From Carnobacterium mobile DSM 4848 (GTDB lineage: Bacteria; Bacillota; Bacilli; Lactobacillales; Carnobacteriaceae), in NCBI RefSeq assembly GCF_000744825.1, contig NZ_JQMR01000001.1:2217501-2281500 (forward strand): a stretch of 64,000 nucleotides of DNA. The letters run 5' to 3'. Below are positions 1 through 64,000 of the stretch, piece by piece. The notes under the pieces were generated by a model. The model worked only from the letters and a program-made list of their open reading frames with translations. It did no database searches and was not told the DNA's origin. Numbering within the stretch: the stretch's first letter is position 1; every line of letters starts with the position of its first letter. A program made the position numbers and the translations under genes.

Positions 1-1
1 T

Positions 2-664
2 ACGTATCCAATTGAATCCCTTATTCCTGATCAAATTAGTTTGTCTAAAGAATTTGGCGTAAGCCGTATGACAATGAAAAAAGCGCTAGATATCCTTGCG
101 ATGGAGGGCTTGATCTATCGTCAACGCGGTTCTGGTACATACGTCATGAAAACAGCCTTACTGAATCGGCAAGATGCACTTGTAAATGAATACGAAGGGT
201 TGACCAGTCAATTAACCGAACACGCTGTTACTAGTAAAGTGATTGAATTTAATGTAGAGTTTCCATCAGAAGAAATCATGGAACATTTGATGTTAAAAAA
301 AAATCAGCCTGTTTATAACTTAATTCGCCTACGGATCGTAGATGGTAAGCCATATGTTTTAGAACACACCTACATGCCGACGGATTTGGCTGTGGGACTA
401 ACAGAAGAAATTCTTGAAAAATCTATCTATCAGTATATTCATGAAGAATTGAACTTGTATTTTGGTGGAGCTTTCCGTAAGATTCATGCCGATAAATCTT
501 CTAAATACGATCAAGAATACTTGGATTGTAAGACAGATGATCCGGTTTTAGAAGTAGAACAAGTTGTTTATTTAAAAGATGGACGTCCTTTTGAATATTC
601 AAGAAGTCGACATCGTTATGATACTCGAAGTTATACTATCTCTGATATCAATAAAAGCAATTAA
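2..664 (+). CDS. GntR-family transcriptional regulator (UTRA type), 5' truncated by window edge
   Basis: The reading frame is open from base 2, so the gene begins before the window. The visible part starts inside the winged helix-turn-helix, with PDQISLSKEFGVSRMTMKKA and then the wing RGSGTYV, typical of GntR proteins. From about residue 60 a UTRA effector-binding domain follows, with a VLEHTYMP segment and a C-terminal FEYSRSRHRYD. UTRA members of this type usually respond to sugars or sugar phosphates and control a neighbouring transport operon, which would lie outside the window. The specific effector cannot be read from the sequence. The gene ends at a bidirectional terminator shared with exoA. 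Confidence 0.88.
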   Translation, partial: TYPIESLIPDQISLSKEFGVSRMTMKKALDILAMEGLIYRQRGSGTYVMKTALLNRQDALVNEYEGLTSQLTEHAVTSKVIEFNVEFPSEEIMEHLMLKKNQPVYNLIRLRIVDGKPYVLEHTYMPTDLAVGLTEEILEKSIYQYIHEELNLYFGGAFRKIHADKSSKYDQEYLDCKTDDPVLEVEQVVYLKDGRPFEYSRSRHRYDTRSYTISDINKSN

Positions 665-669
665 ACATT

Positions 670-709
670 AAAGTACCTCAACCAATGACACGAATGATTG
701 AGGTACTTT
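670..709. terminator. Bidirectional Rho-independent terminator
   Basis: Inverted repeat AAAGTACCTCAA / TTGAGGTACTTT with a 16-nt loop, followed by T-rich sequence on the plus strand and reading as AAA/TTT flanks on both strands. It sits between the convergent gntR-type gene and exoA. Confidence 0.85.
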
Positions 710-712
710 TGT

Positions 713-1468
713 TTATTTATTTAAAACTAATTCAACAGGACAGTGGTCAGAACCCATAATGTCTGTATGGATTTTCGCATCTACTAATTGGTCTTTAAGT
801 CGCTCAGAAACGCAAAAGTAGTCAATCCGCCAACCAGCATTGTTTTTGCGGGCATTAAAGCGATAACTCCACCAAGAATAGACGCCTTCAACGGTTGGAT
901 AAAAATACCGAAATGTATCAATAAAACCTCTATTCAATAAAGCAGTGAAACTAGCACGCTCTTCATCAGTGAATCCTGCATTTTTACGGTTTGTCTTCCA
1001 ATTTTTTAAATCAATATTCTCATGAGCTACATTTAAGTCGCCGCAAAAAATAACGGGTTTTTCATTGTCTAGTTCACTCAAATAATCTGAAAAAGCTTGA
1101 TCCCAATCCATACGATAATCTAAACGAGCTAACTCGCTTTGAGAATTTGGGGTGTAACAAGTGACGACGTAATAATCAGGGTAGCTAAGCGTAATTACTC
1201 GGCCTTCTGTATCGTGTTCGTTTTTCCCAATCCCATAAAAAACATCGAGGGGCTTGTGCTTAGTAAAAATAGCCGTTCCAGAATACCCTTTTTTCTCTGC
1301 ATAATTCCAGTAATCATAGTAACCGGGTAAGTCTAAATCAATTTGGCCTTCTTGCAGTTTAGTTTCTTGTAAACAAAAAAAATCTGCATCAAATTCATTG
1401 AAAACATCTAAAAAACTTTTTTTTACAATGGCACGCAGACCATTCACGTTCCAGGAAATAAATTTCAT
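713..1468 (-). CDS. exoA: Exodeoxyribonuclease III (AP endonuclease, ExoA)
   Basis: This is a 251-residue member of the endonuclease/exonuclease/phosphatase fold, and its length is normal for bacterial ExoA/XthA. It cuts at abasic sites and has 3'-5' exonuclease activity in base excision repair. The start MKFISWNVNGLRA, the metal-binding Glu in LQETKL (about residue 36), YTPNS, GDLNVAH (about 144) and the C-terminal SDHCPVEL are the hallmark motifs. The start is supported by an AGAGGAG ribosome binding site about 9 bases upstream. It is a single gene facing away from the next oxidoreductase gene. Confidence 0.96.
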   Translation of the reverse strand: MKFISWNVNGLRAIVKKSFLDVFNEFDADFFCLQETKLQEGQIDLDLPGYYDYWNYAEKKGYSGTAIFTKHKPLDVFYGIGKNEHDTEGRVITLSYPDYYVVTCYTPNSQSELARLDYRMDWDQAFSDYLSELDNEKPVIFCGDLNVAHENIDLKNWKTNRKNAGFTDEERASFTALLNRGFIDTFRYFYPTVEGVYSWWSYRFNARKNNAGWRIDYFCVSERLKDQLVDAKIHTDIMGSDHCPVELVLNK

Positions 1469-1610
1469 TGCTGAACCACTCCTCTAAAAAATAATATGAC
1501 ACTATCATTGTACACGAAGAAGAAAAGATAGTACATTTAGAGAGAAGATTTGCTGAGCGTGCTGAGTATTTGTTAAACTGATAAATAATAGAAAGAAATG
1601 AGGAATGAAC

Positions 1611-2531
1611 ATGTTAAAAGTAGGAATCATTGGATTGGGGAGTATTTCACAAAAAGCATACTTGCCGGTTATGATGGCCATGCAGGACAAAGTTGAGTGG
1701 CACCTTTATACGCGTGATCAAGAAAAGCTGCAAATAATTGGCGGAAAATACCGTGTTTCAAATTTGTATCCTTCCATTGAATCGTTGATAGAAAGTGGGA
1801 TTAAAGCAGCATTTGTACATACCGCAACTCATACACACGCTTCTATTATCAAGCAATTGTTAGAACATGGTATTCATGTGTATGTAGATAAGCCGATCAG
1901 TGAAGAACTGACAGAAGTGGAAGAACTAATGGCATTAGCGAAGCAGAAAAACCTGTTGCTTACAACAGGATTTAACCGTCGTTTTGCTCCGACGATCCAA
2001 AAATTAAAAATGGTTCCGGATAAAAACATGCTGTTTGTTCAAAAAACAAAACCGAACAGCAGCGGAACAGTAAAATTCGCTATTTATGATATGTTTATTC
2101 ATGTAGTGGATACGGCACTGTACTTACTGGATGAGCCCATTATCCAAACATCTTATCAAGTAACAGAAGAAAATGGCGAATTGAAAAACTGTGTAGCACA
2201 CTTAACAACAAAAAACACCAGTTGTATTGCTTCGATGAACTATGTATCTGGAGCGAACCATGAATCTGTTGAAGTCCATTCTCTGACTGGGATGCACCGT
2301 GTCATTAATTTAACTGACTACCAAAAAGATGTGGCAGGTGTTCAAACAAATGAAACCTTTGGCGATTGGGAGCCTACGCTTGAAAAAAGAGGGTTTGCTT
2401 CTTTGATCCGCTTATTTTTAGATGCTGTTCAATTAGGTGGAAATCCTGTGTCTCCTCAATCAGCTTTGTTGTCACATCAGCTATGTGACCAAATCGTTAA
2501 AGAACAGGAAAACGCAAAACTTCATCAATAA
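1611..2531 (+). CDS. Gfo/Idh/MocA-family NAD(P)-dependent oxidoreductase
   Basis: The protein has 306 residues. The N-terminal Rossmann fold starts MLKVGIIGLGSISQKAYLP, and the family motif VDKPISEE is near residue 103, followed by the C-terminal substrate domain with FNRRFAP. I chose ATG 1611 over 1605 because the AGGA Shine-Dalgarno touches ATG 1605 but lies 6 bases from 1611. Family members oxidise or reduce sugars, inositols or related cyclic polyols. The substrate is not readable here and no pathway genes are adjacent. The gene appears monocistronic, with its own downstream terminator. Confidence 0.88.
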   Translation: MLKVGIIGLGSISQKAYLPVMMAMQDKVEWHLYTRDQEKLQIIGGKYRVSNLYPSIESLIESGIKAAFVHTATHTHASIIKQLLEHGIHVYVDKPISEELTEVEELMALAKQKNLLLTTGFNRRFAPTIQKLKMVPDKNMLFVQKTKPNSSGTVKFAIYDMFIHVVDTALYLLDEPIIQTSYQVTEENGELKNCVAHLTTKNTSCIASMNYVSGANHESVEVHSLTGMHRVINLTDYQKDVAGVQTNETFGDWEPTLEKRGFASLIRLFLDAVQLGGNPVSPQSALLSHQLCDQIVKEQENAKLHQ

Positions 2532-2573
2532 ATAAGAAAGAAAATCGATTGAAAACGAGTAAGTAAATGGGAT

Positions 2574-2611
2574 GGAAAAGAAGACTTAGTAAGTTTTCTT
2601 TTCCTTTTATT
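2574..2611 (+). terminator. Rho-independent terminator
   Basis: GGAAAAGAAGACTTA pairs with TAAGTTTTCTTTTCC (one G-U pair), followed by TTTTATTT. It ends the oxidoreductase transcript before the ktr operon. Confidence 0.7.
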
Positions 2612-2640
2612 TAGTAAAGCAGAAAACTACTGAAATTCTC

Positions 2641-2668
2641 TTTACTTTTCAGTGATTGAGTCTATAAT
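2641..2668 (+). promoter_or_regulatory. Promoter of the ktr operon
   Basis: TTTACT, a 16-bp spacer, then a perfect TATAAT at 2663-2668, about 40 bases before the ktrB start. The leader is too short for a ydaO-type c-di-AMP riboswitch. Confidence 0.6.
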
Positions 2669-2710
2669 ACATTCGTGCATCTAAGAATTTAGAGGAAGAG
2701 GTATTAAACC

Positions 2711-4087
2711 ATGTTAGATAAATTCAGAAAATTATCGATATCGACCAGAATAGCTTTGAGCTTTGCTTCAGTTATTTTTATTGGTTCGTTATTTTTGTCT
2801 TTGCCGATTAGTAGTTTAGCAACATCACAATCCACTTATTTTGATAATTTATTTACATCGGTATCAATGGTATGTGTGACAGGGCTATTTACTTCCTCAG
2901 TAGCTGAATCCTATACTTTCTTTGGACAAATTGTTTGCATTGTATTGATGCAGATAGGTGGACTCGGATTGATGACGATCATCGCCACTATGGTCATCCA
3001 ATTAGGAAAGAAAATCAGTTATTCTGATACCATGGCAGTAAAAGAGGCACTGAACCGTGATCAATTAGGGGATTTCAAGACATATTTGCTGTCTATTATT
3101 AAGTATACTTTTATTATCGAAGGAACCGGAATGTTAGTATTGTCGTTGCGTTTCGTCCCTGAATTCGGATGGGCCAAGGGTTTATTTACCTCTTTATTTT
3201 TGGCTGTTTCAGGATTTTGCAATGCGGGATTTGATAATATGGGAACTGTGAGTTTGCAAAATTATGTTCATGATCCTTTAGTTAACTTAGTGATTGCTGC
3301 ATTGATTATCTTGGGCGGAATTGGATTTTCAGTCTGGTTTGATGTGTCTCACAATGTGCATTCTATTATTAAAAATAAAAAAAGACCTGGTTTTAAAAAA
3401 ATGTATCGCTTATTGAAACCTCATACAAGACTGGCTATCAACATTTCACTGTTGCTGATTGCTATTGGAACGATGATGTTTATGGTCGTGGAGTGGAACA
3501 ATCCTAAATCAATTGGAACGTTTACGGTTGGGCAAAAAGTACTTGCAGCATTTTTCCAAACGGTTACCATGCGGACGGCTGGCTTTGCTACCCTTGATTA
3601 TGCAAATGTTTTACCTTTTTCATTGTTGTTCTTTGTATTTACAATGTTTATTGGAGGATCTCCCGGCGGAGCTGCCGGAGGAATCAAGACCACCACGTTT
3701 GCGCTGGTGTTATTACTGATTCATAATGAACTTAAAGGACGGCGTTCTATTAATTATGCACGGCACACTATTCCAGAAGACACTATTCGTCGGGCATTAA
3801 TAGTCGTAGTTAGTTTCTTTACTTGTTTAATGGTAGGCGTTAGTATTTTGCTTTTGGTTGAAGACCAGCCATTTCTAAATTTACTATTTGAAACAGTTTC
3901 TGCTTTGGCAACTGTAGGTGTCAGTGTGAACTTAACACCGGAGCTTTCAAAAATTAGCCAAGTTGTATTAATGCTATTGATGTTTATTGGTCGGATAGGT
4001 CCGATCACGATTTTCTTGAGTTTGGTTAGACGGAAACGAAAAGGAAAAGAACAAGTTTATGCCAAAACAACTATTTTAATTGGATAG
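2711..4087 (+). CDS. ktrB: Potassium uptake channel subunit, KtrB/TrkH family
   Basis: A 458-residue integral membrane protein with four M1-P-M2 repeats. Each repeat carries a selectivity-filter loop: VCVTGLF (about residue 56), SGFCNAGFD (about 172), MRTAGFAT (about 289) and LATVGVS (about 402), including the conserved filter glycines. KtrB forms the K+/Na+ translocating dimer that sits on a KtrA ring. The start has a GAGGAAGAGG ribosome binding site. ktrA follows 13 bases after the stop, so the two are co-transcribed. KtrD is an alternative name, but the adjacent RCK subunit favours KtrB. Confidence 0.93.
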   Translation: MLDKFRKLSISTRIALSFASVIFIGSLFLSLPISSLATSQSTYFDNLFTSVSMVCVTGLFTSSVAESYTFFGQIVCIVLMQIGGLGLMTIIATMVIQLGKKISYSDTMAVKEALNRDQLGDFKTYLLSIIKYTFIIEGTGMLVLSLRFVPEFGWAKGLFTSLFLAVSGFCNAGFDNMGTVSLQNYVHDPLVNLVIAALIILGGIGFSVWFDVSHNVHSIIKNKKRPGFKKMYRLLKPHTRLAINISLLLIAIGTMMFMVVEWNNPKSIGTFTVGQKVLAAFFQTVTMRTAGFATLDYANVLPFSLLFFVFTMFIGGSPGGAAGGIKTTTFALVLLLIHNELKGRRSINYARHTIPEDTIRRALIVVVSFFTCLMVGVSILLLVEDQPFLNLLFETVSALATVGVSVNLTPELSKISQVVLMLLMFIGRIGPITIFLSLVRRKRKGKEQVYAKTTILIG

Positions 4088-4100
4088 GAGAAGTTATAAA

Positions 4101-4772
4101 ATGGCAACAAAAACAATTGGTGTATTGGGATTGGGAGTTTTTGGCTCTTCTATCGCCAAAGAGTTAAGTGAGTTTGATTGCGAAGTAATTGCGGTAGATT
4201 TAGATTTAAATAATGTTGAAAGGATAGAGCCTTACGTAACAGAAGCCATTCAAGGGGACATCACAGATTTAGATTTTCTTAAGAATATCGGTTTAGAAAA
4301 TTGTGATGTTGTAGTGGTGGCAACTGGTACTAGTTTAGAAGCAAGTGTTTTGGCTGTAATGAACTGCAAAAAAATCGGAATTAATCCAATCATTGCAAAA
4401 GCTAAAAATAAAATGTTTATGGAAGTGTTAAATGCTGTAGGAGCAACTACTGTTATTCGCCCTGAAAAAGAAATGGGAGAACGATTAGCTAAAAATCTAC
4501 TTAGACGCCACATCACAGATATTGTGGATCTAGATGATCAATTTGCGGTAATTGAATTTTTCCCTCCAAAAAGATGGATCGGGCGGTCATTAGAGGAACT
4601 GAATTTGCGCAAACGCTATGAAATGAATGTGATTGGGATTAGAAGAAAGCCTGAAAGAAAACTGGATGTTTCTTTTGGACCTAATTATATCATTGCAGAG
4701 TCTGACATTATTGTCGGTATTGCGGAATCAGAAGTATTTGAACAATACGATTATTTGAACAAGTTAAAATAA
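4101..4772 (+). CDS. ktrA: Potassium uptake regulatory subunit KtrA (RCK/TrkA)
   Basis: A 223-residue soluble protein. The N-terminal RCK-N Rossmann domain contains GVLGLGVFGSS, GDITD and VVVATG; the C-terminal RCK-C (TrkA-C) domain spans about residues 135-220. Octameric KtrA rings bind ATP/ADP through RCK-N, and c-di-AMP through RCK-C in characterised Firmicutes, to gate KtrB. ATG 4101 is chosen because AGGAGAAG lies 8 bases upstream; a TTG further upstream would overlap the ktrB end and adds non-homologous residues. Confidence 0.93.
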   Translation: MATKTIGVLGLGVFGSSIAKELSEFDCEVIAVDLDLNNVERIEPYVTEAIQGDITDLDFLKNIGLENCDVVVVATGTSLEASVLAVMNCKKIGINPIIAKAKNKMFMEVLNAVGATTVIRPEKEMGERLAKNLLRRHITDIVDLDDQFAVIEFFPPKRWIGRSLEELNLRKRYEMNVIGIRRKPERKLDVSFGPNYIIAESDIIVGIAESEVFEQYDYLNKLK

Positions 4773-4777
4773 AAATG

Positions 4778-4817
4778 GGTTGCCCAGTATATTTATTGTG
4801 TTGGACAATCTTTTTTT
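4778..4817 (+). terminator. Weak Rho-independent terminator after ktrA
   Basis: GGTTGCCCAG pairs imperfectly with TTGGACAATC (one mismatch and G-U pairs), followed immediately by seven T. Confidence 0.6.
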
Positions 4818-4937
4818 GCAGTTTTAAGGAGTTGGAAGATAAATTTGAGGTAAGAATTGAAGCAAATGCTATTCAAATGAGCAAGTAACATGTTAGAATA
4901 TGCAGTAGTAAATCAACAGTGAGAGGATCATTATATA

Positions 4938-5855
4938 ATGGCAATAGCACAAATAAAAAAAGAATTTCCAAATTCAATTATTAAAGAAAATGAACCATTG
5001 TCGCTTTATACCTACACAAAAACAGGTGGACCAGCTGATATCCTAGTATTACCTAAAGAAAAAGAAGAAGTCATTGCATTGGTAGAGTGGATCAACCAAC
5101 ATGAATTGCCGTTAACTGTATTAGGAAATGCGAGTAATTTAATTGTCAAAGACGGCGGTATTCATGGAGTCGTGATGGTACTGACAGAAATGAATGAAAT
5201 CACGATTTCTAAACAACGTATCGTTGTCCAAAGTGGTGCTCGTTTGATCGATACGTCTTATGCGGCTTACAACGCTGGATTGACTGGACTGGAATTTGCT
5301 TGCGGAATTCCCGGCAGTATCGGCGGGGCTGTATTTATGAATGCAGGAGCGTACGGTGGCGAGGTTAGTGAAGTTATTCAGACTGTAACGGTTTTAACGC
5401 GTGAGGGAGAAATAAAAGAACTGAAAAACGAAGAGTTGGATTTTCGTTACCGGCATAGTGCCATTCAAGAAACCCAAGATATCGTATTGGAAGTCGAATT
5501 TCAATTAGAAAAAGGAAAACCAGCTGAGATCAAGAAACGCATGGCTGAATTGACGTTTTTAAGAGAATCCAAACAACCACTAGAATATCCCTCTTGCGGA
5601 AGTGTTTTTAAACGGCCCACTGGTTATTTTACAGGAAAGCTGATTCAAGAAGCTGGTCTGCAAGGCAGAATTTGGGGAGGCGCTCAAATTTCAGAAAAAC
5701 ACGCCGGCTTTATTGTGAACATCAACCATGCGACAGCGACCGATTATATTGAATTGATTGCTTACATTCAACAAGTTATTTTAGAGAATACAGGGGTTGA
5801 GTTAGTAACGGAAGTTCGGATCATCGGAGAAGATGTACGGGTGGAAACAACATAA
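4938..5855 (+). CDS. murB: UDP-N-acetylenolpyruvoylglucosamine reductase (MurB)
   Basis: A 305-residue FAD enzyme that reduces enolpyruvyl-UDP-GlcNAc to UDP-MurNAc, the second committed step of peptidoglycan precursor synthesis. Visible motifs are YTKTGGPAD near the N-terminus, LGNASNLIV (about residue 69), the FAD-binding [20 protein letters not shown] (about 130) and the active-site loop [11 protein letters not shown] (about 226), whose Ser is the proton donor in type II MurB. ATG 4938 has a GAGAGGA site upstream. The murB next to potABCD arrangement is known in streptococci and enterococci; here a regulator gene and a terminator lie between them. Confidence 0.96.
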
Positions 5856-5863
5856 GTTAGTGA

Positions 5864-5900
5864 AAAACCAAAAACAGTTTTGCTGTTTTTGGTTTTTTTT
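5864..5900 (+). terminator. Rho-independent terminator after murB
   Basis: AACCAAAAACAG / CTGTTTTTGGTT perfect stem with a short loop and a T8 tail. Confidence 0.9.
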
Positions 5901-5901
5901 A

Positions 5902-5929
5902 TTGCTTTTACTAAAAAAAAAATTATAAT
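5902..5929 (+). promoter_or_regulatory. Promoter of the XRE-cupin/pot region
   Basis: TTGCTT, 16 bp, TATAAT (5924-5929). The repeated GTTTACTG sites start 24 bases downstream, a position suited to repression. Confidence 0.6.
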
Positions 5930-5983
5930 AGAAAAGTATTGGTAAACTTAATGTTTACTGTTAGAAAACTTTAACGGCTTGTT

Positions 5984-6000
5984 GTTTACTGCCAGTAAAC
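5984..6000. promoter_or_regulatory. Palindromic candidate operator of the XRE-cupin regulator
   Basis: GTTTACTGCCAGTAAAC is a perfect 8+1+8 palindrome. An extra half-site GTTTACTG lies at 5953-5960, and TAAAC-TTAAT-GTTTA (5943-5957) is an inverted version. All lie between the promoter and the regulator start, so autoregulation and control of pot are the natural inference. Confidence 0.6.
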
Positions 6001-6060
6001 TTGTATTTCTTAATTAACGTAAAAATACTTTGTTTTAAGTTAAAAAAGGGGGGGAAGAAG

Positions 6061-6603
6061 ATGGAAATCGGCAAGCGGATTAAAAACTTACGTATTCAGA
6101 AAAATTTTACACAAGAGGAACTAGGGGAACGGACTAATTTGAGTAAAGGATACATTTCCCAAGTAGAACGAGATTTGAGCATGCCTTCAATGGAGGTCTT
6201 TTTCGATATTTTAGAAGTGCTGGGATGCAGCCCTAAAGATTTTTTTGATAATAACCACATAGAACAACGCGTTGTGTATCCAAAAGATGAAATGACACGC
6301 TTTGAAGATCTGGAAAAAGGCTATGAAATTGAATGGCTTGTTCCAGAAGCCAATGAAAATGAGATGGAACCGATTAGTTTAAAATTAGAAAAAGAAGGGG
6401 AATTTAAAGAGTTTAGTCCTTCATTAGCTGAAACGTTTGCTTATGTCCAAGAAGGAGCAGTTTGTGTAGAAATTGGAATGAAACGCTACTTTGCAAATAA
6501 AGGCGATTCTCTTTATTTTCATGCCACTGAAAAGCATAAAATAGCGAATGCTTTTCAAGGAGAGAGTATTTTATTAATGGTCGTAACAGATTCCTATCTG
6601 TAA
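6061..6603 (+). CDS. XRE-family regulator with C-terminal cupin domain (putative polyamine-transport regulator)
   Basis: A 180-residue protein. An N-terminal XRE helix-turn-helix covers residues 1-65 (IGKRIKNLRIQKNFTQEELG, then SKGYISQVERD), and a small-molecule binding cupin (RmlC-like barrel) covers about 105-180. ATG 6061 is set by a very strong AAGGGGGGG site; an upstream TTG frame adds only unmatched residues. Such XRE-cupin proteins commonly sit before potABCD in lactic acid bacteria and putrescine loci and sense polyamines or their precursors. That role here is inferred from position. Confidence 0.85.
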   Translation: MEIGKRIKNLRIQKNFTQEELGERTNLSKGYISQVERDLSMPSMEVFFDILEVLGCSPKDFFDNNHIEQRVVYPKDEMTRFEDLEKGYEIEWLVPEANENEMEPISLKLEKEGEFKEFSPSLAETFAYVQEGAVCVEIGMKRYFANKGDSLYFHATEKHKIANAFQGESILLMVVTDSYL

Positions 6604-6686
6604 AAAGGAAACAGAATAATGGCATTATCGTAAGGATAAATCTATGATAATAGTAATGAGCTAAGAGCAAAAAAGGAGCGTAAATA

Positions 6687-7778
6687 ATGGCTGAAAAAAC
6701 AATTATTCGGTTTGAACACGTCAAAAAAACATATGACGACAAACCCGTTTTAAAAAATATTAATTTTGATATTGAACAAGGGAAATTTTATACCTTGCTA
6801 GGGCCCTCCGGCTGCGGGAAAACAACGATTTTACGCTTGATTGCTGGTTTTACTGAAGTTTCTGAAGGTACCATTACATTAGATGGAAAAGTAGTCAATG
6901 AATTACCGGCTAATAAGCGGAAAGTGAATACTGTTTTTCAAGATTACGCATTATTTCCGCACATGAATGTCTTTGAGAATATTGCGTTTGGCTTGCGCAT
7001 CAAAAAAATGGAGAAAAAAGTGATTCAAGAAAAAGTTGAAGAAGTATTGAAAATGGTCCGTTTATCCGGCTATGAAGAACGAGCTATTAGTGAAATGTCA
7101 GGCGGACAGCGTCAACGGGTAGCGATTGCTCGTGCGTTGGTGAACGAACCCGAAGTTTTACTGCTAGATGAACCTTTATCAGCCCTAGATTTGAAGTTAA
7201 GAACCGAAATGCAGTATGAGTTGCGCGAATTGCAACGCCGGTTGGGCATCACTTTTGTCTTTGTAACGCATGACCAAGAAGAAGCCTTGGCTATGAGCGA
7301 TGAAATTTTTGTTATGAAAGACGGAGAAATTGTTCAGAGCGGAACGCCGGTTGATATTTATGATGAACCCATTAATCGCTATGTAGCGGATTTCATTGGC
7401 GAAAGCAATATTGTTGATGGGCATATGCTGGCTGATTATCAAGTTTCGTTTGTGGGACATACTTTTGAATGCGTAGATGCTGGTATGAAGCCAAATGAAA
7501 AAGTTGAGGTCGTTTTGCGTCCTGAAGATTTGGTCCTGACAACAGTTGAACAAGGTAAACTTTCTATCAAAGTGGATACGCAATTATTCAGAGGGGTTCA
7601 TTATGAAATCATCGGATATGACCGCGATCAAAATGAATGGATGGTGCATTCAACTAAAAAGGCTAAAGTAGGTAGTGAAGTCGGTCTTTATTTTGAACCG
7701 GAAGACGTACACGTCATGCGGTTTGGCGAATCTGAAAAAGAGTTTGATGCGCGGCTTGAAAGCTATGAAGAAGAGTAA
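6687..7778 (+). CDS. potA: Spermidine/putrescine ABC transporter ATPase PotA
   Basis: A 363-residue ABC ATPase. Walker [10 protein letters not shown] is at residues 39-47, Q-loop [11 protein letters not shown] follows, signature MSGGQRQRV is near 137, Walker B LLLDEP near 158, and the switch His sits in [10 protein letters not shown]-terminal TOBE regulatory domain starts around residue 275. It powers polyamine uptake through PotB and PotC with PotD as receptor. The four pot genes are tightly packed, with potB starting 15 bases downstream. The start has an AAAAGGAGCG site. Confidence 0.95.
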
Positions 7779-7792
7779 AGGAGGCAAACCAA

Positions 7793-8608
7793 ATGAATAA
7801 ACAATCGAAAGTATTTTATTTTGTGCCGTATAGCATGTGGCTGATTTTATTTGTGATCGCTCCTTTGTTGCTGATTTTTTATCAATCTTTTTTTACGATT
7901 GATGGTCAATTTACACTTGCTAATTATGGAACTTATTTTGCGTCTAGCACTTATTTGACGATGACATTCAATTCTGTTTGGTATGCCTTTTTAATTACCT
8001 GTTTAACGTTATTGATCAGTTATCCGACAGCCTATTTGCTGAATAAAACGAAGCACAAGCAATTGTGGCTGCTGTTGATTATTTTACCGACTTGGATCAA
8101 TCTTTTATTAAAAGCTTATGCATTTATCGGGATTTTTAGTATTAATGGATCAGTCAACGATTTTCTAGCATTTGCTGGAATTGGCAGACAGCAGATTTTG
8201 TTTACAGATATCAGCTTTTTATTAGTGGCAACCTATATTGAAATACCGTTTATGATTTTGCCGATTTTCAATGCACTGGAAGAATTAAATCCTTCATACA
8301 TTAGTGCCAGCCGTGATTTAGGTGCTAATAATATTGAAACATTTCGACGCGTGATTTTTCCATTGACATTGAATGGCGTAAAAAGCGGAGTGCAGGCTGT
8401 TTTCATTCCATCTCTTTCTTTGTTTATGCTGACACGTTTAATTGGCGGAAACCGCGTGATTACTTTGGGTACAGCTATTGAGCAGCATTTTCTTGTTACA
8501 CAGGACTGGGGCATGGGTTCCACGATTGGTGTTGTGTTAATAGCAGCCATGTTGATTATTATGTTGATAACTGGTGAAAAGAAGAAGAAAGAAGGGATGC
8601 ACAAATGA
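7793..8608 (+). CDS. potB: Spermidine/putrescine ABC transporter permease PotB
   Basis: A 271-residue membrane protein with six predicted transmembrane segments of the BPD_transp_1 type. The ATPase-coupling EAA-like loop SASRDLGANNIETFRRVIFP lies near residues 171-190. It forms the heteromeric channel with PotC. An AAAGGAGG site precedes the start, and its stop overlaps the potC ATG by 4 bases, indicating translational coupling. Confidence 0.94.
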   Translation: MNKQSKVFYFVPYSMWLILFVIAPLLLIFYQSFFTIDGQFTLANYGTYFASSTYLTMTFNSVWYAFLITCLTLLISYPTAYLLNKTKHKQLWLLLIILPTWINLLLKAYAFIGIFSINGSVNDFLAFAGIGRQQILFTDISFLLVATYIEIPFMILPIFNALEELNPSYISASRDLGANNIETFRRVIFPLTLNGVKSGVQAVFIPSLSLFMLTRLIGGNRVITLGTAIEQHFLVTQDWGMGSTIGVVLIAAMLIIMLITGEKKKKEGMHK

Positions 8609-9438
8609 AAAAGCAACGGTTTAAATGGTCGAATCTTTATTTGATAGCTGTTTTCATTATTCTATATGCTCCTATTTTTTATTTGATTCTTTATTCTTTT
8701 AATGCTGGCGGAGATATGACCAGCTTCAGCGGGGCAACATGGGATAACTACCGAGCAGTCTTTGAAGATGTCCGCTTGATCACGATCGTATTAAATACCT
8801 TGCTGATTGCACTACTGTCATCCTTGATTGCCACCATAATCGGGACTTTCGGTGCATTGGCTATTTACTATACTAAAAAAAGGCAAGCCCGGAATGCGTT
8901 ATTGAGTTTAAATAATATTTTAATGGTGTCGCCAGATGTAATCATTGGAGCAAGCTTCTTAATTTTATTTACTTTTATCGGTTTTAGCCTTGGTTTTGCT
9001 TCTGTTTTGCTTTCACATATTGCTTTTAGTATTCCGATCGTCGTATTGATGGTTTTGCCTAAATTGAAAGAAATGAACGACTCCATGTTGATGGCTGCTC
9101 GTGACTTAGGAGCGAATAACTGGCAAGTATTGAGTAAAATTGTGTTGCCCAGTATTACACCAGGAATCTTAGCCGGATTTTTTATGGCGTTTACGTATTC
9201 GTTAGATGATTTTGCCGTGACTTTTTTCGTGACCGGCAATGGATTCACAACGCTGGCCGTAGAAATCTACTCACGGGCACGGCAAGGAGTAAGTTTAGAA
9301 ATTAATGCGTTAAGTGCGCTGATGTTTATTTTTGCTTTGATGTTAGTGATCGGCTACTATTTTGTTCAACAACACAATCTTTCAAAAAAACAAAAATCTA
9401 AAAAACGCTATGGGAATGAGGCGGTGAACATACGATGA
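8605..9438 (+). CDS. potC: Spermidine/putrescine ABC transporter permease PotC
   Basis: A 277-residue partner permease with six transmembrane segments and the coupling loop AARDLGANNWQVLSKIVLP near residues 167-185. DDFAVTFFVTGNG follows, as is typical of PotC. It overlaps potB at the start and potD at the end (4 bases each), so the four genes form one translationally coupled operon. The lysine-rich C-terminal tail is expected on the cytoplasmic side. Confidence 0.94.
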   Translation: MKKQRFKWSNLYLIAVFIILYAPIFYLILYSFNAGGDMTSFSGATWDNYRAVFEDVRLITIVLNTLLIALLSSLIATIIGTFGALAIYYTKKRQARNALLSLNNILMVSPDVIIGASFLILFTFIGFSLGFASVLLSHIAFSIPIVVLMVLPKLKEMNDSMLMAARDLGANNWQVLSKIVLPSITPGILAGFFMAFTYSLDDFAVTFFVTGNGFTTLAVEIYSRARQGVSLEINALSALMFIFALMLVIGYYFVQQHNLSKKQKSKKRYGNEAVNIR

Positions 9439-10508
9439 AACGGCTGACAATCTTAATTTTTGCTATTTTAATGGTGAGTGCAGGTTTGTATTTCTCGGTT
9501 CACCAATTAAGTAAGTCGAAAGGTATTACGACAGAAAACACACTCAATTTATACAATTGGGGTGACTATATTGATCCTAGCTTAATCACAGAATTTGAAA
9601 AAGAAACGAACTATCGTGTATCTTATGAAACGTTTGATTCCAATGAAGCTATGTACACAAAGATAGAACAAGGTGGAACAGCTTATGACTTAGCTGTTCC
9701 CAGTGAGTATATGATTCAGCGAATGATGAAAGAAAACTTATTGATTAAATTGGATCACAAAAAAATCAAAGGACTAGAAAATATTGATGAACCCTTTTTA
9801 GATTTATCATTTGATCCTGGCAATAATTATTCTATTCCCTATTTTTGGGGAACTTTAGGCATCATTTACAATGATAAGTTTGTTTCGAAAGAGGACATTC
9901 AGCATTGGGATGATTTATGGCAGCCTAAGTTACGGAATAATGTGATGTTGATAGACGGTGCTAGAGAGGTATTAGGGTTGTCATTGAACAGCTTAGGGTA
10001 CTCATTGAATACAAAAAACACATCTGAGTTGTCAGCAGCAGCAGAAAAACTGGATAGTTTGACACCTAATGTTAAAGCGATCGTAGCAGATGAGATTAAG
10101 ATGTATATGATCCAAGAAGAAAGCTCCGTTGCGGTAACTTTTTCAGGTGAAGCAGCCGAAATGCTGTCTGAAAATGAGCATTTGCATTATGTGATTCCAG
10201 AAGAAGGATCAAATCTTTGGTTCGATAATTTTGTTATTCCTAAAACTGCTAAAAACACCGAAGCAGCATATGCATTTATTAACTTTATGCTGGAGCCTGA
10301 ACATGCAGCACAAAACGCTGAATACATCGGCTACTCAACACCCAATAAAGCGGCCACGAAAATCTTACCAGCTGAAATAACAGAAGATAAGCAATTTTAT
10401 CCTGATTCTAAGACGATAGAAAATTTAGAAGTGTATGAAGATTTAGGCAAACAATATATTGGACGCTACAATGATTTATTTTTGGAATTTAAAATGCATC
10501 GAAAATAG
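9435..10508 (+). CDS. potD: Spermidine/putrescine-binding protein PotD, membrane anchored
   Basis: A 357-residue extracellular solute-binding protein. The polyamine-binding fold begins with LNLYNWGDYIDPSLI and includes the conserved FDSNEAMYTKIEQGG, SIPYFWGTLGI and LWFDNFVIPKTA segments. The N-terminus has one hydrophobic helix (about residues 4-24) but no lipobox cysteine, so it looks like a signal anchor rather than a lipoprotein. The streptococcal PotD I recall also lacks the Cys, so this is probably a lineage trait. The operon ends here with a terminator. Confidence 0.94.
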   Translation: MKRLTILIFAILMVSAGLYFSVHQLSKSKGITTENTLNLYNWGDYIDPSLITEFEKETNYRVSYETFDSNEAMYTKIEQGGTAYDLAVPSEYMIQRMMKENLLIKLDHKKIKGLENIDEPFLDLSFDPGNNYSIPYFWGTLGIIYNDKFVSKEDIQHWDDLWQPKLRNNVMLIDGAREVLGLSLNSLGYSLNTKNTSELSAAAEKLDSLTPNVKAIVADEIKMYMIQEESSVAVTFSGEAAEMLSENEHLHYVIPEEGSNLWFDNFVIPKTAKNTEAAYAFINFMLEPEHAAQNAEYIGYSTPNKAATKILPAEITEDKQFYPDSKTIENLEVYEDLGKQYIGRYNDLFLEFKMHRK

Positions 10509-10519
10509 AAACCTAACTG

Positions 10520-10560
10520 TAAGTAAAGCTGGTTTTTTAAAAGCCGGCTTTGCTTATTTT
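10520..10560 (+). terminator. Rho-independent terminator after potD
   Basis: TAAGTAAAGCTGGTT pairs with AGCCGGCTTTGCTTA (two G-U pairs), followed by TTTTTTA. Confidence 0.8.
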
Positions 10561-10755
10561 TTATGATTGATCAGCTAAAGGAAGATTCTGTTTAAAATAC
10601 TTGTTTTTACACAAAAAATAGTAGATTATGGTACAATAGCTCTTGACGGTTAGTTGATTAAGTACGTTATTTTAATCAGAAAAAAAGATAAAAAACACTT
10701 TTAAATCATTTGAAAACAATGAGTTGAAAATATTGAGAGAAGTAAGGGTGGAACA

Positions 10756-11214
10756 ATGATAAACGAATCGGTAGAAGAGTTATGGGGAAACTTTAAACTT
10801 CAGAATCCCAACTTACCAGATCATTATGAATTTTTAACATTCGGCCAGACTGAATCAGCAGCTAACAAATCTGCTGCATTAGTATTGGAAGGGTTGAAAA
10901 CGGCAAAAACAACACTATTATTGGAATACCAAGAAGAAAAAAAATCCATACCCACAAAAGGAGACTATGCCATTATTTTGGATGGACGTCATCAAGCGAT
11001 CGGAGTCGTCCAAATATTAAAAGTCAGGATCATCCCTTTCGATGAAGTCACAGACGAGATCGCGTATGAAGAAGGGGAAGGCGACCGTACTTTGTCAACA
11101 TGGCGTGAGTTTTACCAACTCTATTTTCAGCAGCAATGCAAAGCAAACCAACACTCTTTTTCTACAAAAATAGAAGTCGTTTGTATTCAATTTGAGTTAG
11201 TCTATGCTGCTTAA
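10756..11214 (+). CDS. ASCH domain-containing protein
   Basis: A 152-residue protein with an ASCH beta-barrel. Features are KTAKTTLLLEY near residue 50, KGDYAIILDGRHQAIGVVQI near 75-95 and EEGEGDRTLSTWREFYQLYF near 108-127, the usual order in this family. ASCH proteins are predicted RNA-binding, and one branch hydrolyses N4-acetylcytidine; which branch this belongs to cannot be settled here. It lies alone, 55 bases before rpiA. Its start has an AAGGGTGG site. Confidence 0.85.
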   Translation: MINESVEELWGNFKLQNPNLPDHYEFLTFGQTESAANKSAALVLEGLKTAKTTLLLEYQEEKKSIPTKGDYAIILDGRHQAIGVVQILKVRIIPFDEVTDEIAYEEGEGDRTLSTWREFYQLYFQQQCKANQHSFSTKIEVVCIQFELVYAA

Positions 11215-11268
11215 AATAACAGGTTATCACTAAAACAGGTGAAAAAAGATAAAAGGAGCGAGAGCAGG

Positions 11269-11940
11269 ATGAACAGCAAACAAATGGTTGGAGAAAAAGC
11301 AGCAGAATACGTGGAAGACGGTATGATCGTAGGACTAGGAACAGGTTCAACTGCTTATTATTTAGTCGAAGCTCTTGGCAGACGGGTGAGAGCAGGATTA
11401 CGGATAGTGGGAGTGACCACCTCCTCACGAACAAAAGCACAAGCAGAAGCAGTCGGTATACCTTTAGCCGACCTAAATGATGTGATGCAAATCGATTTGA
11501 CCATTGATGGCGCAGATGAAATCAGTAAAGATTTCCAAGGCATTAAAGGAGGCGGCGGTGCACTGCTCTTTGAAAAAATGGTAGCCGATCATTCAAAACA
11601 AGTCATTTGGATCGTAGATGACAGTAAAATGGTACAAAAACTAGGGGAATTCCCACTGCCCGTTGAAGTAGTTTCTTTTGGTCATCAACAATTGATTCGC
11701 TTATTTGAAGCAAAAGGCTATCACCCTCAGCTTCGTTTAGGGAATGAGGGGCAGCCGTATGTGACGGATGGGGGACACTACATTATTGATTTGCATTTAA
11801 AGGTAATCGAACATCCGCAAAAGCTAGCTGCATGGCTAGATGGTTTAACCGGTGTGGTAGAGCATGGTTTATTTTTGGACCAAGTGAATACTGTGATCAT
11901 TGGCCATGAAAATGGAATCGAAGAAGTGTCAGCTCGATAA
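11269..11940 (+). CDS. rpiA: Ribose-5-phosphate isomerase A
   Basis: A 223-residue RpiA that interconverts ribose-5-phosphate and ribulose-5-phosphate in the pentose phosphate pathway. Motifs are the phosphate-binding GLGTGSTAYYLVEALG (about residue 24), DGADEIS (about 82) and KGGGGALLFEKMVA (about 93) with the catalytic Lys. ATG 11269 has an AAAGGAG site 10 bases upstream; an earlier GTG would add residues without family match. Its position before a nucleoside phosphorylase fits ribose salvage. Confidence 0.95.
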   Translation: MNSKQMVGEKAAEYVEDGMIVGLGTGSTAYYLVEALGRRVRAGLRIVGVTTSSRTKAQAEAVGIPLADLNDVMQIDLTIDGADEISKDFQGIKGGGGALLFEKMVADHSKQVIWIVDDSKMVQKLGEFPLPVEVVSFGHQQLIRLFEAKGYHPQLRLGNEGQPYVTDGGHYIIDLHLKVIEHPQKLAAWLDGLTGVVEHGLFLDQVNTVIIGHENGIEEVSAR

Positions 11941-12064
11941 TAAAAACCTTGAAGCAGCTAGAATAGGGACAGATGAGAATTCTAAATTTTTGATTAATGA
12001 AACCGTTATCAGTCAAAGGTATGTTAAAATGAAACAATAGCGAACGTAAAGGAGATTAGAAGAT

Positions 12065-13366
12065 ATGCGTATAGTTGATTTAATTGCCAAAAAACAACAT
12101 GGAGAAGCTTTGAAAACAGAAGAAATTAAATTTATGGTTCAAGGATTTACTACTGGGGAAATACCGGATTATCAAATGAGTGCCATGTTGATGGCGATTT
12201 ACTTTAAAGGTATGAATGACCAAGAACGCAGTGATTTAACCATGAGCATGGTAGAATCAGGAGAAACGATTGATTTATCGGCTATTCATGGTGTGAAAGT
12301 AGATAAACATTCTACTGGAGGAGTAGGAGATACCACAACTTTAGTTTTGGCTCCATTAGTGGCGAGTTTAGGGGTTCCTATTGCAAAAATGAGCGGACGC
12401 GGTTTGGGACATACTGGCGGAACCATTGATAAATTAGAAGCCATTCCAGGTTTCCATGTTGAATTGTCGCAAGAAGATTTTATCGAATTAGTCAATAAAA
12501 ATAAAGTCGCAGTTGTGGGACAATCGGGCAATTTAACACCAGCAGACAAAAAATTATATGCTTTACGCGATGTCACTGGAACTGTTGAATCTATTCCTTT
12601 AATAGCCAGTTCCATTATGAGCAAAAAAATTGCTGCCGGGGCAGATGCCATTGTTTTAGATGTGAAGACCGGGGCAGGAGCCTTTATGAAAAATGACGAA
12701 GATGCTCGTGAATTAGCACATGCCATGGTGAAAATCGGCAATATGGTAGGCCGTAATACTATGGCTGTTATTTCTGATATGAGCCAGCCCTTAGGATACG
12801 CTATCGGCAATGCCTTAGAAGTTAAAGAAGCTATTGATACATTAAACGGACATGGGCCTGCTGATTTAGTAGAACTTTGTTTAACATTAGGCAGTCAGAT
12901 GGTCCATTTGGCTGGAATCGGTAATGACTTGGCAGAAGCCAGAGATTTATTGGAAGAAAACTTGCATAATGGAAAAGCCTTAGAAAAATTTAAAGTCTTT
13001 GCAGCTTCCCAAGGCGGAGATACTGCCGTAATCGATTATCCGGAACAACTGCCGCAAGCAGCCTATCAAATAGAAGTGAAAGCAGCAAGAGATGGGGTAG
13101 TTTCTGGAATCGTAGCTGATGAATTAGGCATAGCTGCCATGATGTTAGGTGCGGGACGGGCAACTAAAGAAAGTAAAATTGATTTAGCCGTTGGGTTAAT
13201 GTTGAATAAAAAAGTTGGCGATGCAGTCAAACAAGGCGAGTCCTTGGTAACGATTCACAGTAACCAAACAGATAATTCAGCCGTAGAAGCTAAAATCAAA
13301 AACAGTATCACGATATCGGATGACGCTCAGCCGCTGCCATTGATTCATGAAGTGATTACAGACTAA
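12065..13366 (+). CDS. pdp: Pyrimidine-nucleoside phosphorylase
   Basis: A 433-residue enzyme that phosphorolyses uridine, deoxyuridine and thymidine to the base and (deoxy)ribose-1-phosphate. Visible are [20 protein letters not shown] (about residue 80), [16 protein letters not shown] (about 110) and the signature [20 protein letters not shown] (about 164-183). Length and motif order match bacterial Pdp/thymidine phosphorylase. The start has an AAAGGAG site. It lies 124 bases downstream of rpiA, which fits use of nucleoside-derived ribose. Confidence 0.95.
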
Positions 13367-13460
13367 AATAGGTAAAAGGCTGTTTAAGGGAACGTTGAAT
13401 TAGCTTATTTTAGCAATAAAGTGTTGTAACACCATAAAAAGTATTTTTGTGTTTTGCATT

Positions 13461-13661
13461 GGACAAATATAAAGAAAAACTCTTTAGTTTGTCTATTTCA
13501 AGTTGAAAACGGACGAATCGATGGTTACTTTCTAACGATTCGTCCGTTTTGATTCAGTTTTGGACAAACAGAGATAAAATGGTTCAGACTTGTCTATTTT
13601 CCTTCAAAAGGGGACCATTTTGAAGGAAATAACTTAAACTTGTCCATTTTTTGAATGAAGC
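13461..13661. repeat. Tandem array of four ~50-bp hairpin units (GGACAAA...TTTGTCY family)
   Basis: Units begin with GGAC at 13461, 13511, 13562 and 13612 (spacing 50, 51, 50). Each has its complementary GTC[C/T] arm ending 33-34 bases after unit start: GGACAAA/TTTGTCT, GGACGAATCG/CGATTCGTCC (15-bp stem at 13506-13520/13536-13550), GGACAA/TTGTCT and GGAC/GTCC. An extra CCTTCAAAA/TTTTGAAGG stem spans 13601-13626. No coding frame or ribosome site is present. The 400-nt gap around it holds nothing else apart from the terminator at its right end. Confidence 0.75.
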
Positions 13662-13727
13662 ACTTTAATTTTCCCCACGGCAATGGTTTTGTTCAACAAG
13701 GAGAACCAATCAAAGACACTGAAAAAT

Positions 13728-13771
13728 AAATCAGAGACAAATTAGAAAAAAATTCTATTTATCTCTGGTTT
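13728..13771. terminator. Bidirectional terminator
   Basis: AAATCAGAGACAAAT pairs with ATTTATCTCTGGTTT (one mismatch, one G-U) with T-rich flanks on both strands. On the minus strand it ends the small membrane protein gene, overlapping its stop codon. Confidence 0.7.
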
Positions 13772-13988
13772 ATTTTTTTTGATTTTGTTCCGGATCTGCA
13801 AATAAATAGCGAAAGAACAACACGACAATAATGAAAACCCCTAGAACTAAAATACTGCTCATTAAAACGTGTAAATAAGACCAGAAACCTCCATTAGAAA
13901 TCAATGCTCTTAGTCCTGAAGAAAAGAAATAACCGAGAAAATAAAAAATACTGATAAAAAAACTGCTGTAGACAACTCTTTTTAACAT
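13770..13988 (-). CDS. Small membrane protein, unknown function
   Basis: A 72-residue protein with two clear hydrophobic segments (about residues 5-25 and 37-62) and a charged C-terminus DPEQNQKK. I do not recognise a family. It is likely real: it has a GCGGGAG ribosome binding site, a good promoter (see 14024-14051) and its own terminator. It is transcribed alone, divergently from azlC. Confidence 0.7.
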   Translation of the reverse strand: MLKRVVYSSFFISIFYFLGYFFSSGLRALISNGGFWSYLHVLMSSILVLGVFIIVVLFFRYLFADPEQNQKK

Positions 13989-14023
13989 AAAACTCCCGCT
14001 TTCAAAAAGTAATGGTTACTCTT

Positions 14024-14051
14024 ATTATACTGAATCGTTTTATTAAGACAA
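14024..14051 (-). promoter_or_regulatory. Promoter of the 72-residue membrane protein gene
   Basis: On the minus strand: TTGTCT (14046-14051), 16-bp spacer, perfect TATAAT (14024-14029), 36 bases before the start codon. Confidence 0.75.
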
Positions 14052-14106
14052 TTTATTTTGTTAATAGAACAATGAAATTAGAATGAAAAAGCAGTGTGAA
14101 GCATGC

Positions 14107-14112
14107 TATACT
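14107..14112 (+). promoter_or_regulatory. Extended -10 element before azlC
   Basis: TGCTATACT gives an extended -10 (TGN plus TATACT). No good -35 is seen, which is normal for extended -10 promoters. Confidence 0.5.
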
Positions 14113-14147
14113 TATTTTTACAGTTTTAGTTTGAAAGGAGTGTACAT

Positions 14148-14858
14148 ATGAAAGTACAAGATTGGCGAGCAGGGTTTAAAGTAATATATCCTGTCTTGCT
14201 TGGCTATATACCTTTAGGTTTAGCTTGCGGTATGCTGCTGCATGATGCTGGGTTTAGTACACTAGCTATTTTACTAATGAGTTTATTGGTTTTTGCTGGG
14301 GCCAGCCAATTTATGGCAGCTTCAATGGTGGCTATGGGAGCTACGACGCCGGCAATCATTATAATGGTTTTTTTCTTAAACTTACGCCATTCATTGATGA
14401 GCTCAAGCATGTCCAATCGTGTCAAGAAAAGCTCTATTCCATTTATCCTGCTTTTTAGTCACACATTAGCCGACGAAGCTTACGCAGTAAATTATAATCA
14501 ATTTCAGAACCATGAGTGGTCAGAACAAAAAGCATTGGCTGCTAATTTGCTAGCTTATCTGACATGGTGTATCAGCACCGCTATAGGCGGAGTACTTGGC
14601 AGTGCACTGGTTGTTAACACCGTTATCATGAATTATATTTTAATTTCGATGTTTATTTATTTATTAGTCAGTCAGTTTGTTTCCAAGGTAGTGGTCTTTG
14701 TCGGTTTGTTTTCTGGCGTACTATCCGTCATTTTGATGCTTTTGTTAAAGCATAATATTGCACTTGTTATTGCAGCTATTTTAGCTTCTTTTGTTGGTTA
14801 TTTTATTGAAGACTATTTAGCTAAAAAGAAAATTAAAGGCGGTGAATGGATAAAGTGA
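14148..14858 (+). CDS. azlC: AzlC family branched-chain amino acid exporter, large subunit
   Basis: A 236-residue membrane protein with the family-typical start (GFKVIYPVLLGYIPLGLACG), FAGASQFMA near residue 50 and NLRHSLMSSSM near 78, with about six transmembrane segments. AzlC and AzlD together export branched-chain amino acids and analogues. The GAAAGGAGTG site fixes the start. Its last codons overlap the start of azlD by 13 bases, so the pair is coupled. Confidence 0.92.
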   Translation: MKVQDWRAGFKVIYPVLLGYIPLGLACGMLLHDAGFSTLAILLMSLLVFAGASQFMAASMVAMGATTPAIIIMVFFLNLRHSLMSSSMSNRVKKSSIPFILLFSHTLADEAYAVNYNQFQNHEWSEQKALAANLLAYLTWCISTAIGGVLGSALVVNTVIMNYILISMFIYLLVSQFVSKVVVFVGLFSGVLSVILMLLLKHNIALVIAAILASFVGYFIEDYLAKKKIKGGEWIK

Positions 14859-15178
14859 CACAAAACCTATGGCTGCTGATTATTGGTATGGCTATTGTGA
14901 CTTATTTGCCTCGTATGCTTCCAATGTTGGTGTTAAGCAAACGAACAATTCCAGAAAAACTGGCAAAATGGATGTCTTTTATTCCTGTCTCTATTTTTGC
15001 GGCTTTGATTTTTTCAGATGTTTTCTTTTGGGAAGGCCGTTTAAATCCAAATCCATTAATCAATGTTAAATTATTGCCTTCATTAGTTGTTTTTATTTTT
15101 GCCTACTATACAAAAAATTTATTTTGGTCAATGGTCTTTGGCGTATTGAGTATTACATTGATGGTTTATTTTTTTTAA
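14846..15178 (+). CDS. azlD: AzlD family branched-chain amino acid exporter, small subunit
   Basis: A 110-residue membrane protein with four hydrophobic segments. The AzlD motif TYLPRMLPML is near residue 19, followed by PVSIFAALIF. It is the small partner of AzlC. The start lies inside the azlC end, preceded by GGCGGTG, and no terminator separates them. Confidence 0.92.
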   Translation: MDKVTQNLWLLIIGMAIVTYLPRMLPMLVLSKRTIPEKLAKWMSFIPVSIFAALIFSDVFFWEGRLNPNPLINVKLLPSLVVFIFAYYTKNLFWSMVFGVLSITLMVYFF

Positions 15179-15301
15179 TAAGGGACGTTTAATTGTTTTA
15201 TCTCTAATGTCTCGCGGTGGCTTATCTCTCTTTCAACTAAGAAACATGGTATAATCAGTTATGGAAAAATAATCATTGAGAATAGGCAGGGGAAGAAAAG
15301 C

Positions 15302-15838
15302 ATGACTGAATCAAAAGAACGTAAAATAAAAAGATGCATTGAATCAAGAGTAGTTCAGACCCATCGAGTCCTACCATCTGATTTAAATCATCATCAAACC
15401 TTATTCGGGGGAAATTTGATGAGTTTGATCGACAATACAGCGTCTATTTCAGCTGCCCGGCATTCACGAGGCGTAACCGTGACGGCTTCTATGGATTCAT
15501 TAGATTTTTTACATCCTATTTACAGCAATCATTCTGTTTGTATTGAAAGTTATGTTTCAGGAGTTGGAAAATCATCTATGGAAGTTTTTTGCAAAATCAT
15601 GGGAGAAGATTTAATGACCGGTAAACGCTATTTAGCGGCTACGAGCTTTAGTACATTTGTTTCTACCAAGACTAAAGAACAGGGGGATGTCATTGTCCCA
15701 TTAGTTGAACCCACAACGGAAGAAGAACGTTTAGTCTGTGAAGGATATCAGAAGCGGCGTGAAAAGCGAATTATCAATCGTGAGTTTAACGAACGATTTG
15801 CCAATGCTATTTCTTATGCTGCTCCTTGGGAAGCATAG
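15302..15838 (+). CDS. Acyl-CoA thioesterase, hotdog fold (YkhA-like)
   Basis: A 178-residue hotdog-fold protein with the 4HBT-type sequence LNHHQTLFGGNLMSLIDNTA (residues ~28-47), whose Asp and Asn lie at the usual active-site position, followed by the DFLHPIYSNHSV strand. It hydrolyses acyl-CoA; specificity is not readable. A TATAAT at 15250-15255 with no convincing -35 is the likely promoter, and the site AGGGGAAG precedes the ATG. A GNAT gene follows 42 bases later in the same direction. Confidence 0.88.
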   Translation: MTESKERKIKRCIESRVVQTHRVLPSDLNHHQTLFGGNLMSLIDNTASISAARHSRGVTVTASMDSLDFLHPIYSNHSVCIESYVSGVGKSSMEVFCKIMGEDLMTGKRYLAATSFSTFVSTKTKEQGDVIVPLVEPTTEEERLVCEGYQKRREKRIINREFNERFANAISYAAPWEA

Positions 15839-15880
15839 GTATTTTAAGTAAAAAGCAGAATTTTAATTGGAGGGGTAATA

Positions 15881-16711
15881 TTGATTTATAAATGTACTGA
15901 AAGCCACCGAGAATTAGTACTTGATTTTTTGTCTACAGACCCGATATTGAATTTGTTTGTTATTGGCGATATTGAAACATATGGATTTGATTCACTGGAT
16001 CAAGACGTTTGGGCTTATACTGACGAAGAAGAGCAAATCACGGGTGTTCTATTGCGTTATAAAGAAAATGCGATTCCTGTTCATGGTACACAATTTACTG
16101 ATTTTGAAACTTTTTTACCGTTGCTTCAAAGTTTAGAGGAAGTACGAGTAATCAGTGGAGAAAAATCAACGATTGATCAGTACATTGACTATTTCCCTGA
16201 TTTAGAAGCAACGGAGACTGATTTATCTATCTGTTCAGAGTTAACAACAGAAGCTGATGCCATTTATTCTGTGGAAAAATTAAAAAAAGAAGATATTTCA
16301 TCCTATTTGACCTTGCAAAAAGCGTGCTTTAAAAAAGAAAGCGAATCGGAAATGACATTATCTGACATGTTAAATAATGAAACCGTCTTGATACATGTGA
16401 TTAAAAATGAATCAGGAGAAATTGTTTCTGCTGGAAGATTGGCTGTAGAGAGTGCAGCAGCCGGTATGATTATTGGGGTAGGTACAGTAGAAACTGAGCG
16501 AGGAAAGGGATACGCTTCAGCTGTGGTAGCTTCGCTTGCCCAAGTATGCCTAGCAAAAGGAAAGAAAGCTTGTTTATTTTATCATGACCCTAAAGCTGGC
16601 AGTCTATATCATCGTCTAGGCTTTCAAGATACTGGAGAAGTTTGGAGTATGTTAAAACCAAAAGAAGAAAAAGCTAAAAAAAACTTTTTTGAAGAACTAG
16701 CAACAGAATAG
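15881..16711 (+). CDS. GNAT-family N-acetyltransferase with TTG start
   Basis: A 276-residue protein whose C-terminal half is a GNAT domain: the acetyl-CoA loop GVGTVETERGKGYASAVVAS lies near residues 203-222 and FYHDPKAGSLYHRLGF near 236-251. The N-terminal half resembles the N-terminal extension of GNAT/FeeM-type proteins and begins LVLDFLSTDPILNLFVIGDIE. The start is TTG with a GGAGGGG site at the right distance. The acceptor substrate is unknown. It probably shares a transcript with the thioesterase. Confidence 0.82.
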   Translation: MIYKCTESHRELVLDFLSTDPILNLFVIGDIETYGFDSLDQDVWAYTDEEEQITGVLLRYKENAIPVHGTQFTDFETFLPLLQSLEEVRVISGEKSTIDQYIDYFPDLEATETDLSICSELTTEADAIYSVEKLKKEDISSYLTLQKACFKKESESEMTLSDMLNNETVLIHVIKNESGEIVSAGRLAVESAAAGMIIGVGTVETERGKGYASAVVASLAQVCLAKGKKACLFYHDPKAGSLYHRLGFQDTGEVWSMLKPKEEKAKKNFFEELATE

Positions 16712-16731
16712 TTTAGCTCTTGTTTATAAAT

Positions 16732-16778
16732 AAAAAATGAGCACCGATTATTGAACTAAAATCGGTGCTCATTTTTTA
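16732..16778. terminator. Bidirectional Rho-independent terminator
   Basis: AAAAATGAGCACCGAT / ATCGGTGCTCATTTTT perfect stem, 12-nt loop, T tracts on both strands. It separates the plus-strand GNAT gene from the minus-strand mevalonate operon. Confidence 0.92.
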
Positions 16779-16793
16779 TTTTAGTTAGTCTTT

Positions 16794-17861
16794 TTAAACA
16801 CGCGTTGAACGAGAAGCAAAATACTCCGAGTCTATCTCGCGGGCTTGGCACCAATCTTTTACATTACCTGTTAAAATCAAATCAGTCTGCTGCAAGTCTT
16901 GCAGTGTTTTTTTTCCGAGTAAGGTCATGATTGTTTTGAGATTTTCTTTCCAATCATTTACTTGACGAATGGTTTCATCGACACCATCTTTGATGATTAA
17001 ATGTAAAAGTAATCCAGAAATCCCAACGGACTTTGCCCCTAAAGAAAGGGATTTGATTATATCTAAAGGATGACGGATTCCGCCAGAAGCTAAGAAATCG
17101 ATAGAAGATAAATAGGGATGGGCTTCTAATAAAGAAATAACGGTGGATTGTCCCCAATCTTCCAAATAATCTAACTTATTGCTTTTTCGGCGATAATTCT
17201 CGATTTTCGCGAAGTTCGTTCCGCCCATACCGCTAATATCAATAGTTTTTGCTCCGGCAGATAAGAGTAAATCGATCGTTTCTCGGCTCATTCCATAACC
17301 AACTTCTTTGGCAATAACGGGCACATCCACTGCTTCAGTAATACGAGTCAGTTGTGACAGCCAATTTGTAAAATCGCGATCTCCTTCTGGCATGATCAAT
17401 TCTTGCGGGGCATTGATATGCAGTTGTAGAGCATCAGCTTGTAACAACTCAACAGCTCTTTTAGCATTTTCCACTGTCTGGCCAATACCTAGATTAGCAA
17501 AAACAAGACCCGATGGATTAACTTCACGGATAACTGTAAAGCTATCTGCTACTGTAGCATCTTTTAAAGCAGCACTAACAGAACCAGATGCCATTGCGAT
17601 GCCTGTTTCGCGAGCAACTAAGGCTAATTTGTGGTTGATTTTTTTAGTCCACTCGCTGCCGCCCGTCATTGCATTGATATAAAAAGGAAATTCCATTTGG
17701 AAATCAGCAAACGAAGTTGAACAATCTGCATCCTTGACAGCCATTTGTGGAAATGAATGGTGAACATAATGCAGTGCGTCAAAATCAGACGATGAAGATT
17801 CCTGAGAAAATTTCATCGCTAATGAAACGTGTTCGTTTTTTCGATTATTTGCAGGATTCAT
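16794..17861 (-). CDS. fni: Isopentenyl-diphosphate delta-isomerase, type 2 (FMN dependent)
   Basis: A 355-residue TIM-barrel flavoenzyme interconverting IPP and DMAPP, the last step of this mevalonate cluster. Visible are NRKNEHVSLAM at the N-terminus, FYINAMTGGSEWTKKIN, DALQLHINAPQELIMPEGDR (about residue 144), the FMN-binding DISGMGGTNFAKIE (about 212) and SGGIRHPLDIIKSL. ATG 17861 is chosen because AAGGAAGG lies 7 bases upstream; an earlier ATG overlaps that site. It is the distal gene of mvk-mvaD-pmk-fni, separated from pmk by 182 bases holding a repeat. Confidence 0.95.
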   Translation of the reverse strand: MNPANNRKNEHVSLAMKFSQESSSSDFDALHYVHHSFPQMAVKDADCSTSFADFQMEFPFYINAMTGGSEWTKKINHKLALVARETGIAMASGSVSAALKDATVADSFTVIREVNPSGLVFANLGIGQTVENAKRAVELLQADALQLHINAPQELIMPEGDRDFTNWLSQLTRITEAVDVPVIAKEVGYGMSRETIDLLLSAGAKTIDISGMGGTNFAKIENYRRKSNKLDYLEDWGQSTVISLLEAHPYLSSIDFLASGGIRHPLDIIKSLSLGAKSVGISGLLLHLIIKDGVDETIRQVNDWKENLKTIMTLLGKKTLQDLQQTDLILTGNVKDWCQAREIDSEYFASRSTRV

Positions 17862-17917
17862 TCTTATCCTTCCTTTCATATAAGTAGTTTACATTACTTC
17901 GTTCATTCAGGAGTGAA

Positions 17918-18054
17918 CATCTCTTTCAGCTTTTATTATCGGCTAGCTTCAAGAGATACTCCTTCGGAAAATAGACAACCGCCTTTAGAAATGAAACATT
18001 TCTAAGTCGTTTCCTAATTTTCTTTCAAAAGTGGTCATCTCTTTCAGCTTTTAT
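17918..18054. repeat. 19-bp direct repeat flanking a hairpin, duplicating the pmk 3' end
   Basis: CATCTCTTTCAGCTTTTAT occurs exactly at 17918-17936 and 18036-18054. The second copy contains the pmk stop codon and last codons. Between them lie TTAGAAATG-AAA-CATTTCTAA (17985-18005) and GGAAAATAGACAA (17966-17978), the reverse complement of the dispersed motif TTGTCTATTTTCC. The interval holds no gene. Confidence 0.7.
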
Positions 18055-19117
18055 GATAAACATGTAGAGGGAGATTGGTAATCCCTTTCTCTTCCCATGC
18101 GGTCATTAAAGGCAGTAAACCTTCTTTGCGGTCAAATAAGACGATTCCACAGTCGCCGCCGCCTGCTCCAGAAGATTTTGCAGCACCACGATAAGCTTCA
18201 GCAACTTCACACAATTGGGATAAAGCCGGTGTCTCTATACTAACTCCTGTAGCTTGGCTCATATTAACTAATAGTTTTCGGTTTTGTCGTATTTGTTGTT
18301 GAATCGATTTGATGTCTTTTTCTTGAAAAGCTTGGATCATTCGATTCACACAAGCAGAACTTTCTTTTAAAAAAGTCGTATAAGCTTGTTGGTCTCGACT
18401 TCTTTGACTCGTTACTTCATCGACTAAATGAGAAGTGGAAGCCGGTGAACCAGTCCACCCGATCACTAGACGCAAATCAGCTGGAGGAGTCAACGGAGTA
18501 ATGGAAAGATAAGGCCATTCCATTTCCACTAGTTCTTTGACTGATTGTTCTTTTTCTTGTTGAGCAGCTACCCAATCACGATCAAAAGTAGTAAAGGCTA
18601 ACCAGCCGCCATAAACGCTGGCAGCCACATCACCGCACGAGCCGTTGCTTTTAACGGAAAGATGCGCTAAAGCGGCTAATTTGAATACCAGCTCATCCGT
18701 GTTTTCTAATTCGTAAAACTGGCACAAGGCCCGAACTGTTGCAACAGTTACGGCGGCACTGGAACCTAAGCCGTATTTTCGGCCATTCGAACTGTCCAGT
18801 TCGCTTTCAATCGTCAAATTGAAAAAATCAAGTTGTTTATTGACTTCTTTAGCATAACTTTCAGTTACGTTGATAGCCGCTAAAATATAATGAAACGGGT
18901 TTTCCCGTTTATCAAGAACAAGTTGATCATTGTGTCTTTTCCACAAAATCGGCAAGTTGCCATACTGAAAAGAAGTGATACTGCCCATATCTTCTGTTTT
19001 TTCAAGCGAGACAGTGATGAATTGATCAACCGCTACTAAAATAGCAGGATGACCAGGCTCCACAACTGCATATTCACCTGCAATGTACAATTTTCCAGGT
19101 GCTGAAACTTCAATCAT
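18044..19117 (-). CDS. pmk: Phosphomevalonate kinase
   Basis: A 357-residue GHMP kinase that phosphorylates mevalonate-5-phosphate to the diphosphate. The N-terminus APGKLYIAGEYAVVEPGHPA, the ATP loop KYGLGSSAAVTVATV (about residue 113-127) and the C-terminal KSSGAGGGDCGIV (about 313) are the three GHMP motifs in the form typical of Gram-positive MvaK2. Start supported by AAGGAGGAAAT. It follows mvaD by 29 bases. Confidence 0.95.
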   Translation of the reverse strand: MIEVSAPGKLYIAGEYAVVEPGHPAILVAVDQFITVSLEKTEDMGSITSFQYGNLPILWKRHNDQLVLDKRENPFHYILAAINVTESYAKEVNKQLDFFNLTIESELDSSNGRKYGLGSSAAVTVATVRALCQFYELENTDELVFKLAALAHLSVKSNGSCGDVAASVYGGWLAFTTFDRDWVAAQQEKEQSVKELVEMEWPYLSITPLTPPADLRLVIGWTGSPASTSHLVDEVTSQRSRDQQAYTTFLKESSACVNRMIQAFQEKDIKSIQQQIRQNRKLLVNMSQATGVSIETPALSQLCEVAEAYRGAAKSSGAGGGDCGIVLFDRKEGLLPLMTAWEEKGITNLPLHVYHKS

Positions 19118-19146
19118 TCAATATTTCCTCCTTATAAACTACAGTG

Positions 19147-20124
19147 TCAATTGCTTGTTAGTACTTGTAATCCCGGACCGGGTTTAGCAACAATCAATTG
19201 ATCGTTTTGAAAAACTTCTGCAAATCTCGTTTTAATTTTAGCACTATCTGATAAACGGCATAAGACTTTCACATTTGGTCCTGCATCCATTGTGAAATAA
19301 CAAGGAATACCTTCTTTTCGCAATTGGCGTACTAACTGCATGGCAACAACACTGTCTGGCTCCCAATAAGAAAGCGGCGGGTTAGCACCTAACATGGTTC
19401 CATGCATTTTCATCCCATTGCTTTCTGTTATTTCGCCTAATTTTTGGAAGTCTTGCGAACGGATAGCTTCTTTTATTTCGATCAGATCCTTGGCTGTGCT
19501 TTCTAGCCAACCGGCATAAAAAGGAGAAGTAGCTACCGTGTTTTTCATTCCTTCACGGCTGGATACGGACTTCTCGTGATGGTTGACAACTACAACCACC
19601 ATGCCAATATCCCAACAGGCATCATCGATAGGAACAGCATAAGAATCTGCAGAAGTAGTTCCCATCTGCCATTCAACAAAGCCGCCGTATATACTGCGGG
19701 TAGCTGAACCAGAACCGCGTCGTGCAATTAAAGATAAGTCGCGCGGGTTTAAATCTAAGCCGCTCGCTAGATTAGCTGCTCCTGCTAAGGCAGCCATACC
19801 TGAAGCAGAAGAAGCAAGCCCAGCAGCTGTTGGTACAAAGTTTGTACTTTTAATCAAAGCCGGAGATGAAATGCCAGCTGGTTCTCTAAAGAGCTGTAAA
19901 AAACGGCTGACTTTTTGAGTAGCTGCTGTATCCTGTAAGTGATCATTTAAATAAAATGTGTCTTGATCAACGTCAGCGTTAAAAGAAACAGAAGTTTCTG
20001 TGTAAAAAGCATCCAGCGTCAAAGACAGGCTGCTACTTGTCGGTAAAATCAATTCTTCATTACGTTTGCCCCAGTATTTGATCAGAGCAATATTGGTGTA
20101 AGCTCGTACTTTTTTTTCAGTCAT
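19147..20124 (-). CDS. mvaD: Diphosphomevalonate decarboxylase
   Basis: A 325-residue GHMP-fold enzyme that converts mevalonate diphosphate to IPP with ATP hydrolysis and CO2 release. NIALIKYWGKRNEELILPT at the N-terminus is diagnostic, as are the phosphate loop AAGLASSASGMAALAGA (about residue 96), RRGSGSATRSIYGGFVEW (about 134) and MDAGPNVKVL (about 284) with the conserved Asp. It starts 4 bases after the mvk stop. Confidence 0.96.
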   Translation of the reverse strand: MTEKKVRAYTNIALIKYWGKRNEELILPTSSSLSLTLDAFYTETSVSFNADVDQDTFYLNDHLQDTAATQKVSRFLQLFREPAGISSPALIKSTNFVPTAAGLASSASGMAALAGAANLASGLDLNPRDLSLIARRGSGSATRSIYGGFVEWQMGTTSADSYAVPIDDACWDIGMVVVVVNHHEKSVSSREGMKNTVATSPFYAGWLESTAKDLIEIKEAIRSQDFQKLGEITESNGMKMHGTMLGANPPLSYWEPDSVVAMQLVRQLRKEGIPCYFTMDAGPNVKVLCRLSDSAKIKTRFAEVFQNDQLIVAKPGPGLQVLTSN

Positions 20125-20128
20125 TCCA

Positions 20129-21058
20129 TTAGTCCTCTCCCATTTTGTGAATCCATGTATTCACTGCTCCGGCTTTTAATAAAGCAGCAGAAATACGGTC
20201 AGCACTTGTTTTATTATCGGCCAAAGCAATCATACATCCGCCGCGTCCGCCGCCGGTCAGCTTAGCGCCTAAAGCATCAGTTGCTAAAGCTGCAGCAACA
20301 AGCTGATTTAACTCTTTATTGCTCACGCCTAAAAAATCCAAAAGATGGTGCGCTTCATTCATATAAACACCTAAATCAGCCGGCCGGTTCTGTTCAATGG
20401 CTAATTTTGCTTGTCGCGTTAGTTTGCCAAGAGTATGGATGCCAACTGTTGTTTTTTCAGGAGAGCGTTGAGATAAAAGAGCGATACTATTTATGGCTTC
20501 TTTAGTTTGGCCGGTAACTCCTGTATCGGCTACGACTAAATAAGCAGATACGTTTAACGAAAAAGGAATAATCGGCTGTCCCTTAATGAAAAAAAGAGGG
20601 GATTGGCTGCTCGTCATAGCCGTGTCTAAACCGCTGGGATTTCCATGAGCAATCTTTTCAGAGATATCGGTCAATTCCATTAAACAAGCAGTGGTCAACT
20701 CTTTTTTAAAATAATTAAAAAGCGCACGGATAGTTGCAGCAGCAACAGCAGCACTAGAACCCATTCCTCGTTCCGCCGGGATAGTACTTTTAATCGTAAT
20801 ACTAAAGTTTTCAAGTGGTTGTTGCAGTTTTTCAAGTGTCTTCATAATAACGGTTGTTACATTCAATAATCGTTCTGGTGCCTGAGAAAATGGGCCATGA
20901 TAGAAAAAACAATCCAGTGTCACAGGACCAGTTATTTTTTTAATCGTTGTTTCAATTGAAGTAGCAGGAAAAGGTATGGCCACAGCAGGCTCGCCATAAA
21001 CAACGGAATGTTCTCCCATCAAAATAATTTTTCCATTTGCTGTACCTGTTGCTTTCAT
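20129..21058 (-). CDS. mvk: Mevalonate kinase
   Basis: A 309-residue GHMP kinase that phosphorylates mevalonate, first of the four mevalonate genes. Motifs are GKIILMGEHSVVYGEPAVAI (residues ~9-28), the ATP loop ERGMGSSAAVAAATIRA (about 99), NPSGLDTAM (about 140) with the catalytic Asp region, and KLTGGGRGGCMIAL (about 269). An AAAAAAGGAG site precedes ATG 21058. The operon reads mvk-mvaD-pmk-fni toward lower coordinates. Upstream mevalonate genes (HMG-CoA synthase and reductase) are not in this window. Confidence 0.96.
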   Translation of the reverse strand: MKATGTANGKIILMGEHSVVYGEPAVAIPFPATSIETTIKKITGPVTLDCFFYHGPFSQAPERLLNVTTVIMKTLEKLQQPLENFSITIKSTIPAERGMGSSAAVAAATIRALFNYFKKELTTACLMELTDISEKIAHGNPSGLDTAMTSSQSPLFFIKGQPIIPFSLNVSAYLVVADTGVTGQTKEAINSIALLSQRSPEKTTVGIHTLGKLTRQAKLAIEQNRPADLGVYMNEAHHLLDFLGVSNKELNQLVAAALATDALGAKLTGGGRGGCMIALADNKTSADRISAALLKAGAVNTWIHKMGED

Positions 21059-21121
21059 GAAATTACTCCTTTTTTATTCATCTTTTTTATAATAAACAAG
21101 AAGGCCATCAAAGGAAAGGGA

Positions 21122-21158
21122 AAAGCTGATTAAACGAGCTTTCTATCCTTTCAGCTTT
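21122..21158 (-). terminator. Terminator of the TctA-like transporter transcript
   Basis: AAAGCTGA / TCAGCTTT stem with a 21-nt loop containing a smaller stem, followed on the minus strand by a T-rich CCC TTT CC run. Moderate strength. Confidence 0.5.
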
Positions 21159-21165
21159 GTTCTTT

Positions 21166-22524
21166 TTATAAAGCGGCCAACTTTTCAACGATCCAAGGAG
21201 CAGCGTAGAGAGTCATAAACTGAATCCCGTAATTAACTCCCATTTTATTTAGTGTCCCGCAGATGATCCCAATCAATAAAACACCGAAGATATTGATTAA
21301 ACCAGCGTCCATGTAGGCTAATAGTAGGATAAATGAAATGAACAACCCTAAAACAGCTTCATGAGGAATTTTGGTCAGGACAAAATGAGAAATGAGTCCT
21401 GCATAACGAATAATGATAACATAAGAAATCAAGCTGGATATCACTGCGCCTACTAAAATAGCCCAAACAAATTCGCCCCGGCTCAACAGATGGTGCAAGT
21501 TATGTGTTACCGTGAAAACAGGCGGTGCATTGAATAAAGCACTTCCTGGTCCAATAGCAGTTGGTGATAATGGAATACCTAAAGCAATCAATGGAATGAT
21601 AATACCTGATAGGTAAGTTGAATGAGCCAGTGCACTCATTGATGTGATAGTCGTTGAAGCTTTTTCAACAGGGTCTTTTTTTCGATTAGCCACAGCTTCG
21701 CCGAATAAGATAATCAAACCGACAGGGCTTAAAACAAATAAAAAATTCGAAATAAAAGAAACCAATGAAGCTGATTTTATTTCTTGTTTAGATAAAATTT
21801 TAAAAGGATTCAAACGTTGTTTTTTATTTAATTCTTTTGGAATCGCAATCGTTTTTAATTGGTCCGTCAACATGTTGGTCCGATTGTCTTTATTTAATAA
21901 AGACATAAGCGAAATGATCAGTGGTCCGATGGTGATACCTAAGAAAAAAGAAGTTGTGATATTGGTATCTTTTGGAACTACACCCATTCCCCAATAAAGG
22001 TGACGCAGACTTTGGAATAATAACGCTAATGGCACGATACTAAGCAGTGCTAAAGATTTGTGTTTTCCAATCACAGATAAAAAAACAGCACCGATAACAA
22101 ATAATAAGGAAGCATAAGGTTGAATGACTGTAGCAAAAGGAGTTAGCAAGTTAGCTAACAACAAAGAAACTGGGACAGAAACAACCGTACCGATCAAAGA
22201 TCCGGCAGCCATTTTTTTGATTGTAATCGTGGATAAACCTTGGTTTTTTAAGTATAAAGCATGTTCAATCATCGGACTGGATAAAACTCCGCCCGGCAAT
22301 CCCACAAGAGCAGTGGGCATGGCATTGGTTAAATTTAATGTTATGATAGCTGAAATGAAAAAGGTCAAAATAATCATCGGAGCTGTTCCTGCTAAAACGA
22401 GTGCCAACGAAACGGGTACAAGAACGGAAGTTTCATCTGTTCCAGGAATAAAACCGATAAAGGTATACAATACAACAGCTGATAGTGAAGCAACAACCAT
22501 TTGAAACAATAAGAAGATATCCAT
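21166..22524 (-). CDS. Tripartite tricarboxylate transporter permease, TctA family
   Basis: A 452-residue protein with about 11-12 transmembrane segments. The family hallmarks are FIGFIPGTDETSVLVP near residue 24 and NAMPTALVGLPGGVLSSPM near 67, with GIPLSPTAIGPGSALF in the second half. TctA is the large membrane subunit of TTT carboxylate carriers. Here no periplasmic-type TctC receptor or classical TctB is adjacent; only an 85-residue two-helix protein precedes it, with the stop and start sharing one base. The substrate is unknown. Confidence 0.85.
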   Translation of the reverse strand: MDIFLLFQMVVASLSAVVLYTFIGFIPGTDETSVLVPVSLALVLAGTAPMIILTFFISAIITLNLTNAMPTALVGLPGGVLSSPMIEHALYLKNQGLSTITIKKMAAGSLIGTVVSVPVSLLLANLLTPFATVIQPYASLLFVIGAVFLSVIGKHKSLALLSIVPLALLFQSLRHLYWGMGVVPKDTNITTSFFLGITIGPLIISLMSLLNKDNRTNMLTDQLKTIAIPKELNKKQRLNPFKILSKQEIKSASLVSFISNFLFVLSPVGLIILFGEAVANRKKDPVEKASTTITSMSALAHSTYLSGIIIPLIALGIPLSPTAIGPGSALFNAPPVFTVTHNLHHLLSRGEFVWAILVGAVISSLISYVIIIRYAGLISHFVLTKIPHEAVLGLFISFILLLAYMDAGLINIFGVLLIGIICGTLNKMGVNYGIQFMTLYAAPWIVEKLAAL

Positions 22525-22781
22525 TAGTCTGATTCTCCTTGTTCGTTAGTCTGCTGGCCATCCAGTACGATTATTCGTTTAGGTTTTATTAAGACAGCAG
22601 AAATAATAAAACCAATGACGGCACCCGCTAAACCGTAAAAAAGCTGTTGGCTTTGATTGCCGCTGGGCGCGAGAAAAAAAGCTCCCATTGTCAAAATGCT
22701 TGAAATAAGAATAGCCCCTACCAAACTATTCAATGCAACAACATCTCCCCAAATTTCAACCAGATCTTTTTTTTCTTTCAT
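22524..22781 (-). CDS. Small two-helix membrane protein coupled to the TctA-like permease
   Basis: An 85-residue protein with two hydrophobic segments (about 18-36 and 48-66) and a charged C-terminus. It shares one base with the start of the TctA-like gene (TAATG overlap), so the two are translationally coupled. This suggests it fills the role of the small TctB subunit, although it is roughly half the usual TctB length and I see no TctB signature. The start is preceded by an AAAAAGGAG site. Confidence 0.72.
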   Translation of the reverse strand: MKEKKDLVEIWGDVVALNSLVGAILISSILTMGAFFLAPSGNQSQQLFYGLAGAVIGFIISAVLIKPKRIIVLDGQQTNEQGESD

Positions 22782-23025
22782 ATTTAAACTCCTTTTTTAT
22801 TGATGTGAGTCTTCGCAAAATAAAAAGAGACCCTTAATTCATAAAAAAAGTTGAGACTACTCCTACTCCCAACAAAACCATATTACACTAAATCGAGCAA
22901 AAAAGACTAGTTAAGTTTCTTTAAAGATGAAAAAGCTTAGTAAAAGGTTTCATTCAAAGGCTATAAAAAGAAAGTATTATTTGGTACAATTATGCCGAAG
23001 TTGAAAGAACTTGGAGGTTCGCCGG

Positions 23026-23949
23026 ATGAAAGAATCAGCAACGTATCATATTATTGAACGGAATGAATGGAAAGAGTTAAATAAAAACACAGTCGCACCG
23101 TTGTCTCATCAAGAATTAGAAGAACTTACAGGTTTGAATGACCGAATTTCGATAAAAGATGTGGAAGAAGTATATGTACCGATCATTCAACTATTGGATG
23201 TGTATATACGTCAGTATGAACAACTACAAGCACAAAAAAATAAATTTTTGGGTAAAAAAACGATAAGCAAACCCTATATTATCGGGATAGCAGGAAGTGT
23301 GGCCGTAGGAAAAAGTACGACTGCACGCTTATTGCAGACGATGCTTTCTCGTGTATATAAAAATAAAACGGTGGATATGATCACAACCGATGGTTTTCTT
23401 TACCCCAATGCGGTATTGCAAAAAGAACAGATCATGGACCGTAAAGGATTTCCAGAAAGTTATGATATGCCACGTTTGATTTCTTTTTTAGGAGATGTAA
23501 AAAATGGCAAGGAAAATGTGACCACGCCAGTTTATTCTCATGAAATTTACGACATTGTTGAAGGAGAATTTCATGTATTGAACAAGCCGGATATTTTAAT
23601 AGTAGAGGGAATAAATATTTTGCAGTTGCCTGCTAATGAGCAAATTTACATCAGTGATTTTTTTGACTTTTCGATGTACGTTGATGCTGAACCGGCACAA
23701 ATTGAAAAATGGTATTTAGAACGATTTGGAGTGCTATTAGATACAGCTTTTACCGATCCTGATAACTATTATTATTCTTATGCACAAGGTAATCGGGAAG
23801 ATGCGTTTGCCATGGCCCGAGGAGTTTGGAAAAAAGTCAATTTGCGCAACTTGATGGAGTTTATTTTACCAACGCGCAATCGAGCAGATTTGATCTTGCA
23901 TAAGAGCGGAAATCATGTGATCGACCACTTATTGTTGCGAAAATATTAA
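23026..23949 (+). CDS. coaA: Pantothenate kinase, type I
   Basis: A 307-residue CoaA that phosphorylates pantothenate in the first step of coenzyme A synthesis. Walker A is GIAGSVAVGKSTTARLL (about residues 87-103); TTDGFLYPN, KGFPESYDMP and PVYSHEIYDIV are typical of type I enzymes. ATG 23026 is chosen since GGAGG lies 9 bases upstream. A TACAAT at 22985-22990 is a plausible -10 without a good -35. It stands alone before guaA. Confidence 0.95.
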   Translation: MKESATYHIIERNEWKELNKNTVAPLSHQELEELTGLNDRISIKDVEEVYVPIIQLLDVYIRQYEQLQAQKNKFLGKKTISKPYIIGIAGSVAVGKSTTARLLQTMLSRVYKNKTVDMITTDGFLYPNAVLQKEQIMDRKGFPESYDMPRLISFLGDVKNGKENVTTPVYSHEIYDIVEGEFHVLNKPDILIVEGINILQLPANEQIYISDFFDFSMYVDAEPAQIEKWYLERFGVLLDTAFTDPDNYYYSYAQGNREDAFAMARGVWKKVNLRNLMEFILPTRNRADLILHKSGNHVIDHLLLRKY

Positions 23950-23977
23950 AAAAAGACAGAAAAGCGTTTTCGTTGTG

Positions 23978-24006
23978 TTGACCTGTTTCACAAGAGCCGA
24001 TACAAT
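23978..24006 (+). promoter_or_regulatory. Promoter of guaA
   Basis: TTGACC, 17-bp spacer, TACAAT at 24001-24006. No purine riboswitch consensus is seen in the ~70-base leader. Confidence 0.75.
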
Positions 24007-24077
24007 AAAGCTTAGTAGAATTTACAGATTAGTCTGCTTTAGAGTAGAAAAAATTAGATGGGGTGAACTGCGTGGCA

Positions 24078-25628
24078 ATGGCTACTGATTTAACAAATAT
24101 TGAAAAAATTATCGTGCTTGATTTTGGAAGTCAATACAATCAATTGATTACACGACGTATTCGTGAATTTGGTGTGTTTTCTGAATTAATTTCTCACAAA
24201 GTAACAGCTGAAGAGCTAAGCAAGATGAATGCAAAAGGAATTATCTTCTCAGGCGGACCAATGAGCGTTTACGATGAAGGAGCCTTTACCATTGATCAAA
24301 AGATTTTTGAACTAGGCATACCCATTTTAGGAATCTGTTATGGTATGCAATTAATGACAACTGCATTAGGCGGAAAAGTAGCAGCCAGCTCAAACCGTGA
24401 ATACGGAAAAGCGGATATCGAAATCACTAATTCGGCAGCCCCTGTATTTGAAGCTTTAGCAGCACAAGAAACCGTTTGGATGAGCCATGGTGATTTGGTG
24501 ACACATGTTCCAGAAGGCTTCACAGTTACAGCAACCAGCCCTCATTGTCCAATTGCTTCGATGTTCGATCCAGCAAGAAACTTCCATGCTGTTCAATTTC
24601 ATCCTGAAGTGCGCCATACAGAACAAGGCAATGCCATGCTGAAAAACTTTGCGTTTAACATTTGCGGATGTAAAGGAACATGGAGCATCAGCAACTTTAT
24701 TGATATTGAAATTGCAAAAATCCGGGAAACAGTAGGCGATAAAAAAGTCTTACTAGCTTTATCCGGCGGGGTCGATTCAAGTGTTGTAGGTGTTTTACTG
24801 CAAAAAGCGATCGGCGATCAGCTGACGTGTATCTTTGTTGACCACGGCTTGTTGCGTAAAGATGAAGGCGACCAAGTAATGGATAGTTTGGAAGGCAAAT
24901 TCGGCTTGAATGTTATCCGTGTAGATGCGAAAAAACGCTTTATGGATAAATTAGCTGGTGTCAGCGATCCTGAACAAAAACGTAAAATTATCGGAAATGA
25001 ATTTATTTATGTTTTTGATGACGAAGCGACAAAATTAAAAGGCATTGAATTTTTGGCACAAGGAACGCTTTACACGGACGTGATCGAAAGTGGAACCGAT
25101 ACGGCTCAAACGATCAAATCACATCACAACGTAGGCGGATTGCCTGAAGACATGCAGTTTAAATTGATCGAACCTTTAAATACTCTGTTTAAAGATGAAG
25201 TTCGTGAATTAGGCATCGAATTGGGTATGCCAGAAAGCTTAGTTTGGCGTCAACCTTTCCCAGGTCCTGGATTAGGTATTCGTGTCCTTGGTGAACTGAC
25301 AGAAGAAAAACTAGAAATCGTGCGTGAAAGTGATGCTATTTTACGTGAAGAGATTGCAGCAGCAGGTCTTGACCGTGACATTTGGCAATATTTCACCGTT
25401 CTGCCAGGAATCCGCAGCGTCGGAGTTATGGGAGACGGCCGGACATACGACTACACAGTCGGTATTCGTGCTGTAACCTCGATTGACGGTATGACAAGTG
25501 ATTTTGCACGTATCCCATGGGATGTCTTGCAAAAGATCTCTGTGCGCATTGTAAATGAAGTTGCACATGTTAACCGTATCGTGTACGACATTACGAGCAA
25601 GCCACCAGCAACTATTGAGTGGGAATAG
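24078..25628 (+). CDS. guaA: GMP synthase (glutamine-hydrolysing)
   Basis: A 516-residue enzyme that aminates XMP to GMP. It has an N-terminal class I glutamine amidotransferase (nucleophile Cys in GICYGMQLM, about residue 87; His/Glu in FHPEVRHT), a central ATP pyrophosphatase with P-loop [11 protein letters not shown] (about 227) and a C-terminal dimerisation domain ending [10 protein letters not shown]. Start ATG 24078 gives the usual N-terminus; two upstream GTG codons in frame are alternatives. The window also holds a guanine-riboswitch-controlled purine permease at 56.1 kb. Confidence 0.97.
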
Positions 25629-25637
25629 AATTGATGT

Positions 25638-25678
25638 GCCCGAAAAATCCTATTAATCAGGTCTTTTCGGGCTTTTTT
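25638..25678 (+). terminator. Rho-independent terminator after guaA
   Basis: GCCCGAAAA / TTTTCGGGC stem with a 17-nt loop and a T6 tail. Confidence 0.9.
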
Positions 25679-25712
25679 CTATTTCTTGATAATATCTTAT
25701 TCTATAAAAAGC

Positions 25713-25751
25713 TTCTAAAGTCTTTTTTGTTATCAAGACTTTAGAACTTTT
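25713..25751. terminator. Terminator, mainly for the minus-strand DUF3021 gene
   Basis: TTCTAAAGTCTT / AAGACTTTAGAA perfect 12-bp stem, T-rich on both sides. Confidence 0.85.
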
Positions 25752-25788
25752 TTTGTATTGAAAATTCTATAAACTTTTCTTAAGCAAC

Positions 25789-26163
25789 TTATGATGCATT
25801 GAAAAATTTTACAATGATAAAATAGGCGAGCAACCATAAGACGATACCTGTCACTAAAAAAATGACGACTATCTTTAATATATCTTGAGCTTCTCCAACG
25901 GGAAACCATCCACTTAAGAGGAGGCACGGAAGAACCGTACCTAACATGATGATAAAATGTACTACAGATTGTTTTAATAGTGACCAATGCTTTATATCAT
26001 AGATAACAGATGCAGCAGCAACAGCAGTTATGATCAATCCCGTAACAAATGTGGATCTTACCTGAAACGAATCTAGATTTTGTGCTTTCATGAGGAAAGA
26101 GATTCCTGTCATGATGATAAAAGGAATAGCTCCCCTTAACAGAACTTTTTTGAATAATATCAT
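25789..26163 (-). CDS. DUF3021-like four-helix membrane protein
   Basis: A 124-residue protein with four hydrophobic segments (about 9-25, 38-56, 67-87 and 98-118). The pattern, with ITAVAAASVIYDIKHWSLLKQSVVHF in pieces across helices 2-3, matches my memory of DUF3021 membrane proteins; family assignment is moderate. These are often next to LytTR regulators, but none is adjacent. An AGGAGG ribosome site supports ATG 26163. A TATAAT-like -10 lies at 26236-26241 on the minus strand. Confidence 0.68.
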   Translation of the reverse strand: MILFKKVLLRGAIPFIIMTGISFLMKAQNLDSFQVRSTFVTGLIITAVAAASVIYDIKHWSLLKQSVVHFIIMLGTVLPCLLLSGWFPVGEAQDILKIVVIFLVTGIVLWLLAYFIIVKFFNAS

Positions 26164-26463
26164 AAGCCATCCTCCTGCTGTTCATGTTCCTCTTGATAGT
26201 TGCCATTTCTTCATATAATGCGTTTGCATCTCTTGATTATATTCTACCATCATTTTTTTCAGTAACAATTAAACGCATTTGAAGTATCTGAATGTCGAAA
26301 ATCTGCACGAATGTTTACTTATATCCTTAATAAGTTATATAGCTTGTGTTATAAGTACTATCAAAAAATTTCGTTTACTTAATAGTTAAATTTAAACTAT
26401 TTAAACGTAATCGTTTATCTTGCAACTTGAATTTGTTATCTTCATAAGTAAGGAGGCGATAGT
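26164..26463. other. 300-nt intergenic region with operator-like palindromes
   Basis: AT-rich, with no credible gene. It carries the minus-strand -10 noted for the DUF3021 gene, ACTTAT-N7-ATAAGT (26317-26335), and ATAGTTAAATTTAAACTAT (26382-26400), which closely resembles the palindrome between the MarR and SDR genes at 29672-29691. Confidence 0.5.
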
Positions 26464-26753
26464 GTGTTTGATATTATTTTATTTATCTTAAAGGTTGCGG
26501 CGATTATTTTTTTTGTTACCATTATTATACGTTGGCGATTCAAAATTACGCTTAATAGTTCTTTAAAACTCGAAGCCAGACGTGTACCGAAACTTTCAGA
26601 TAAGACTTTACAAAAAAGAATACGACAAGCAGAAAAATTCATGAAAATAAATTTTTGAATGGGTTCATTAGCTTATTTCTTGCCGATGAGTACAGCGAAT
26701 ACAAAAATAAACTTATGCAACTGTATAAACAAGAATTAGCTAAAAGAAGTTAG
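26464..26753 (+). pseudogene. Small membrane protein gene, apparently broken by a one-base deletion
   Basis: A 64-residue frame starts at GTG 26464 behind a perfect AAGGAGGCGAT site. It has one transmembrane segment (residues ~3-22) and a basic amphipathic stretch, and stops at 26658. The -1 frame, open from 26604 to 26753, continues as a protein-like charged segment (HENKFLNGFISLFLADEYSE and on to LYKQELAKRS). Adding one A to the A5 run at 26632-26637 fuses both into a protein of about 96 residues. I recognise no family. A sequencing error would give the same picture. Confidence 0.55.
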
Positions 26754-26891
26754 CTTATTAATGTGTAAAGAATAAAAACTGAAGAGACGAGTTTTTTCAA
26801 TCGTTCCAGTTTTTATTTAGCATTAAGTTTTATTTTAATCAAATATTCTGTATCTTTTTAAAAGAATACAGGGTTAGAAAGGATGATAAGT

Positions 26892-27311
26892 ATGGAGACA
26901 AAAAAAAACGCATTAGATCAGGGACCTTTTTTTCACGGCACAAAAGCAGCTTTAGAATTAGGGGACATGCTTGAACCGAAAAACAAATCAAATTTTGAAG
27001 GAGATCGGATCTCAAACTATATTTATTTTACTGCTACACTTGATGCGGCAAAATGGGGCGCAGAATTGGCACAAGGAGCGAGAAAAGAGCGGATCTATTT
27101 AGTAGAACCAACCGGCACTTTTGAGAATGATCCTAATTTGACCGATAAGCGGTTTCCTGGCAACCCAACGCGCTCTTATCGCTCTTCTTCTCCATTGAAA
27201 GTCGTTGCTGAACTTGCAAATTGGGAGCAACATCCCAAAGAAACCATTGATCAAATGCTTGCTGATCTACAAAAAATTCGAGAGGAAGGCAAAGCAGACA
27301 TTGAGGATTAA
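26892..27311 (+). CDS. arr: Rifamycin ADP-ribosyltransferase Arr
   Basis: A 139-residue protein with the full Arr signature: GPFFHGTKAALELGD at the N-terminus, NYIYFTATLDAAKWGAELA (about residue 37-55), IYLVEPTGTFENDPNLTDK (about 67-85) and FPGNPTRSYRS (about 87-97). Arr transfers ADP-ribose from NAD+ to rifamycins and inactivates them. ATG 26892 is preferred over 26883 because the GAAAGGATG site overlaps the earlier codon. It is a lone gene in an accessory stretch. Confidence 0.93.
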   Translation: METKKNALDQGPFFHGTKAALELGDMLEPKNKSNFEGDRISNYIYFTATLDAAKWGAELAQGARKERIYLVEPTGTFENDPNLTDKRFPGNPTRSYRSSSPLKVVAELANWEQHPKETIDQMLADLQKIREEGKADIED

Positions 27312-27494
27312 AAAATAATCTGTTCGTCCAAGAAGGATAAAAGCAGCCCTTCGTTAATACTTTGCTCTAACATGTTGTTTTACATAATCCGAATAATGAC
27401 TTCATAATGAATGGGCTTATCTAAGTTGTTTTTGTTATTTATGTTAAGCCAATTAGTTGTAAAATGGATTTTAAAAAAGAGGTGAGAGTTGTAA

Positions 27495-27788
27495 ATGAAA
27501 AATGAATCTAAACCACTCGTACATGACCTGCATAATAGTCTCGATCAACCCAATATGGAAGATATTAAAGAAGTTTTATTAAAAGTGTACACGAAGTTGG
27601 AAGAGTCTAAAGAAAATGTTCCTCTTATTAATCGTCTTGTTAATTTTATTTATTTTACTGGCTGCCATCAAAAATTAACCTTTAGTAAAGAACAGGAAAG
27701 CTTGATTAGAAAATTGAGTGAGATTGGACAAACAGCTGGAGTGAATGGGGTATACCGTTCTAGCTATGGTGATAAAACACAGTTTTAA
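27495..27788 (+). CDS. Class IIa bacteriocin immunity protein (EntA_Immun family)
   Basis: A 97-residue protein with the four-helix immunity pattern of enterocin A/pediocin-type immunity proteins: VLLKVYTKLEES, PLINRLVNFIYFTG, LIRKLSEIGQTAGVNGVYRS and the C-terminal YGDKTQF. These proteins sit inside the cell and block the bacteriocin-occupied mannose PTS receptor. I found no YGNGV-type bacteriocin gene, histidine kinase or export ABC gene nearby, so this is an orphan immunity gene. The start has a GAGGTGAGAG site. Confidence 0.9.
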   Translation: MKNESKPLVHDLHNSLDQPNMEDIKEVLLKVYTKLEESKENVPLINRLVNFIYFTGCHQKLTFSKEQESLIRKLSEIGQTAGVNGVYRSSYGDKTQF

Positions 27789-27831
27789 AAATTAGTTATA
27801 TGTATTAATCTTAGAATAAGAATAATAAACA

Positions 27832-27873
27832 AAAAGCTTACAAGTATTGTTTCGAATATTTGCAAGCTTTTTT
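27832..27873. terminator. Bidirectional terminator between the immunity gene and uvsE
   Basis: AAAAGCTTACAA / TTGCAAGCTTTTTT stem (one mismatch), 16-nt loop, T tract on plus and TTTTTG on minus. Confidence 0.75.
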
Positions 27874-27884
27874 AGGTTGTGTAG

Positions 27885-29135
27885 TTAAAAATAAAAGTAG
27901 TAACTGTTCAATAGATACTCATTGTCGTATTTTTCAGCCATTTTTAATAAGAGACCTTTTACAGCGTTGATGGAATACGTTCCTTTTTTAAATGACTCAA
28001 TATAAGAAAGGTATTTTTTCTTTTCTGATTCTATTGCTTGGTCTTTAAAATAACCCCATACATGAGATGCAGCATTCAGCTGATGTCCTTGGCTTGGCTC
28101 TATAGTAAGCGCTTGGTCAATAAGTGCATAAAACTCTACCACCGGGTAACCTGCTTTGTCTTTTAATAAGTTGCGAATCTCTTTGTAACGATTTGGGTCG
28201 TGTTCCAGAATATTGTATTTATAGCGAGCCCATTCTTTTTCCAGATTGTTTATGTTTTTATTATAGGCAATCAGATTATTAGCTTTAACAGCAGAAAGAT
28301 TTTTATCCTTTACTTCAAGCATAATATCCACATTGGGAATACCTTTTAAAAATTCGTTGAATACTTCTAAGTCGATTGTTTTAGAATGACTGCCTGCTCT
28401 TTTTAAAGGTGCACCTTGAGAGTAATGAATTTTTTGCCGACCGTCATCAGCTTGCCAAGTCTGGTTTGCTAAAGTGATAAAGTAGTTATCGTCTTTTGAT
28501 ACGTCAAACGGCAGCACCTGGTTATGCAAGTTGTCATAGACTACAGGAATATGGTTAGTTGTCCCTATTTGTAATACATCGCCTATGTTGTAAGATTTAT
28601 CATCGTTTTCAATGACCAGTCTATCTTTAACTCTCTGATTCAAGAGTTGGTAGTTTTTTCCAAATCTCGCAATGGCTGCTGTTTTATCACCGTATATACC
28701 GCCGATATGCAAAATGATTTTACTGGATTTCTCTGTTCCCAATGCAGTTAAAAACCGATTATGGTAATTTAAATCTTCTATCGCTCTTTTCATAACTTCT
28801 GTGTTGGCTGAGTTTAAGACAGTGTATTGACCAGGGTGCATCGACACTCTAATGTTCTCAGCTTTTAGTTTTTCACCAATCATTTGAAACTTTTCTTGGA
28901 AAATCTCATCCCAAGGAAGATCATTAACAGGACTCGAACCAAATGGAATGATATCTGAACTGATTCTAAAAAGTTTAATGCCCATTTTAATGTTGTAATC
29001 TAGAATTCTATCTAATGTTTCTAGATTGTGTGCGGTAATGTTTAACAGGTTTTCTTGTGTTGCGGTTTTAAGTGTACAGGTTTTAAAATTTGTATTGTAG
29101 ACTCCTAGGGTCAAGCAAGCATAACCGATTTTCAT
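27885..29135 (-). CDS. uvsE: UV damage endonuclease UvsE/UvdE
   Basis: A 416-residue TIM-barrel endonuclease that nicks 5' to UV photoproducts, an alternative excision repair route. Motifs are MKIGYACLTLG at the start, RISSDIIPFGS (about residue 57), SMHPGQYTVLNS (about 97), LHIGGIYGDK (about 144), LVIENDDKSYN (about 173) and VYDNLHNQVLP (about 198), which supply metal ligands. ATG 29135 is chosen since AAAGGAG lies 7 bases upstream; an ATG at 29141 abuts that site. A C-terminal extension after about 290 is common in Firmicute UvsE. It lies 63 bases downstream of the marR-type gene. Confidence 0.93.
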   Translation of the reverse strand: MKIGYACLTLGVYNTNFKTCTLKTATQENLLNITAHNLETLDRILDYNIKMGIKLFRISSDIIPFGSSPVNDLPWDEIFQEKFQMIGEKLKAENIRVSMHPGQYTVLNSANTEVMKRAIEDLNYHNRFLTALGTEKSSKIILHIGGIYGDKTAAIARFGKNYQLLNQRVKDRLVIENDDKSYNIGDVLQIGTTNHIPVVYDNLHNQVLPFDVSKDDNYFITLANQTWQADDGRQKIHYSQGAPLKRAGSHSKTIDLEVFNEFLKGIPNVDIMLEVKDKNLSAVKANNLIAYNKNINNLEKEWARYKYNILEHDPNRYKEIRNLLKDKAGYPVVEFYALIDQALTIEPSQGHQLNAASHVWGYFKDQAIESEKKKYLSYIESFKKGTYSINAVKGLLLKMAEKYDNEYLLNSYYFYF

Positions 29136-29198
29136 AAGCATCTCCTTTAAATTTTATTTTATGAAAACTGTAATTTTTTTGGTAATAGGCACTAATTA

Positions 29199-29606
29199 TT
29201 ATTCGTTAATTTTTCGAAAAAGCTCTAAAAAAGTCTCTTTTTCTTTTTGTGAAAGAACTTTAAGTAAATCAGTGTTGACCTTGGCTTCAGTGGTCCGTGC
29301 AGCTTCTACTAGTTCTTTTCCTTGTTCTGTAATGACTAACCGTGTAATACGCCGGTCCTTTTCATCATAAACGCGCTCAGCATATTTTTCCTGCACAATC
29401 ATATTGGCTATATTAGTCATTGCTCCTGGTGTTACTTTTAAAAACTTAGCCAGTGTAACTTGTTTTTGCTGTCCTTTTGTTTTTAATTCACCTAGGACTA
29501 ACAACGCTGAGATACTAATAGGGTAAGGAAAGGCAGCTGTCCATTTTTTCATAACAGTTTGTGTATACTGATTGACTGAATAGAGCAATTCCATATTTTG
29601 ATGCAT
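29199..29606 (-). CDS. MarR-family transcriptional regulator
   Basis: A 135-residue winged helix protein. Helix-turn-helix residues about 50-72 (LAKFLKVTPGAMTNIANMIV) are followed by the wing VYDEKDRRITRLVITEQGKE and a C-terminal dimerisation helix. It diverges from the SDR gene across a 121-base intergenic region containing a 9+2+9 palindrome, so it probably represses itself and the SDR gene. uvsE may share its transcript. The ligand is unknown. Confidence 0.88.
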   Translation of the reverse strand: MHQNMELLYSVNQYTQTVMKKWTAAFPYPISISALLVLGELKTKGQQKQVTLAKFLKVTPGAMTNIANMIVQEKYAERVYDEKDRRITRLVITEQGKELVEAARTTEAKVNTDLLKVLSQKEKETFLELFRKINE

Positions 29607-29671
29607 TATACGTTTCCTCCCTCTATTTATTCTAGTAAGTTAAGTTTAATTTCTTTTAGTTTACTTTTCAA

Positions 29672-29691
29672 TAGTTTAACATTAAACTATA
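29672..29691. promoter_or_regulatory. Palindromic candidate MarR operator
   Basis: ATAGTTTAACATTAAACTAT, with 9-bp perfect arms around CA, sits in the divergent marR/SDR promoter region. Looser half-sites (AGTTTAC, AAGTTTAA) lie at 29643-29665. Confidence 0.6.
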
Positions 29692-29727
29692 AATAAGCTT
29701 TTAATGAATAGAAGGGTGGAAATTTAC

Positions 29728-30480
29728 ATGTTACTAGAGAAGAAGGTCGCCATTATTACAGGCGGTGCGGGCGGTATTGGAGCAGGTATGTCAAGAGCAT
29801 TAGCTGCAGAAGGCGCCAATATTGCAATTGTCGATTTGAATGAAGAAAAAGGAACAGAACTTGTTAATGAATTAGAAGATATGGGTGTTGAGGCAATATT
29901 TTTAAATAAAGATATTTCACTAGAAGAGAGTGCAAAAGAAATAAGAGAGACAGTGGTTAAGAAATTCGGCAAAATTGATGTTTTAATCAATAATGCGCAT
30001 GCATCTCGACAAGCTGCTTTTATGGAAACGACAAATGAGATGTTCGAGTTATCCTTTAAAACTGGTTTTTTAGCAACATTATTCTTAATGCGGGCTTGTT
30101 ATGAAGATTTAAAAGCAACGAAAGGCGCAGTAATCAACTTTGGTTCAGGTTCGGCTATGAAGGGAATGGAAACACAAGCCTCTTATGCAGCAAGTAAAGA
30201 AGCTATTCGTGGTCTGTCTCGTGTCATTGCAAATGAATGGGCACCAGAAGGCATCCGTGTAAACCTTATTTCCCCAATTGCAGAAACGGAAGGCGTGAAA
30301 AGCTGGAAAGAAAATTTTCCTGATGAATACACTGCAATGGCTAATCAAATTCCTCTTAAACGTTTGGGAGATCCACAAAAGGATATTGGTCAAGTTGCTG
30401 TTTTCTTAGCAAGTGATATGAGCAGCTTTATGACTGGGCAAACACTAATGGTTGATGGTGGTTCCATTCAACTATATTAA
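29728..30480 (+). CDS. Short-chain dehydrogenase/reductase
   Basis: A 250-residue classical SDR. The cofactor motif TGGAGGIGAGM is near residue 10, NNAHA (in place of the usual NNAG) near 88, the catalytic Ser in NFGSGSA, and the YAASK Tyr/Lys near 152, with C-terminal MTGQTLMVDGG. NAD(P)-dependent; the substrate is not readable. ATG 29728 follows a GAAGGGTGG site; an earlier ATG at 29704 has none. It is probably controlled by the divergent MarR protein. Confidence 0.88.
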   Translation: MLLEKKVAIITGGAGGIGAGMSRALAAEGANIAIVDLNEEKGTELVNELEDMGVEAIFLNKDISLEESAKEIRETVVKKFGKIDVLINNAHASRQAAFMETTNEMFELSFKTGFLATLFLMRACYEDLKATKGAVINFGSGSAMKGMETQASYAASKEAIRGLSRVIANEWAPEGIRVNLISPIAETEGVKSWKENFPDEYTAMANQIPLKRLGDPQKDIGQVAVFLASDMSSFMTGQTLMVDGGSIQLY

Positions 30481-30493
30481 GTTCTCAAATAGA

Positions 30494-30541
30494 TAAAAAA
30501 ATAGATTCGCCAAGCTTAAGCTTCGGTGAACCTATTTTTTT
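30494..30541 (+). terminator. Terminator between the SDR gene and ndk
   Basis: AAAAAATAGATTCGCC pairs with GGTGAACCTATTTTTT (one mismatch, one G-U), with an inner AAGCTTAAGCTT palindromic loop. Confidence 0.75.
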
Positions 30542-30557
30542 ATTGAGAGGAGGTTTT

Positions 30558-30959
30558 TTAAGCGAACCAAATGGACCGTTCTCTCTCGGCGCTTTCTGGT
30601 GAATCAGAAGCATGAACTGTATTTTCAGATAAACTAAGCCCATAAAGTGCACGAATGGTATTATCCCCAGATTTTTCTGGATCTGTTGTTCCATTCAGTG
30701 CCCGAACTCGTTCAACTGCATTTTCGCCTTCTAAAACAAGGGCAGCTAATGGACTTCTTGTAAGATAAGCAACTAATCTATCGAAGAATGGTTTTCCTTC
30801 ATGCTCTGCATAATGTTTTTCTGCCATTGCTGAAGAAGCTTGCAACAGTTTCAAGTCAATGATTTTCAAACCGTTTCTTTCATATTCTGTTAAAATATTT
30901 CCAATCAAATTGCGTTCCACCGCATCTGGTTTCACTAATACAAGCGTTTTTTCTGTCAT
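30558..30959 (-). CDS. ndk: Nucleoside diphosphate kinase
   Basis: A 133-residue Ndk that transfers the gamma-phosphate between nucleoside tri- and diphosphates through a phospho-His. Motifs are TLVLVKPDAVERNLIG at the N-terminus, the nucleotide-binding region RALNGTTDPEKSGDNTIRA and the active-site His in NTVHASDSPESAERE (about residue 112). The usual Gly after the His is Ala here. ATG 30959 is chosen because AGGGGG lies 9 bases upstream and directly touches the alternative ATG at 30968. Confidence 0.93.
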   Translation of the reverse strand: MTEKTLVLVKPDAVERNLIGNILTEYERNGLKIIDLKLLQASSAMAEKHYAEHEGKPFFDRLVAYLTRSPLAALVLEGENAVERVRALNGTTDPEKSGDNTIRALYGLSLSENTVHASDSPESAERERSIWFA

Positions 30960-31142
30960 CAGCAACATCCCCCTAAAATAGTCTTATCATGAGTTTAACA
31001 TGTTCAGCTTCTTTAGTGTAGAAGATGATGGTTGTTTAAACAAATAAATAAAACGCTTCCTTATTTGTAGCCAGATAAGTTCAGTTGTTGGAAAATTCAG
31101 ACAGACTATGGTAAAACGTAGTTGAAAGGGAGGTTTTTTCAG

Positions 31143-32483
31143 ATGGAAAAAACATTTGATGTAGTGATTATCGGCAGCGGTGTTGGCGGAACAGCGGTAG
31201 CAAATGGGCTGGCAGCAGCTGGAAAAAAGGTAGCTGTCGTAGAAAATGACTTATGGGGCGGTACTTGTCCCAATCGTGGTTGTGACCCTAAAAAAGTATT
31301 AGTCTCCGCTGTAGAAGCTAAAGATGCAGTCACTCAATTAGCCGGTAAAGGCTTTTCTGTTACTCCTCAAGTCAATTGGCCTGAACTAATGACATTTAAA
31401 GAAACGTTTACCAAGCCAGTGCCCAAAACTAGCCATGAAAGTTTGCAGTCAGCAGGGGTAGAAACCTATGCGGGCAGTGCTCAGTTTACGGATGAAAAAA
31501 CACTTCAAGTAAATGGAGATAAATTGACAGCGGAACGCTTTGTTATTGCTACGGGTGCTAAACCCTCTATTTTACCGATTGAAGGAAAAGAGCACTTTTT
31601 AACCAGTAATGATTTTTTATCTTTACCTGAAATGCCTGCAACCCTTACTTTTGTCGGTGGCGGGTATATTGCTTTTGAATTGGCAGCTATCGCCAATGCT
31701 GCAGGAGCTGAAGTTCATTTGATTCATCACAACGATCGTCCGCTGAAAGCTTTTGATGCAGATTATGTAAAAGAAATCGTACATCAATTGGAAACAAAAG
31801 GCATAACATTTCATTTCAACATCGACATTAAAAAAATTGAGAAAAAAGCTGATTCTTTCATTTTAACAGATGAAAAAGAGTTTGAACTGACCACTGATCT
31901 AGTATTTTGTTCAACTGGCCGGGTACCAAATATAGACGAGTTAAATTTAGAAAAAGCGGGAGTATCATTTGATAAAAAAGGCATCCAAGTCAATGCGTAT
32001 TTGCAAACCAGCAATGCGGCTATTTTTGCTTGCGGTGATGTATTGTCAAAATCCCAAGCCAAATTGACCCCGGTTTCTACTTTTGAAGGAAGTTATTTGG
32101 TTCAATATTTGACAGGGGAAACAACAGAAAAAATTGCTTATCCAAGTATTCCAACCACCATCTTTTCCAGCCCTAAATTAGCACAAACTGGAATAACCGC
32201 TGCAAAAGCATCTGAACAAGAAGAGGATTATGACATTTCGGATATTGATGCAACGTCTTGGTTCAGCTACCATCGGGTGAACGAACCCGTTTCGAAAATC
32301 AAAGTCATTACAGAACGTAAAACAGGATTATTAGTCGGTGCAACTTGCATCAATAAAAGAGCAGACGATTTAATCAATTTCTTGAGTATCTTGATCGATC
32401 AAAAAACACAAGCAGAGGATGTAGCACAGTTGATCTTGACTTACCCAACCATTGCCAACGACTTAACGTCGATTTATGCTTAG
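31143..32483 (+). CDS. FAD-dependent pyridine nucleotide-disulfide oxidoreductase (glutathione reductase-like)
   Basis: A 446-residue flavoprotein. The N-terminal FAD site is DVVIIGSGVGGTA, the redox-active disulfide GGTCPNRGCDPKKVL (Cys about 41 and 46), the NAD(P) site FVGGGYIAFELAA (about 170), the second FAD motif IFACGDV (about 297) and a C-terminal dimerisation domain. Unlike Gor at 52.4 kb, the usual C-terminal HPT/HP base motif reads LTYPTIAND, so the catalytic His is not obvious and the substrate may not be glutathione. Start set by AAGGGAGG. Confidence 0.85.
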   Translation: MEKTFDVVIIGSGVGGTAVANGLAAAGKKVAVVENDLWGGTCPNRGCDPKKVLVSAVEAKDAVTQLAGKGFSVTPQVNWPELMTFKETFTKPVPKTSHESLQSAGVETYAGSAQFTDEKTLQVNGDKLTAERFVIATGAKPSILPIEGKEHFLTSNDFLSLPEMPATLTFVGGGYIAFELAAIANAAGAEVHLIHHNDRPLKAFDADYVKEIVHQLETKGITFHFNIDIKKIEKKADSFILTDEKEFELTTDLVFCSTGRVPNIDELNLEKAGVSFDKKGIQVNAYLQTSNAAIFACGDVLSKSQAKLTPVSTFEGSYLVQYLTGETTEKIAYPSIPTTIFSSPKLAQTGITAAKASEQEEDYDISDIDATSWFSYHRVNEPVSKIKVITERKTGLLVGATCINKRADDLINFLSILIDQKTQAEDVAQLILTYPTIANDLTSIYA

Positions 32484-32515
32484 CTTTTTTTTTGGTTGAA
32501 ATCACACATTAGACT

Positions 32516-32561
32516 AAAAAACCTCCAGCAGCGGTTTTCAGACCGATTGTTGGAGGTTTTT
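32516..32561 (+). terminator. Rho-independent terminator
   Basis: AAAACCTCCA / TGGAGGTTTT stem enclosing a second CGGT/ACCG stem, followed by TTTAACAG. It ends the flavoprotein transcript. Confidence 0.8.
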
Positions 32562-32779
32562 AACAGAATAGGGTATTATAAAAAAATTAACGAAAAGAAG
32601 CTTGGTTCTTTAACTGTTCCACGGAGGATAGAATAAAGGTATGAATAAGAATATTCTTCACGCTATCTTTTTTGACATAATGATAGGTGAAATAAACATA
32701 AAACATAGACGGTAGGGTGTTCCAACCCTTTTAAGGACCTTAAGTTTCTTGGATTTCCATTGATAAGGTCATAAACTCT

Positions 32780-32937
32780 TTTGCGTGCCCTGAGTCGTTT
32801 AACTCTCTAGTGTTAGGGCAGGTAAACTCCTTTTACCTGCCCTAAGCCGCTTAAATACCAATTGTTAAGGCAGGGAAATCTGTTTTGCGTGCTCTAAGTG
32901 TGAGAGATGCTATCACTTAAGGCACGCAAATTTTTTT
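32780..32937. repeat. Tandem array of three ~52-bp hairpin units ending in a T tract
   Basis: Units start at TTTT 32780, 32831 and 32883. Each reads TTTT-RCSTGCYCTRAG, a central variable part, then a complementary TTARGGCA-type arm. The unit junction also gives a perfect 14-bp stem TTAGGGCAGGTAAA/TTTACCTGCCCTAA (32813-32845). The last unit, TTTGCGTGCTCTAAGTG / CACTTAAGGCACGCAAA (32884-32930, two mismatches), is followed by T8 and could terminate plus-strand transcription. No gene is credible in 32562-33005. Confidence 0.7.
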
Positions 32938-33005
32938 TGAATACGATAAAGTATGTCATCCCCTGCCAATTTTCGACTGAACCAATAAAATTCCTGGTAT
33001 TAGCA

Positions 33006-33054
33006 AAAAATGACCTCTTTTTCCTGTTTTATTCAGGAGAAAGGGGTCATTTTT
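33006..33054 (-). terminator. Terminator of the copB-type ATPase gene
   Basis: AAAAATGACC...TCCTG pairs with CAGGA...GGTCATTTTT in a ~20-bp imperfect stem, with T tracts on both strands. Confidence 0.85.
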
Positions 33055-33082
33055 AACTGTCTTGGTTTAAACAGGTTTTCTT

Positions 33083-35161
33083 TTAGTTGATTTTCAACAG
33101 CATAGCGTTTACGGCTACGATCACTGTACTAAAGGACATGATAATGGCGCCTACTGCAGGGCTTAAGAGAATTCCCGCAAAAGCCAGCGCTCCTGCTGCT
33201 AAAGGAATTGCAATGATGTTGTAGCCAGCTCCCCACCATAAATTTTGAACCATTTTTTTAGAAGTATTTTTAGCTAAGGATAAGAAATGGAGAATATCTG
33301 CCGGATCGCTTTTGACCAGGATCACATCGGCTGAATCTACGGCTACGTCGGTTCCGGCCCCAATCGCAACACCGACATTCGCTCTGACTAGGCTTGGAGC
33401 ATCATTGACCCCGTCTCCGACCATCATGACAACTAAACCGTTATTTTTGTATTCCTTAACGAGTTTTTCTTTGTCTTCAGGCAGTAATTCTGCATGGACA
33501 TCATCAATTCCGAGTTGTTGAGCAACGGCAGCAGCTGCTTGTTGATTGTCGCCAGTTAACATGACCGGTTTGATGTTTTGAGCTTTTAAGGCTTGGATCA
33601 TGGTTTTGGCTTCGGGCTTAATTTGATCGCCTTGCGCAACTAAGCCGATATTTTTCTCATTGACCAGTAAGAAACTAACCGAATTGCCTTTAGTGGACAA
33701 TTCAGAAAAAAGTTGCTGATCGTAAGAGATACCTTTTTTAGTTAAATAAGCGACGCTGACGATCTTAACCATTTGGTTGTCAATGGTTCCTTCGATTCCC
33801 ACACCCGGAATGGTTGAAGTGTCTGTTGCTGCAGGAGTGGTTAAGTTTAATTCTTCCAATTTTTTTAGCACTCCAATGGAAAGGGGATGACTGGAGTCTT
33901 TTTCTAATGCTCCCATGTATTCCAAAACGTCATTTTCAGTATAGTCCGTTGAAAAAGATTTAAAGGCTGAGACTGTAAAATTGCCCTCTGTTAAGGTTCC
34001 AGTTTTGTCCATCATAACGACATCCACTTTTTTGGCAACTTCTAAAGCTTGTCTGTTTTTGACGAGTAACCCATTTTGAGCGCCTAAAGAAGTAGACCGG
34101 GCTGTTGCTAGCGGAATAGCTAAACCAAGGGCATGTGGACAAGCAATAATAAAGACCGTGACCATCCGTTCTAAAGCAATGTTCACATCTTTTGAAACCA
34201 TTAGCCAGATAATAAAAGCTAAAATACCAACAGCTAAAGCTACATAGAAAAGCAGTTTAGCAACTTTATCTGAGAGTGACTCTACTTTTGATTTTTCTTG
34301 TTGAGCGCTGCTAACGAGTGCCATGACTTGCGACAAGTAGCCGGATTCACCTGTTCCGGTCACATCGATGGAAATGGTTCCTGATCCGTTGATGGAACCT
34401 CCGATGACTTTGTCTTGCTCTTTTTTTGTAACAGCTTTTGCTTCCCCAGTGACCATGGATTCGTTAACAGTTGTTTGTCCATTAATAATAATTCCATCAG
34501 TCGGAATTTTTCCGCCGGCTTTTACAACGATTTTGTCTCCAACATGAACTTCTTTTAAGGCAACTTCAACAGTATTTCCTTCTTCATCAAGTACATTGGC
34601 TGTTCCAGGCAATAATTCAGCCATCTTCTGCAGAGCATTGCCGGCATTGCTGACAGCATTCATTTCAATCCAATGCCCAAGCAGCATAATTAAAATAAGG
34701 GTAGCCAGCTCCCAGAAGAAATCCATCACGTGATTTTGAGTGTGAAGGAGGTTATTAGCAATGAATGCATAAACACTGTAGAAATAAGAAACCGAAATTC
34801 CTAAAGAAATCAAGGTCATCATCGCTGGGTTTTTTCCTTGAAGCTCCATCTTGGCACCTTGTAAGAAAGGCATTCCGCCGTAAAAGAATAAAATAGAAGC
34901 TAAGACTAAAACGACCCAATCCGAACCATTAAATGAAAATTGAAAAGGCAAGGCAACGCCCATCATTGGCGAAAGCAAAATAATCGGAATGGCCAAAATC
35001 AAAGAAATAAAAAATTTCTGTTTTAAGTTTCCCATATGCATCGAATGATCCATCGAACCATGATCCATCTTACTATGGTCCATCTTGCTATGATCCATGT
35101 GTTCCATAGACTGGTGTTTGTCGTGACCAGAATGAGGCGCATGTTGTTTTTTATCAGACAT
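33083..35161 (-). CDS. copB: Copper-translocating P1B-type ATPase, CopB subclass
   Basis: A 692-residue membrane ATPase with an N-terminal cytoplasmic His/Met-rich tail containing repeated HMDHSKMDH-like blocks (residues ~20-42) instead of CxxC heavy-metal domains. The transmembrane metal motif is CPH ([11 protein letters not shown], about residue 339), which marks the CopB/P1B-3 class. The phosphorylation site is DKTGTLTEG (about 384), the class-specific HP dipeptide is in SSHPLSIG, the nucleotide hinge is GDGVNDAP, and the last helix has [12 protein letters not shown]. It exports copper or silver ions. A CopY-like operator lies upstream, but no copY, copZ or copA is adjacent. Confidence 0.93.
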
Positions 35162-35195
35162 CTGAATTCCTCCTTAATTACAAAAAAATATTTTT

Positions 35196-35211
35196 GTTTA
35201 CAAACGTAAAC
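35196..35211. promoter_or_regulatory. CopY-like operator upstream of copB
   Basis: GTTTACAAACGTAAAC has perfect 6-bp arms. It differs by one base from the cop-box core TACANNTGTA (here TACAAACGTA). It lies 35 bases upstream of the copB start. Confidence 0.5.
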
Positions 35212-35411
35212 TTTCGTTACCTGAAGCTTACAATGTTCATTAAGAAATGTCAAATGGTTTGCAGGTACTTAAAAAAAACAAAAAATTAAACTCTGAAGCC
35301 TTTTATTGGTTTGGGAAGGTTCCTTAACTCTACCAATCATTTTATGTGCATTTGATTCCATACAAGGTGTACAATAAATATGGAGACTAAATAGTGAGAG
35401 TAGGGATAAAT

Positions 35412-36098
35412 GTGAGAAGAATTGTATTTGTGCGTCACGGGCAAAGCGAATGGAATGCGTTAAACCAATTTACTGGTTGGGTTGATGTGAATCTAAGTGA
35501 TGCAGGATTGAAAGAAGCTCATGAAGCAGGACAGAAATTGAAAGAAGCAGGGATTGAGTTGGATATGGCGTTTACATCTGTTTTGAAACGTGCCATTAAA
35601 ACCTGCCATATCGTTTTAGAAGATTCTGATCAGCTTTGGGTGCCGGAAATCAAAACTTGGCGTTTAAACGAACGTCACTATGGAGCTTTGCAAGGCCTCA
35701 ATAAAAAAGCGACGGCTGACAAATATGGGATCGAACAAGTTCAACTTTGGCGTCGGTCATATGATACGTTACCTCCTTTACTAAAACCTGATGATCCTAA
35801 TTCAGCTTTAAATGATCGTCGTTACGCTAATCTGCAAAAGCGTGTCGTTCCAATGGGAGAAGACTTGAAAACGACATTGGCAAGAGTTATTCCGTTTTGG
35901 GAAGATCAAATTGCACCGGCTGTACTAGATGGGAAAACTGTTTTAGTAGCTGCTCACGGGAATTCTTTGCGTGCTTTGGCAAAATACATTGAAGAAATTT
36001 CTGACGAAGATATCATGGAATTAGAAATACCGACTGGACAACCCCTTGTTTATGAGTTAGATGATGAGTTGTCAGTTATCAAAAAATATTACCTTTAA
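35412..36098 (+). CDS. gpmA: 2,3-bisphosphoglycerate-dependent phosphoglycerate mutase
   Basis: A 228-residue mutase interconverting 3- and 2-phosphoglycerate in glycolysis. The phospho-His is in [12 protein letters not shown] (about residue 9), the substrate loop is [15 protein letters not shown], and the second His is in [11 protein letters not shown]. The start is GTG 35412, behind AGTAGGG, giving the usual short N-terminus; an in-frame GTG at 35394 is an alternative. A TACAAT at 35370-35375 is a likely -10. Confidence 0.95.
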
Positions 36099-36122
36099 GA
36101 AAAAACATTAAGCAATAAAAAA

Positions 36123-36157
36123 GAGGGTTGAGACTTAGTCTCGGCCCTTTATTTTTT
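36123..36157 (+). terminator. Rho-independent terminator after gpmA
   Basis: GGGTTGAGAC-TTA-GTCTCGGCCC stem (two G-U pairs) followed by TTTATTTTTT. Confidence 0.85.
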
Positions 36158-36159
36158 AA

Positions 36160-36477
36160 GATTGGAGTTTTATAAAAAATATAGAAAAGAAATGTTGAAA
36201 GAGCAAGCAGCTCACAATTTTTGCTGTTGTTCTGCAGTAGCTAATAGGTATCTATTTCACAATAAAAGCTAAAAAAACAGGCAGTAGTGTAGCTAGAGCC
36301 AGTTTAACAAATAATTCGACCTAGAAAGATAGATTCAAGGTTTGTCTTTTTTAGGGATCCTATCTAAAAAATAGATAAGCAAGTAAATAGAATAGACGAC
36401 TGTTTTTTTACAGGTTATACTAAGAATAATTCAAATGATTTTTAGAGATTTGATTAACCAGTGAAAGGTTGGATGAG
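36160..36477. other. Intergenic region before the glycosylation operon
   Basis: No gene is seen. It holds a small hairpin TATCTA-AAAAA-TAGATA (36361-36377) and a weak promoter TAGACG-17-TATACT (36393-36421) that probably serves the gtrB-type gene. Confidence 0.45.
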
Positions 36478-37452
36478 ATGAAAAATATTACAATACTAAT
36501 TCCTGCCTATAATGAAGAAGCGATTATTGATCAGATGTATGAAAGACTGACAGCTGTTTGTGCAGCTTTACTGAATTATGAGTTTAATTTTCTATTTGTA
36601 AATGACGGCAGTTCTGATGGAACCTTGGACAAACTTAAACAATTTAAAAAACACGATCAGCGAGTGCAGTATATCGATTTATCACGTAATTTTGGTAAAG
36701 AAATTGCTATGTTAGCCGGCTTCGACCACATTCAAGGTGATGCAGCAATCATTATTGATGCTGATTTGCAACAGCCTCCTGAATTATTTGGCGAAATGTT
36801 AGAATGGTGGGAAGCTGGTTACGATGATGTATATGCTATCCGAAAAGCCAGAGAAGGCGAAAAATGGTTTAAAAAATGGGCTTCCAGAGTATATTATCAA
36901 CTTTTACAAAAGGTAGCCAAAGAAAAAGTTTACCCGCAAGCAGGCGACTTCCGATTATTAGACAAAAAATGTATCCAGGCGCTGACAACTTTGCGGGAGC
37001 AAGAACGCTATACAAAAGGAATGTACGGCTGGATTGGGTTTAAAAAGAAAGAGATTGCTTATGTGGCTGAACCTAGAGCGGCTGGTGAAAGCAAATGGAA
37101 GTTCTCAGAGTTGGTTAAATTGGCTTTGGATGGAATTACTTCGTATAGCACAATTCCTTTGAAAATATGGTCTATCGTCGGTTTCGTTATTTCGTTATTT
37201 GCATTTGCGTATTTAATATTTGAACTAATAAAAACTTTGGCTTTTGGAACTGAAACAGCAGGCTATGCTTCTGTTATTGCGGGGATTTTATTTCTTGGCG
37301 GTATTCAATTGATTTCATTGGGTGTGATCGGCGAATATTTAGGACGAGTATTTATTGAAACAAAAGAACGGCCCCTATATTTTATCCAAGAATATTCAGA
37401 AGAAGAGGAAAAACAACAAAAATCGAATAGAGATGAAAGTGGTGCAAGTTAA
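36478..37452 (+). CDS. GtrB/CsbB-type polyprenyl-phosphate glycosyltransferase
   Basis: A 324-residue GT2 enzyme. The GT-A domain starts ITILIPAYNEEAIIDQMYER, with VNDGSSDGT, the metal-binding DADLQQPPE (about residue 99) and GESKWKFSELVKLALDG, followed by two C-terminal transmembrane helices (about 230-290). Members load a sugar (GlcNAc or glucose in known cases) onto undecaprenyl phosphate on the inner membrane face. ATG 36478 has AAAGG 9 bases upstream. The following genes encode a GtrA flippase and a YfhO protein, making a three-component cell-envelope glycosylation set. Confidence 0.9.
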   Translation: MKNITILIPAYNEEAIIDQMYERLTAVCAALLNYEFNFLFVNDGSSDGTLDKLKQFKKHDQRVQYIDLSRNFGKEIAMLAGFDHIQGDAAIIIDADLQQPPELFGEMLEWWEAGYDDVYAIRKAREGEKWFKKWASRVYYQLLQKVAKEKVYPQAGDFRLLDKKCIQALTTLREQERYTKGMYGWIGFKKKEIAYVAEPRAAGESKWKFSELVKLALDGITSYSTIPLKIWSIVGFVISLFAFAYLIFELIKTLAFGTETAGYASVIAGILFLGGIQLISLGVIGEYLGRVFIETKERPLYFIQEYSEEEEKQQKSNRDESGAS

Positions 37453-37456
37453 AAAA

Positions 37457-37864
37457 ATGTCAACATTAAAAAAACTTTATCAAAAGAATGAAGAAATAAT
37501 CAATTATCTAGTATTTGGAGGACTGACAACGTTAGTCAATGTGGTGGTATTTTTTGTATTTAATTCTTTATTAGGTGTTCAATATCTAATTGCAAATGCG
37601 ATTTCTATTGTGCTATCTATTCTATTTGCTTTTTTTACAAATAAAAAATACGTCTTTAAATCTGAAACCTTAACGGCGCAAGCTTGGTTGAAAGAATTCC
37701 TTCTGTTTTGCAGTTTTCGCTTGGTTTCAGCTGGGTTCGATATGCTAAGTATGTGGATTTTGGTAGGCGGGCTTGAATTAGACTCGAATCTAGCCAAGTT
37801 GGCAACACAGTTTATTGTAGTGGTATTGAATTACTTCTTCAGTAAATGGTTTATTTTTAAATAG
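37457..37864 (+). CDS. GtrA/GtcA-family membrane protein (putative undecaprenyl-P-sugar flippase)
   Basis: A 135-residue protein with four transmembrane segments and the GtrA signature: NYLVFGGLTTLVNVVVFF, then LSILFAFFTNKKYVFKS and a C-terminal VVLNYFFSKWFIFK. It is thought to flip undecaprenyl-phosphate-sugar outward. The start is uncertain: ATG 37457 gives the family length, while ATG 37433 would overlap the previous gene and add 8 residues. Confidence 0.88.
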   Translation: MSTLKKLYQKNEEIINYLVFGGLTTLVNVVVFFVFNSLLGVQYLIANAISIVLSILFAFFTNKKYVFKSETLTAQAWLKEFLLFCSFRLVSAGFDMLSMWILVGGLELDSNLAKLATQFIVVVLNYFFSKWFIFK

Positions 37865-37879
37865 AAAGGAAGGGACGCC

Positions 37880-40627
37880 ATGAATGCCTTTAACAAAAAG
37901 AGACGTGCTTATCCTATCTCCTGTTATACATTTTTGTTTATCATTATGGTGGCCTTGATTTATGGTTATTTTTTTATTGTGCAGAAGTCGTTTATCTGGG
38001 AAAGCGACGGATTTAGCCAACATTATTTGATCTTCAAAGAATACTTAGAAATCATTCGTAACTTCTTGCATCATCCTTCAGCAGGCATAGAACAATGGGA
38101 CTGGAGTATTGGTTTAGGGGCGGATGTCATCGGTTCATACGGGTACTATGTTATTGGTGACCCTTTTGTTTATTTAGGATTATTGTTCCCTGCCAGCCAA
38201 ACGGAACTGGCATTTCATGTTTTGATTTTATTACGGATGTATGCAATAGGCGGTTCTTTTTTAGTATTTTGCCGAAAAATGGAAGTTGATCTACCTGGGG
38301 CTTTGGTTGGTTCACTTATTTATACTTTTACTTATTATGTGGTATTGAGTGCTACACGGCATCCTTTTTTTCTGTTGCCGATGATTTTATTTCCGTTGTT
38401 GTGTTTAGGAATGGAACGCATTTTACACCATCAGTCAAATACTCTTTTTATAGGCAGTATCTTTCTTGGAGCGTTTAGTAATTTTTACTTTTTTTATATG
38501 TTGACTGTTTTGATTTTTCTTTATGCATTAGTACGGTATTTTCATTTGTATGGCAGAAAAGAAATCAAAAAGATTCTTCCTTTCATTTGGACCGCTGTTT
38601 ATTCTTATGCTATTGGCATCTTACTTTCTGGTATCGTGTTTTTTCCAGTCGTTTGGGGATTTTTGCAGTCTTCCAGAGAAGCTTCCAGTAAATTTGCGCA
38701 AGGGTTATGGGTCTACCCGGCAGAATATTATGTGGCTTTGATTCGAAATCTTTTTATTCCTGGTAGTTATTTATGGACTGCGCTTGGCTATTCGACTTTT
38801 GTCGTGCTAGTCATTCCTTATATTATCCGACATAAGAAAAAATTCAGTTTTATTGCTAGCTTATTATTTATCTTTGGATGTATGTTGTTGTTCCCAGCAT
38901 TTGGCTCGATCATGAACGGCTTTTCCGGTCCATACAATCGTTGGACGTTTGCACTGCCGTTTTTCTTAGCTTGGGGAGCGGCCTATTTGTATAATCAACG
39001 ATTCCAGTTAATGAAGCGTGACTTAATGGCGATGGTTGCTTCGCTGCTTTTCTTTACTTTAGTCACTGGGATTTCTATTCGAGTAACAGGTTATCGCTTC
39101 ACGTATCTGGCTCCGCTGCTCTTTGCTTGGGCAATGTGGGGTGTCTTATTCACCATTTCCATCAAACGGCAAAGACAAACGTTGCAGCCGTTCGATAAGC
39201 AAGGCCTTTCCTTTTTATTACTAGCATTGATCATGGGAAATTTAGCTTATAATGCAATGGGGTACTATTATCCTTGGGGAAAAAATACAATGGAGACCTT
39301 ACTTGACTATGGCACAGCAGACGAGGCCTATTCAGCTACTTTTGGCGGCGCAGAAAAATTGATTCAAGAACATGACAAAGACATTTATCGAATAGGAGTT
39401 ACTTCACAAGACAGAAAAATTAAAAACCAATTGATCCTCTTAGAAAAAATGGGATTAACTTCTTATCTGTCGATTACAAATGGTCAAGTAGCTAATTTTG
39501 CTCGACAATTAGAAAATGGACAGTTTCAATTGATTCAACCTGTTAGAAATGGGTTTGATGACCGCAGCATCATGAATCATTTCTTGAACGTGCAAGCGAT
39601 TGTGACAGAAGAAAAAAATGAAAAATACTTGCCTTATGGTTATCATGTTACAGCTAAAAAAGAAACGAAAGACCGCTCCTTTATCGTAGCAGAAACCAGT
39701 TTAGCTTATCCTTTTGCTTATGCAGAATCAGTTTATTTACCTGAATCTGATTTTGAAGAATTGAACCCCGTTGAAAAAGAAGCCTTTTTATCTTATGGAA
39801 CTGTGGTAAACGCAAAAGAAGTACGTACAGAGAAATTAGAGTTATTTGATGGGAGATTTGGAGTGAAATCTTTGCCGATTGAAATCTCTTCAGATAATAA
39901 AACTAAAATTGAATTAAAAGGACAACACATTGTAGTCAAAGACCCGAGTGGAAAAGTGAATATTACGGTTAAAGACCCGAATGAAATAGATCAAACAGCC
40001 GTCTTTGCGTATTTAGAAGGATTGCATTTTGAACCAATCCAGTCCAAAACATGGGGCAGAACGCCAATCAATTATACTGCTGTACTAAAAATGGGGAATC
40101 AACGAAAAAGTATTTACCAATCAGATTTATTGAGTTTTAGTTCTTATTTGCCACGTAAGAAGATGCTGTTTCATTTAGGATATCAGGCAAGCGGGCAAAA
40201 AGACCAACCGATCAGTTTGCAGTTCGATCGAGTCGGCAATTATGATTTAGCAAACGTCCAAGTATTAACCCTGCCATTAGATGATGCTTATCAACAACGA
40301 GTCAAGGCTAAAAAGGAAAATACGTTAACGATCACTACTTTCAAAAATGAAGAGATCAAAGGAACGGTTTACCAAGAAAAAGACAGTGTCTTAACGACAA
40401 CGATCCCTTTTACAAGCGGCTGGCAAGCTGAAGTGAATGGGAAATCAGTCGATACGATTCGAGTGAACGAAGGTTTTGTCGGTATTCCTTTAAGTAAAGG
40501 TGAATCAAAAATCACCTTTACTTATCAAACACCTTTCTTAAAAGCTGGAATGGCAACCACTTTTTTAGGTGTGCTATTGACAGTTATAAATCAAATGATC
40601 CAGCAAAAAAAGAAGAAAAGTAATTGA
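37880..40627 (+). CDS. YfhO-family membrane glycosyltransferase
   Basis: A 915-residue protein. About 12 or more transmembrane helices (residues ~15-450) form a GT-C-like fold with the early extracytoplasmic motif IWESDGFSQHYLIFKEYL (about residue 38), then come a large extracellular domain (about 470-885) and a final helix. In Bacillus and Listeria, YfhO-type proteins move a sugar from undecaprenyl phosphate onto lipoteichoic or wall teichoic acid, working with CsbB and GtcA homologues as arranged here. The acceptor is inferred. The start has an AAAGGAAGGG site, 15 bases after the gtrA-type gene. Confidence 0.88.
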   Translation: MNAFNKKRRAYPISCYTFLFIIMVALIYGYFFIVQKSFIWESDGFSQHYLIFKEYLEIIRNFLHHPSAGIEQWDWSIGLGADVIGSYGYYVIGDPFVYLGLLFPASQTELAFHVLILLRMYAIGGSFLVFCRKMEVDLPGALVGSLIYTFTYYVVLSATRHPFFLLPMILFPLLCLGMERILHHQSNTLFIGSIFLGAFSNFYFFYMLTVLIFLYALVRYFHLYGRKEIKKILPFIWTAVYSYAIGILLSGIVFFPVVWGFLQSSREASSKFAQGLWVYPAEYYVALIRNLFIPGSYLWTALGYSTFVVLVIPYIIRHKKKFSFIASLLFIFGCMLLFPAFGSIMNGFSGPYNRWTFALPFFLAWGAAYLYNQRFQLMKRDLMAMVASLLFFTLVTGISIRVTGYRFTYLAPLLFAWAMWGVLFTISIKRQRQTLQPFDKQGLSFLLLALIMGNLAYNAMGYYYPWGKNTMETLLDYGTADEAYSATFGGAEKLIQEHDKDIYRIGVTSQDRKIKNQLILLEKMGLTSYLSITNGQVANFARQLENGQFQLIQPVRNGFDDRSIMNHFLNVQAIVTEEKNEKYLPYGYHVTAKKETKDRSFIVAETSLAYPFAYAESVYLPESDFEELNPVEKEAFLSYGTVVNAKEVRTEKLELFDGRFGVKSLPIEISSDNKTKIELKGQHIVVKDPSGKVNITVKDPNEIDQTAVFAYLEGLHFEPIQSKTWGRTPINYTAVLKMGNQRKSIYQSDLLSFSSYLPRKKMLFHLGYQASGQKDQPISLQFDRVGNYDLANVQVLTLPLDDAYQQRVKAKKENTLTITTFKNEEIKGTVYQEKDSVLTTTIPFTSGWQAEVNGKSVDTIRVNEGFVGIPLSKGESKITFTYQTPFLKAGMATTFLGVLLTVINQMIQQKKKKSN

Positions 40628-40669
40628 AAATCCCTTAACTCATATTTTAGATGAGTTAAGGGATTTTTT
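40627..40669. terminator. Bidirectional terminator
   Basis: AAAATCCCTTAACTCAT / ATGAGTTAAGGGATTTT perfect stem, 7-nt loop, T6 tail. It ends yfhO on the plus strand and mapP on the minus strand. Confidence 0.92.
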
Positions 40670-40670
40670 G

Positions 40671-41516
40671 TTATTCAGACCCGCTATAAATAGGGGCTTT
40701 TTCTTTTGCCAATTCTATACTGACGCCATAATGATCAGAAACGATTGGACTATTTAGTCCATTAAAGAAGACTTCAGAGATAAGAATGTCGATAGGTTGG
40801 TTTGTAAAAATAAAATCAATTCTTAATTGTTCATTATTTTCAGACCATCCGTCAATATTTTTTTCAATGGTATATCCTGTATCTCGTTTTGCAGCCAAGT
40901 AAAAAGTATCAAACCATTTTTGGCTCACCAGCTCATATCCTTCATTATTAACTTGAGCAGGGTTATTGAAATCACCCATTAAATAAATGGGTCCTGGTAA
41001 AGAATCGAAAACAGCAGAGCATTTTGACCATTGGTCTTTAAATGAATCATTATCATCTTCCCACCAACCTAAATGGAGGTTGAAATACCAACTGCCTTCA
41101 ATTTGAACGCCCAACACAGGACGCGTTTTATAATTCTCATATGCTTTGCTTTTGGAAGCATAAAAGGTTTTGATTTCTTGGATGGGGTAAAGACTCAAAA
41201 ATGCTAATCCTTCATCATAAATATCATAACCAATATGAGCCGGCTGCCAAGTCCAGACATACCGTAATCCGGCTTGTTCCAATTTTTGCTGCACAATGAA
41301 AGCAAAATTGTTTCGTTTGATTTGAATAGTCGGGTCAGCAGCTTGATAAGCAAAGTGGTTCGATACATCTATAACGGACTCAGCAATGGATTGGTTTACT
41401 TCTTGGAAAGCAATCACATCAAATTGATTGGCTAGTATGGTTTCGATAAGCGCATCTAACTTAGCATCCGGTTGTTCTTCTAACCAGCTGTGAGTGTTTA
41501 AAGTCAATAATTTCAA
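40671..41516 (-). CDS. mapP: Endonuclease/exonuclease/phosphatase-family protein, likely maltose 6'-phosphate phosphatase
   Basis: A 281-residue EEP-fold metal-dependent hydrolase with LTLNTHSW, the metal Glu in VIAFQEVNQ (about residue 40), NLHLGWW, LMGDFNNPAQ (about 175) and the C-terminal SDHYGVSIEL. In Enterococcus faecalis the corresponding gene beside malT encodes MapP, which dephosphorylates maltose 6'-phosphate so that maltose phosphorylase can act. The context here is the same: it is directly downstream of malT (4-base gap) and divergent from malP-pgmB. The assignment rests on that context plus the fold. Confidence 0.82.
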   Translation of the reverse strand: MKLLTLNTHSWLEEQPDAKLDALIETILANQFDVIAFQEVNQSIAESVIDVSNHFAYQAADPTIQIKRNNFAFIVQQKLEQAGLRYVWTWQPAHIGYDIYDEGLAFLSLYPIQEIKTFYASKSKAYENYKTRPVLGVQIEGSWYFNLHLGWWEDDNDSFKDQWSKCSAVFDSLPGPIYLMGDFNNPAQVNNEGYELVSQKWFDTFYLAAKRDTGYTIEKNIDGWSENNEQLRIDFIFTNQPIDILISEVFFNGLNSPIVSDHYGVSIELAKEKAPIYSGSE

Positions 41517-41520
41517 CTAT

Positions 41521-43185
41521 TTATTCTCCTAAAGCATCCAGGATATCTGATTTCAAGACGTCCGCTTTCGGACCGTACACAGCTTGGATACCGTTATTTT
41601 TTTTGATTAGTCCTAAAGCGCCTAGTTTTTTCCAAGCAGATTCATCGCCAACGATTGCTGGGTCTTTTACTGTAACTCGTAAACGAGTCATACAAGCATC
41701 GACATCAGAAATATTTGTCGGACCTCCTAAAAGAGTGATGATGTCTTGGACTTGTGCACTTGCCGCTGGAACAGTTTTTCCTGTTGAAACGGCAGCTGAA
41801 TCAACAGCTTCTTCAGTCGAAGATTCATCAATATAGTTGCCTAAACGACCAGGTGTGGCAATTTTGAAACGGCCAATCAAGTAGTAAGAAACAAAATAAG
41901 CAAGTCCAAAGAAAACGATACTGCTAAGGACAAAATTGATGACGTCCCATGTTAATCCAGCGTTGACCGACATCGGTACGCGAGTTAGGAATTCTAAGTT
42001 TCCAAACGAATGAACGCGTAAAGGAATAAGGTCAGCTAAAGCAAAAGACATTCCTTGAAGCACTGCATAAACAACGTATAAGAGAGGTGCTGCAAACATG
42101 AACATGAATTCAAGCGGTTCAGTAACTCCTGTTAAGAAGACTGCAATAGCTGCTGAAAAAAAGATAGATTTATATTTTTTGCGTTTATCGACATCTGTTC
42201 GGCGATACATAGCCAAAGCTACACCCATTAAAGTTCCGCTGGCGCCAATCATTTGTCCAACTTTGAAACGAGCAGGGATAATAGACGTTAATAAATCATT
42301 ATAGGCAGTCATATCTCCGCTATTTTTTAAATTGACTAAATCGCTTACCCAAGCCAACCATAATGGATCTTGGCCGAATACTTGAGAGCCGGCATTAGCA
42401 CCTGTTAAAATCGTATATGTTCCGCCGAGAGCTGTATAATTCACTGGAATGGTCAACATATGATGTAATCCAAAAGGCAGCAAGAGACGTTCTAATGTTC
42501 CATAAACGAATGGTGCTAAAACAGGAGCGGTATCAGCAGAAGTTGCGATCCATTGACCAAAATTGTTGATCCCTGTTTGAACCACTGGCCAAACAAGCGC
42601 TAAGCCGATAGAAACGATCACAGACCATAAGATGACTACGAAAGGAACAAAGCGTTTTCCGTTAAAAAAGGAAAGAGCTTCCGGTAATTTCCGGTAGTTG
42701 TAGTATTTGTTAAAAACAATTGCTCCAACAAAACCTGAAATAATTCCAACAAAAACACCCATGTTTAAAGCCGGGGCACCAAGAACAGACGTAAAGTAGC
42801 CATCGACTAATATTTCTGAGCCAAATAAGGTTTTGGTCGTGGCACCTTCAGTAACCAGCATTTCTGACGAGATACCAAAAATAGAACCAGTAGTGACATT
42901 GATCAAAATAAAAGCTAACAAGGCTGCAAATGCTCCGCCAGCCCGTTCTTTAGCCCAAGAGCCCCCGATAGCAGCGGCAAAAAGAATATGTAAATTACCA
43001 ATGACACCCCAACCTAAACTTTCCATCACATTTCCTATGACGGATAATAATTGAATATCGCCTCCAAACATGACGATCATTTTACCGATACTGATCATTA
43101 AGCCTGCAGCAGGCATAACAGCAATCACAACCATTAAAGCCTTTCCGAGTTTTTGCCAAAAATCAAATGAAAACATTTTTTTCAT
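41521..43185 (-). CDS. malT: Maltose PTS transporter IICB, MalT
   Basis: A 554-residue PTS permease of the glucose superfamily. The IIC domain (residues ~1-440) includes PFGLHHMLTIPVNYTALGG and GVTEPLEFMFMFAAPLLYV; the C-terminal IIB domain has the phosphorylated Cys in DVDACMTRLRVTVKD (about residue 502). There is no IIA domain, so it must use a IIA-Glc encoded elsewhere. It imports maltose as maltose 6'-phosphate. It diverges from malP across a 310-base control region with a perfect cre immediately downstream of its promoter. Confidence 0.93.
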   Translation of the reverse strand: MKKMFSFDFWQKLGKALMVVIAVMPAAGLMISIGKMIVMFGGDIQLLSVIGNVMESLGWGVIGNLHILFAAAIGGSWAKERAGGAFAALLAFILINVTTGSIFGISSEMLVTEGATTKTLFGSEILVDGYFTSVLGAPALNMGVFVGIISGFVGAIVFNKYYNYRKLPEALSFFNGKRFVPFVVILWSVIVSIGLALVWPVVQTGINNFGQWIATSADTAPVLAPFVYGTLERLLLPFGLHHMLTIPVNYTALGGTYTILTGANAGSQVFGQDPLWLAWVSDLVNLKNSGDMTAYNDLLTSIIPARFKVGQMIGASGTLMGVALAMYRRTDVDKRKKYKSIFFSAAIAVFLTGVTEPLEFMFMFAAPLLYVVYAVLQGMSFALADLIPLRVHSFGNLEFLTRVPMSVNAGLTWDVINFVLSSIVFFGLAYFVSYYLIGRFKIATPGRLGNYIDESSTEEAVDSAAVSTGKTVPAASAQVQDIITLLGGPTNISDVDACMTRLRVTVKDPAIVGDESAWKKLGALGLIKKNNGIQAVYGPKADVLKSDILDALGE

Positions 43186-43215
43186 TTTTGTTCATCTCCT
43201 TAAATAAGTTAATTA

Positions 43216-43230
43216 ATGCAAACGATTGCT
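43216..43230. promoter_or_regulatory. cre site (CcpA) at the malT promoter
   Basis: ATGCAAACGATTGCT matches the consensus WTGNAANCGNWNNCW at every position. It lies just downstream of the malT -10, where CcpA or a LacI-type repressor would block transcription. Confidence 0.8.
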
Positions 43231-43233
43231 TTA

Positions 43234-43262
43234 AGTATAAGTGCTTTAAAATGAAGTTGCAA
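43234..43262 (-). promoter_or_regulatory. malT promoter
   Basis: Minus strand: TTGCAA (43257-43262), 17-bp spacer, TATACT (43234-43239). Confidence 0.8.
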
Positions 43263-43296
43263 GCGATTTCCGATTAAGAGAACGAAATAAAGAAGT

Positions 43297-43310
43297 TGTT
43301 ACCGGTAACA
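43297..43310. promoter_or_regulatory. 14-bp perfect palindrome, candidate LacI-family operator
   Basis: TGTTACCGGTAACA lies mid-way between the malT and malP promoters. The central CG and the symmetry resemble LacI/GalR-family operators. Confidence 0.55.
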
Positions 43311-43395
43311 GTTTTGCTTGTTAAATTGCAGTGTTTAAAACTTCTCTCTATAGTATTCAAAGGCGAATAGGGATAAAATTTGAACTGAATCGAAA

Positions 43396-43424
43396 TTGAC
43401 AACGCAATCGTTTGCGTTTATGAT
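43396..43424 (+). promoter_or_regulatory. malP promoter with MalR operator filling the spacer
   Basis: TTGACA (43396-43401), 17-bp spacer, TATGAT (43419-43424). The spacer holds ACGCAATCGTTTGCGT (43402-43417), a near-perfect palindrome of the MalR/LacI type, so repressor and RNA polymerase would compete directly. Confidence 0.82.
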
Positions 43425-43495
43425 TGCGGTAGAACATTAAAAAGTCTGCTGTACAGTTTAAGGTATACGAATAAAGCAGTTCGAGGAGGAAGAAA

Positions 43496-45781
43496 ATGGA
43501 AAACAAACGATTATTTGAATTAGATGAATGGAAAATCAAAACCCAAACATTGGATAAAGAACAAAGGAGATTACAAGAAAGTTTGACCAGTATTGGAAAC
43601 GGTTATATGGGGATGCGAGGGAACTTTGAAGAGCGCTATTCAGGAGACCATCATCAAGGCAGCTACTTAGCTGGCGTTTGGTATCCAGATAAAACGCGTG
43701 TCGGCTGGTGGAAGAACGGTTATCCCGATTATTTTGGTAAAGTCATCAACTCCATGAACTTTATCCAATTGGATTTGTTTATAGATGGAGAGCCAGTAGA
43801 TCTATATAGCGACACCATTCATGAATTTGAAATGGAGCTTGATATGCAGACGGGAATTTTATCGCGCCGTTACATCGTTGAGAAGAACGGAAAGCAAGTA
43901 CAAGTTGAAGTTGAACGATTTGTAAGTCTGGCTCAAAAAGAATTGTGTGCGATTCGAATGAATGTGACGAGTTTGAATGAAGCCGTTGACTTACGTTTTG
44001 TGCCAGGTCTAGACGGCAACGTGACAAATGAAGATTCAAATTACGAAGAAAAGTTCTGGCTACCGGTAACGGCAATGAAAAACACGTTGATTGTTGAAAC
44101 AAAACCAAATGATTTTGGGATCGAGCAGTTTACAGTAGCTGCAACGATGTTAAATCGTACCGTTGGCGTTGAAAAAATTTGCGATACTGTATCGGATATG
44201 TGTGTCAATGAAGAGTTCGTTGGAAAACTAGCAGTAGGCGAACAAGTGTCTATTGAAAAGTTGATTATTTTGACGACTTCACGGGATAGTTCAAAAGAAG
44301 AAGTAGGAACGCGCAGCCAGGCGATGTGTGCTGATTTGGATTCTATCTCTTTTGCAGAATTGAGAAAACAGCACGCTGACTTATGGCAAGAGCGTTGGGA
44401 GAAAGCGGATGTGGTCATTGGAGGCGATAGTGCTGCGCAACAAGGGATTCGCTACAATCTGTTCCAATTATTCTCAACCTACTATGGTGAAGATGAGCGT
44501 TTAAACATTGGTCCGAAAGGCTTTACAGGTGAAAAATATGGTGGAGCAACGTACTGGGATACAGAAGCGTATGCTGTCCCATTGTACTTAGCGTTGACCG
44601 ATCAACAAGTGACTAAAAATTTACTGACTTATCGCCACAATCAATTGCCGCAAGCTGAACACAACGCGCGCCAACAAGGGTTAAACGGAGCACTTTACCC
44701 AATGGTAACGTTCACTGGAGTTGAATGCCACAACGAATGGGAAATCACATTCGAGGAAATTCACCGCAACGGAGCGATGGCTTATGCTATTTACAATTAT
44801 ACAAATTATACCGGCGATGAAAGTTATTTGATAGATAAAGGGCTGGATGTTTTGATTGGAATCAGCCGGTTCTGGGCAGACCGTGTCCATTATCATCAAG
44901 GAAAAGATCAATATATGATGCATGGAGTCACTGGTCCTAATGAATATGAAAACAATGTCAATAACAATTGGTACACAAACACGATTGCGGTTTGGACACT
45001 GAACTACACCCTGGCAGCTTTAGAAAAAGCACCAAACAAAAAAGAGACCTTAAATGTAACGAAAGCTGAAGTAAAAGAATGGAAAGCCATTATTGAAAAA
45101 ATGTATTATCCGTATGATGCTGAAAAAGGTGTCTTTATCCAGCACGATACTTTTATGGACAAAGAATTGCGTCCGGTTACTGAGCTAGCTCCAAGCGAGT
45201 TGCCTTTGAGTCAAAATTGGTCGTGGGATAAAATCTTATGTTCGCCTTTTATCAAACAAGCCGATGTCTTGCAAGGGATTTATTTCTTTAAAGAAGAGTT
45301 TTCTCAAGAAGAAAAACAACGAAATTTCGATTTCTATGAACCGATGACCGTTCATGAATCGAGTCTTTCACCAAGTATCCATGCGATTTTGGCAGCAGAT
45401 TTACACCGAATGGACAAAGCGGTTGAATTGTATGGCCGCACAGCTCGATTGGATCTAGACAACTACAATAACGATACAGAAGATGGGCTGCACATTACAT
45501 CAATGACCGGCAGCTGGTTAACGATCGTAGAGGGCTTTGCGGGTATGCGCACAGCGAATGAAACATTAGCGTTTGCTCCATTATTGCCGACAAACTGGAC
45601 TCATTATGAATTCCACATCAATTACCGAGGACGTTTATTGAAAATCACTGTGACCCAAACCGCTACAACGATTGAATTAGTGACCGGTGATCCGTTAGAG
45701 ATGAAAATCTACGAAGAAACTATTTTGTTGACTAGCCAATACAGTTGCACAACAAAAGCTGCAAAAGTAGCAGTACAGTAG
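43496..45781 (+). CDS. malP: Maltose phosphorylase (GH65)
   Basis: A 761-residue GH65 enzyme that splits maltose with phosphate into glucose and beta-glucose-1-phosphate. Features are the N-terminal beta-sandwich, then the (alpha/alpha)6 barrel with [28 protein letters not shown] and [17 protein letters not shown]. The Glu of GPNEYE (about residue 483) is at the general-acid position of characterised maltose phosphorylases. Kojibiose- or trehalose-specific relatives are possible, but the malT/mapP/pgmB context favours maltose. The start follows a GAGGAGGAAG site. pgmB, galM and malR follow. Confidence 0.92.
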
Positions 45782-45801
45782 GATAGGAAGGTGGAGAAAA
45801 G

Positions 45802-46473
45802 ATGAAAGCTGTATTATTTGATTTAGACGGTATCTTGACAGACACAGCTGATTACCATTATCAAGCATGGAAGAAGCTAGGTGCAGAATTAGGAATTGAA
45901 TTGGATGAAGCCTTTAATGAACAACTGAAGGGCATCAGCCGTACAGAGTCTTTAGCTTTGATCTTAGCTAAAGGCGGCTTGGAAGAACAGTTTACAGTTG
46001 CAGAAAAAGAGGCATTGGCAACGAAGAAAAATGAGGTCTACAAAAAAATGATCGAGCAAATGTCTGCTAAAGATATCTTGCCTGGAATCAAAACGCTATT
46101 AGATGAACTAAAAGAAAAAGGCGTTTTGTTGGGATTGGCTTCAGCGAGCCAAAATGGTCCCGTTATTTTAGAAAAGTTAGGACTTGAAGAATTATTTGAT
46201 ACAATCGTGGATCCGGCTAAATTATCCGCCGGAAAACCTCATCCGGAAATATTTGAAACAGGGGCTGAGCAATTGAATGTGTCGGTTCAAGAATGCATCG
46301 GAATCGAAGATGCAGCGGCAGGAGTTCAATCCATCAATAGTGCCGGTATGGCAGCAATAGCTGTTGGAGATGAAACAACGTTGGGCGCGGCTGCTAAAGT
46401 CGTTGCTTCGACGAATGAGTTGACTGTAGATTTGTTGACCGCTGTCTGGGCTGAGTCTGTTGGAGTTCAATAA
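45802..46473 (+). CDS. pgmB: Beta-phosphoglucomutase
   Basis: A 223-residue HAD-superfamily enzyme that converts beta-glucose-1-phosphate from MalP to glucose-6-phosphate. The nucleophile and acid/base Asp are in AVLFDLDGILTDTA (residues 7 and 9). LGLASASQNG and SAGKPHPEIF supply motifs II and III, and GIEDAAAGVQSI the metal site. It starts 20 bases after malP behind GGAAGGTGGAG. Its end overlaps the galM start by 14 bases. Confidence 0.94.
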   Translation: MKAVLFDLDGILTDTADYHYQAWKKLGAELGIELDEAFNEQLKGISRTESLALILAKGGLEEQFTVAEKEALATKKNEVYKKMIEQMSAKDILPGIKTLLDELKEKGVLLGLASASQNGPVILEKLGLEELFDTIVDPAKLSAGKPHPEIFETGAEQLNVSVQECIGIEDAAAGVQSINSAGMAAIAVGDETTLGAAAKVVASTNELTVDLLTAVWAESVGVQ

Positions 46474-47461
46474 ACGGCGATTCGGTTGGATAGGCGATCA
46501 AGAAATAACAGAATACCAACTGACAACTACTAAAGGGGCCATTTTTCGGTGTTTAAATTACGGAGCAGTCGTGACCGGTATTGAGGTACCTGATCGTAAC
46601 GGAAACTATGAAAACGTCGTGTTAGGTTTTGACACACTCGAAGAGTACATTCAGGACTCGCCTTATTTTGGTGCGCTAGTCGGACGTGTAGCAGGACGGA
46701 TCAAAAATGGCGCATGGGGAATACATCAATTGACTCAAAATGAAGGACCGCATCATATTCATGGAGGACAATCCAATTTCAGTCAAATTGGATGGGATGC
46801 TGAAGTGAATGAAGCTGCTGATTTTATCGATATTATTTTTACTCATACAAGTCCAGCAGGAGACAATGGGTATCCCGGAAATGTAACAGTAAAAGTAACT
46901 TATCGATGGACTGAGAATGCTGTTTGGGATATGGTCATTCAAGCAGAAACGGATGCAGCGACATTGTTTAACCCAACGAATCACACGTATTTCAACTTGA
47001 GCGGGACAGTAAAACGAACTATTTTAGACCATAAACTACAAATTTCCAGTGATGTTTATGCTGAAGTTGGTGCTGACAAATGTCCAACGGGAAGGTTGTA
47101 CCCAGTTGATGGAACACCTTATGATTTCCGGAAGCCTATTTTTATGCGCGAAGCATTGAAAAAACAGCCTGCTGGTTATGATACACCTTTTAAGTTGACG
47201 ACAGGATACATACGGCTGATCGAACCGGAAAGCGGCCGGAAAGTAGCGATTCGTACGACTCGAGAAGCAGTCGTTGTTTTCTCAACAACAGGAATGGATG
47301 AAGACTATCTGGTGATGGGCAAAAAAATGTGCAGTCATCTGGGAATTGCTTTAGAAACCCAAGAGCTGCCGGATGCTGTTCATCATCCTCATTTTCAATC
47401 GATCGTTCTGAAACCCGGGGAACGGTACTTTTCACAAACAACGTATCATTTTTCTGCTTGA
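46460..47461 (+). CDS. galM: Aldose 1-epimerase (mutarotase)
   Basis: A 333-residue galactose mutarotase-fold protein. It has NYGAVVTGIEVPD (about residue 33), GRVAGRIKNG (about 75), GPHHIHGG, the His in NPTNHTYFNLSG (about 175) and the Glu in LETQELPDAVHHPHF. It interconverts alpha and beta glucose anomers, useful for glucose released by MalP. No ATG exists near the N-terminus; TTG 46460 inside the end of pgmB is the only start giving a full domain, so it is probably translated by coupling. An inefficient start is expected. Confidence 0.87.
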   Translation: MEFNKRRFGWIGDQEITEYQLTTTKGAIFRCLNYGAVVTGIEVPDRNGNYENVVLGFDTLEEYIQDSPYFGALVGRVAGRIKNGAWGIHQLTQNEGPHHIHGGQSNFSQIGWDAEVNEAADFIDIIFTHTSPAGDNGYPGNVTVKVTYRWTENAVWDMVIQAETDAATLFNPTNHTYFNLSGTVKRTILDHKLQISSDVYAEVGADKCPTGRLYPVDGTPYDFRKPIFMREALKKQPAGYDTPFKLTTGYIRLIEPESGRKVAIRTTREAVVVFSTTGMDEDYLVMGKKMCSHLGIALETQELPDAVHHPHFQSIVLKPGERYFSQTTYHFSA

Positions 47462-47539
47462 AAAGGCTTGCCAGTCACTAGTTTCTAACTTATGATAAGA
47501 GAAAGAAACAAAGACAATAGAGGTTGAGGGAGTGAGCAG

Positions 47540-48565
47540 ATGGCGATTACGATTAAAGATGTTGCAAAAAAAGCAGGTGTGGCGACTTCAACTGTTTCGC
47601 GAACGATTCAAGATCATCCCAGTATTAGCGAAAAAACGAAAAAAAAAGTTCGCTTAATAATGAAAGAACTTGGGTATCAACCTAATTTGGCAGCACGAGG
47701 CTTGGTAAATAAAAATACTCGAACGATTGGAGTTGTTCTGCCTGTATCTGACGGGGTGGCCTTTCAAAATCCTTTCTTCTTAGAAATGATCCGCGGCATC
47801 AGCAAGACCTGTAATGAGAAAAAATACATGGTGGCGGTCGCTTCAGGAACAACGGAAGAAGAATTACTGGAAAGTATCCGAATGATGGCAAAAGGCGGTC
47901 GGGCAGACGGTTTTATCGTCTTGTATTCTAAAAAAGAAGACCAAGTGATCGATTATCTGCACCAAGAGAATTTGCATTACGCCATTATTGGAAAACCGTA
48001 TCAGTATGAAAATGAAATCTTATATGTTGATAACGATAACCAACTAGCAGGAAAAGATGCAGCAAATTATTTGATTGGATTAAATCATCAAAAAATTGCT
48101 TATATTTGCAGCGATATAGATGAAATGGTTACAGCTGAACGGCTATCTGGTTACCAGCAGGCCCTTTCGGCAGCGAATATAGTCAATGACCCAACTTATA
48201 TTGTGGCAGAAGCTTTTAAAGACACAGAGCATAAGCAGCAGCTGGCTTCGTTATTTCTGGCTGACGAACACCCAACAGCAGTAGTGGCGAGCGATGATAT
48301 AGTAGCCATGAGTCTGACACATTTATTGAAAGATATCGGATTATCAGTTCCAAATGATATTTCGATCATCAGTTTCAATAATTCTATTTTTGCCGAAATG
48401 ATCCAACCAGCCTTGACTTCTATCGATGTCCATATCGACTACTTGAGCAGTCAAGTAGTGGAGAAATTGGTTGAATTCATTGAAGGCAGACAAACAATAG
48501 CAATGAAAGTTATTTTACCGCATAAAATCATTGAACGAGATTCGTGTAAGAGCAAAATAGAGTAA
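47540..48565 (+). CDS. malR: LacI-family maltose regulator MalR
   Basis: A 341-residue LacI/GalR regulator with an N-terminal helix-turn-helix (TIKDVAKKAGVATSTVSRTI, residues 3-22), a hinge helix near NLAARGLV and a periplasmic-binding-like sensor domain. It closes the malP-pgmB-galM-malR operon and should bind the palindromes in the malT/malP intergenic region. The sugar effector is inferred to be maltose. The start has a GAGGTTGAGGGAG site. Confidence 0.9.
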   Translation: MAITIKDVAKKAGVATSTVSRTIQDHPSISEKTKKKVRLIMKELGYQPNLAARGLVNKNTRTIGVVLPVSDGVAFQNPFFLEMIRGISKTCNEKKYMVAVASGTTEEELLESIRMMAKGGRADGFIVLYSKKEDQVIDYLHQENLHYAIIGKPYQYENEILYVDNDNQLAGKDAANYLIGLNHQKIAYICSDIDEMVTAERLSGYQQALSAANIVNDPTYIVAEAFKDTEHKQQLASLFLADEHPTAVVASDDIVAMSLTHLLKDIGLSVPNDISIISFNNSIFAEMIQPALTSIDVHIDYLSSQVVEKLVEFIEGRQTIAMKVILPHKIIERDSCKSKIE

Positions 48566-48586
48566 AACTGAAATTTTCAACAAAAA

Positions 48587-48615
48587 AACATTCTTACTTA
48601 AAAGAATGTTTTTTT
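48587..48615 (+). terminator. Rho-independent terminator after malR
   Basis: AACATTCTT / AAGAATGTT stem, 6-nt loop, T7 tail. Confidence 0.85.
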
Positions 48616-48745
48616 ATGTATAAAGATAGATAACGACAAAAACAAAGGCGAATGACTCGTTCATAAAAAATAAAAAGGCAGTATTTTTCAAAAAATCAAA
48701 ACTACAGCCAGAAAAGCATACACAGCATTGCAGTTTACCGGATCT

Positions 48746-49453
48746 TTAGCGGTCTTTAATGGTATGGATCCGAATAATGTTGTCTAAATTGGACAAATCT
48801 TCTATGACAGTAGTGGAGTCGATTTTTTCTGGCAAGCTAACCGTATAGAGATTCAAGTAAAGAGGGGATGAAGGTTCCTTTAAGTCAACCGAATATTCTA
48901 AATCAACTAATTGAATGTCCTTTTCATCAAAATATTTTTTGATTTCTTTTCGAGTTTCTTCCCGGTGATGGTAATGAATCTCGATTTTTTTTAGATCTTC
49001 TATCCGGAAAAACCTTTTGATCAGCCGCAAAGTTGCTAGAATAATGATACAACCTGTGACAGCAATAAAATAATACCCCATGCCAACAGCAATCCCAAGT
49101 CCTGCAACGGCCCAGATAGAAGCCGCAGTGGTCAATCCCGTCACGCTTCTTTTAGTCACAATGATGGTTCCAGCACCTAGAAACCCGATGCCGCTGACAA
49201 TTTGAGCTGTCATCCGCGTAATATCTGTGTTGAGGATCTGCAGCAGTTCTGGATTGACTAAAGCCATTTTAATAGTAGTATAAGTGGCTTGTGTCTGGAT
49301 CAAAGCAATTAAAGCTGAACCGACAGCAACCAGAATGTGAGTCCGAAGACCAGCGTTATGTCCGCGCGTTTCACGTTCATAGCCGATAATACTCCCAAAA
49401 ATAACAGCTGCGATCATGCGTCCGGTAATTTCAAAATAGTCTAATTCAAACAT
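48746..49453 (-). CDS. MgtC/SapB-family membrane protein
   Basis: A 235-residue protein with an N-terminal MgtC domain: GSIIGYERETRGHNAGLRTH (about residue 20-39), VSGIGFLGAGTII (about 88), VTGLTTAASIWAVAGLGIAVG (in pieces about 106-126) and about five transmembrane helices. A C-terminal ACT-like domain starts about 160. MgtC proteins are tied to growth in low magnesium and to ATP synthase control in pathogens; the role in this type of organism is unknown. ATG 49453 is set by a GGAGGAGG site. The mRNA leader has a hairpin just before that site. Confidence 0.87.
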   Translation of the reverse strand: MFELDYFEITGRMIAAVIFGSIIGYERETRGHNAGLRTHILVAVGSALIALIQTQATYTTIKMALVNPELLQILNTDITRMTAQIVSGIGFLGAGTIIVTKRSVTGLTTAASIWAVAGLGIAVGMGYYFIAVTGCIIILATLRLIKRFFRIEDLKKIEIHYHHREETRKEIKKYFDEKDIQLVDLEYSVDLKEPSSPLYLNLYTVSLPEKIDSTTVIEDLSNLDNIIRIHTIKDR

Positions 49454-49472
49454 ACCTACGAACCTCCTCCAG

Positions 49473-49503
49473 TGAAGGTTGAGTGGTTTCTTAAGAACCT
49501 TCA
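49473..49503 (-). promoter_or_regulatory. Hairpin in the mgtC-like leader
   Basis: On the minus strand TGAAGGTT pairs perfectly with AACCTTCA, with an inner GGTT/AACC alternative, ending 5 bases before the GGAGGAGG ribosome binding site. Possible control of translation; function unproven. Confidence 0.4.
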
Positions 49504-49753
49504 TTATTCTTTTATTATAATAGGAAGTTCACTAAAGTACCACTGAAAGCCTTTTTTAAAATACTAAAGACTTAGAAAGTAAAAAAGTATTAAGTAGGAA
49601 TGAATAGCATAAGTCTTGGCTTACGTTTCTTAAATGAAAACTATCTAGTTGGTCAAACGCATAGCTTCAAGTTCTGTCAGTTGTAATAAAGATTTTAAAA
49701 AAGTAAAGTAAAAGGAAAGAGACTAACTGATTTTTATAAAGGAGAGAAATTAT

Positions 49754-50299
49754 ATGAAGATGTTTTTTAGTGATTGGAGCACCATTTCGAGAATTGCAGT
49801 AGTAGGCACGTTAGCTTATTTATTGTTGATTGTTGTGTTACGCATTTTCGGGAAACGAACTTTATCTAAAATGAACGCTTTTGATTTTGTAGTGACAATT
49901 GCCCTAGGTTCCATCTTAGCTACAATACTAACTAGCAAAGATTTGACATTGATTGATGGAATTTTGGCTTTAGTTATTTTAGTTTTACTGCAGTATATTC
50001 TTAAAAAATTAACAATCCATTTCAAGTTTGCTGATAAAGTAGTAACATCAGAGCCAACGTTGCTGTTTTATGAAGGAGTATTTGATTTTGAAGCAATGAA
50101 AAAAGAACGGGTTTCGGAAGAAGAAATTTTACAAGCAGTACGTTCCAAAGGGTTTGCTTCAATGAGTGATGTATTGGGAGTTGTTATAGAAGCATCAGGA
50201 GAATTTTCTATTCTTTCGAATAAAGCTGCCGATCCAAAAGATAGTACATTAAGAAACATAAATAAAGAGCACTTTCAGTCATATGATCAAAATGATTAG
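49754..50299 (+). CDS. DUF421 (YetF-like) membrane protein
   Basis: A 181-residue protein with three N-terminal transmembrane helices (about 13-30, 40-60 and 65-83), including RIFGKRTLSKMNAFDFVVTI and ALGSILAT, and a soluble C-terminal DUF421 domain with LLFYEGVFDFEAMKKERVSE. This is the YetF/YcaP architecture. In Bacillus relatives, YetF-like domains are linked to spore membrane or envelope functions, but no role can be assigned here. The start has a GGAGAG site. Confidence 0.85.
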   Translation: MKMFFSDWSTISRIAVVGTLAYLLLIVVLRIFGKRTLSKMNAFDFVVTIALGSILATILTSKDLTLIDGILALVILVLLQYILKKLTIHFKFADKVVTSEPTLLFYEGVFDFEAMKKERVSEEEILQAVRSKGFASMSDVLGVVIEASGEFSILSNKAADPKDSTLRNINKEHFQSYDQND

Positions 50300-50337
50300 G
50301 AATAATGCTGTTGATGTTACATTTTTACATTAAAAAA

Positions 50338-50361
50338 CCTGTTTATCTAAAAAAGATAAAC
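50338..50361. terminator. Terminator between the DUF421 gene and the chromate transporter genes
   Basis: GTTTATCT-AAAAA-AGATAAAC stem. On the minus strand it is followed by AGG and T6, so it mainly ends the chr transcript. Confidence 0.75.
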
Positions 50362-50389
50362 AAGCTTTCTAGTTTTATTTTTAAAAAAA

Positions 50390-50953
50390 TTAAGTAAATA
50401 GACTAAACACTATACCTAAAGCACCGGCAAAAACCATCACGTAAATCGGATTTAACTTAAATTTCCTTAAAATGAATAAACTTAAAATAAAGATCCCTGC
50501 AGAGACCCAGCTTAAATCAGCGATATCGACTGGGAATGCTTCTTTATTGAAAAAGGCGGTCAATAAAATAGACAATCCCGCCGAAGCGATCAACGCAACG
50601 ACAGCAGGACGCAAGCCTTTAATGATTCCTTGGACCATACTCAAGCCTTTGTATTTATAGTAAAGAGTAGCTAAAGCTAGGACGATGACAGCAGATGGCG
50701 TGACGCAGCCTAAAGTAGCAACTAAAGCTCCAGGGAGTCCTGCTATTTTTGTGCCGACAAAGGTGGCGGTGTTAATTGCGATTGGGCCAGGAGTCATCTG
50801 TGAGATTGTCAAAATATCAATAAATTCAGTCGAAGACAACCAAGGGTGGACTTCTAAAACTTGTTCTTGGATCAAAGGGAGAGCTGCATAGCCTCCTCCA
50901 AAACTAAGTAAGCCTACTTGGAAAAAGCTCCAAAATAACTGTAGGTAAATCAT
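50390..50953 (-). CDS. Chromate transporter-like (CHR) short subunit, second gene
   Basis: A 187-residue single-domain CHR protein with LLSFGGGYAALPLIQ (about residue 15) and SQMTPGPIAINTATFVG (about 52), about five to six transmembrane segments. Short CHR proteins occur as tandem pairs that act together with opposite membrane topology. It starts 1 base after the partner gene, with AAGGAGG inside the partner's end. Chromate or sulfate-like anions are the family's substrate range; the natural substrate here is unknown. Confidence 0.88.
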   Translation of the reverse strand: MIYLQLFWSFFQVGLLSFGGGYAALPLIQEQVLEVHPWLSSTEFIDILTISQMTPGPIAINTATFVGTKIAGLPGALVATLGCVTPSAVIVLALATLYYKYKGLSMVQGIIKGLRPAVVALIASAGLSILLTAFFNKEAFPVDIADLSWVSAGIFILSLFILRKFKLNPIYVMVFAGALGIVFSLFT

Positions 50954-50954
50954 A

Positions 50955-51530
50955 TTATTTATCCTCCTTATTTAATAATAAGTTGGATCGGTATGTCGTA
51001 TAAGCCCCAATCAATCCACAAACAAACAAGATCAACACGATATTAACATCAAAAACGGCGGTTGCTATGAAAGCCAAAAACATGACAACGATCGGCAGCC
51101 ATTGCTTGCCTTTGACAATAGTCGACCCCATATTGATAACGACATCAACAATGACGGCAGCTACACCAGCTTGCATACCAAATAACAAAGCATTGATGAT
51201 AGGATTTTCTCGAAAAGCAATATAGAAGTAAGAAATGACTGTAATAATAGCTAACGGAGGCAAAATCGTTCCTAAGGTAGCTAAAAATGCTCCTGGAATA
51301 CCGGCCATGCGATACCCGACGATGATAGAAGCATTTACTGCGATTGGGCCCGGAGCGGATTGTCCAATGGCTACCAAATCCATCATTTCTTCTTCATCGA
51401 TCCAATTTAATTCTTTGACAAAACGTTTCTGCATCAATGGAACGATTACGTACCCTCCGCCAAAAGTGAAGGCACTTAGCGTGAGAGTAGATGAAAATAA
51501 AGTCCAATAAAATTTTTTATCTTTTTCCAA
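50955..51530 (-). CDS. Chromate transporter-like (CHR) short subunit, first gene
   Basis: A 191-residue CHR domain protein with SAFTFGGGYVIVPLMQKRF (about residue 18), the signature GQSAPGPIAVNASIIVGYRM (about 52) and PGAFLATLGTILPPLAII. It is paired with the following 187-residue gene, together making the two CHR halves that larger organisms fuse into one ChrA. The AGGAGG site sits 8 bases before ATG 51530. Confidence 0.88.
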   Translation of the reverse strand: MEKDKKFYWTLFSSTLTLSAFTFGGGYVIVPLMQKRFVKELNWIDEEEMMDLVAIGQSAPGPIAVNASIIVGYRMAGIPGAFLATLGTILPPLAIITVISYFYIAFRENPIINALLFGMQAGVAAVIVDVVINMGSTIVKGKQWLPIVVMFLAFIATAVFDVNIVLILFVCGLIGAYTTYRSNLLLNKEDK

Positions 51531-51747
51531 AAGTATTCCTCCTGCCTTATCTTTTTAAATCAGTTGACTCTAGTATACATGAAAATAGGATAGTTTTAGA
51601 AAGTTTTGCTTTCCTTTCCAAGGTTCTTTTTATCGTTAGACTAGAAGTCGAGCAACTGAATTGCAAAAAAACATCGACTGTTTGATAATAGTGAGATAAG
51701 AGAGAAGTTATGCTATTGTTTTTACTATAGAATGGAGAGAGAAAGTA

Positions 51748-52353
51748 ATGGGTGCTTGGGAGATATTTACCATAATAGGGACGATTTCGTTTTCATTGCA
51801 AGGCGGTTTGATTGCAATGGAAAAAAAATATGATATATTCGGCGTTTATTTATTTGGTATTTTAACTGCTTTTGGCGGCGGAGCTATCCGCAACACGTTG
51901 ATTGATGCACCTGATTATCAGCTATGGAATCAAAATAAATTATTTTATATTTCAATCGCAATGATTACATTGATCGTGTTGCTGCCTAAGCCTTTTTTGA
52001 AAAGCAAAGAACTGTGGGGAAATTTTTTTGATGCAATTGGTTTGATAGCATTTTCGATTCAAGGATCTATGACAGCAGTAAAGTTAGATTTGCCTGTCGG
52101 AGCAGTTGTTGTTTCTGCGCTTTTGACAGCAACCGGCGGCGGAGTTTTGCGTGATTTGCTTGCCTACCGTCAACCCATTGTTTTAGGCGAAGTGGTTTAT
52201 GGCTTGTGGGTATTTTTGATTGGGTTGATCATCGGAATGAGATGGGCCACTACGACCACGCATCTTTACATTATTTTTATGGTTTTTACCATCCTTCGAA
52301 TTTTGTCTTTTGTTTATAGTTGGAAAGTTCCTGTTCGGAAACTTGAAGAGTAG
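51748..52353 (+). CDS. TRIC-type cation channel family protein (UPF0126)
   Basis: A 201-residue membrane protein made of two repeated three-helix units. The repeat is visible as FSLQGGLIAMEK...AFGGGAIRN in the first half and FSIQGSMTAVKL...ATGGGVLRDLL in the second. Members are bacterial homologues of trimeric intracellular cation channels, sometimes called glycine transporters, so the substrate is open. The start follows GGAGAGAGAAAG. A weak CTGAA/TTCAG hairpin with a T tract follows at 52354-52376. Confidence 0.87.
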   Translation: MGAWEIFTIIGTISFSLQGGLIAMEKKYDIFGVYLFGILTAFGGGAIRNTLIDAPDYQLWNQNKLFYISIAMITLIVLLPKPFLKSKELWGNFFDAIGLIAFSIQGSMTAVKLDLPVGAVVVSALLTATGGGVLRDLLAYRQPIVLGEVVYGLWVFLIGLIIGMRWATTTTHLYIIFMVFTILRILSFVYSWKVPVRKLEE

Positions 52354-52438
52354 GCTGAAGCCTTCAGATTTTTAGCTTTCTTTTTACTAGTAAACTCACT
52401 ATACTTGAATCAGTACTCGAAAGAAAGTAGGAGAAAAA

Positions 52439-53791
52439 ATGGCGAAACAATATGATTATATTGCTATTGGTGGCGGAAGCGGCGGGATCGCTTCAATCAA
52501 CCGTGCAGGAATGCATGGAGCCAAAGGCGTTTTAATAGAAGGAAATGTCATCGGCGGTACCTGTGTGAATGTAGGGTGCGTGCCTAAGAAAATTATGTGG
52601 CATGGAGCACAAATGATGGATGAAATGAATTTGTATGCACCAGGTTACGGTATTGATATTCCATCAAAAAATTTAAATTTTGCCAAATTAGTTCAAAACA
52701 GAGAAACGTTTATTGAACGTCTGCACGGCAGTTACCAAAAAGGTTTAGACAGTAACGAAGTAGATTTCGTTCATGGATATGCTAAGTTTGTAGACAATAA
52801 AACCGTTGAAGTGAACGGGGAACAGTATACAGCTGATCATATCTTGATTGCTACCGGCGGAAAACCGGTGTTCCCAGATATTCCAGGTGCTGAATATGGA
52901 TTAGATTCAGATGGGTTCTTTGAAATGACGGAGTTGCCGAAACGGACAGCTGTAGTAGGAGCCGGGTATATTGCAGTAGAATTAGCAGGCGTTTTACATG
53001 GATTAGGATCAGATACCCACTTATTTGTTCGCCAACATGCTCCTTTACGCAACTTTGATTCCATCATCGTAGAAGGATTAGTTGAAACAATGGAACGAGA
53101 AGGCGCGACTTTGCATACGTACGCGGTCCCCGAAAAAGTTGAAAAGAATGAAGACGGCAGTTTGACTCTTCATTTAGAAGACGGAACAGCACACGAAACC
53201 GATGCTATTATTTGGGCGATCGGACGGGAACCTAATACAAGCAATTTGAATTTGGCAGCGACAGATGTGGCTGTAAATGATGGAGGTTATGTTAAAGTAG
53301 ATGAATTCCAAAACACATCTGTCAAAGGAATTTACGCTATCGGCGATGTTACAGGACATATTGAATTGACTCCTGTTGCAATTGCAGCCGGGAGACGTTT
53401 ATCTGAACGCTTATTTAACAATAAACCGATGGAGCATTTGGATTACAATAACGTCCCAACAGTTGTCTTTACCCATCCGCCAATCGGTACGGTCGGAATG
53501 ACAGAAGAACAAGCTATTGATCAATATGGCCAAGCGCAAATCAAAACGTATGAAACACGCTTTACAGCCATGCACAGTTCCATTACTGAAAACCGACAAA
53601 AGACTTATATGAAATTGGTTTGTTGTGGTCCGGAAGAAAAAGTTATCGGTTTGCATGGAATGGGCGCCGGTATGGACGAAATGCTGCAAGGATTTGCAGT
53701 AGCTATCAAAATGGGAGCAACGAAAGCTGATTTCGATGACACAGTAGCTATCCACCCGACCGGAGCAGAAGAATTCGTAACCATGAAATAA
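52439..53791 (+). CDS. gor: Glutathione-disulfide reductase
   Basis: A 450-residue flavoprotein that reduces oxidised glutathione with NADPH. FAD motif [13 protein letters not shown], redox disulfide [17 protein letters not shown] (Cys about 41 and 46), NADP motif [13 protein letters not shown] with the downstream [11 protein letters not shown] arginines that favour NADPH, second FAD motif YAIGDVTG, and the catalytic base in the C-terminal [13 protein letters not shown]. The full motif set supports Gor rather than a general homologue. The start has AAAGTAGGAG. A weak TTTCTT-17-TATACT promoter lies at 52377-52405. Confidence 0.94.
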
Positions 53792-53910
53792 CCAGATGCG
53801 AAAAATGCTGAACAGGCATGACAGAAAATTACTTAGTCTCTGTTGAATGTATCATTCTTACAGAGATTTAAGAGAGAGAAATGTAGTGACCTTCTGTGAA
53901 ATTTCCGCAA

Positions 53911-53948
53911 AAGGCTGGAAGCCTTGAGGACAATTTTGTCTATTTTCC
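53911..53948. repeat. Single GGACAA-TT-TTGTCTATTTTCC element with adjacent hairpin
   Basis: AAGGCT-GGA-AGCCTT (53911-53925) is followed by GGACAA/TTGTCT with a 2-nt loop (53928-53941), continuing into the 13-mer TTGTCTATTTTCC (53936-53948) shared with 13590-13602 and, inverted, with 17966-17978. Confidence 0.6.
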
Positions 53949-53983
53949 GAATGCCTAGCATTTGCAGCTCAAAGAAACCTGAT

Positions 53984-54093
53984 GCGGAGTGACCCTGATA
54001 GACACACCGCAATTTTAGAGATTTGCAAGCAAAAGCATGCTGCGCACTGCTGAAAATTATCTAAATTGCCAAGTGTCTGGGTCACACCGCTCC
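53984..54093. repeat. ~110-nt imperfect inverted repeat
   Basis: Outer arms GGAG (53986-53989)/CTCC (54090-54093), then TGACCC-tgat-AGACAC (53990-54005) with GTGTCT-GGGTCA (54073-54084), and an inner stem GCAATTT (54009-54015)/AAATTGC (54063-54069) extended by AGA/TCT. The loop region holds AGCATGCT. It lies downstream of gor with no coding frame. It could be a small RNA, an mRNA 3' structure or a remnant of a miniature mobile element. Confidence 0.6.
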
Positions 54094-54110
54094 ATTAGGA
54101 AAAGATAGGA

Positions 54111-54162
54111 AAAACGTAGAAAGTGCCAAAAATGATTAATTTGGCAACTTCCTACGTTTTTT
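54111..54162 (+). terminator. Strong Rho-independent terminator
   Basis: AAAACGTAGAAAGTGCCAAA pairs with TTTGGCAACTTCCTACGTTTT (one bulge), ending in T6. It ends any transcript coming from gor through the long inverted repeat. Confidence 0.9.
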
Positions 54163-54255
54163 ACTATTTTTAACTTTTGGATCTGCTTTTTTTTGTTCGA
54201 ACAAGCTTCTTATCTAAAGCAGAGAGCTTATTTATTTTTGTGCATAGGCGACGAC

Positions 54256-54537
54256 GGGGCAAACAATCATTAAAACAGGTTGTGTTTGTCTCGAAAGCGC
54301 CAAAATGGGACAAACAATCGCAAAAACAAGTTGTGTTTGTCCCGAAAGTGCCAAAACGGGACAAACAATCGCAAAAACAAGCTTTGTTTGTCTCGAAAGC
54401 GCCAAAATGGGACAAACAATCATTGAAACAAGTTGTGTTTGTCCCGAAAGTGCTAAAATGGGACAAACAATCATTAAAACAAGTTGTGTTTGTCCCGACA
54501 GTGCTAAAACGAGACAAACAATCGCAAAAACAGATGG
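54256..54537. repeat. Tandem array of six 51-bp hairpin units (GGGACAAACA...TGTTTGTCCC)
   Basis: Units begin at 54256, 54307, 54358, 54409, 54460 and 54511 (exactly 51 bp apart; the last is partial). Each has GGGACAAACA at its start and TGTTTGTCCC 27 bases later, forming a 10-bp stem with a 17-nt loop, then CGAAAGYGCYAAAAY as linker. Changes in the arms (CCC to CTC, GGGA to GAGA or GGGG) mostly keep pairing through G-U. Because 51 is divisible by 3, long frames stay open on both strands, but none has a ribosome binding site. Confidence 0.85.
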
Positions 54538-54600
54538 ATTCGTCTTGATTTGATTAAAGAAGAGCATCGAGAATTCTTTTGCTCCATTCTTCAAAGAGCA

Positions 54601-54831
54601 TCAGACAGATTTAAACCATTCACCTTCAGGGGTATAGTTGATCACATCTCCATTTTTAAAATAAAGAGCTAATGAATGTTGTTCTTGGTTGCGTTTGATT
54701 TCGCGTACATTTTCTTTGGCATATACTGAGGGGTCACTTAAAGTCTCCATGTGTCGTGCATAAACCAGACTGAGTCGTTCGATTTGATTTTCATCCAATT
54801 GATCGTATCCTTTGACTTGATCCCATTCCAT
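54601..54831 (-). CDS. Small protein of unknown function
   Basis: A 76-residue soluble protein rich in acidic residues at the start (MEWDQVKGYDQLDENQIERL) and ending LYFKNGDVINYTPEGEWFKSV. I do not recognise the family. ATG 54831 has an AAGAGAGGA site about 9 bases upstream, better than an ATG further upstream. It is monocistronic, next to the 51-bp repeat array and the DnaA-box cluster. Confidence 0.68.
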   Translation of the reverse strand: MEWDQVKGYDQLDENQIERLSLVYARHMETLSDPSVYAKENVREIKRNQEQHSLALYFKNGDVINYTPEGEWFKSV

Positions 54832-54956
54832 ATAAAATTCTCCTCTCTTATTTTCTTTCATAGTTTCATTATACAAGGACTGTCCCTAAAACGATAACAA
54901 AACGCTGACCTCTAAAAAATCAACTACAATAACCTCTCTTATAGTTGTACACAATT

Positions 54957-55103
54957 TGTGGGTAACTCTGTGCATAAGCTGTGATTAAACTGAATGATCC
55001 TAAAGTGCAGAAAGAATAGGCTTGAATAATAAGAGCTATTTCACAAAAAAGTTTAGTTATCCACAAATTTCAGTGGATAACTTTTAAGGTGAACTGTGGA
55101 AAA
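54957..55103. other. Cluster of DnaA-box-like 9-mers
   Basis: Perfect matches to TTATNCACA: TGTGCATAA (54969-54977, reverse) and TTATCCACA (55057-55065). One-mismatch sites: TGTGGGTAA (54957), TGTGATTAA (54980), AGTGGATAA (55072) and TGTGGAAAA (55095). AGTTATCCAC / GTGGATAACT forms a 10-bp perfect inverted repeat (55055-55082). There is no dnaA/dnaN, so this is not an obvious oriC. The rest of 54832-55168 has no gene. Confidence 0.65.
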
Positions 55104-55168
55104 ACTACTTTGTAGGATATAGGTTTAGCGTTCCTAGAAAAATAATCTTTCTTTAACTAGATGGATTA

Positions 55169-55618
55169 TTATAGAAGAGGCTGCTGTCTTTGGATACCTT
55201 CTTTCAAAGCTTGCTGCATCATACCGATGCCGCCTCGATTAATTAAAGGAAACGAAAGAGTAGTTTCCTCGCTCACAATAGAGTTCATTAAGAAAACAAA
55301 TTTTTTACCACCTAGGACAGTGATGGCAGTTTCTTTTACAGCTAAACTTTGCCATTGTTTTTTCAACGTTTCCAATTGAATCGTGTTTGCATTCACACCT
55401 TTTAAGGTGAAACGGACATCATAGGTATGAGGAACTGCATCACTTGGCCTTAAAAAGCCATAGAAAGGAGAGAGTATCACATACTCAAGTCCGAACTGTT
55501 CTACATATTGTCGACAAAGCTTGTGAAAAGTTCCTGTATAGGCTTCGTTGGCCGGAACTGTTTTTATCTCTGGATTTTTATCCCAAATTTTAGGTTTTCC
55601 GCTAGGGATAATGAACAT
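55169..55618 (-). CDS. DUF6884-like protein
   Basis: A 149-residue protein starting MFIIPSGKPKIWDKNPE, with AYTGTFHKLCRQYVEQFGLE and YVILSPFYGFLRPSDAVPHTYDV in order, a pattern I associate with DUF6884 (YaaA-like/peroxide-response-adjacent fold). Family assignment is tentative and function unknown. ATG 55618 has GGAAG 8 bases upstream; an in-frame ATG at 55633 has no ribosome binding site. Its end reaches the edge of the DnaA-box cluster. Confidence 0.65.
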   Translation of the reverse strand: MFIIPSGKPKIWDKNPEIKTVPANEAYTGTFHKLCRQYVEQFGLEYVILSPFYGFLRPSDAVPHTYDVRFTLKGVNANTIQLETLKKQWQSLAVKETAITVLGGKKFVFLMNSIVSEETTLSFPLINRGGIGMMQQALKEGIQRQQPLL

Positions 55619-55827
55619 TATTATCACTTCCATTAAAAGTATTTGGATCAGTTTACCAAAAAAAGAAACTTCAAGTAAAAAAACTCATAAGTAGTACTTA
55701 GACACGTTATGCTACTGCTAAATCCAATTAAACACGAACGATTAATTATAAAAAAAGTAAATAGTTAATTTATTCATTGTGTTTATCAAAAAAATCATTT
55801 ATACTGATGAAGATAAAGGAATATACT

Positions 55828-55966
55828 CTAATATAATTAAGCGATATGGGCTTTAAGTTTCTACCGGACACCGTAAATGTTCCGACTATTAGTAGGATAA
55901 GCGCTTTTTTTGTTTGTCCATCATTAGTCGAGCCGGAACGGTTGGCAGAGTGCCAACTGTTTTTTG
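55828..55966 (+). ncRNA. Guanine-class purine riboswitch with terminator/antiterminator
   Basis: The aptamer core matches the purine riboswitch: ATATAAT, GATATGGG, AAGTTTCTACC (55855-55865), ACACCGTAAATG, CCGACTATT. The ligand-contacting pyrimidine in GACTAT (55886) is C, which specifies guanine/hypoxanthine rather than adenine. An antiterminator GTTCC-GACTA (55879-55888) can pair with TAGTC...GGAAC (55925-55939). The competing terminator AACGGTTGGCA / TGCCAACTGTT (55937-55961) with a T tail shares AAC with it. Ligand binding should therefore switch off the purine permease gene downstream. Confidence 0.93.
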
Positions 55967-56101
55967 TAATTGTACCAGTAGTTAACCTCTTATTCTATCT
56001 TCATGAGCGTTATCCTCTCATAAAGCTGATTATACTAGATAAAGAAGCTCCATTTCTTTTTGTATTTCTTTTCAAATATAAATAGGGTGGGAATAGAAAA
56101 G

Positions 56102-57565
56102 ATGGAAAATTTTTTTAAATTGAAAGAAAACGAAACAACTGTTTCAACAGAAGTCATGGCAGGTGTCACTACTTTTTTTGCGATGTCCTATATTATATTT
56201 GTTAACCCCGCAATTTTATCGTTAACGGGCATGCCTTCACAAGCTGTCTTTTTAGCTACACTGATTGCATCTGCAATCGGTACATTGGTTATGGGACTTT
56301 TTGCAAATGTCCCTTATGCCCAAGCTCCCGGTATGGGATTGAATGCTTTTTTTACATATACAGTCGTTTTTGCTTTAGGTTTTACTTGGCAAGAAGCCTT
56401 AGCAATGGTCTTTATTTGTGGACTATTTAATATTTTTATTACGGTAACAAAAATACGAAAATTGATCATCAAATCGATTCCCGAATTAATCCAACATGCG
56501 ATTGGCGGAGGGATCGGGGTATTCGTTGCGTATATCGGCATTAAAAATGCAGGTTTTCTAAAGTTTACTTCTGAGACTCCAAATATCCAATCTGTCAATA
56601 ATGCTTCTTTTGATGCTGCAGCGACTACTTATGAAGGCGGCATTACAAGCGTGGTAACAGATGGCGGCATCGTTCCGGGACTAGTAGATTTCACTAGTAA
56701 GGGTACTTTATTGGCTTTGATTGGCTTGATCATCACAGTGGTATTGATTGTTTTAAATGTCCGAGGGGCAGTTTTGATTGGAATCATTGCTACGACACTG
56801 ATCGGTATTCCGATGGGGATTGTAGATTTATCTGCCATCTCGGATCCTGATAATTCATTAGGAAATGCTTTTTCTGAGTTAACAGTAACGTTTGGCGCTG
56901 CATTCGGATCAGAAGGTATGCAGGCGCTATTCTCAGATGTTACTCGTTTGCCATTAGTATTGATGACGATTTTTGCTTTCAGTTTATCGGATATTTTTGA
57001 TACGATCGGGACATTTATTGGAACAGGACGTAAAACAGGAATTTTTACTGCAGAAGATGAAGCAGCTTTAGACAATAGTTCAGGTGTCAAATCAAAAATG
57101 GATAAAGCTTTGTTTGCAGATGCGATTGCAACTTCTGTAGGGGCAATTTTTGGGACTTCTAATACGACTACGTTTGTTGAAAGCGCAGCTGGAATTGGAG
57201 CAGGCGGACGGACCGGCTTGACTAGTGTGGTGGTAGCGGTTCTTTTCTTGTTAGCTAGTTTTTTCTCTTCTCTTATCGCGATCGTTCCTACACAAGCCAC
57301 TGCGCCTTCGCTGATTATTGTCGGTATCATGATGATGTCTTCATTCTTGGAAATCAAATGGGATGATTTAGAAGAAGCGATTCCAGCATTTTTCACTTCC
57401 ATTTTTATGGGATTGGCTTACAGTATTTCTTATGGAATTGCAGCTGGTTTTATTTTTTTTGTTATTGTAAAAGTAGCTAAAAATAAAACCTATGAAATTC
57501 ATCCTGTTTTATGGATCTCTACTGGTTTGTTTATTTTAAACTTCATCGTCTTAGCCTTTATTTAA
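56102..57565 (+). CDS. pbuG: Hypoxanthine/guanine permease (NCS2, AzgA/PbuG type)
   Basis: A 487-residue transporter with about 12-14 transmembrane segments. It has EVMAGVTTFFAMSYIIFVNP (residues ~17-36), YAQAPGMGLNAFFTYTVVF (about 78-96), the substrate-site region FAFSLSDIFDTIGTFIGTGR (about 292) and GTSNTTTFVESAAGIGAGGRTGL (in pieces near 350), all typical of the AzgA branch. It is controlled by the guanine riboswitch just upstream. ATG 56102 follows a GGGTGGG site; an earlier in-frame ATG adds unmatched residues. pbuO is an equally possible symbol. Confidence 0.93.
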   Translation: MENFFKLKENETTVSTEVMAGVTTFFAMSYIIFVNPAILSLTGMPSQAVFLATLIASAIGTLVMGLFANVPYAQAPGMGLNAFFTYTVVFALGFTWQEALAMVFICGLFNIFITVTKIRKLIIKSIPELIQHAIGGGIGVFVAYIGIKNAGFLKFTSETPNIQSVNNASFDAAATTYEGGITSVVTDGGIVPGLVDFTSKGTLLALIGLIITVVLIVLNVRGAVLIGIIATTLIGIPMGIVDLSAISDPDNSLGNAFSELTVTFGAAFGSEGMQALFSDVTRLPLVLMTIFAFSLSDIFDTIGTFIGTGRKTGIFTAEDEAALDNSSGVKSKMDKALFADAIATSVGAIFGTSNTTTFVESAAGIGAGGRTGLTSVVVAVLFLLASFFSSLIAIVPTQATAPSLIIVGIMMMSSFLEIKWDDLEEAIPAFFTSIFMGLAYSISYGIAAGFIFFVIVKVAKNKTYEIHPVLWISTGLFILNFIVLAFI

Positions 57566-57597
57566 TGATTTTTAAAAAATAGAATCTCACTGTCTTC

Positions 57598-57643
57598 ACT
57601 GCCTTCAGAACATGGTAAACTGAAAGCTGTGGAGGCAGTTTTA
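57598..57643 (+). terminator. Terminator after the purine permease
   Basis: ACTGCCTTCAG pairs imperfectly with CTGTGGAGGCAGT, followed by TTTATTTTA. Confidence 0.65.
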
Positions 57644-57736
57644 TTTTAACATAGGGCATGATAATTTTTTTCATTCACTGTCTAGTAAGCCCGTCTTGTC
57701 TCTCGGAAATTAGAAAAAGAAAGAGGAGATAAAAAG

Positions 57737-58087
57737 ATGACGCCTTTCACCGAACAGGTTCTTTGCATTTTGAAGCACATTCCAGCCGGAAAAGTAATGA
57801 CTTATGGACAAGTAGCAGCACTCGCCGGTAGCCCAAGAGGTGCACGTCAAGTTGTCAGGATATTGCATTCTATGAGTAAAAAGCACGATCTGCCTTGGCA
57901 TCGAGTGATCAATGCTAAAGGAGAAATTGGATTGACTGATCCGGAAGGGAAGTTCACTCAGAAAGAGAAATTAATGGCTGAAGGAATACATTTTATGACG
58001 TCTGGGACAATCGATCTAACAACCTACCGTTATCAGCCTTTATTTCAAAACGAAGACGAAAAATCAACGACCGTTGAAAAGTGCTAA
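57737..58087 (+). CDS. Alkyltransferase-like protein (ATL), Cys-to-Trp MGMT relative
   Basis: A 116-residue MGMT-fold DNA-binding protein with GKVMTYGQVAALAGSPRGARQV (in pieces, residues ~18-39) and the active-site motif PWHRVINAKG (about 55-64). In active O6-methylguanine methyltransferases the second position of this motif is Cys; here it is Trp, as in E. coli YbaZ-type ATLs. Such proteins bind O6-alkylguanine without transferring the alkyl group and hand the lesion to nucleotide excision repair. The start has a GAGGAG site. Confidence 0.9.
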   Translation: MTPFTEQVLCILKHIPAGKVMTYGQVAALAGSPRGARQVVRILHSMSKKHDLPWHRVINAKGEIGLTDPEGKFTQKEKLMAEGIHFMTSGTIDLTTYRYQPLFQNEDEKSTTVEKC

Positions 58088-58117
58088 AAAAATAACGAGA
58101 GCAACTCATCAAATTCT

Positions 58118-58146
58118 TTGCTTTGCTTACAATAGCAAGATATAAT
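58118..58146 (+). promoter_or_regulatory. Promoter of the calcium P-type ATPase gene
   Basis: TTGCTT, 17-bp spacer, perfect TATAAT at 58141-58146. Confidence 0.8.
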
Positions 58147-58206
58147 CAACTTAATAATGGCATTATAACGCACTAGTTTTTTACTTATGGAAGGAAGGTT
58201 AGAGTC

Positions 58207-60882
58207 ATGGATAAGGACAATGCAAAAAAAGAACAGCTGAAAGAAACTTTTTTTACACAAAGTGAATCAACTGTATTGAAACATATGCAGTCATCTAAGG
58301 AGGGTTTGACTTCTCAAGAAGCAGAAAAAAGGCTTGCTGAATATGGATCCAACCAATTAGATGAAGGGAAAAGCAAAAGTTTATTGATGAAGTTTCTAGA
58401 ACAATTTAAAGACTTCATGATTATTGTTTTACTGGCAGCTGCATTGATTTCTGGTATTTTTGGAGATGTAACAGACTCTATTATTATTCTTGTAGTAGTG
58501 GTATTGAATGCTGTTTTAGGAGTGTTCCAAGAAGCAAAAGCTGAAGAAGCCATTAACGCGCTGAGGGAAATGTCGTCGCCTGAAGCTCGTGTAAGAAGAG
58601 ACGGAGCCGTAATTTCGTTAAAAAGCGACCAGCTGGTTCCTGGAGATATCGTCTTATTAGAAGCTGGAAACATTGTACCCGCTGATTTGCGTTTGATTGA
58701 AATAGCTTCTTTGCAGATAGAAGAGTCAGGACTGACGGGAGAATCCGTTCCTGTAGACAAAGAACTGACGATTGTGGAAGATGCTAAAGCGGGAATCGGC
58801 GACCGTACAAATATGGCTTACATGAATAGCAACGTTACGTATGGGCGAGGAGAAGGCGTAGTTGTTGGGACTGGCATGGATACGGAAGTCGGACAAATAG
58901 CTCTTATGCTGGCTTCAACAGAAGAAACCATGACACCGCTGCAAGAAAACTTAAACCGATTAGGCAAATACTTAACTGTCGCTATCTTAGTGATCGCTGG
59001 GGTCATGTTTGTTGTCGGTATGCTGAATGGAAGAGAATGGCTGGATATGCTGTTGACTTCTATTTCATTGGCAGTTGCGGCTATTCCTGAAGGACTGCCA
59101 GCAATCGTTACAATTATTCTCGCTTTAGGAACACAGAAAATGGCTAAACGGAAAGCTCTTGTCCGGAAATTGCCGGCAGTCGAAACATTAGGCAGCACAG
59201 ACATTATCTGTTCGGATAAAACGGGAACGCTGACGATGAATAAAATGACTGTTGAAAAGATGTACGTCAACGGACAATTAGAAGATAACAAAGCAGATTT
59301 TGATATAACTTCGCCAACATTGCGCTCAATGGTCTATGCTAACGATACACAAATAGCTGGTGACGGAACATTGATCGGTGATCCGACTGAAACAGCATTG
59401 ATTCAATTTGCTCTTGATAAAGGAGTCGATGTTCAAGCACAATTAGCAAAAGAACCGCGGGTAGCAGAAATTCCATTTGATTCAGAACGGAAATTGATGA
59501 CAACGATCCATAAGCAATCCGATGGTAAGTTTTTGGTTGCTGTCAAAGGTGCACCGGATGAATTGTTAAAAAGGTGTACAAAAGTCGATGCCCATCATAC
59601 AGTTGAGCCGATGGATGAACAAACACGACAAGCCATACTAGAAACGAATCATCATCTAGCTACACAAGCACTGCGTGTCTTAATGATGGCCTATAAAGTT
59701 GTAGACCAAATGCCGAATGAGGTTACTTCAGAAAGTGTGGAACAAGATTTAGTTTTTGCTGGAATGACTGGTATGATCGATCCGGAACGTGCAGAAGCTA
59801 AAGAAGCTGTAAAAGTAGCACGCGAAGCAGGTATCCGGCCAATCATGATCACTGGAGATCACCGCGATACAGCAGAAGCCATTGCTAAAAGACTAGGTAT
59901 CTTAGAAGAAGGACAAAAACACGGTGTGATTACTGGAGCTGAATTGAATGAGATCAGTGATGAAGATTTTGCCACTCAAGTAAAAGACTTTTCTGTTTAT
60001 GCTCGAGTTTCTCCGCAGCATAAAGTTAGAATCGTTAAAGCTTGGCAAAAAGCCGGTAAAATCGTTGCTATGACAGGTGACGGAGTGAATGATGCCCCGG
60101 CATTGAAAACCGCCGATATTGGTATTGGGATGGGAATCACTGGAACAGAAGTATCAAAAGGGGCAAGCGACATGGTTTTAGCCGATGATAACTTTTCAAC
60201 GATTGTTGTCGCCGTTGAAGAAGGAAGAAAAGTTTTTTCAAATATCCAAAAATCGATTCAATACCTATTGTCTGCGAACTTAGGCGAAGTTTTAACCTTG
60301 TTTATTGCCACTCTTTTAGGGTGGAGCATTTTGGCGCCAGTTCATATCTTATGGATCAATTTAGTGACGGATACTTTCCCGGCGATTGCTTTGGGATTGG
60401 AACCGGCTGAGGCCGACAGTATGAAAAAACCGCCGCGCGGCAAGAAAGCGACTTTCTTTTCGAATGGAGTGCTGGGAGCAGTCATCTATCAAGGAATCCT
60501 CGAAGGCGGTATCACGTTATTTGTTTACTGGTGGGCCACACACTATCCAGTCCATGTAGGAAATAACGAATTGATCCATATGGACGCTTTAACAATGGCA
60601 TTCGTTACATTAGGCATGCTGCAATTGTTCCATTCATTTAATGTGAAATCAGTTGAGAAATCTCTGTTTACAGTTGGTATCTTTAAAAATAAAATGTTTA
60701 ATTTAGCCATACTCACTTCAGGCGCTTTATTGGCAGCAGTAGTAGTAGTTCCCGGGTTGAATGATGCCTTTAAAGTGAGCCATCTGGATTGGCATCAATG
60801 GCTGATTGTTTTAGGCGCTTCATTTTCAATTATTCCGTTAGTTGAAATCATTAAATTAGGTATTCGGACATTTAAAAAATAA
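58207..60882 (+). CDS. Calcium-transporting P-type ATPase (P2A, SERCA/PMA1-like)
   Basis: An 891-residue pump. The N-terminal actuator domain has LTGESVPVDK (about residue 178), the transmembrane-4 calcium motif is AAIPEGLPAIVTI (about 290), the phosphorylation site is CSDKTGTLTMNKM (about 336), the nucleotide domain has KGAPDELLKRC, and the hinge is [12 protein letters not shown] (about 623). The transmembrane-6 motif NLVTDTFPAIALGLEPAE carries the Asn/Asp pair used for Ca2+ coordination in P2A pumps. It expels Ca2+ from the cytosol. The start follows GGAAGGAAGG. No partner gene is linked. Confidence 0.92.
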   Translation: MDKDNAKKEQLKETFFTQSESTVLKHMQSSKEGLTSQEAEKRLAEYGSNQLDEGKSKSLLMKFLEQFKDFMIIVLLAAALISGIFGDVTDSIIILVVVVLNAVLGVFQEAKAEEAINALREMSSPEARVRRDGAVISLKSDQLVPGDIVLLEAGNIVPADLRLIEIASLQIEESGLTGESVPVDKELTIVEDAKAGIGDRTNMAYMNSNVTYGRGEGVVVGTGMDTEVGQIALMLASTEETMTPLQENLNRLGKYLTVAILVIAGVMFVVGMLNGREWLDMLLTSISLAVAAIPEGLPAIVTIILALGTQKMAKRKALVRKLPAVETLGSTDIICSDKTGTLTMNKMTVEKMYVNGQLEDNKADFDITSPTLRSMVYANDTQIAGDGTLIGDPTETALIQFALDKGVDVQAQLAKEPRVAEIPFDSERKLMTTIHKQSDGKFLVAVKGAPDELLKRCTKVDAHHTVEPMDEQTRQAILETNHHLATQALRVLMMAYKVVDQMPNEVTSESVEQDLVFAGMTGMIDPERAEAKEAVKVAREAGIRPIMITGDHRDTAEAIAKRLGILEEGQKHGVITGAELNEISDEDFATQVKDFSVYARVSPQHKVRIVKAWQKAGKIVAMTGDGVNDAPALKTADIGIGMGITGTEVSKGASDMVLADDNFSTIVVAVEEGRKVFSNIQKSIQYLLSANLGEVLTLFIATLLGWSILAPVHILWINLVTDTFPAIALGLEPAEADSMKKPPRGKKATFFSNGVLGAVIYQGILEGGITLFVYWWATHYPVHVGNNELIHMDALTMAFVTLGMLQLFHSFNVKSVEKSLFTVGIFKNKMFNLAILTSGALLAAVVVVPGLNDAFKVSHLDWHQWLIVLGASFSIIPLVEIIKLGIRTFKK

Positions 60883-60929
60883 ATTTTATCTAACAAAACA
60901 GCCATAAAAAACGGTTCTTTATCGAATTG

Positions 60930-61258
60930 TGTTGGTCATGCTTAATAATGAAATTTCCTCCGGAATTTACGCGTCTGCTTGCAAGAGCCATGGGAACGAC
61001 TGGAGCCTTACATGTCTCCAGCCTTTCAAGCCTTGTCATGGCTGTTGCTGCTTCAGCAGTTTTACAGACATGATACACTTGGGCGCATGCCCACAGTGCT
61101 TCGTTTTTAAGAATCCTTTACATGGCTACAAGGAGCCGCTATTTCTCCGAAAATTTCAAGTTGTGGAATAGACTCATTCTTCTTACCAACACTAAAAATA
61201 ATAGAACCAAAAAAAAGAAGCATATAAGACGATAAGTCTTGTATATGCTTCTTTTTTT
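60930..61258 (+). ncRNA. Hairpin-rich candidate structured RNA ending in a terminator
   Basis: The 574-nt gap between the ATPase and tcyP is more GC-rich than other gaps. It contains nested perfect stems: AGCCATG (60986)/CATGGCT (61037) enclosing CTGGAG (61000)/CTCCAG (61016); TGCTG-CTT-CAGCA (61046-61058); TGGGC-GCAT-GCCCA (61080-61093). A strong terminator follows at 61214-61258. Reading frames in it lack ribosome binding sites. I could not match it to a riboswitch or T-box consensus, so class and even strand (plus assumed) are uncertain. Confidence 0.45.
61214..61258 (+). terminator. Strong terminator upstream of tcyP
   Basis: AAGAAGCATATAAGAC pairs with GTCTTGTATATGCTTCTT (2-base bulge), 5-nt loop, T7 tail. 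Confidence 0.88.
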
Positions 61259-61456
61259 AACAGATCGAGCAGGAGTGAAAAACATTTTCAGTTGAACTTC
61301 TTACTAAAATAAAGTAAAATAAAGCATCACTAAATTTGACTATTTATTCCTCATTTTTAGGATGTACATCCGGAAAAAATGTTCGTCTGAGACCTTTAAT
61401 CTTATGATACACCAGCTTTCCCAGTCATAGGAAGGCAAAATAAAGGGAGGATCACT

Positions 61457-62848
61457 ATGACAAATCTTTATATTGTTATTGCATTATTTTTATTTGTAGC
61501 TGTCATTTATAGTTTTTGGCGTCTGCAAAAGAAACACGTTAAATTTTCAACACGTGTTTTTATCGCTCTAGGTTCAGGGATTGTATTTGGAGCTCTGCTT
61601 CAATTGCTTTTTGGAGCCACAGGAGACGTTACAACAGGAGCCATTGAGTGGATCAATATTGTCGGAACAGGGTATGTGCGCTTTTTACAAATGCTCATTA
61701 TGCCGCTGATTTTTGTCTCAATCGTAGGAGCTTTCACAAAAATTGAAGGTACCAAAGACTTAGGGAAAATCAGTATCACAGTTTTAACGACATTGCTAGC
61801 GACGACTGCTATTGCAGCTTTAGTCGGGATTTCCAGTGTGATGTTGTTTAATTTGGACGGAGCAGAATTTGTCCAAGGAGAGGCTGAAACGGCACAGATT
61901 GCAGCGTTGGATGAGCGTCAAGAAGCAGTAGCGGACTTATCTATTCCAGAACAAGTAGTAAACTTCATTCCATCGAATGTTTTTGCCGACTTATCCAATT
62001 CTCGTTCAACAAGTACCATCGCAGTTGTCATCTTTTCAGCTTTCGTAGGAGTTGCTTATCTAGGGGTAAATAAAAAAGACCCAGAAAACGGCGCTTTTTT
62101 TGAAAAAATCATCAAGAGTTTATATGCCATCGTTATGCGGATCGTGACATTGGTATTAAGGTTAACACCATATGGGGTTTTTGCATTAATGACAAAAGCT
62201 TTAGCAACAAGTGATTTTAATGCTTTATTGAATCTAGGAAAATTTGTAGTAGCTTCTTATGCGGCCATTATTGTGATGTTCTTAATTCATATGTTGATTT
62301 TATTGGGTGTGAAAGTAAGTCCAGTCCAATACTTGAAGAAAACGTGGACTGTTTTAAGCTTCGCCTTTACTTCACGTTCAAGTGCCGGTGCTTTGCCGTT
62401 GAATATTGAAACGCAAACCAAAGCTTTAGGTGTTGATGATGCTTCGGCAAACTTTTCTGGCACATTCGGTATGTCGATCGGACAAAATGGTTGTGCGGGA
62501 GTTTACCCTGCTATGTTGGCGGCAATCGTTGCGCCAACGATGGGAATCGATCTTTTCAGCCCAACCTATATTTTGACGATCGTAGCTGTTGTCACGATTA
62601 GTTCATTTGGCGTTGCCGGAGTCGGCGGCGGAGCAACATTTGCTGCTTTGATCGTTTTAGGAGCTTTGGACTTGCCGGTAGCTATTGTCGGTTTAGTTAT
62701 TTCGGTTGAACCGGTCATTGATATGGCTCGGACATTGTTAAATGTAAATGACAGCATCTTAGCTGGAATTATTTCATCAAAACGAATCAAACGTTTTGAT
62801 GCAGCGATGTTTAATGATGACGAAGCGATCGTTAAATCAGATATGTAA
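61457..62848 (+). CDS. tcyP: L-cystine transporter TcyP (dicarboxylate/amino acid:cation symporter family)
   Basis: A 463-residue symporter, the same length as Bacillus subtilis TcyP. Features are RFLQMLIMPLIFVSIVGAFTK (in pieces, residues ~75-95), SRSTSTIAVVIFSAFVGVAY (about 184), the serine-rich re-entrant loop FTSRSSAGALPLNIETQ (about 305), GMSIGQNGCAGVYPAMLAA (about 336) and the second loop SSFGVAGVGGGATFAAL (about 379). It imports cystine with a cation. The start has an AAAGGGAGG site. The 198 bases between the upstream terminator and the start show no clear T-box or SAM element. Confidence 0.9.
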   Translation: MTNLYIVIALFLFVAVIYSFWRLQKKHVKFSTRVFIALGSGIVFGALLQLLFGATGDVTTGAIEWINIVGTGYVRFLQMLIMPLIFVSIVGAFTKIEGTKDLGKISITVLTTLLATTAIAALVGISSVMLFNLDGAEFVQGEAETAQIAALDERQEAVADLSIPEQVVNFIPSNVFADLSNSRSTSTIAVVIFSAFVGVAYLGVNKKDPENGAFFEKIIKSLYAIVMRIVTLVLRLTPYGVFALMTKALATSDFNALLNLGKFVVASYAAIIVMFLIHMLILLGVKVSPVQYLKKTWTVLSFAFTSRSSAGALPLNIETQTKALGVDDASANFSGTFGMSIGQNGCAGVYPAMLAAIVAPTMGIDLFSPTYILTIVAVVTISSFGVAGVGGGATFAALIVLGALDLPVAIVGLVISVEPVIDMARTLLNVNDSILAGIISSKRIKRFDAAMFNDDEAIVKSDM

Positions 62849-62856
62849 TAAAAACT

Positions 62857-62900
62857 AAAAAGCTGAAGTTCCTCTTTTAAAAGAGGAACTTCAGCTTTTT
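62857..62900. terminator. Bidirectional terminator, perfect 22-bp inverted repeat
   Basis: The two 22-base arms (62857-62878 and 62879-62900) are exactly complementary, with core AGCTGAAGTTCCTCTTTT and A5/T5 ends, and the loop forms from the centre. It ends tcyP on plus and the ABC permease gene on minus. Confidence 0.93.
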
Positions 62901-62902
62901 AA

Positions 62903-64000
62903 TTATTCGTATCTAAGTGCTTCAATTGGATCCAATTTTGCAGCTTTTCGTGCAGGGTAGATGCCAAAAAATACACCTACAGCAGTAGAGAAAAGCAAGA
63001 CTAGAACAACCGAAGTGAGCGTGATATTTGGAACAATATTTAAAGCTCCGGCTACTCCATTTGCCAATAGAATACCCAATACCAGTCCGATGATACCACC
63101 AATCAAACTTAAAATAATCGATTCCATTAAGAATTGCATCAAAATGGTTCCAGTAGTCGCACCAAGCGCTTTACGGGTTCCAATTTCACGGGTACGTTCT
63201 GTAACGGAAACTAACATAATATTCATTACTCCAATGCCGCCAACTAATAAGGCGATTGCAGCAACTGCAGCAATGAAATTAACAAACAAACTTAAGACAG
63301 AATTTACTTGGTCTAAAGCTTGTAAAAAGTTAGTAGCAGTATAATAATCTTTTCCTAAAGAATTATGACGTGTTTCCAATAAACGCACGATTTGAGTTGA
63401 AACTGGTCCGATAGCTTCTTTATCAGTTACTTGAACAGTTAAGCTATCCATTGTAGTGGCTTCTGGATTTAGTTTCTCCATCGTTGTTAAAGGTACCGCT
63501 AAATAAATCGGCATTTGGCTAAGATCAAATGATCCTTGCAAATCTTCAAATGTTCCTTTTACAACACCAACGATCATTAAGCGTAAATTGTTTCCGGCTT
63601 CTCCGCTGAGTTGCAGCGTTTCACCGACTACATTTGTCCGTTCATTAAACAAGGCTTTTGCGGTATCTTCACTGACCACGGCTACATTTTTAGCATCTTG
63701 ATAATCTGTCTGATTGAAATAGCGCCCGTAAACCAACGTACTATCCATTGTTTGATTTGTATACTGCATATCAGGAGTTCCGCTTAATGCTAGAGCAGTA
63801 CGGGTCTCAAATTCAGATTTTGCAGATGCACGAATAGTTTTGTCAGGAGAAATATGGGTGATAGCCGGAATGGACGCTTTTAAAGCTTTAAGATCTTCAT
63901 CCGTAAAGGCATCGCTGCTAGAAGCTTCATCACTCAATGACACAGAAATAGTCGAAGCGCCTAAATCATCAAATGTCCCAGTGATTTCAGAAGTAGCTCC
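62903..64000 (-). CDS. MacB-type ABC transporter permease, C-terminal part (cut by window edge)
   Basis: The frame is open from base 64000, so the gene starts beyond the window. The visible 365 residues contain the extracellular MacB_PCD domain (VVGETLQLSGEAGNNLRLMI, then DSLTVQVTD), followed by three transmembrane helices with the FtsX-type core GGIGVMNIMLVSVTERTREI and GTRKALGAT, ending FGIYPARKAAKLDPIEALRYE (in pieces). These permeases work with a MacB/LolD-type ATPase and often an HlyD-like protein in export or stress sensing; partners would lie outside the window. Confidence 0.9.
   Translation of the reverse strand, partial: GATSEITGTFDDLGASTISVSLSDEASSSDAFTDEDLKALKASIPAITHISPDKTIRASAKSEFETRTALALSGTPDMQYTNQTMDSTLVYGRYFNQTDYQDAKNVAVVSEDTAKALFNERTNVVGETLQLSGEAGNNLRLMIVGVVKGTFEDLQGSFDLSQMPIYLAVPLTTMEKLNPEATTMDSLTVQVTDKEAIGPVSTQIVRLLETRHNSLGKDYYTATNFLQALDQVNSVLSLFVNFIAAVAAIALLVGGIGVMNIMLVSVTERTREIGTRKALGATTGTILMQFLMESIILSLIGGIIGLVLGILLANGVAGALNIVPNITLTSVVLVLLFSTAVGVFFGIYPARKAAKLDPIEALRYE

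Follow-up and report, generated by a model that had tools for sequence, protein, structure and literature searches.

CRISPR arrays consist of fixed-length direct repeats that alternate with variable stretches of fixed length. REP and BIME elements are described as intergenic palindromes of 20-40 bp with a GTAG or CGTC tag, clustered in some families and located mostly between convergent or co-directional genes (PMC3733652). In the pneumococcus, a low-GC Firmicute, the BOX, RUP and SPRITE repeats are intergenic and over-represented between convergent genes; BOX copies have a modular sequence with boxA and boxC ends, and their boxB modules occur in tandem (PMC3049150). The Efa repeats of Enterococcus faecalis form stem-loops near 3' ends and are described as larger than REPs (PMC1590033).

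The array at positions 13461-13645 of the window (the whole 64,000-nucleotide stretch that we analysed) has something in common with each of these systems. On our best reading, it belongs to a class of minisatellites scattered over intergenic DNA, in which the letters drift while the repeat length stays near 51-52 bp. Like CRISPR arrays, members of this class alternate fixed-length direct repeats with fixed-length variable stretches; in contrast to CRISPR, the variable stretch is itself repeated inside each array and the linkers are 16-17 nt long, so that interior and linker recur within each array where CRISPR would have unique spacers. The likeness to REP/BIME lies in intergenic palindromes at convergent or co-directional gene ends, whereas the strict 50-52 bp period and the locus-specific interiors differ from REP/BIME as the relevant parts of that source describe them (PMC3733652). 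With six repeated entries from relative G003 dropped, 54 arrays remain, of which 28 lie in convergent gaps, 21 in tandem gaps and 5 in divergent ones, in agreement with the location of REPs. The arrays end in GGACAA/TTGTCC rather than in a REP tag, with CGTC seen only within some arms (TTCGTCC), and the Y1 (RAYT-type) transposase family PF01797 has no match in the host genome, compared to 5 positives among 14 control genomes. RAYT-driven REPs are ruled out by this missing match. Because neither the tag nor the transposase is present, the arrays may work like REP/BIME and we do not call them REPs. The arrays resemble BOX in being intergenic, in their preference for convergent genes and in their tandem modules (PMC3049150); unlike BOX, as far as its description in that source goes, they share little beyond six bases on each side, plus the linker in g33, a second genus from another family of the same order. 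Like Efa, they are stem-loop-forming repeats of a low-GC Firmicute that lie close to 3' ends, but the parts of the source that describe Efa do not present it as fixed-period tandem arrays (PMC1590033). Among the titles listed by full-text searches of the open-access literature (PMC, with subscription papers outside the scope), none concerned these arrays.

Table 1 Features in and around the arrays (window coordinates, except where a contig label is given).
Feature	Position	Strand	Remarks
Pyrimidine-nucleoside phosphorylase gene	12065..13366	+	array begins 95 bp past gene end
Unit 1	13461..13494	.	34-nt inverted repeat, GGACAAAT...GTTTGTCT
Linker 1	13495..13510	.	16 nt
Unit 2	13511..13545	.	35 nt; 10-bp arms GGACGAATCG/CGATTCGTCC
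Linker 2	13546..13561	.	16 nt
Unit 3	13562..13595	.	34 nt; GGACAAAC...ACTTGTCT
Linker 3	13596..13611	.	16 nt
Unit 4	13612..13645	.	34 nt, degenerate; just 4 end pairs, then mismatch
Inverted repeat, 21-nt arms	13722..13777	.	between array and next ORF
72-aa ORF	13770..13988	-	converges on array; no Pfam match
Third array of window	32784..32926	.	three units, period 52; arms of type CGTGCCCTAA/TTAGGGCACG
Second GGACAA-type array of window	54257..54546	.	six units, last degenerate; period 51
Purine riboswitch aptamer	55809..55908		Rfam RF00167, 63.5 bits
Alkalibacterium period-52 array	L082:2152-2405
Alkalibacterium period-52 array	L088:2161-2472
Alkalibacterium period-52 array	L114:2235-2409

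The preliminary description had placed four GGAC starts in this array, each answered by GTCT or GTCC at the unit's end, and all of these positions are right. Units of 34, 35, 34 and 34 nt are separated by three linkers of exactly 16 nt, and the unit ends pair over 8 (two G-T), 10, 6 (one G-T) and 4 positions, then mismatch. We scored chains of GGAC starts spaced by 48-54 bp, provided that a GTCC or GTCT end followed every start at a suitable distance, and found a chain of four units here. In 2000 dinucleotide shuffles of the surrounding 781 bp (13367-14147) the longest chain was 0 (1928 shuffles) or 1 (72), and in 60 shuffles of the whole window it was 0 (2) or 1 (58); equally regular spacing in shuffled DNA, named beforehand as the outcome that would overturn the array, did not appear, as no shuffle of either kind contained even two units. 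The array is real. It is absent from the output of Tandem Repeats Finder (TRF) because its units differ too much. The array previously reported at 54.26 kb is likewise present and of the GGACAA type, although catalogue rules score it as five units. A third array in the window has the same period class with arms unrelated to the GGACAA type; the same arm type recurs in a period-52 array of relative G001 (L300:16541-16690), a genome with zero matches to the GGACAA patterns.

The suggestion that such arrays form a dispersed family was borne out. In the 2.63-Mb host genome, which holds 11 catalogued arrays, the pattern GGAC-n26-28-GTCC-n15-17-GGAC has 41 forward matches, compared to 1 and 0 for the reversed pattern. 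These counts and the shuffles rule out that GGAC/GTCC motifs simply accumulated by chance in AT-rich DNA, an explanation to which we give practically no weight. A catalogue drawn from sampled stretches has 60 entries, 11 from the host genome, 18 from family relatives (7 of them a single higher-order locus of G003) and 31 from g33. The G003 locus, L187:3379-4871, is a higher-order repeat of 225-228 bp in which each copy has two GGACAAG-type units 102 bp apart. A stricter pattern has matches in 14 of 295 genomes of the order, with 19 forward matches in the host genome and 94, 45, 44 and 5 in four g33 genomes, that is, dozens in three of the four; by our count from the table, the reversed control matches three times over all 295 genomes. 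In the four other genomes of the host genus, the perfect GGACAAAC hairpin has no match, and a looser pattern has matches in two. Judged by the neighbouring gene, the nearest named relative is the MAG Carnobacterium sp. HKST-UBA02, at 86% protein identity, which suggests that the host resembles Carnobacterium.

We also ran the covariance model from ten units that had been proposed as a check. At E<=1, 535 kb of host genome contained 78 matches to it, a count that covers both strands and includes the ten source units; 75 of these lie in arrays or in the single unit of L158, and 3 lie elsewhere. In 448 kb from 40 of 80 comparison loci there was one match (E 0.045). In the first covariance search, 27 of the 28 sequences were chosen stretches, 7 of them around known arrays, so that search is no census.

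At L151:6736-6870, three units with a period of 51 start with GGACCATAT and have ATATGGT as the right arm where TTGTCC would be expected. On host contig C1, the 1.14 Mb between 7.6 kb and 1143 kb are free of GGACAA arrays and span a GC-skew flip near 0.5 Mb, the putative terminus; a gap of this size has P about 0.024, which is suggestive only, the gap having been picked post hoc. Two arrays searched against plasmids had no match. As for a phage element, we rejected this origin by eye, since 11 viral-contig stretches look like other things (operator-like GGACAA clusters or single matches), with the exception of L198, which has two units 51 bp apart. Viral contigs L190, L193, L197 and L200, and L191, L192 and L199, carry clusters of GGGACAAR-like or GGACAATTTGTCC sites, which seem operator-like and unrelated to the arrays.

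Lengths within the arrays are rigid. Catalogued units measure 35 nt in 214 of 243 cases and 34 nt in the remaining 29, and periods of 50, 51 and 52 are all present, counts that are partly imposed by the limits of the finder (units 34-36, periods 49-53). Linkers were free to range over 13-19 nt; in the host family 78 of 79 measure 16 nt, and in g33 93 of 94 measure 17 nt. Comparing 19 host-family and 29 g33 arrays, we found GGACAA and TTGTCC to be near-invariant between arrays and the information at most interior positions to stay below 0.5 bit; the g33 arrays conserve the linker too (GATTCTTynnGGTTATC). Interiors are locus-specific, and what the arrays have in common is the end hexamers, the unit length and the linker length. 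In the commonest type, 23 bp (sometimes 22) separate the GGACAA and TTGTCC half-sites inside a unit, and 16 or 17 bp separate the half-sites of one unit from those of the next. A coding minisatellite is unlikely as a general answer, given that the mixed periods of 50, 51 and 52 are not all multiples of three; short ORFs cross some arrays, and we did not accept them as genes. Copying of adjacent DNA into the arrays is ruled out as well, because there is no excess of shared words: over 48 arrays (linkerless entries were left out, as were the G003 locus and loci L176, L209, L211 and L216), the mean longest word that units share with adjacent DNA is 9.83, compared to 9.65 with other arrays' units.

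The sequence between the hexamers tells a different story from the one first proposed, namely that the arms co-vary. Using one consensus per array (20 host-family and 30 g33 arrays, with the 34-nt-consensus arrays, three in the host family including the 13461 array and one in g33, and the six repeated G003 entries left out), we saw no rule of this kind. Pair 7-29 shows a weak excess in the host family alone (15 vs 11.6 expected, P 0.049), and from pair 8-28 inwards neither set has a pairing excess; at the outermost pair in g33, one array is compensated, with C-G for G-C (29 vs 27.1, P 0.034). For the GGACAA arrays counted, then, the stems do not show the compensatory changes between copies that would mark an RNA hairpin. 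When interiors are shuffled, the host-family arrays (n=20) have a mean folding z of -1.46 with 6-bp arms kept and -0.61 with 8-bp arms kept, three units reaching -2.4 or lower in the latter case; the corresponding means in g33 (n=30) are 0.02 and 0.19. There is some pairing signal in the host family and none in g33, and lengths are rigid in both. We take the combination of weak or absent pairing with rigid lengths to favour recognition or phasing of double-stranded DNA over selection on a stem.

These data bear directly on the alternative that the arrays are tandem RNA hairpins in 3' untranslated regions, serving message stabilisation or a two-sided stop of transcription. Such roles of hairpins are discussed for REP and BOX elements. 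Palindromic units near stop codons would fit, as would the host-family folding signal, the one compensated outer pair with the weak 7-29 excess, and some arrays without GGACAA whose arms, by eye, co-change in a hairpin-like manner. The order at our locus (phosphorylase stop codon, array, then terminator-like repeat) also agrees with this reading; we take the 13722..13777 repeat to be a putative shared terminator of the convergent genes, and in several relatives a terminator-like hairpin, identified by eye, lies close behind the phosphorylase stop codon. However, there is no general co-variation beyond the hexamers, g33 lacks the folding signal, and loop and linker lengths show a constancy that hairpins should not need. 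A consensus terminator scan of 13300-14150 found no terminator-like site and did not list the 13722..13777 repeat, and no Rfam family overlaps the arrays in the window or at 11 further loci at the gathering score. We consider RNA hairpins improbable overall and possible above all for the arrays without GGACAA.

The recurrence of the period is not confined to GGACAA arms: two kinds of scan, one arm-blind and one with TRF, turned up more arrays of unrelated sequence, and most of these once more had periods of 51-52. We scanned for three or more units of 24-55 nt at a period of unit+6 to unit+30, blind to the arms. (A strict hairpin scan missed known arrays and a loose version gave 16 chains in three local shuffles; neither was used.) In 464 kb of the host genome the arm-blind scan gave 12 entries at 9 places, seven with periods of 50-52 and the others with 49 and 57-59; most of the seven were known beforehand, and 3 of 20 roughly evenly spaced stretches held known arrays. 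Three local shuffles gave none. Among relatives, G001 had a single place in the 400 kb scanned, where the arms resemble those of the 32.8 kb array and the spacings are 52 and 39. A scan of 200 kb from G011 and G013 gave one array, 400 kb of G005 gave two irregular places, and another scan of G013, over 400 kb, gave two places, one with a period of 45 and one with 51; 60 of the 80 comparison loci gave one place, the Alkalibacterium contig L082.

TRF (period 24-130, at least 2.4 copies) found seven arrays in the same 464 kb (27, 51 four times, 52 and 81), eight in 500 kb of G013 (24, 30, 45, 51, 52, 52, 104 and 123) and three, all with a period of 52, in 90 kb of eight other Carnobacteriaceae contigs. 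In 803 kb of other bacteria it found one (38), and there were no arrays in G001 or G005 (400 kb of each) or in G011 (100 kb). The off-peak arrays of 24, 45 and 81 lie within long ORFs; those of 30 and 123 in G013 lie outside, and these non-coding periods count against a strict length rule. Near g33 arrays, TRF found four arrays without GGACAA ends, three with a period of 51, all within short ORFs (81-124 aa), and one of 104. A further array, L229:781-1336 in G017, has 10.7 copies at a period of 52 with arms ACTTG/CAAGT and lies directly upstream of the phosphorylase gene.

The strongest case is that of Alkalibacterium, where a single site carries arrays of the same period whose letters show no recognisable likeness. 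In each of three contigs (Table 1), a period-52 array lies where two genes converge, one for ribose-5-phosphate isomerase and one of the epimerase family, and these genes are orthologous across the contigs. The two proteins of L082 match those of L114 at 95.6% and 94.3% identity, and L088 is at 80-83% to either. When the three arrays are compared to each other, the best mutual match is 10 nt (E 0.17), so there is no detectable similarity. In an alignment test of palindromicity, 6 of 12 units reach P<0.05 and the other 6 do not, two GGACAA arrays among the latter. Given that some arrays without GGACAA are palindromic and others are not, the common feature is the period and the place, not the arms.

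A stop codon often lies directly before an array, and a pair of convergent genes is the most frequent setting. Gap classes come from a simple caller of ORFs of at least 100 aa; a first count with a 70-aa caller gave 20 convergent, 12 tandem and 4 divergent (n=36 arrays). The converging 72-aa ORF falls below the 100-aa limit, so that the 13461 array is scored as tandem. With P values that are optimistic, because orthologous arrays are counted separately and the caller is crude, convergent gaps are enriched in the host family (12/23 arrays vs 19/124 host-genome gaps of at least 200 bp, the background for relatives; P 0.0003) and in g33 (16/31 vs 16/62 gaps of at least 150 bp at array-bearing loci; P 0.013), and divergent gaps are depleted in both (2/23 vs 39/124, P 0.018, and 3/31 vs 18/62, P 0.029).

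Arrays also come and go at a given site. Of the 18 family genomes, each of which has the neighbouring gene, only the host genome has an array within 900 bp after it; four others have one isolated weak match each at this place. An array follows purB in 2 of the 17 genomes with the gene (the host and G011), and several others have isolated weak matches there. The best unit pair from the two purB arrays agrees at just 11/23 interior and 5/16 linker positions, and with arrays in just 2 of 17 genomes we did not assume common descent. In g33, the best interiors agree at 13/23 positions for L210/L216 and 16/23 for L178/L209, two pairs with flanks about 92-94% identical, and at 22/23 for L175/L179. 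Some sites thus turn over quickly and others slowly.

This turnover brings in the main rival to a helical ruler, a birth process with a fixed step. The arrays would then be near-neutral or selfish minisatellites, laid down head to tail with a built-in step of ~51-52 bp by a repair-, replication- or transposase-like enzyme for which the GGACAA ends would be the recognition mark, and surviving at 3' ends where insertions do least harm. One period across unrelated sequences is what such a process would leave, and presence or absence between close relatives, the poor agreement of the purB arrays and the depletion of divergent gaps all point the same way. On the other hand, the candidate enzyme family, Y1 transposases, has no match in the host genome, units are not copied from neighbouring DNA, and a birth step alone does not explain the constant 16- or 17-nt linker. 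We regard this process as rather unlikely.

We tentatively prefer, with a probability of about 0.42, the reading that the arrays are minisatellites at gene ends whose repeat length is constrained to about five helical turns and which perhaps act as REP/BIME-like architectural sites. A period that stays constant while the sequence is free hints at a ruler on the DNA. Five helical turns is the simplest ruler and suits sites that have to face in one direction; with a usual period of 50-52 bp, DNA length may be what is gauged at these places. Successive units would have to lie on one face of the DNA, in a register of about five turns per repeat, and this demand would come from a factor that binds or bridges DNA or from helical twist alone. 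The arrays would grow and be replaced by recombination or slippage that keeps the register alone, and their role at the ends of transcripts would be architectural or insulating, similar to that of REP/BIME. Against a helical constraint, one sequence-specific factor cannot account for the arrays without GGACAA, and 51-52 bp is only roughly five turns. The host-family interiors carry a folding signal, and the arms of some arrays without GGACAA co-change by eye. The catalogue lengths are partly imposed, and half of the 12 units are not significantly palindromic. A length-measuring system for non-coding DNA, in which arrays of ~51-52 bp would be made or kept at gene ends independently of sequence, seems doubtful to us; if it exists, one site would carry arrays of the same period and unrelated letters in different species.

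Repeat families are usually recognised through shared sequence, and the class of arrays described here seems to keep length instead. A physical ruler in bacterial DNA would thereby become directly testable. The arrays would provide a clean case in which to separate selection on geometry from a mutational ruler, and in lactic-acid-type bacteria they would mark gene ends that evolve fast.
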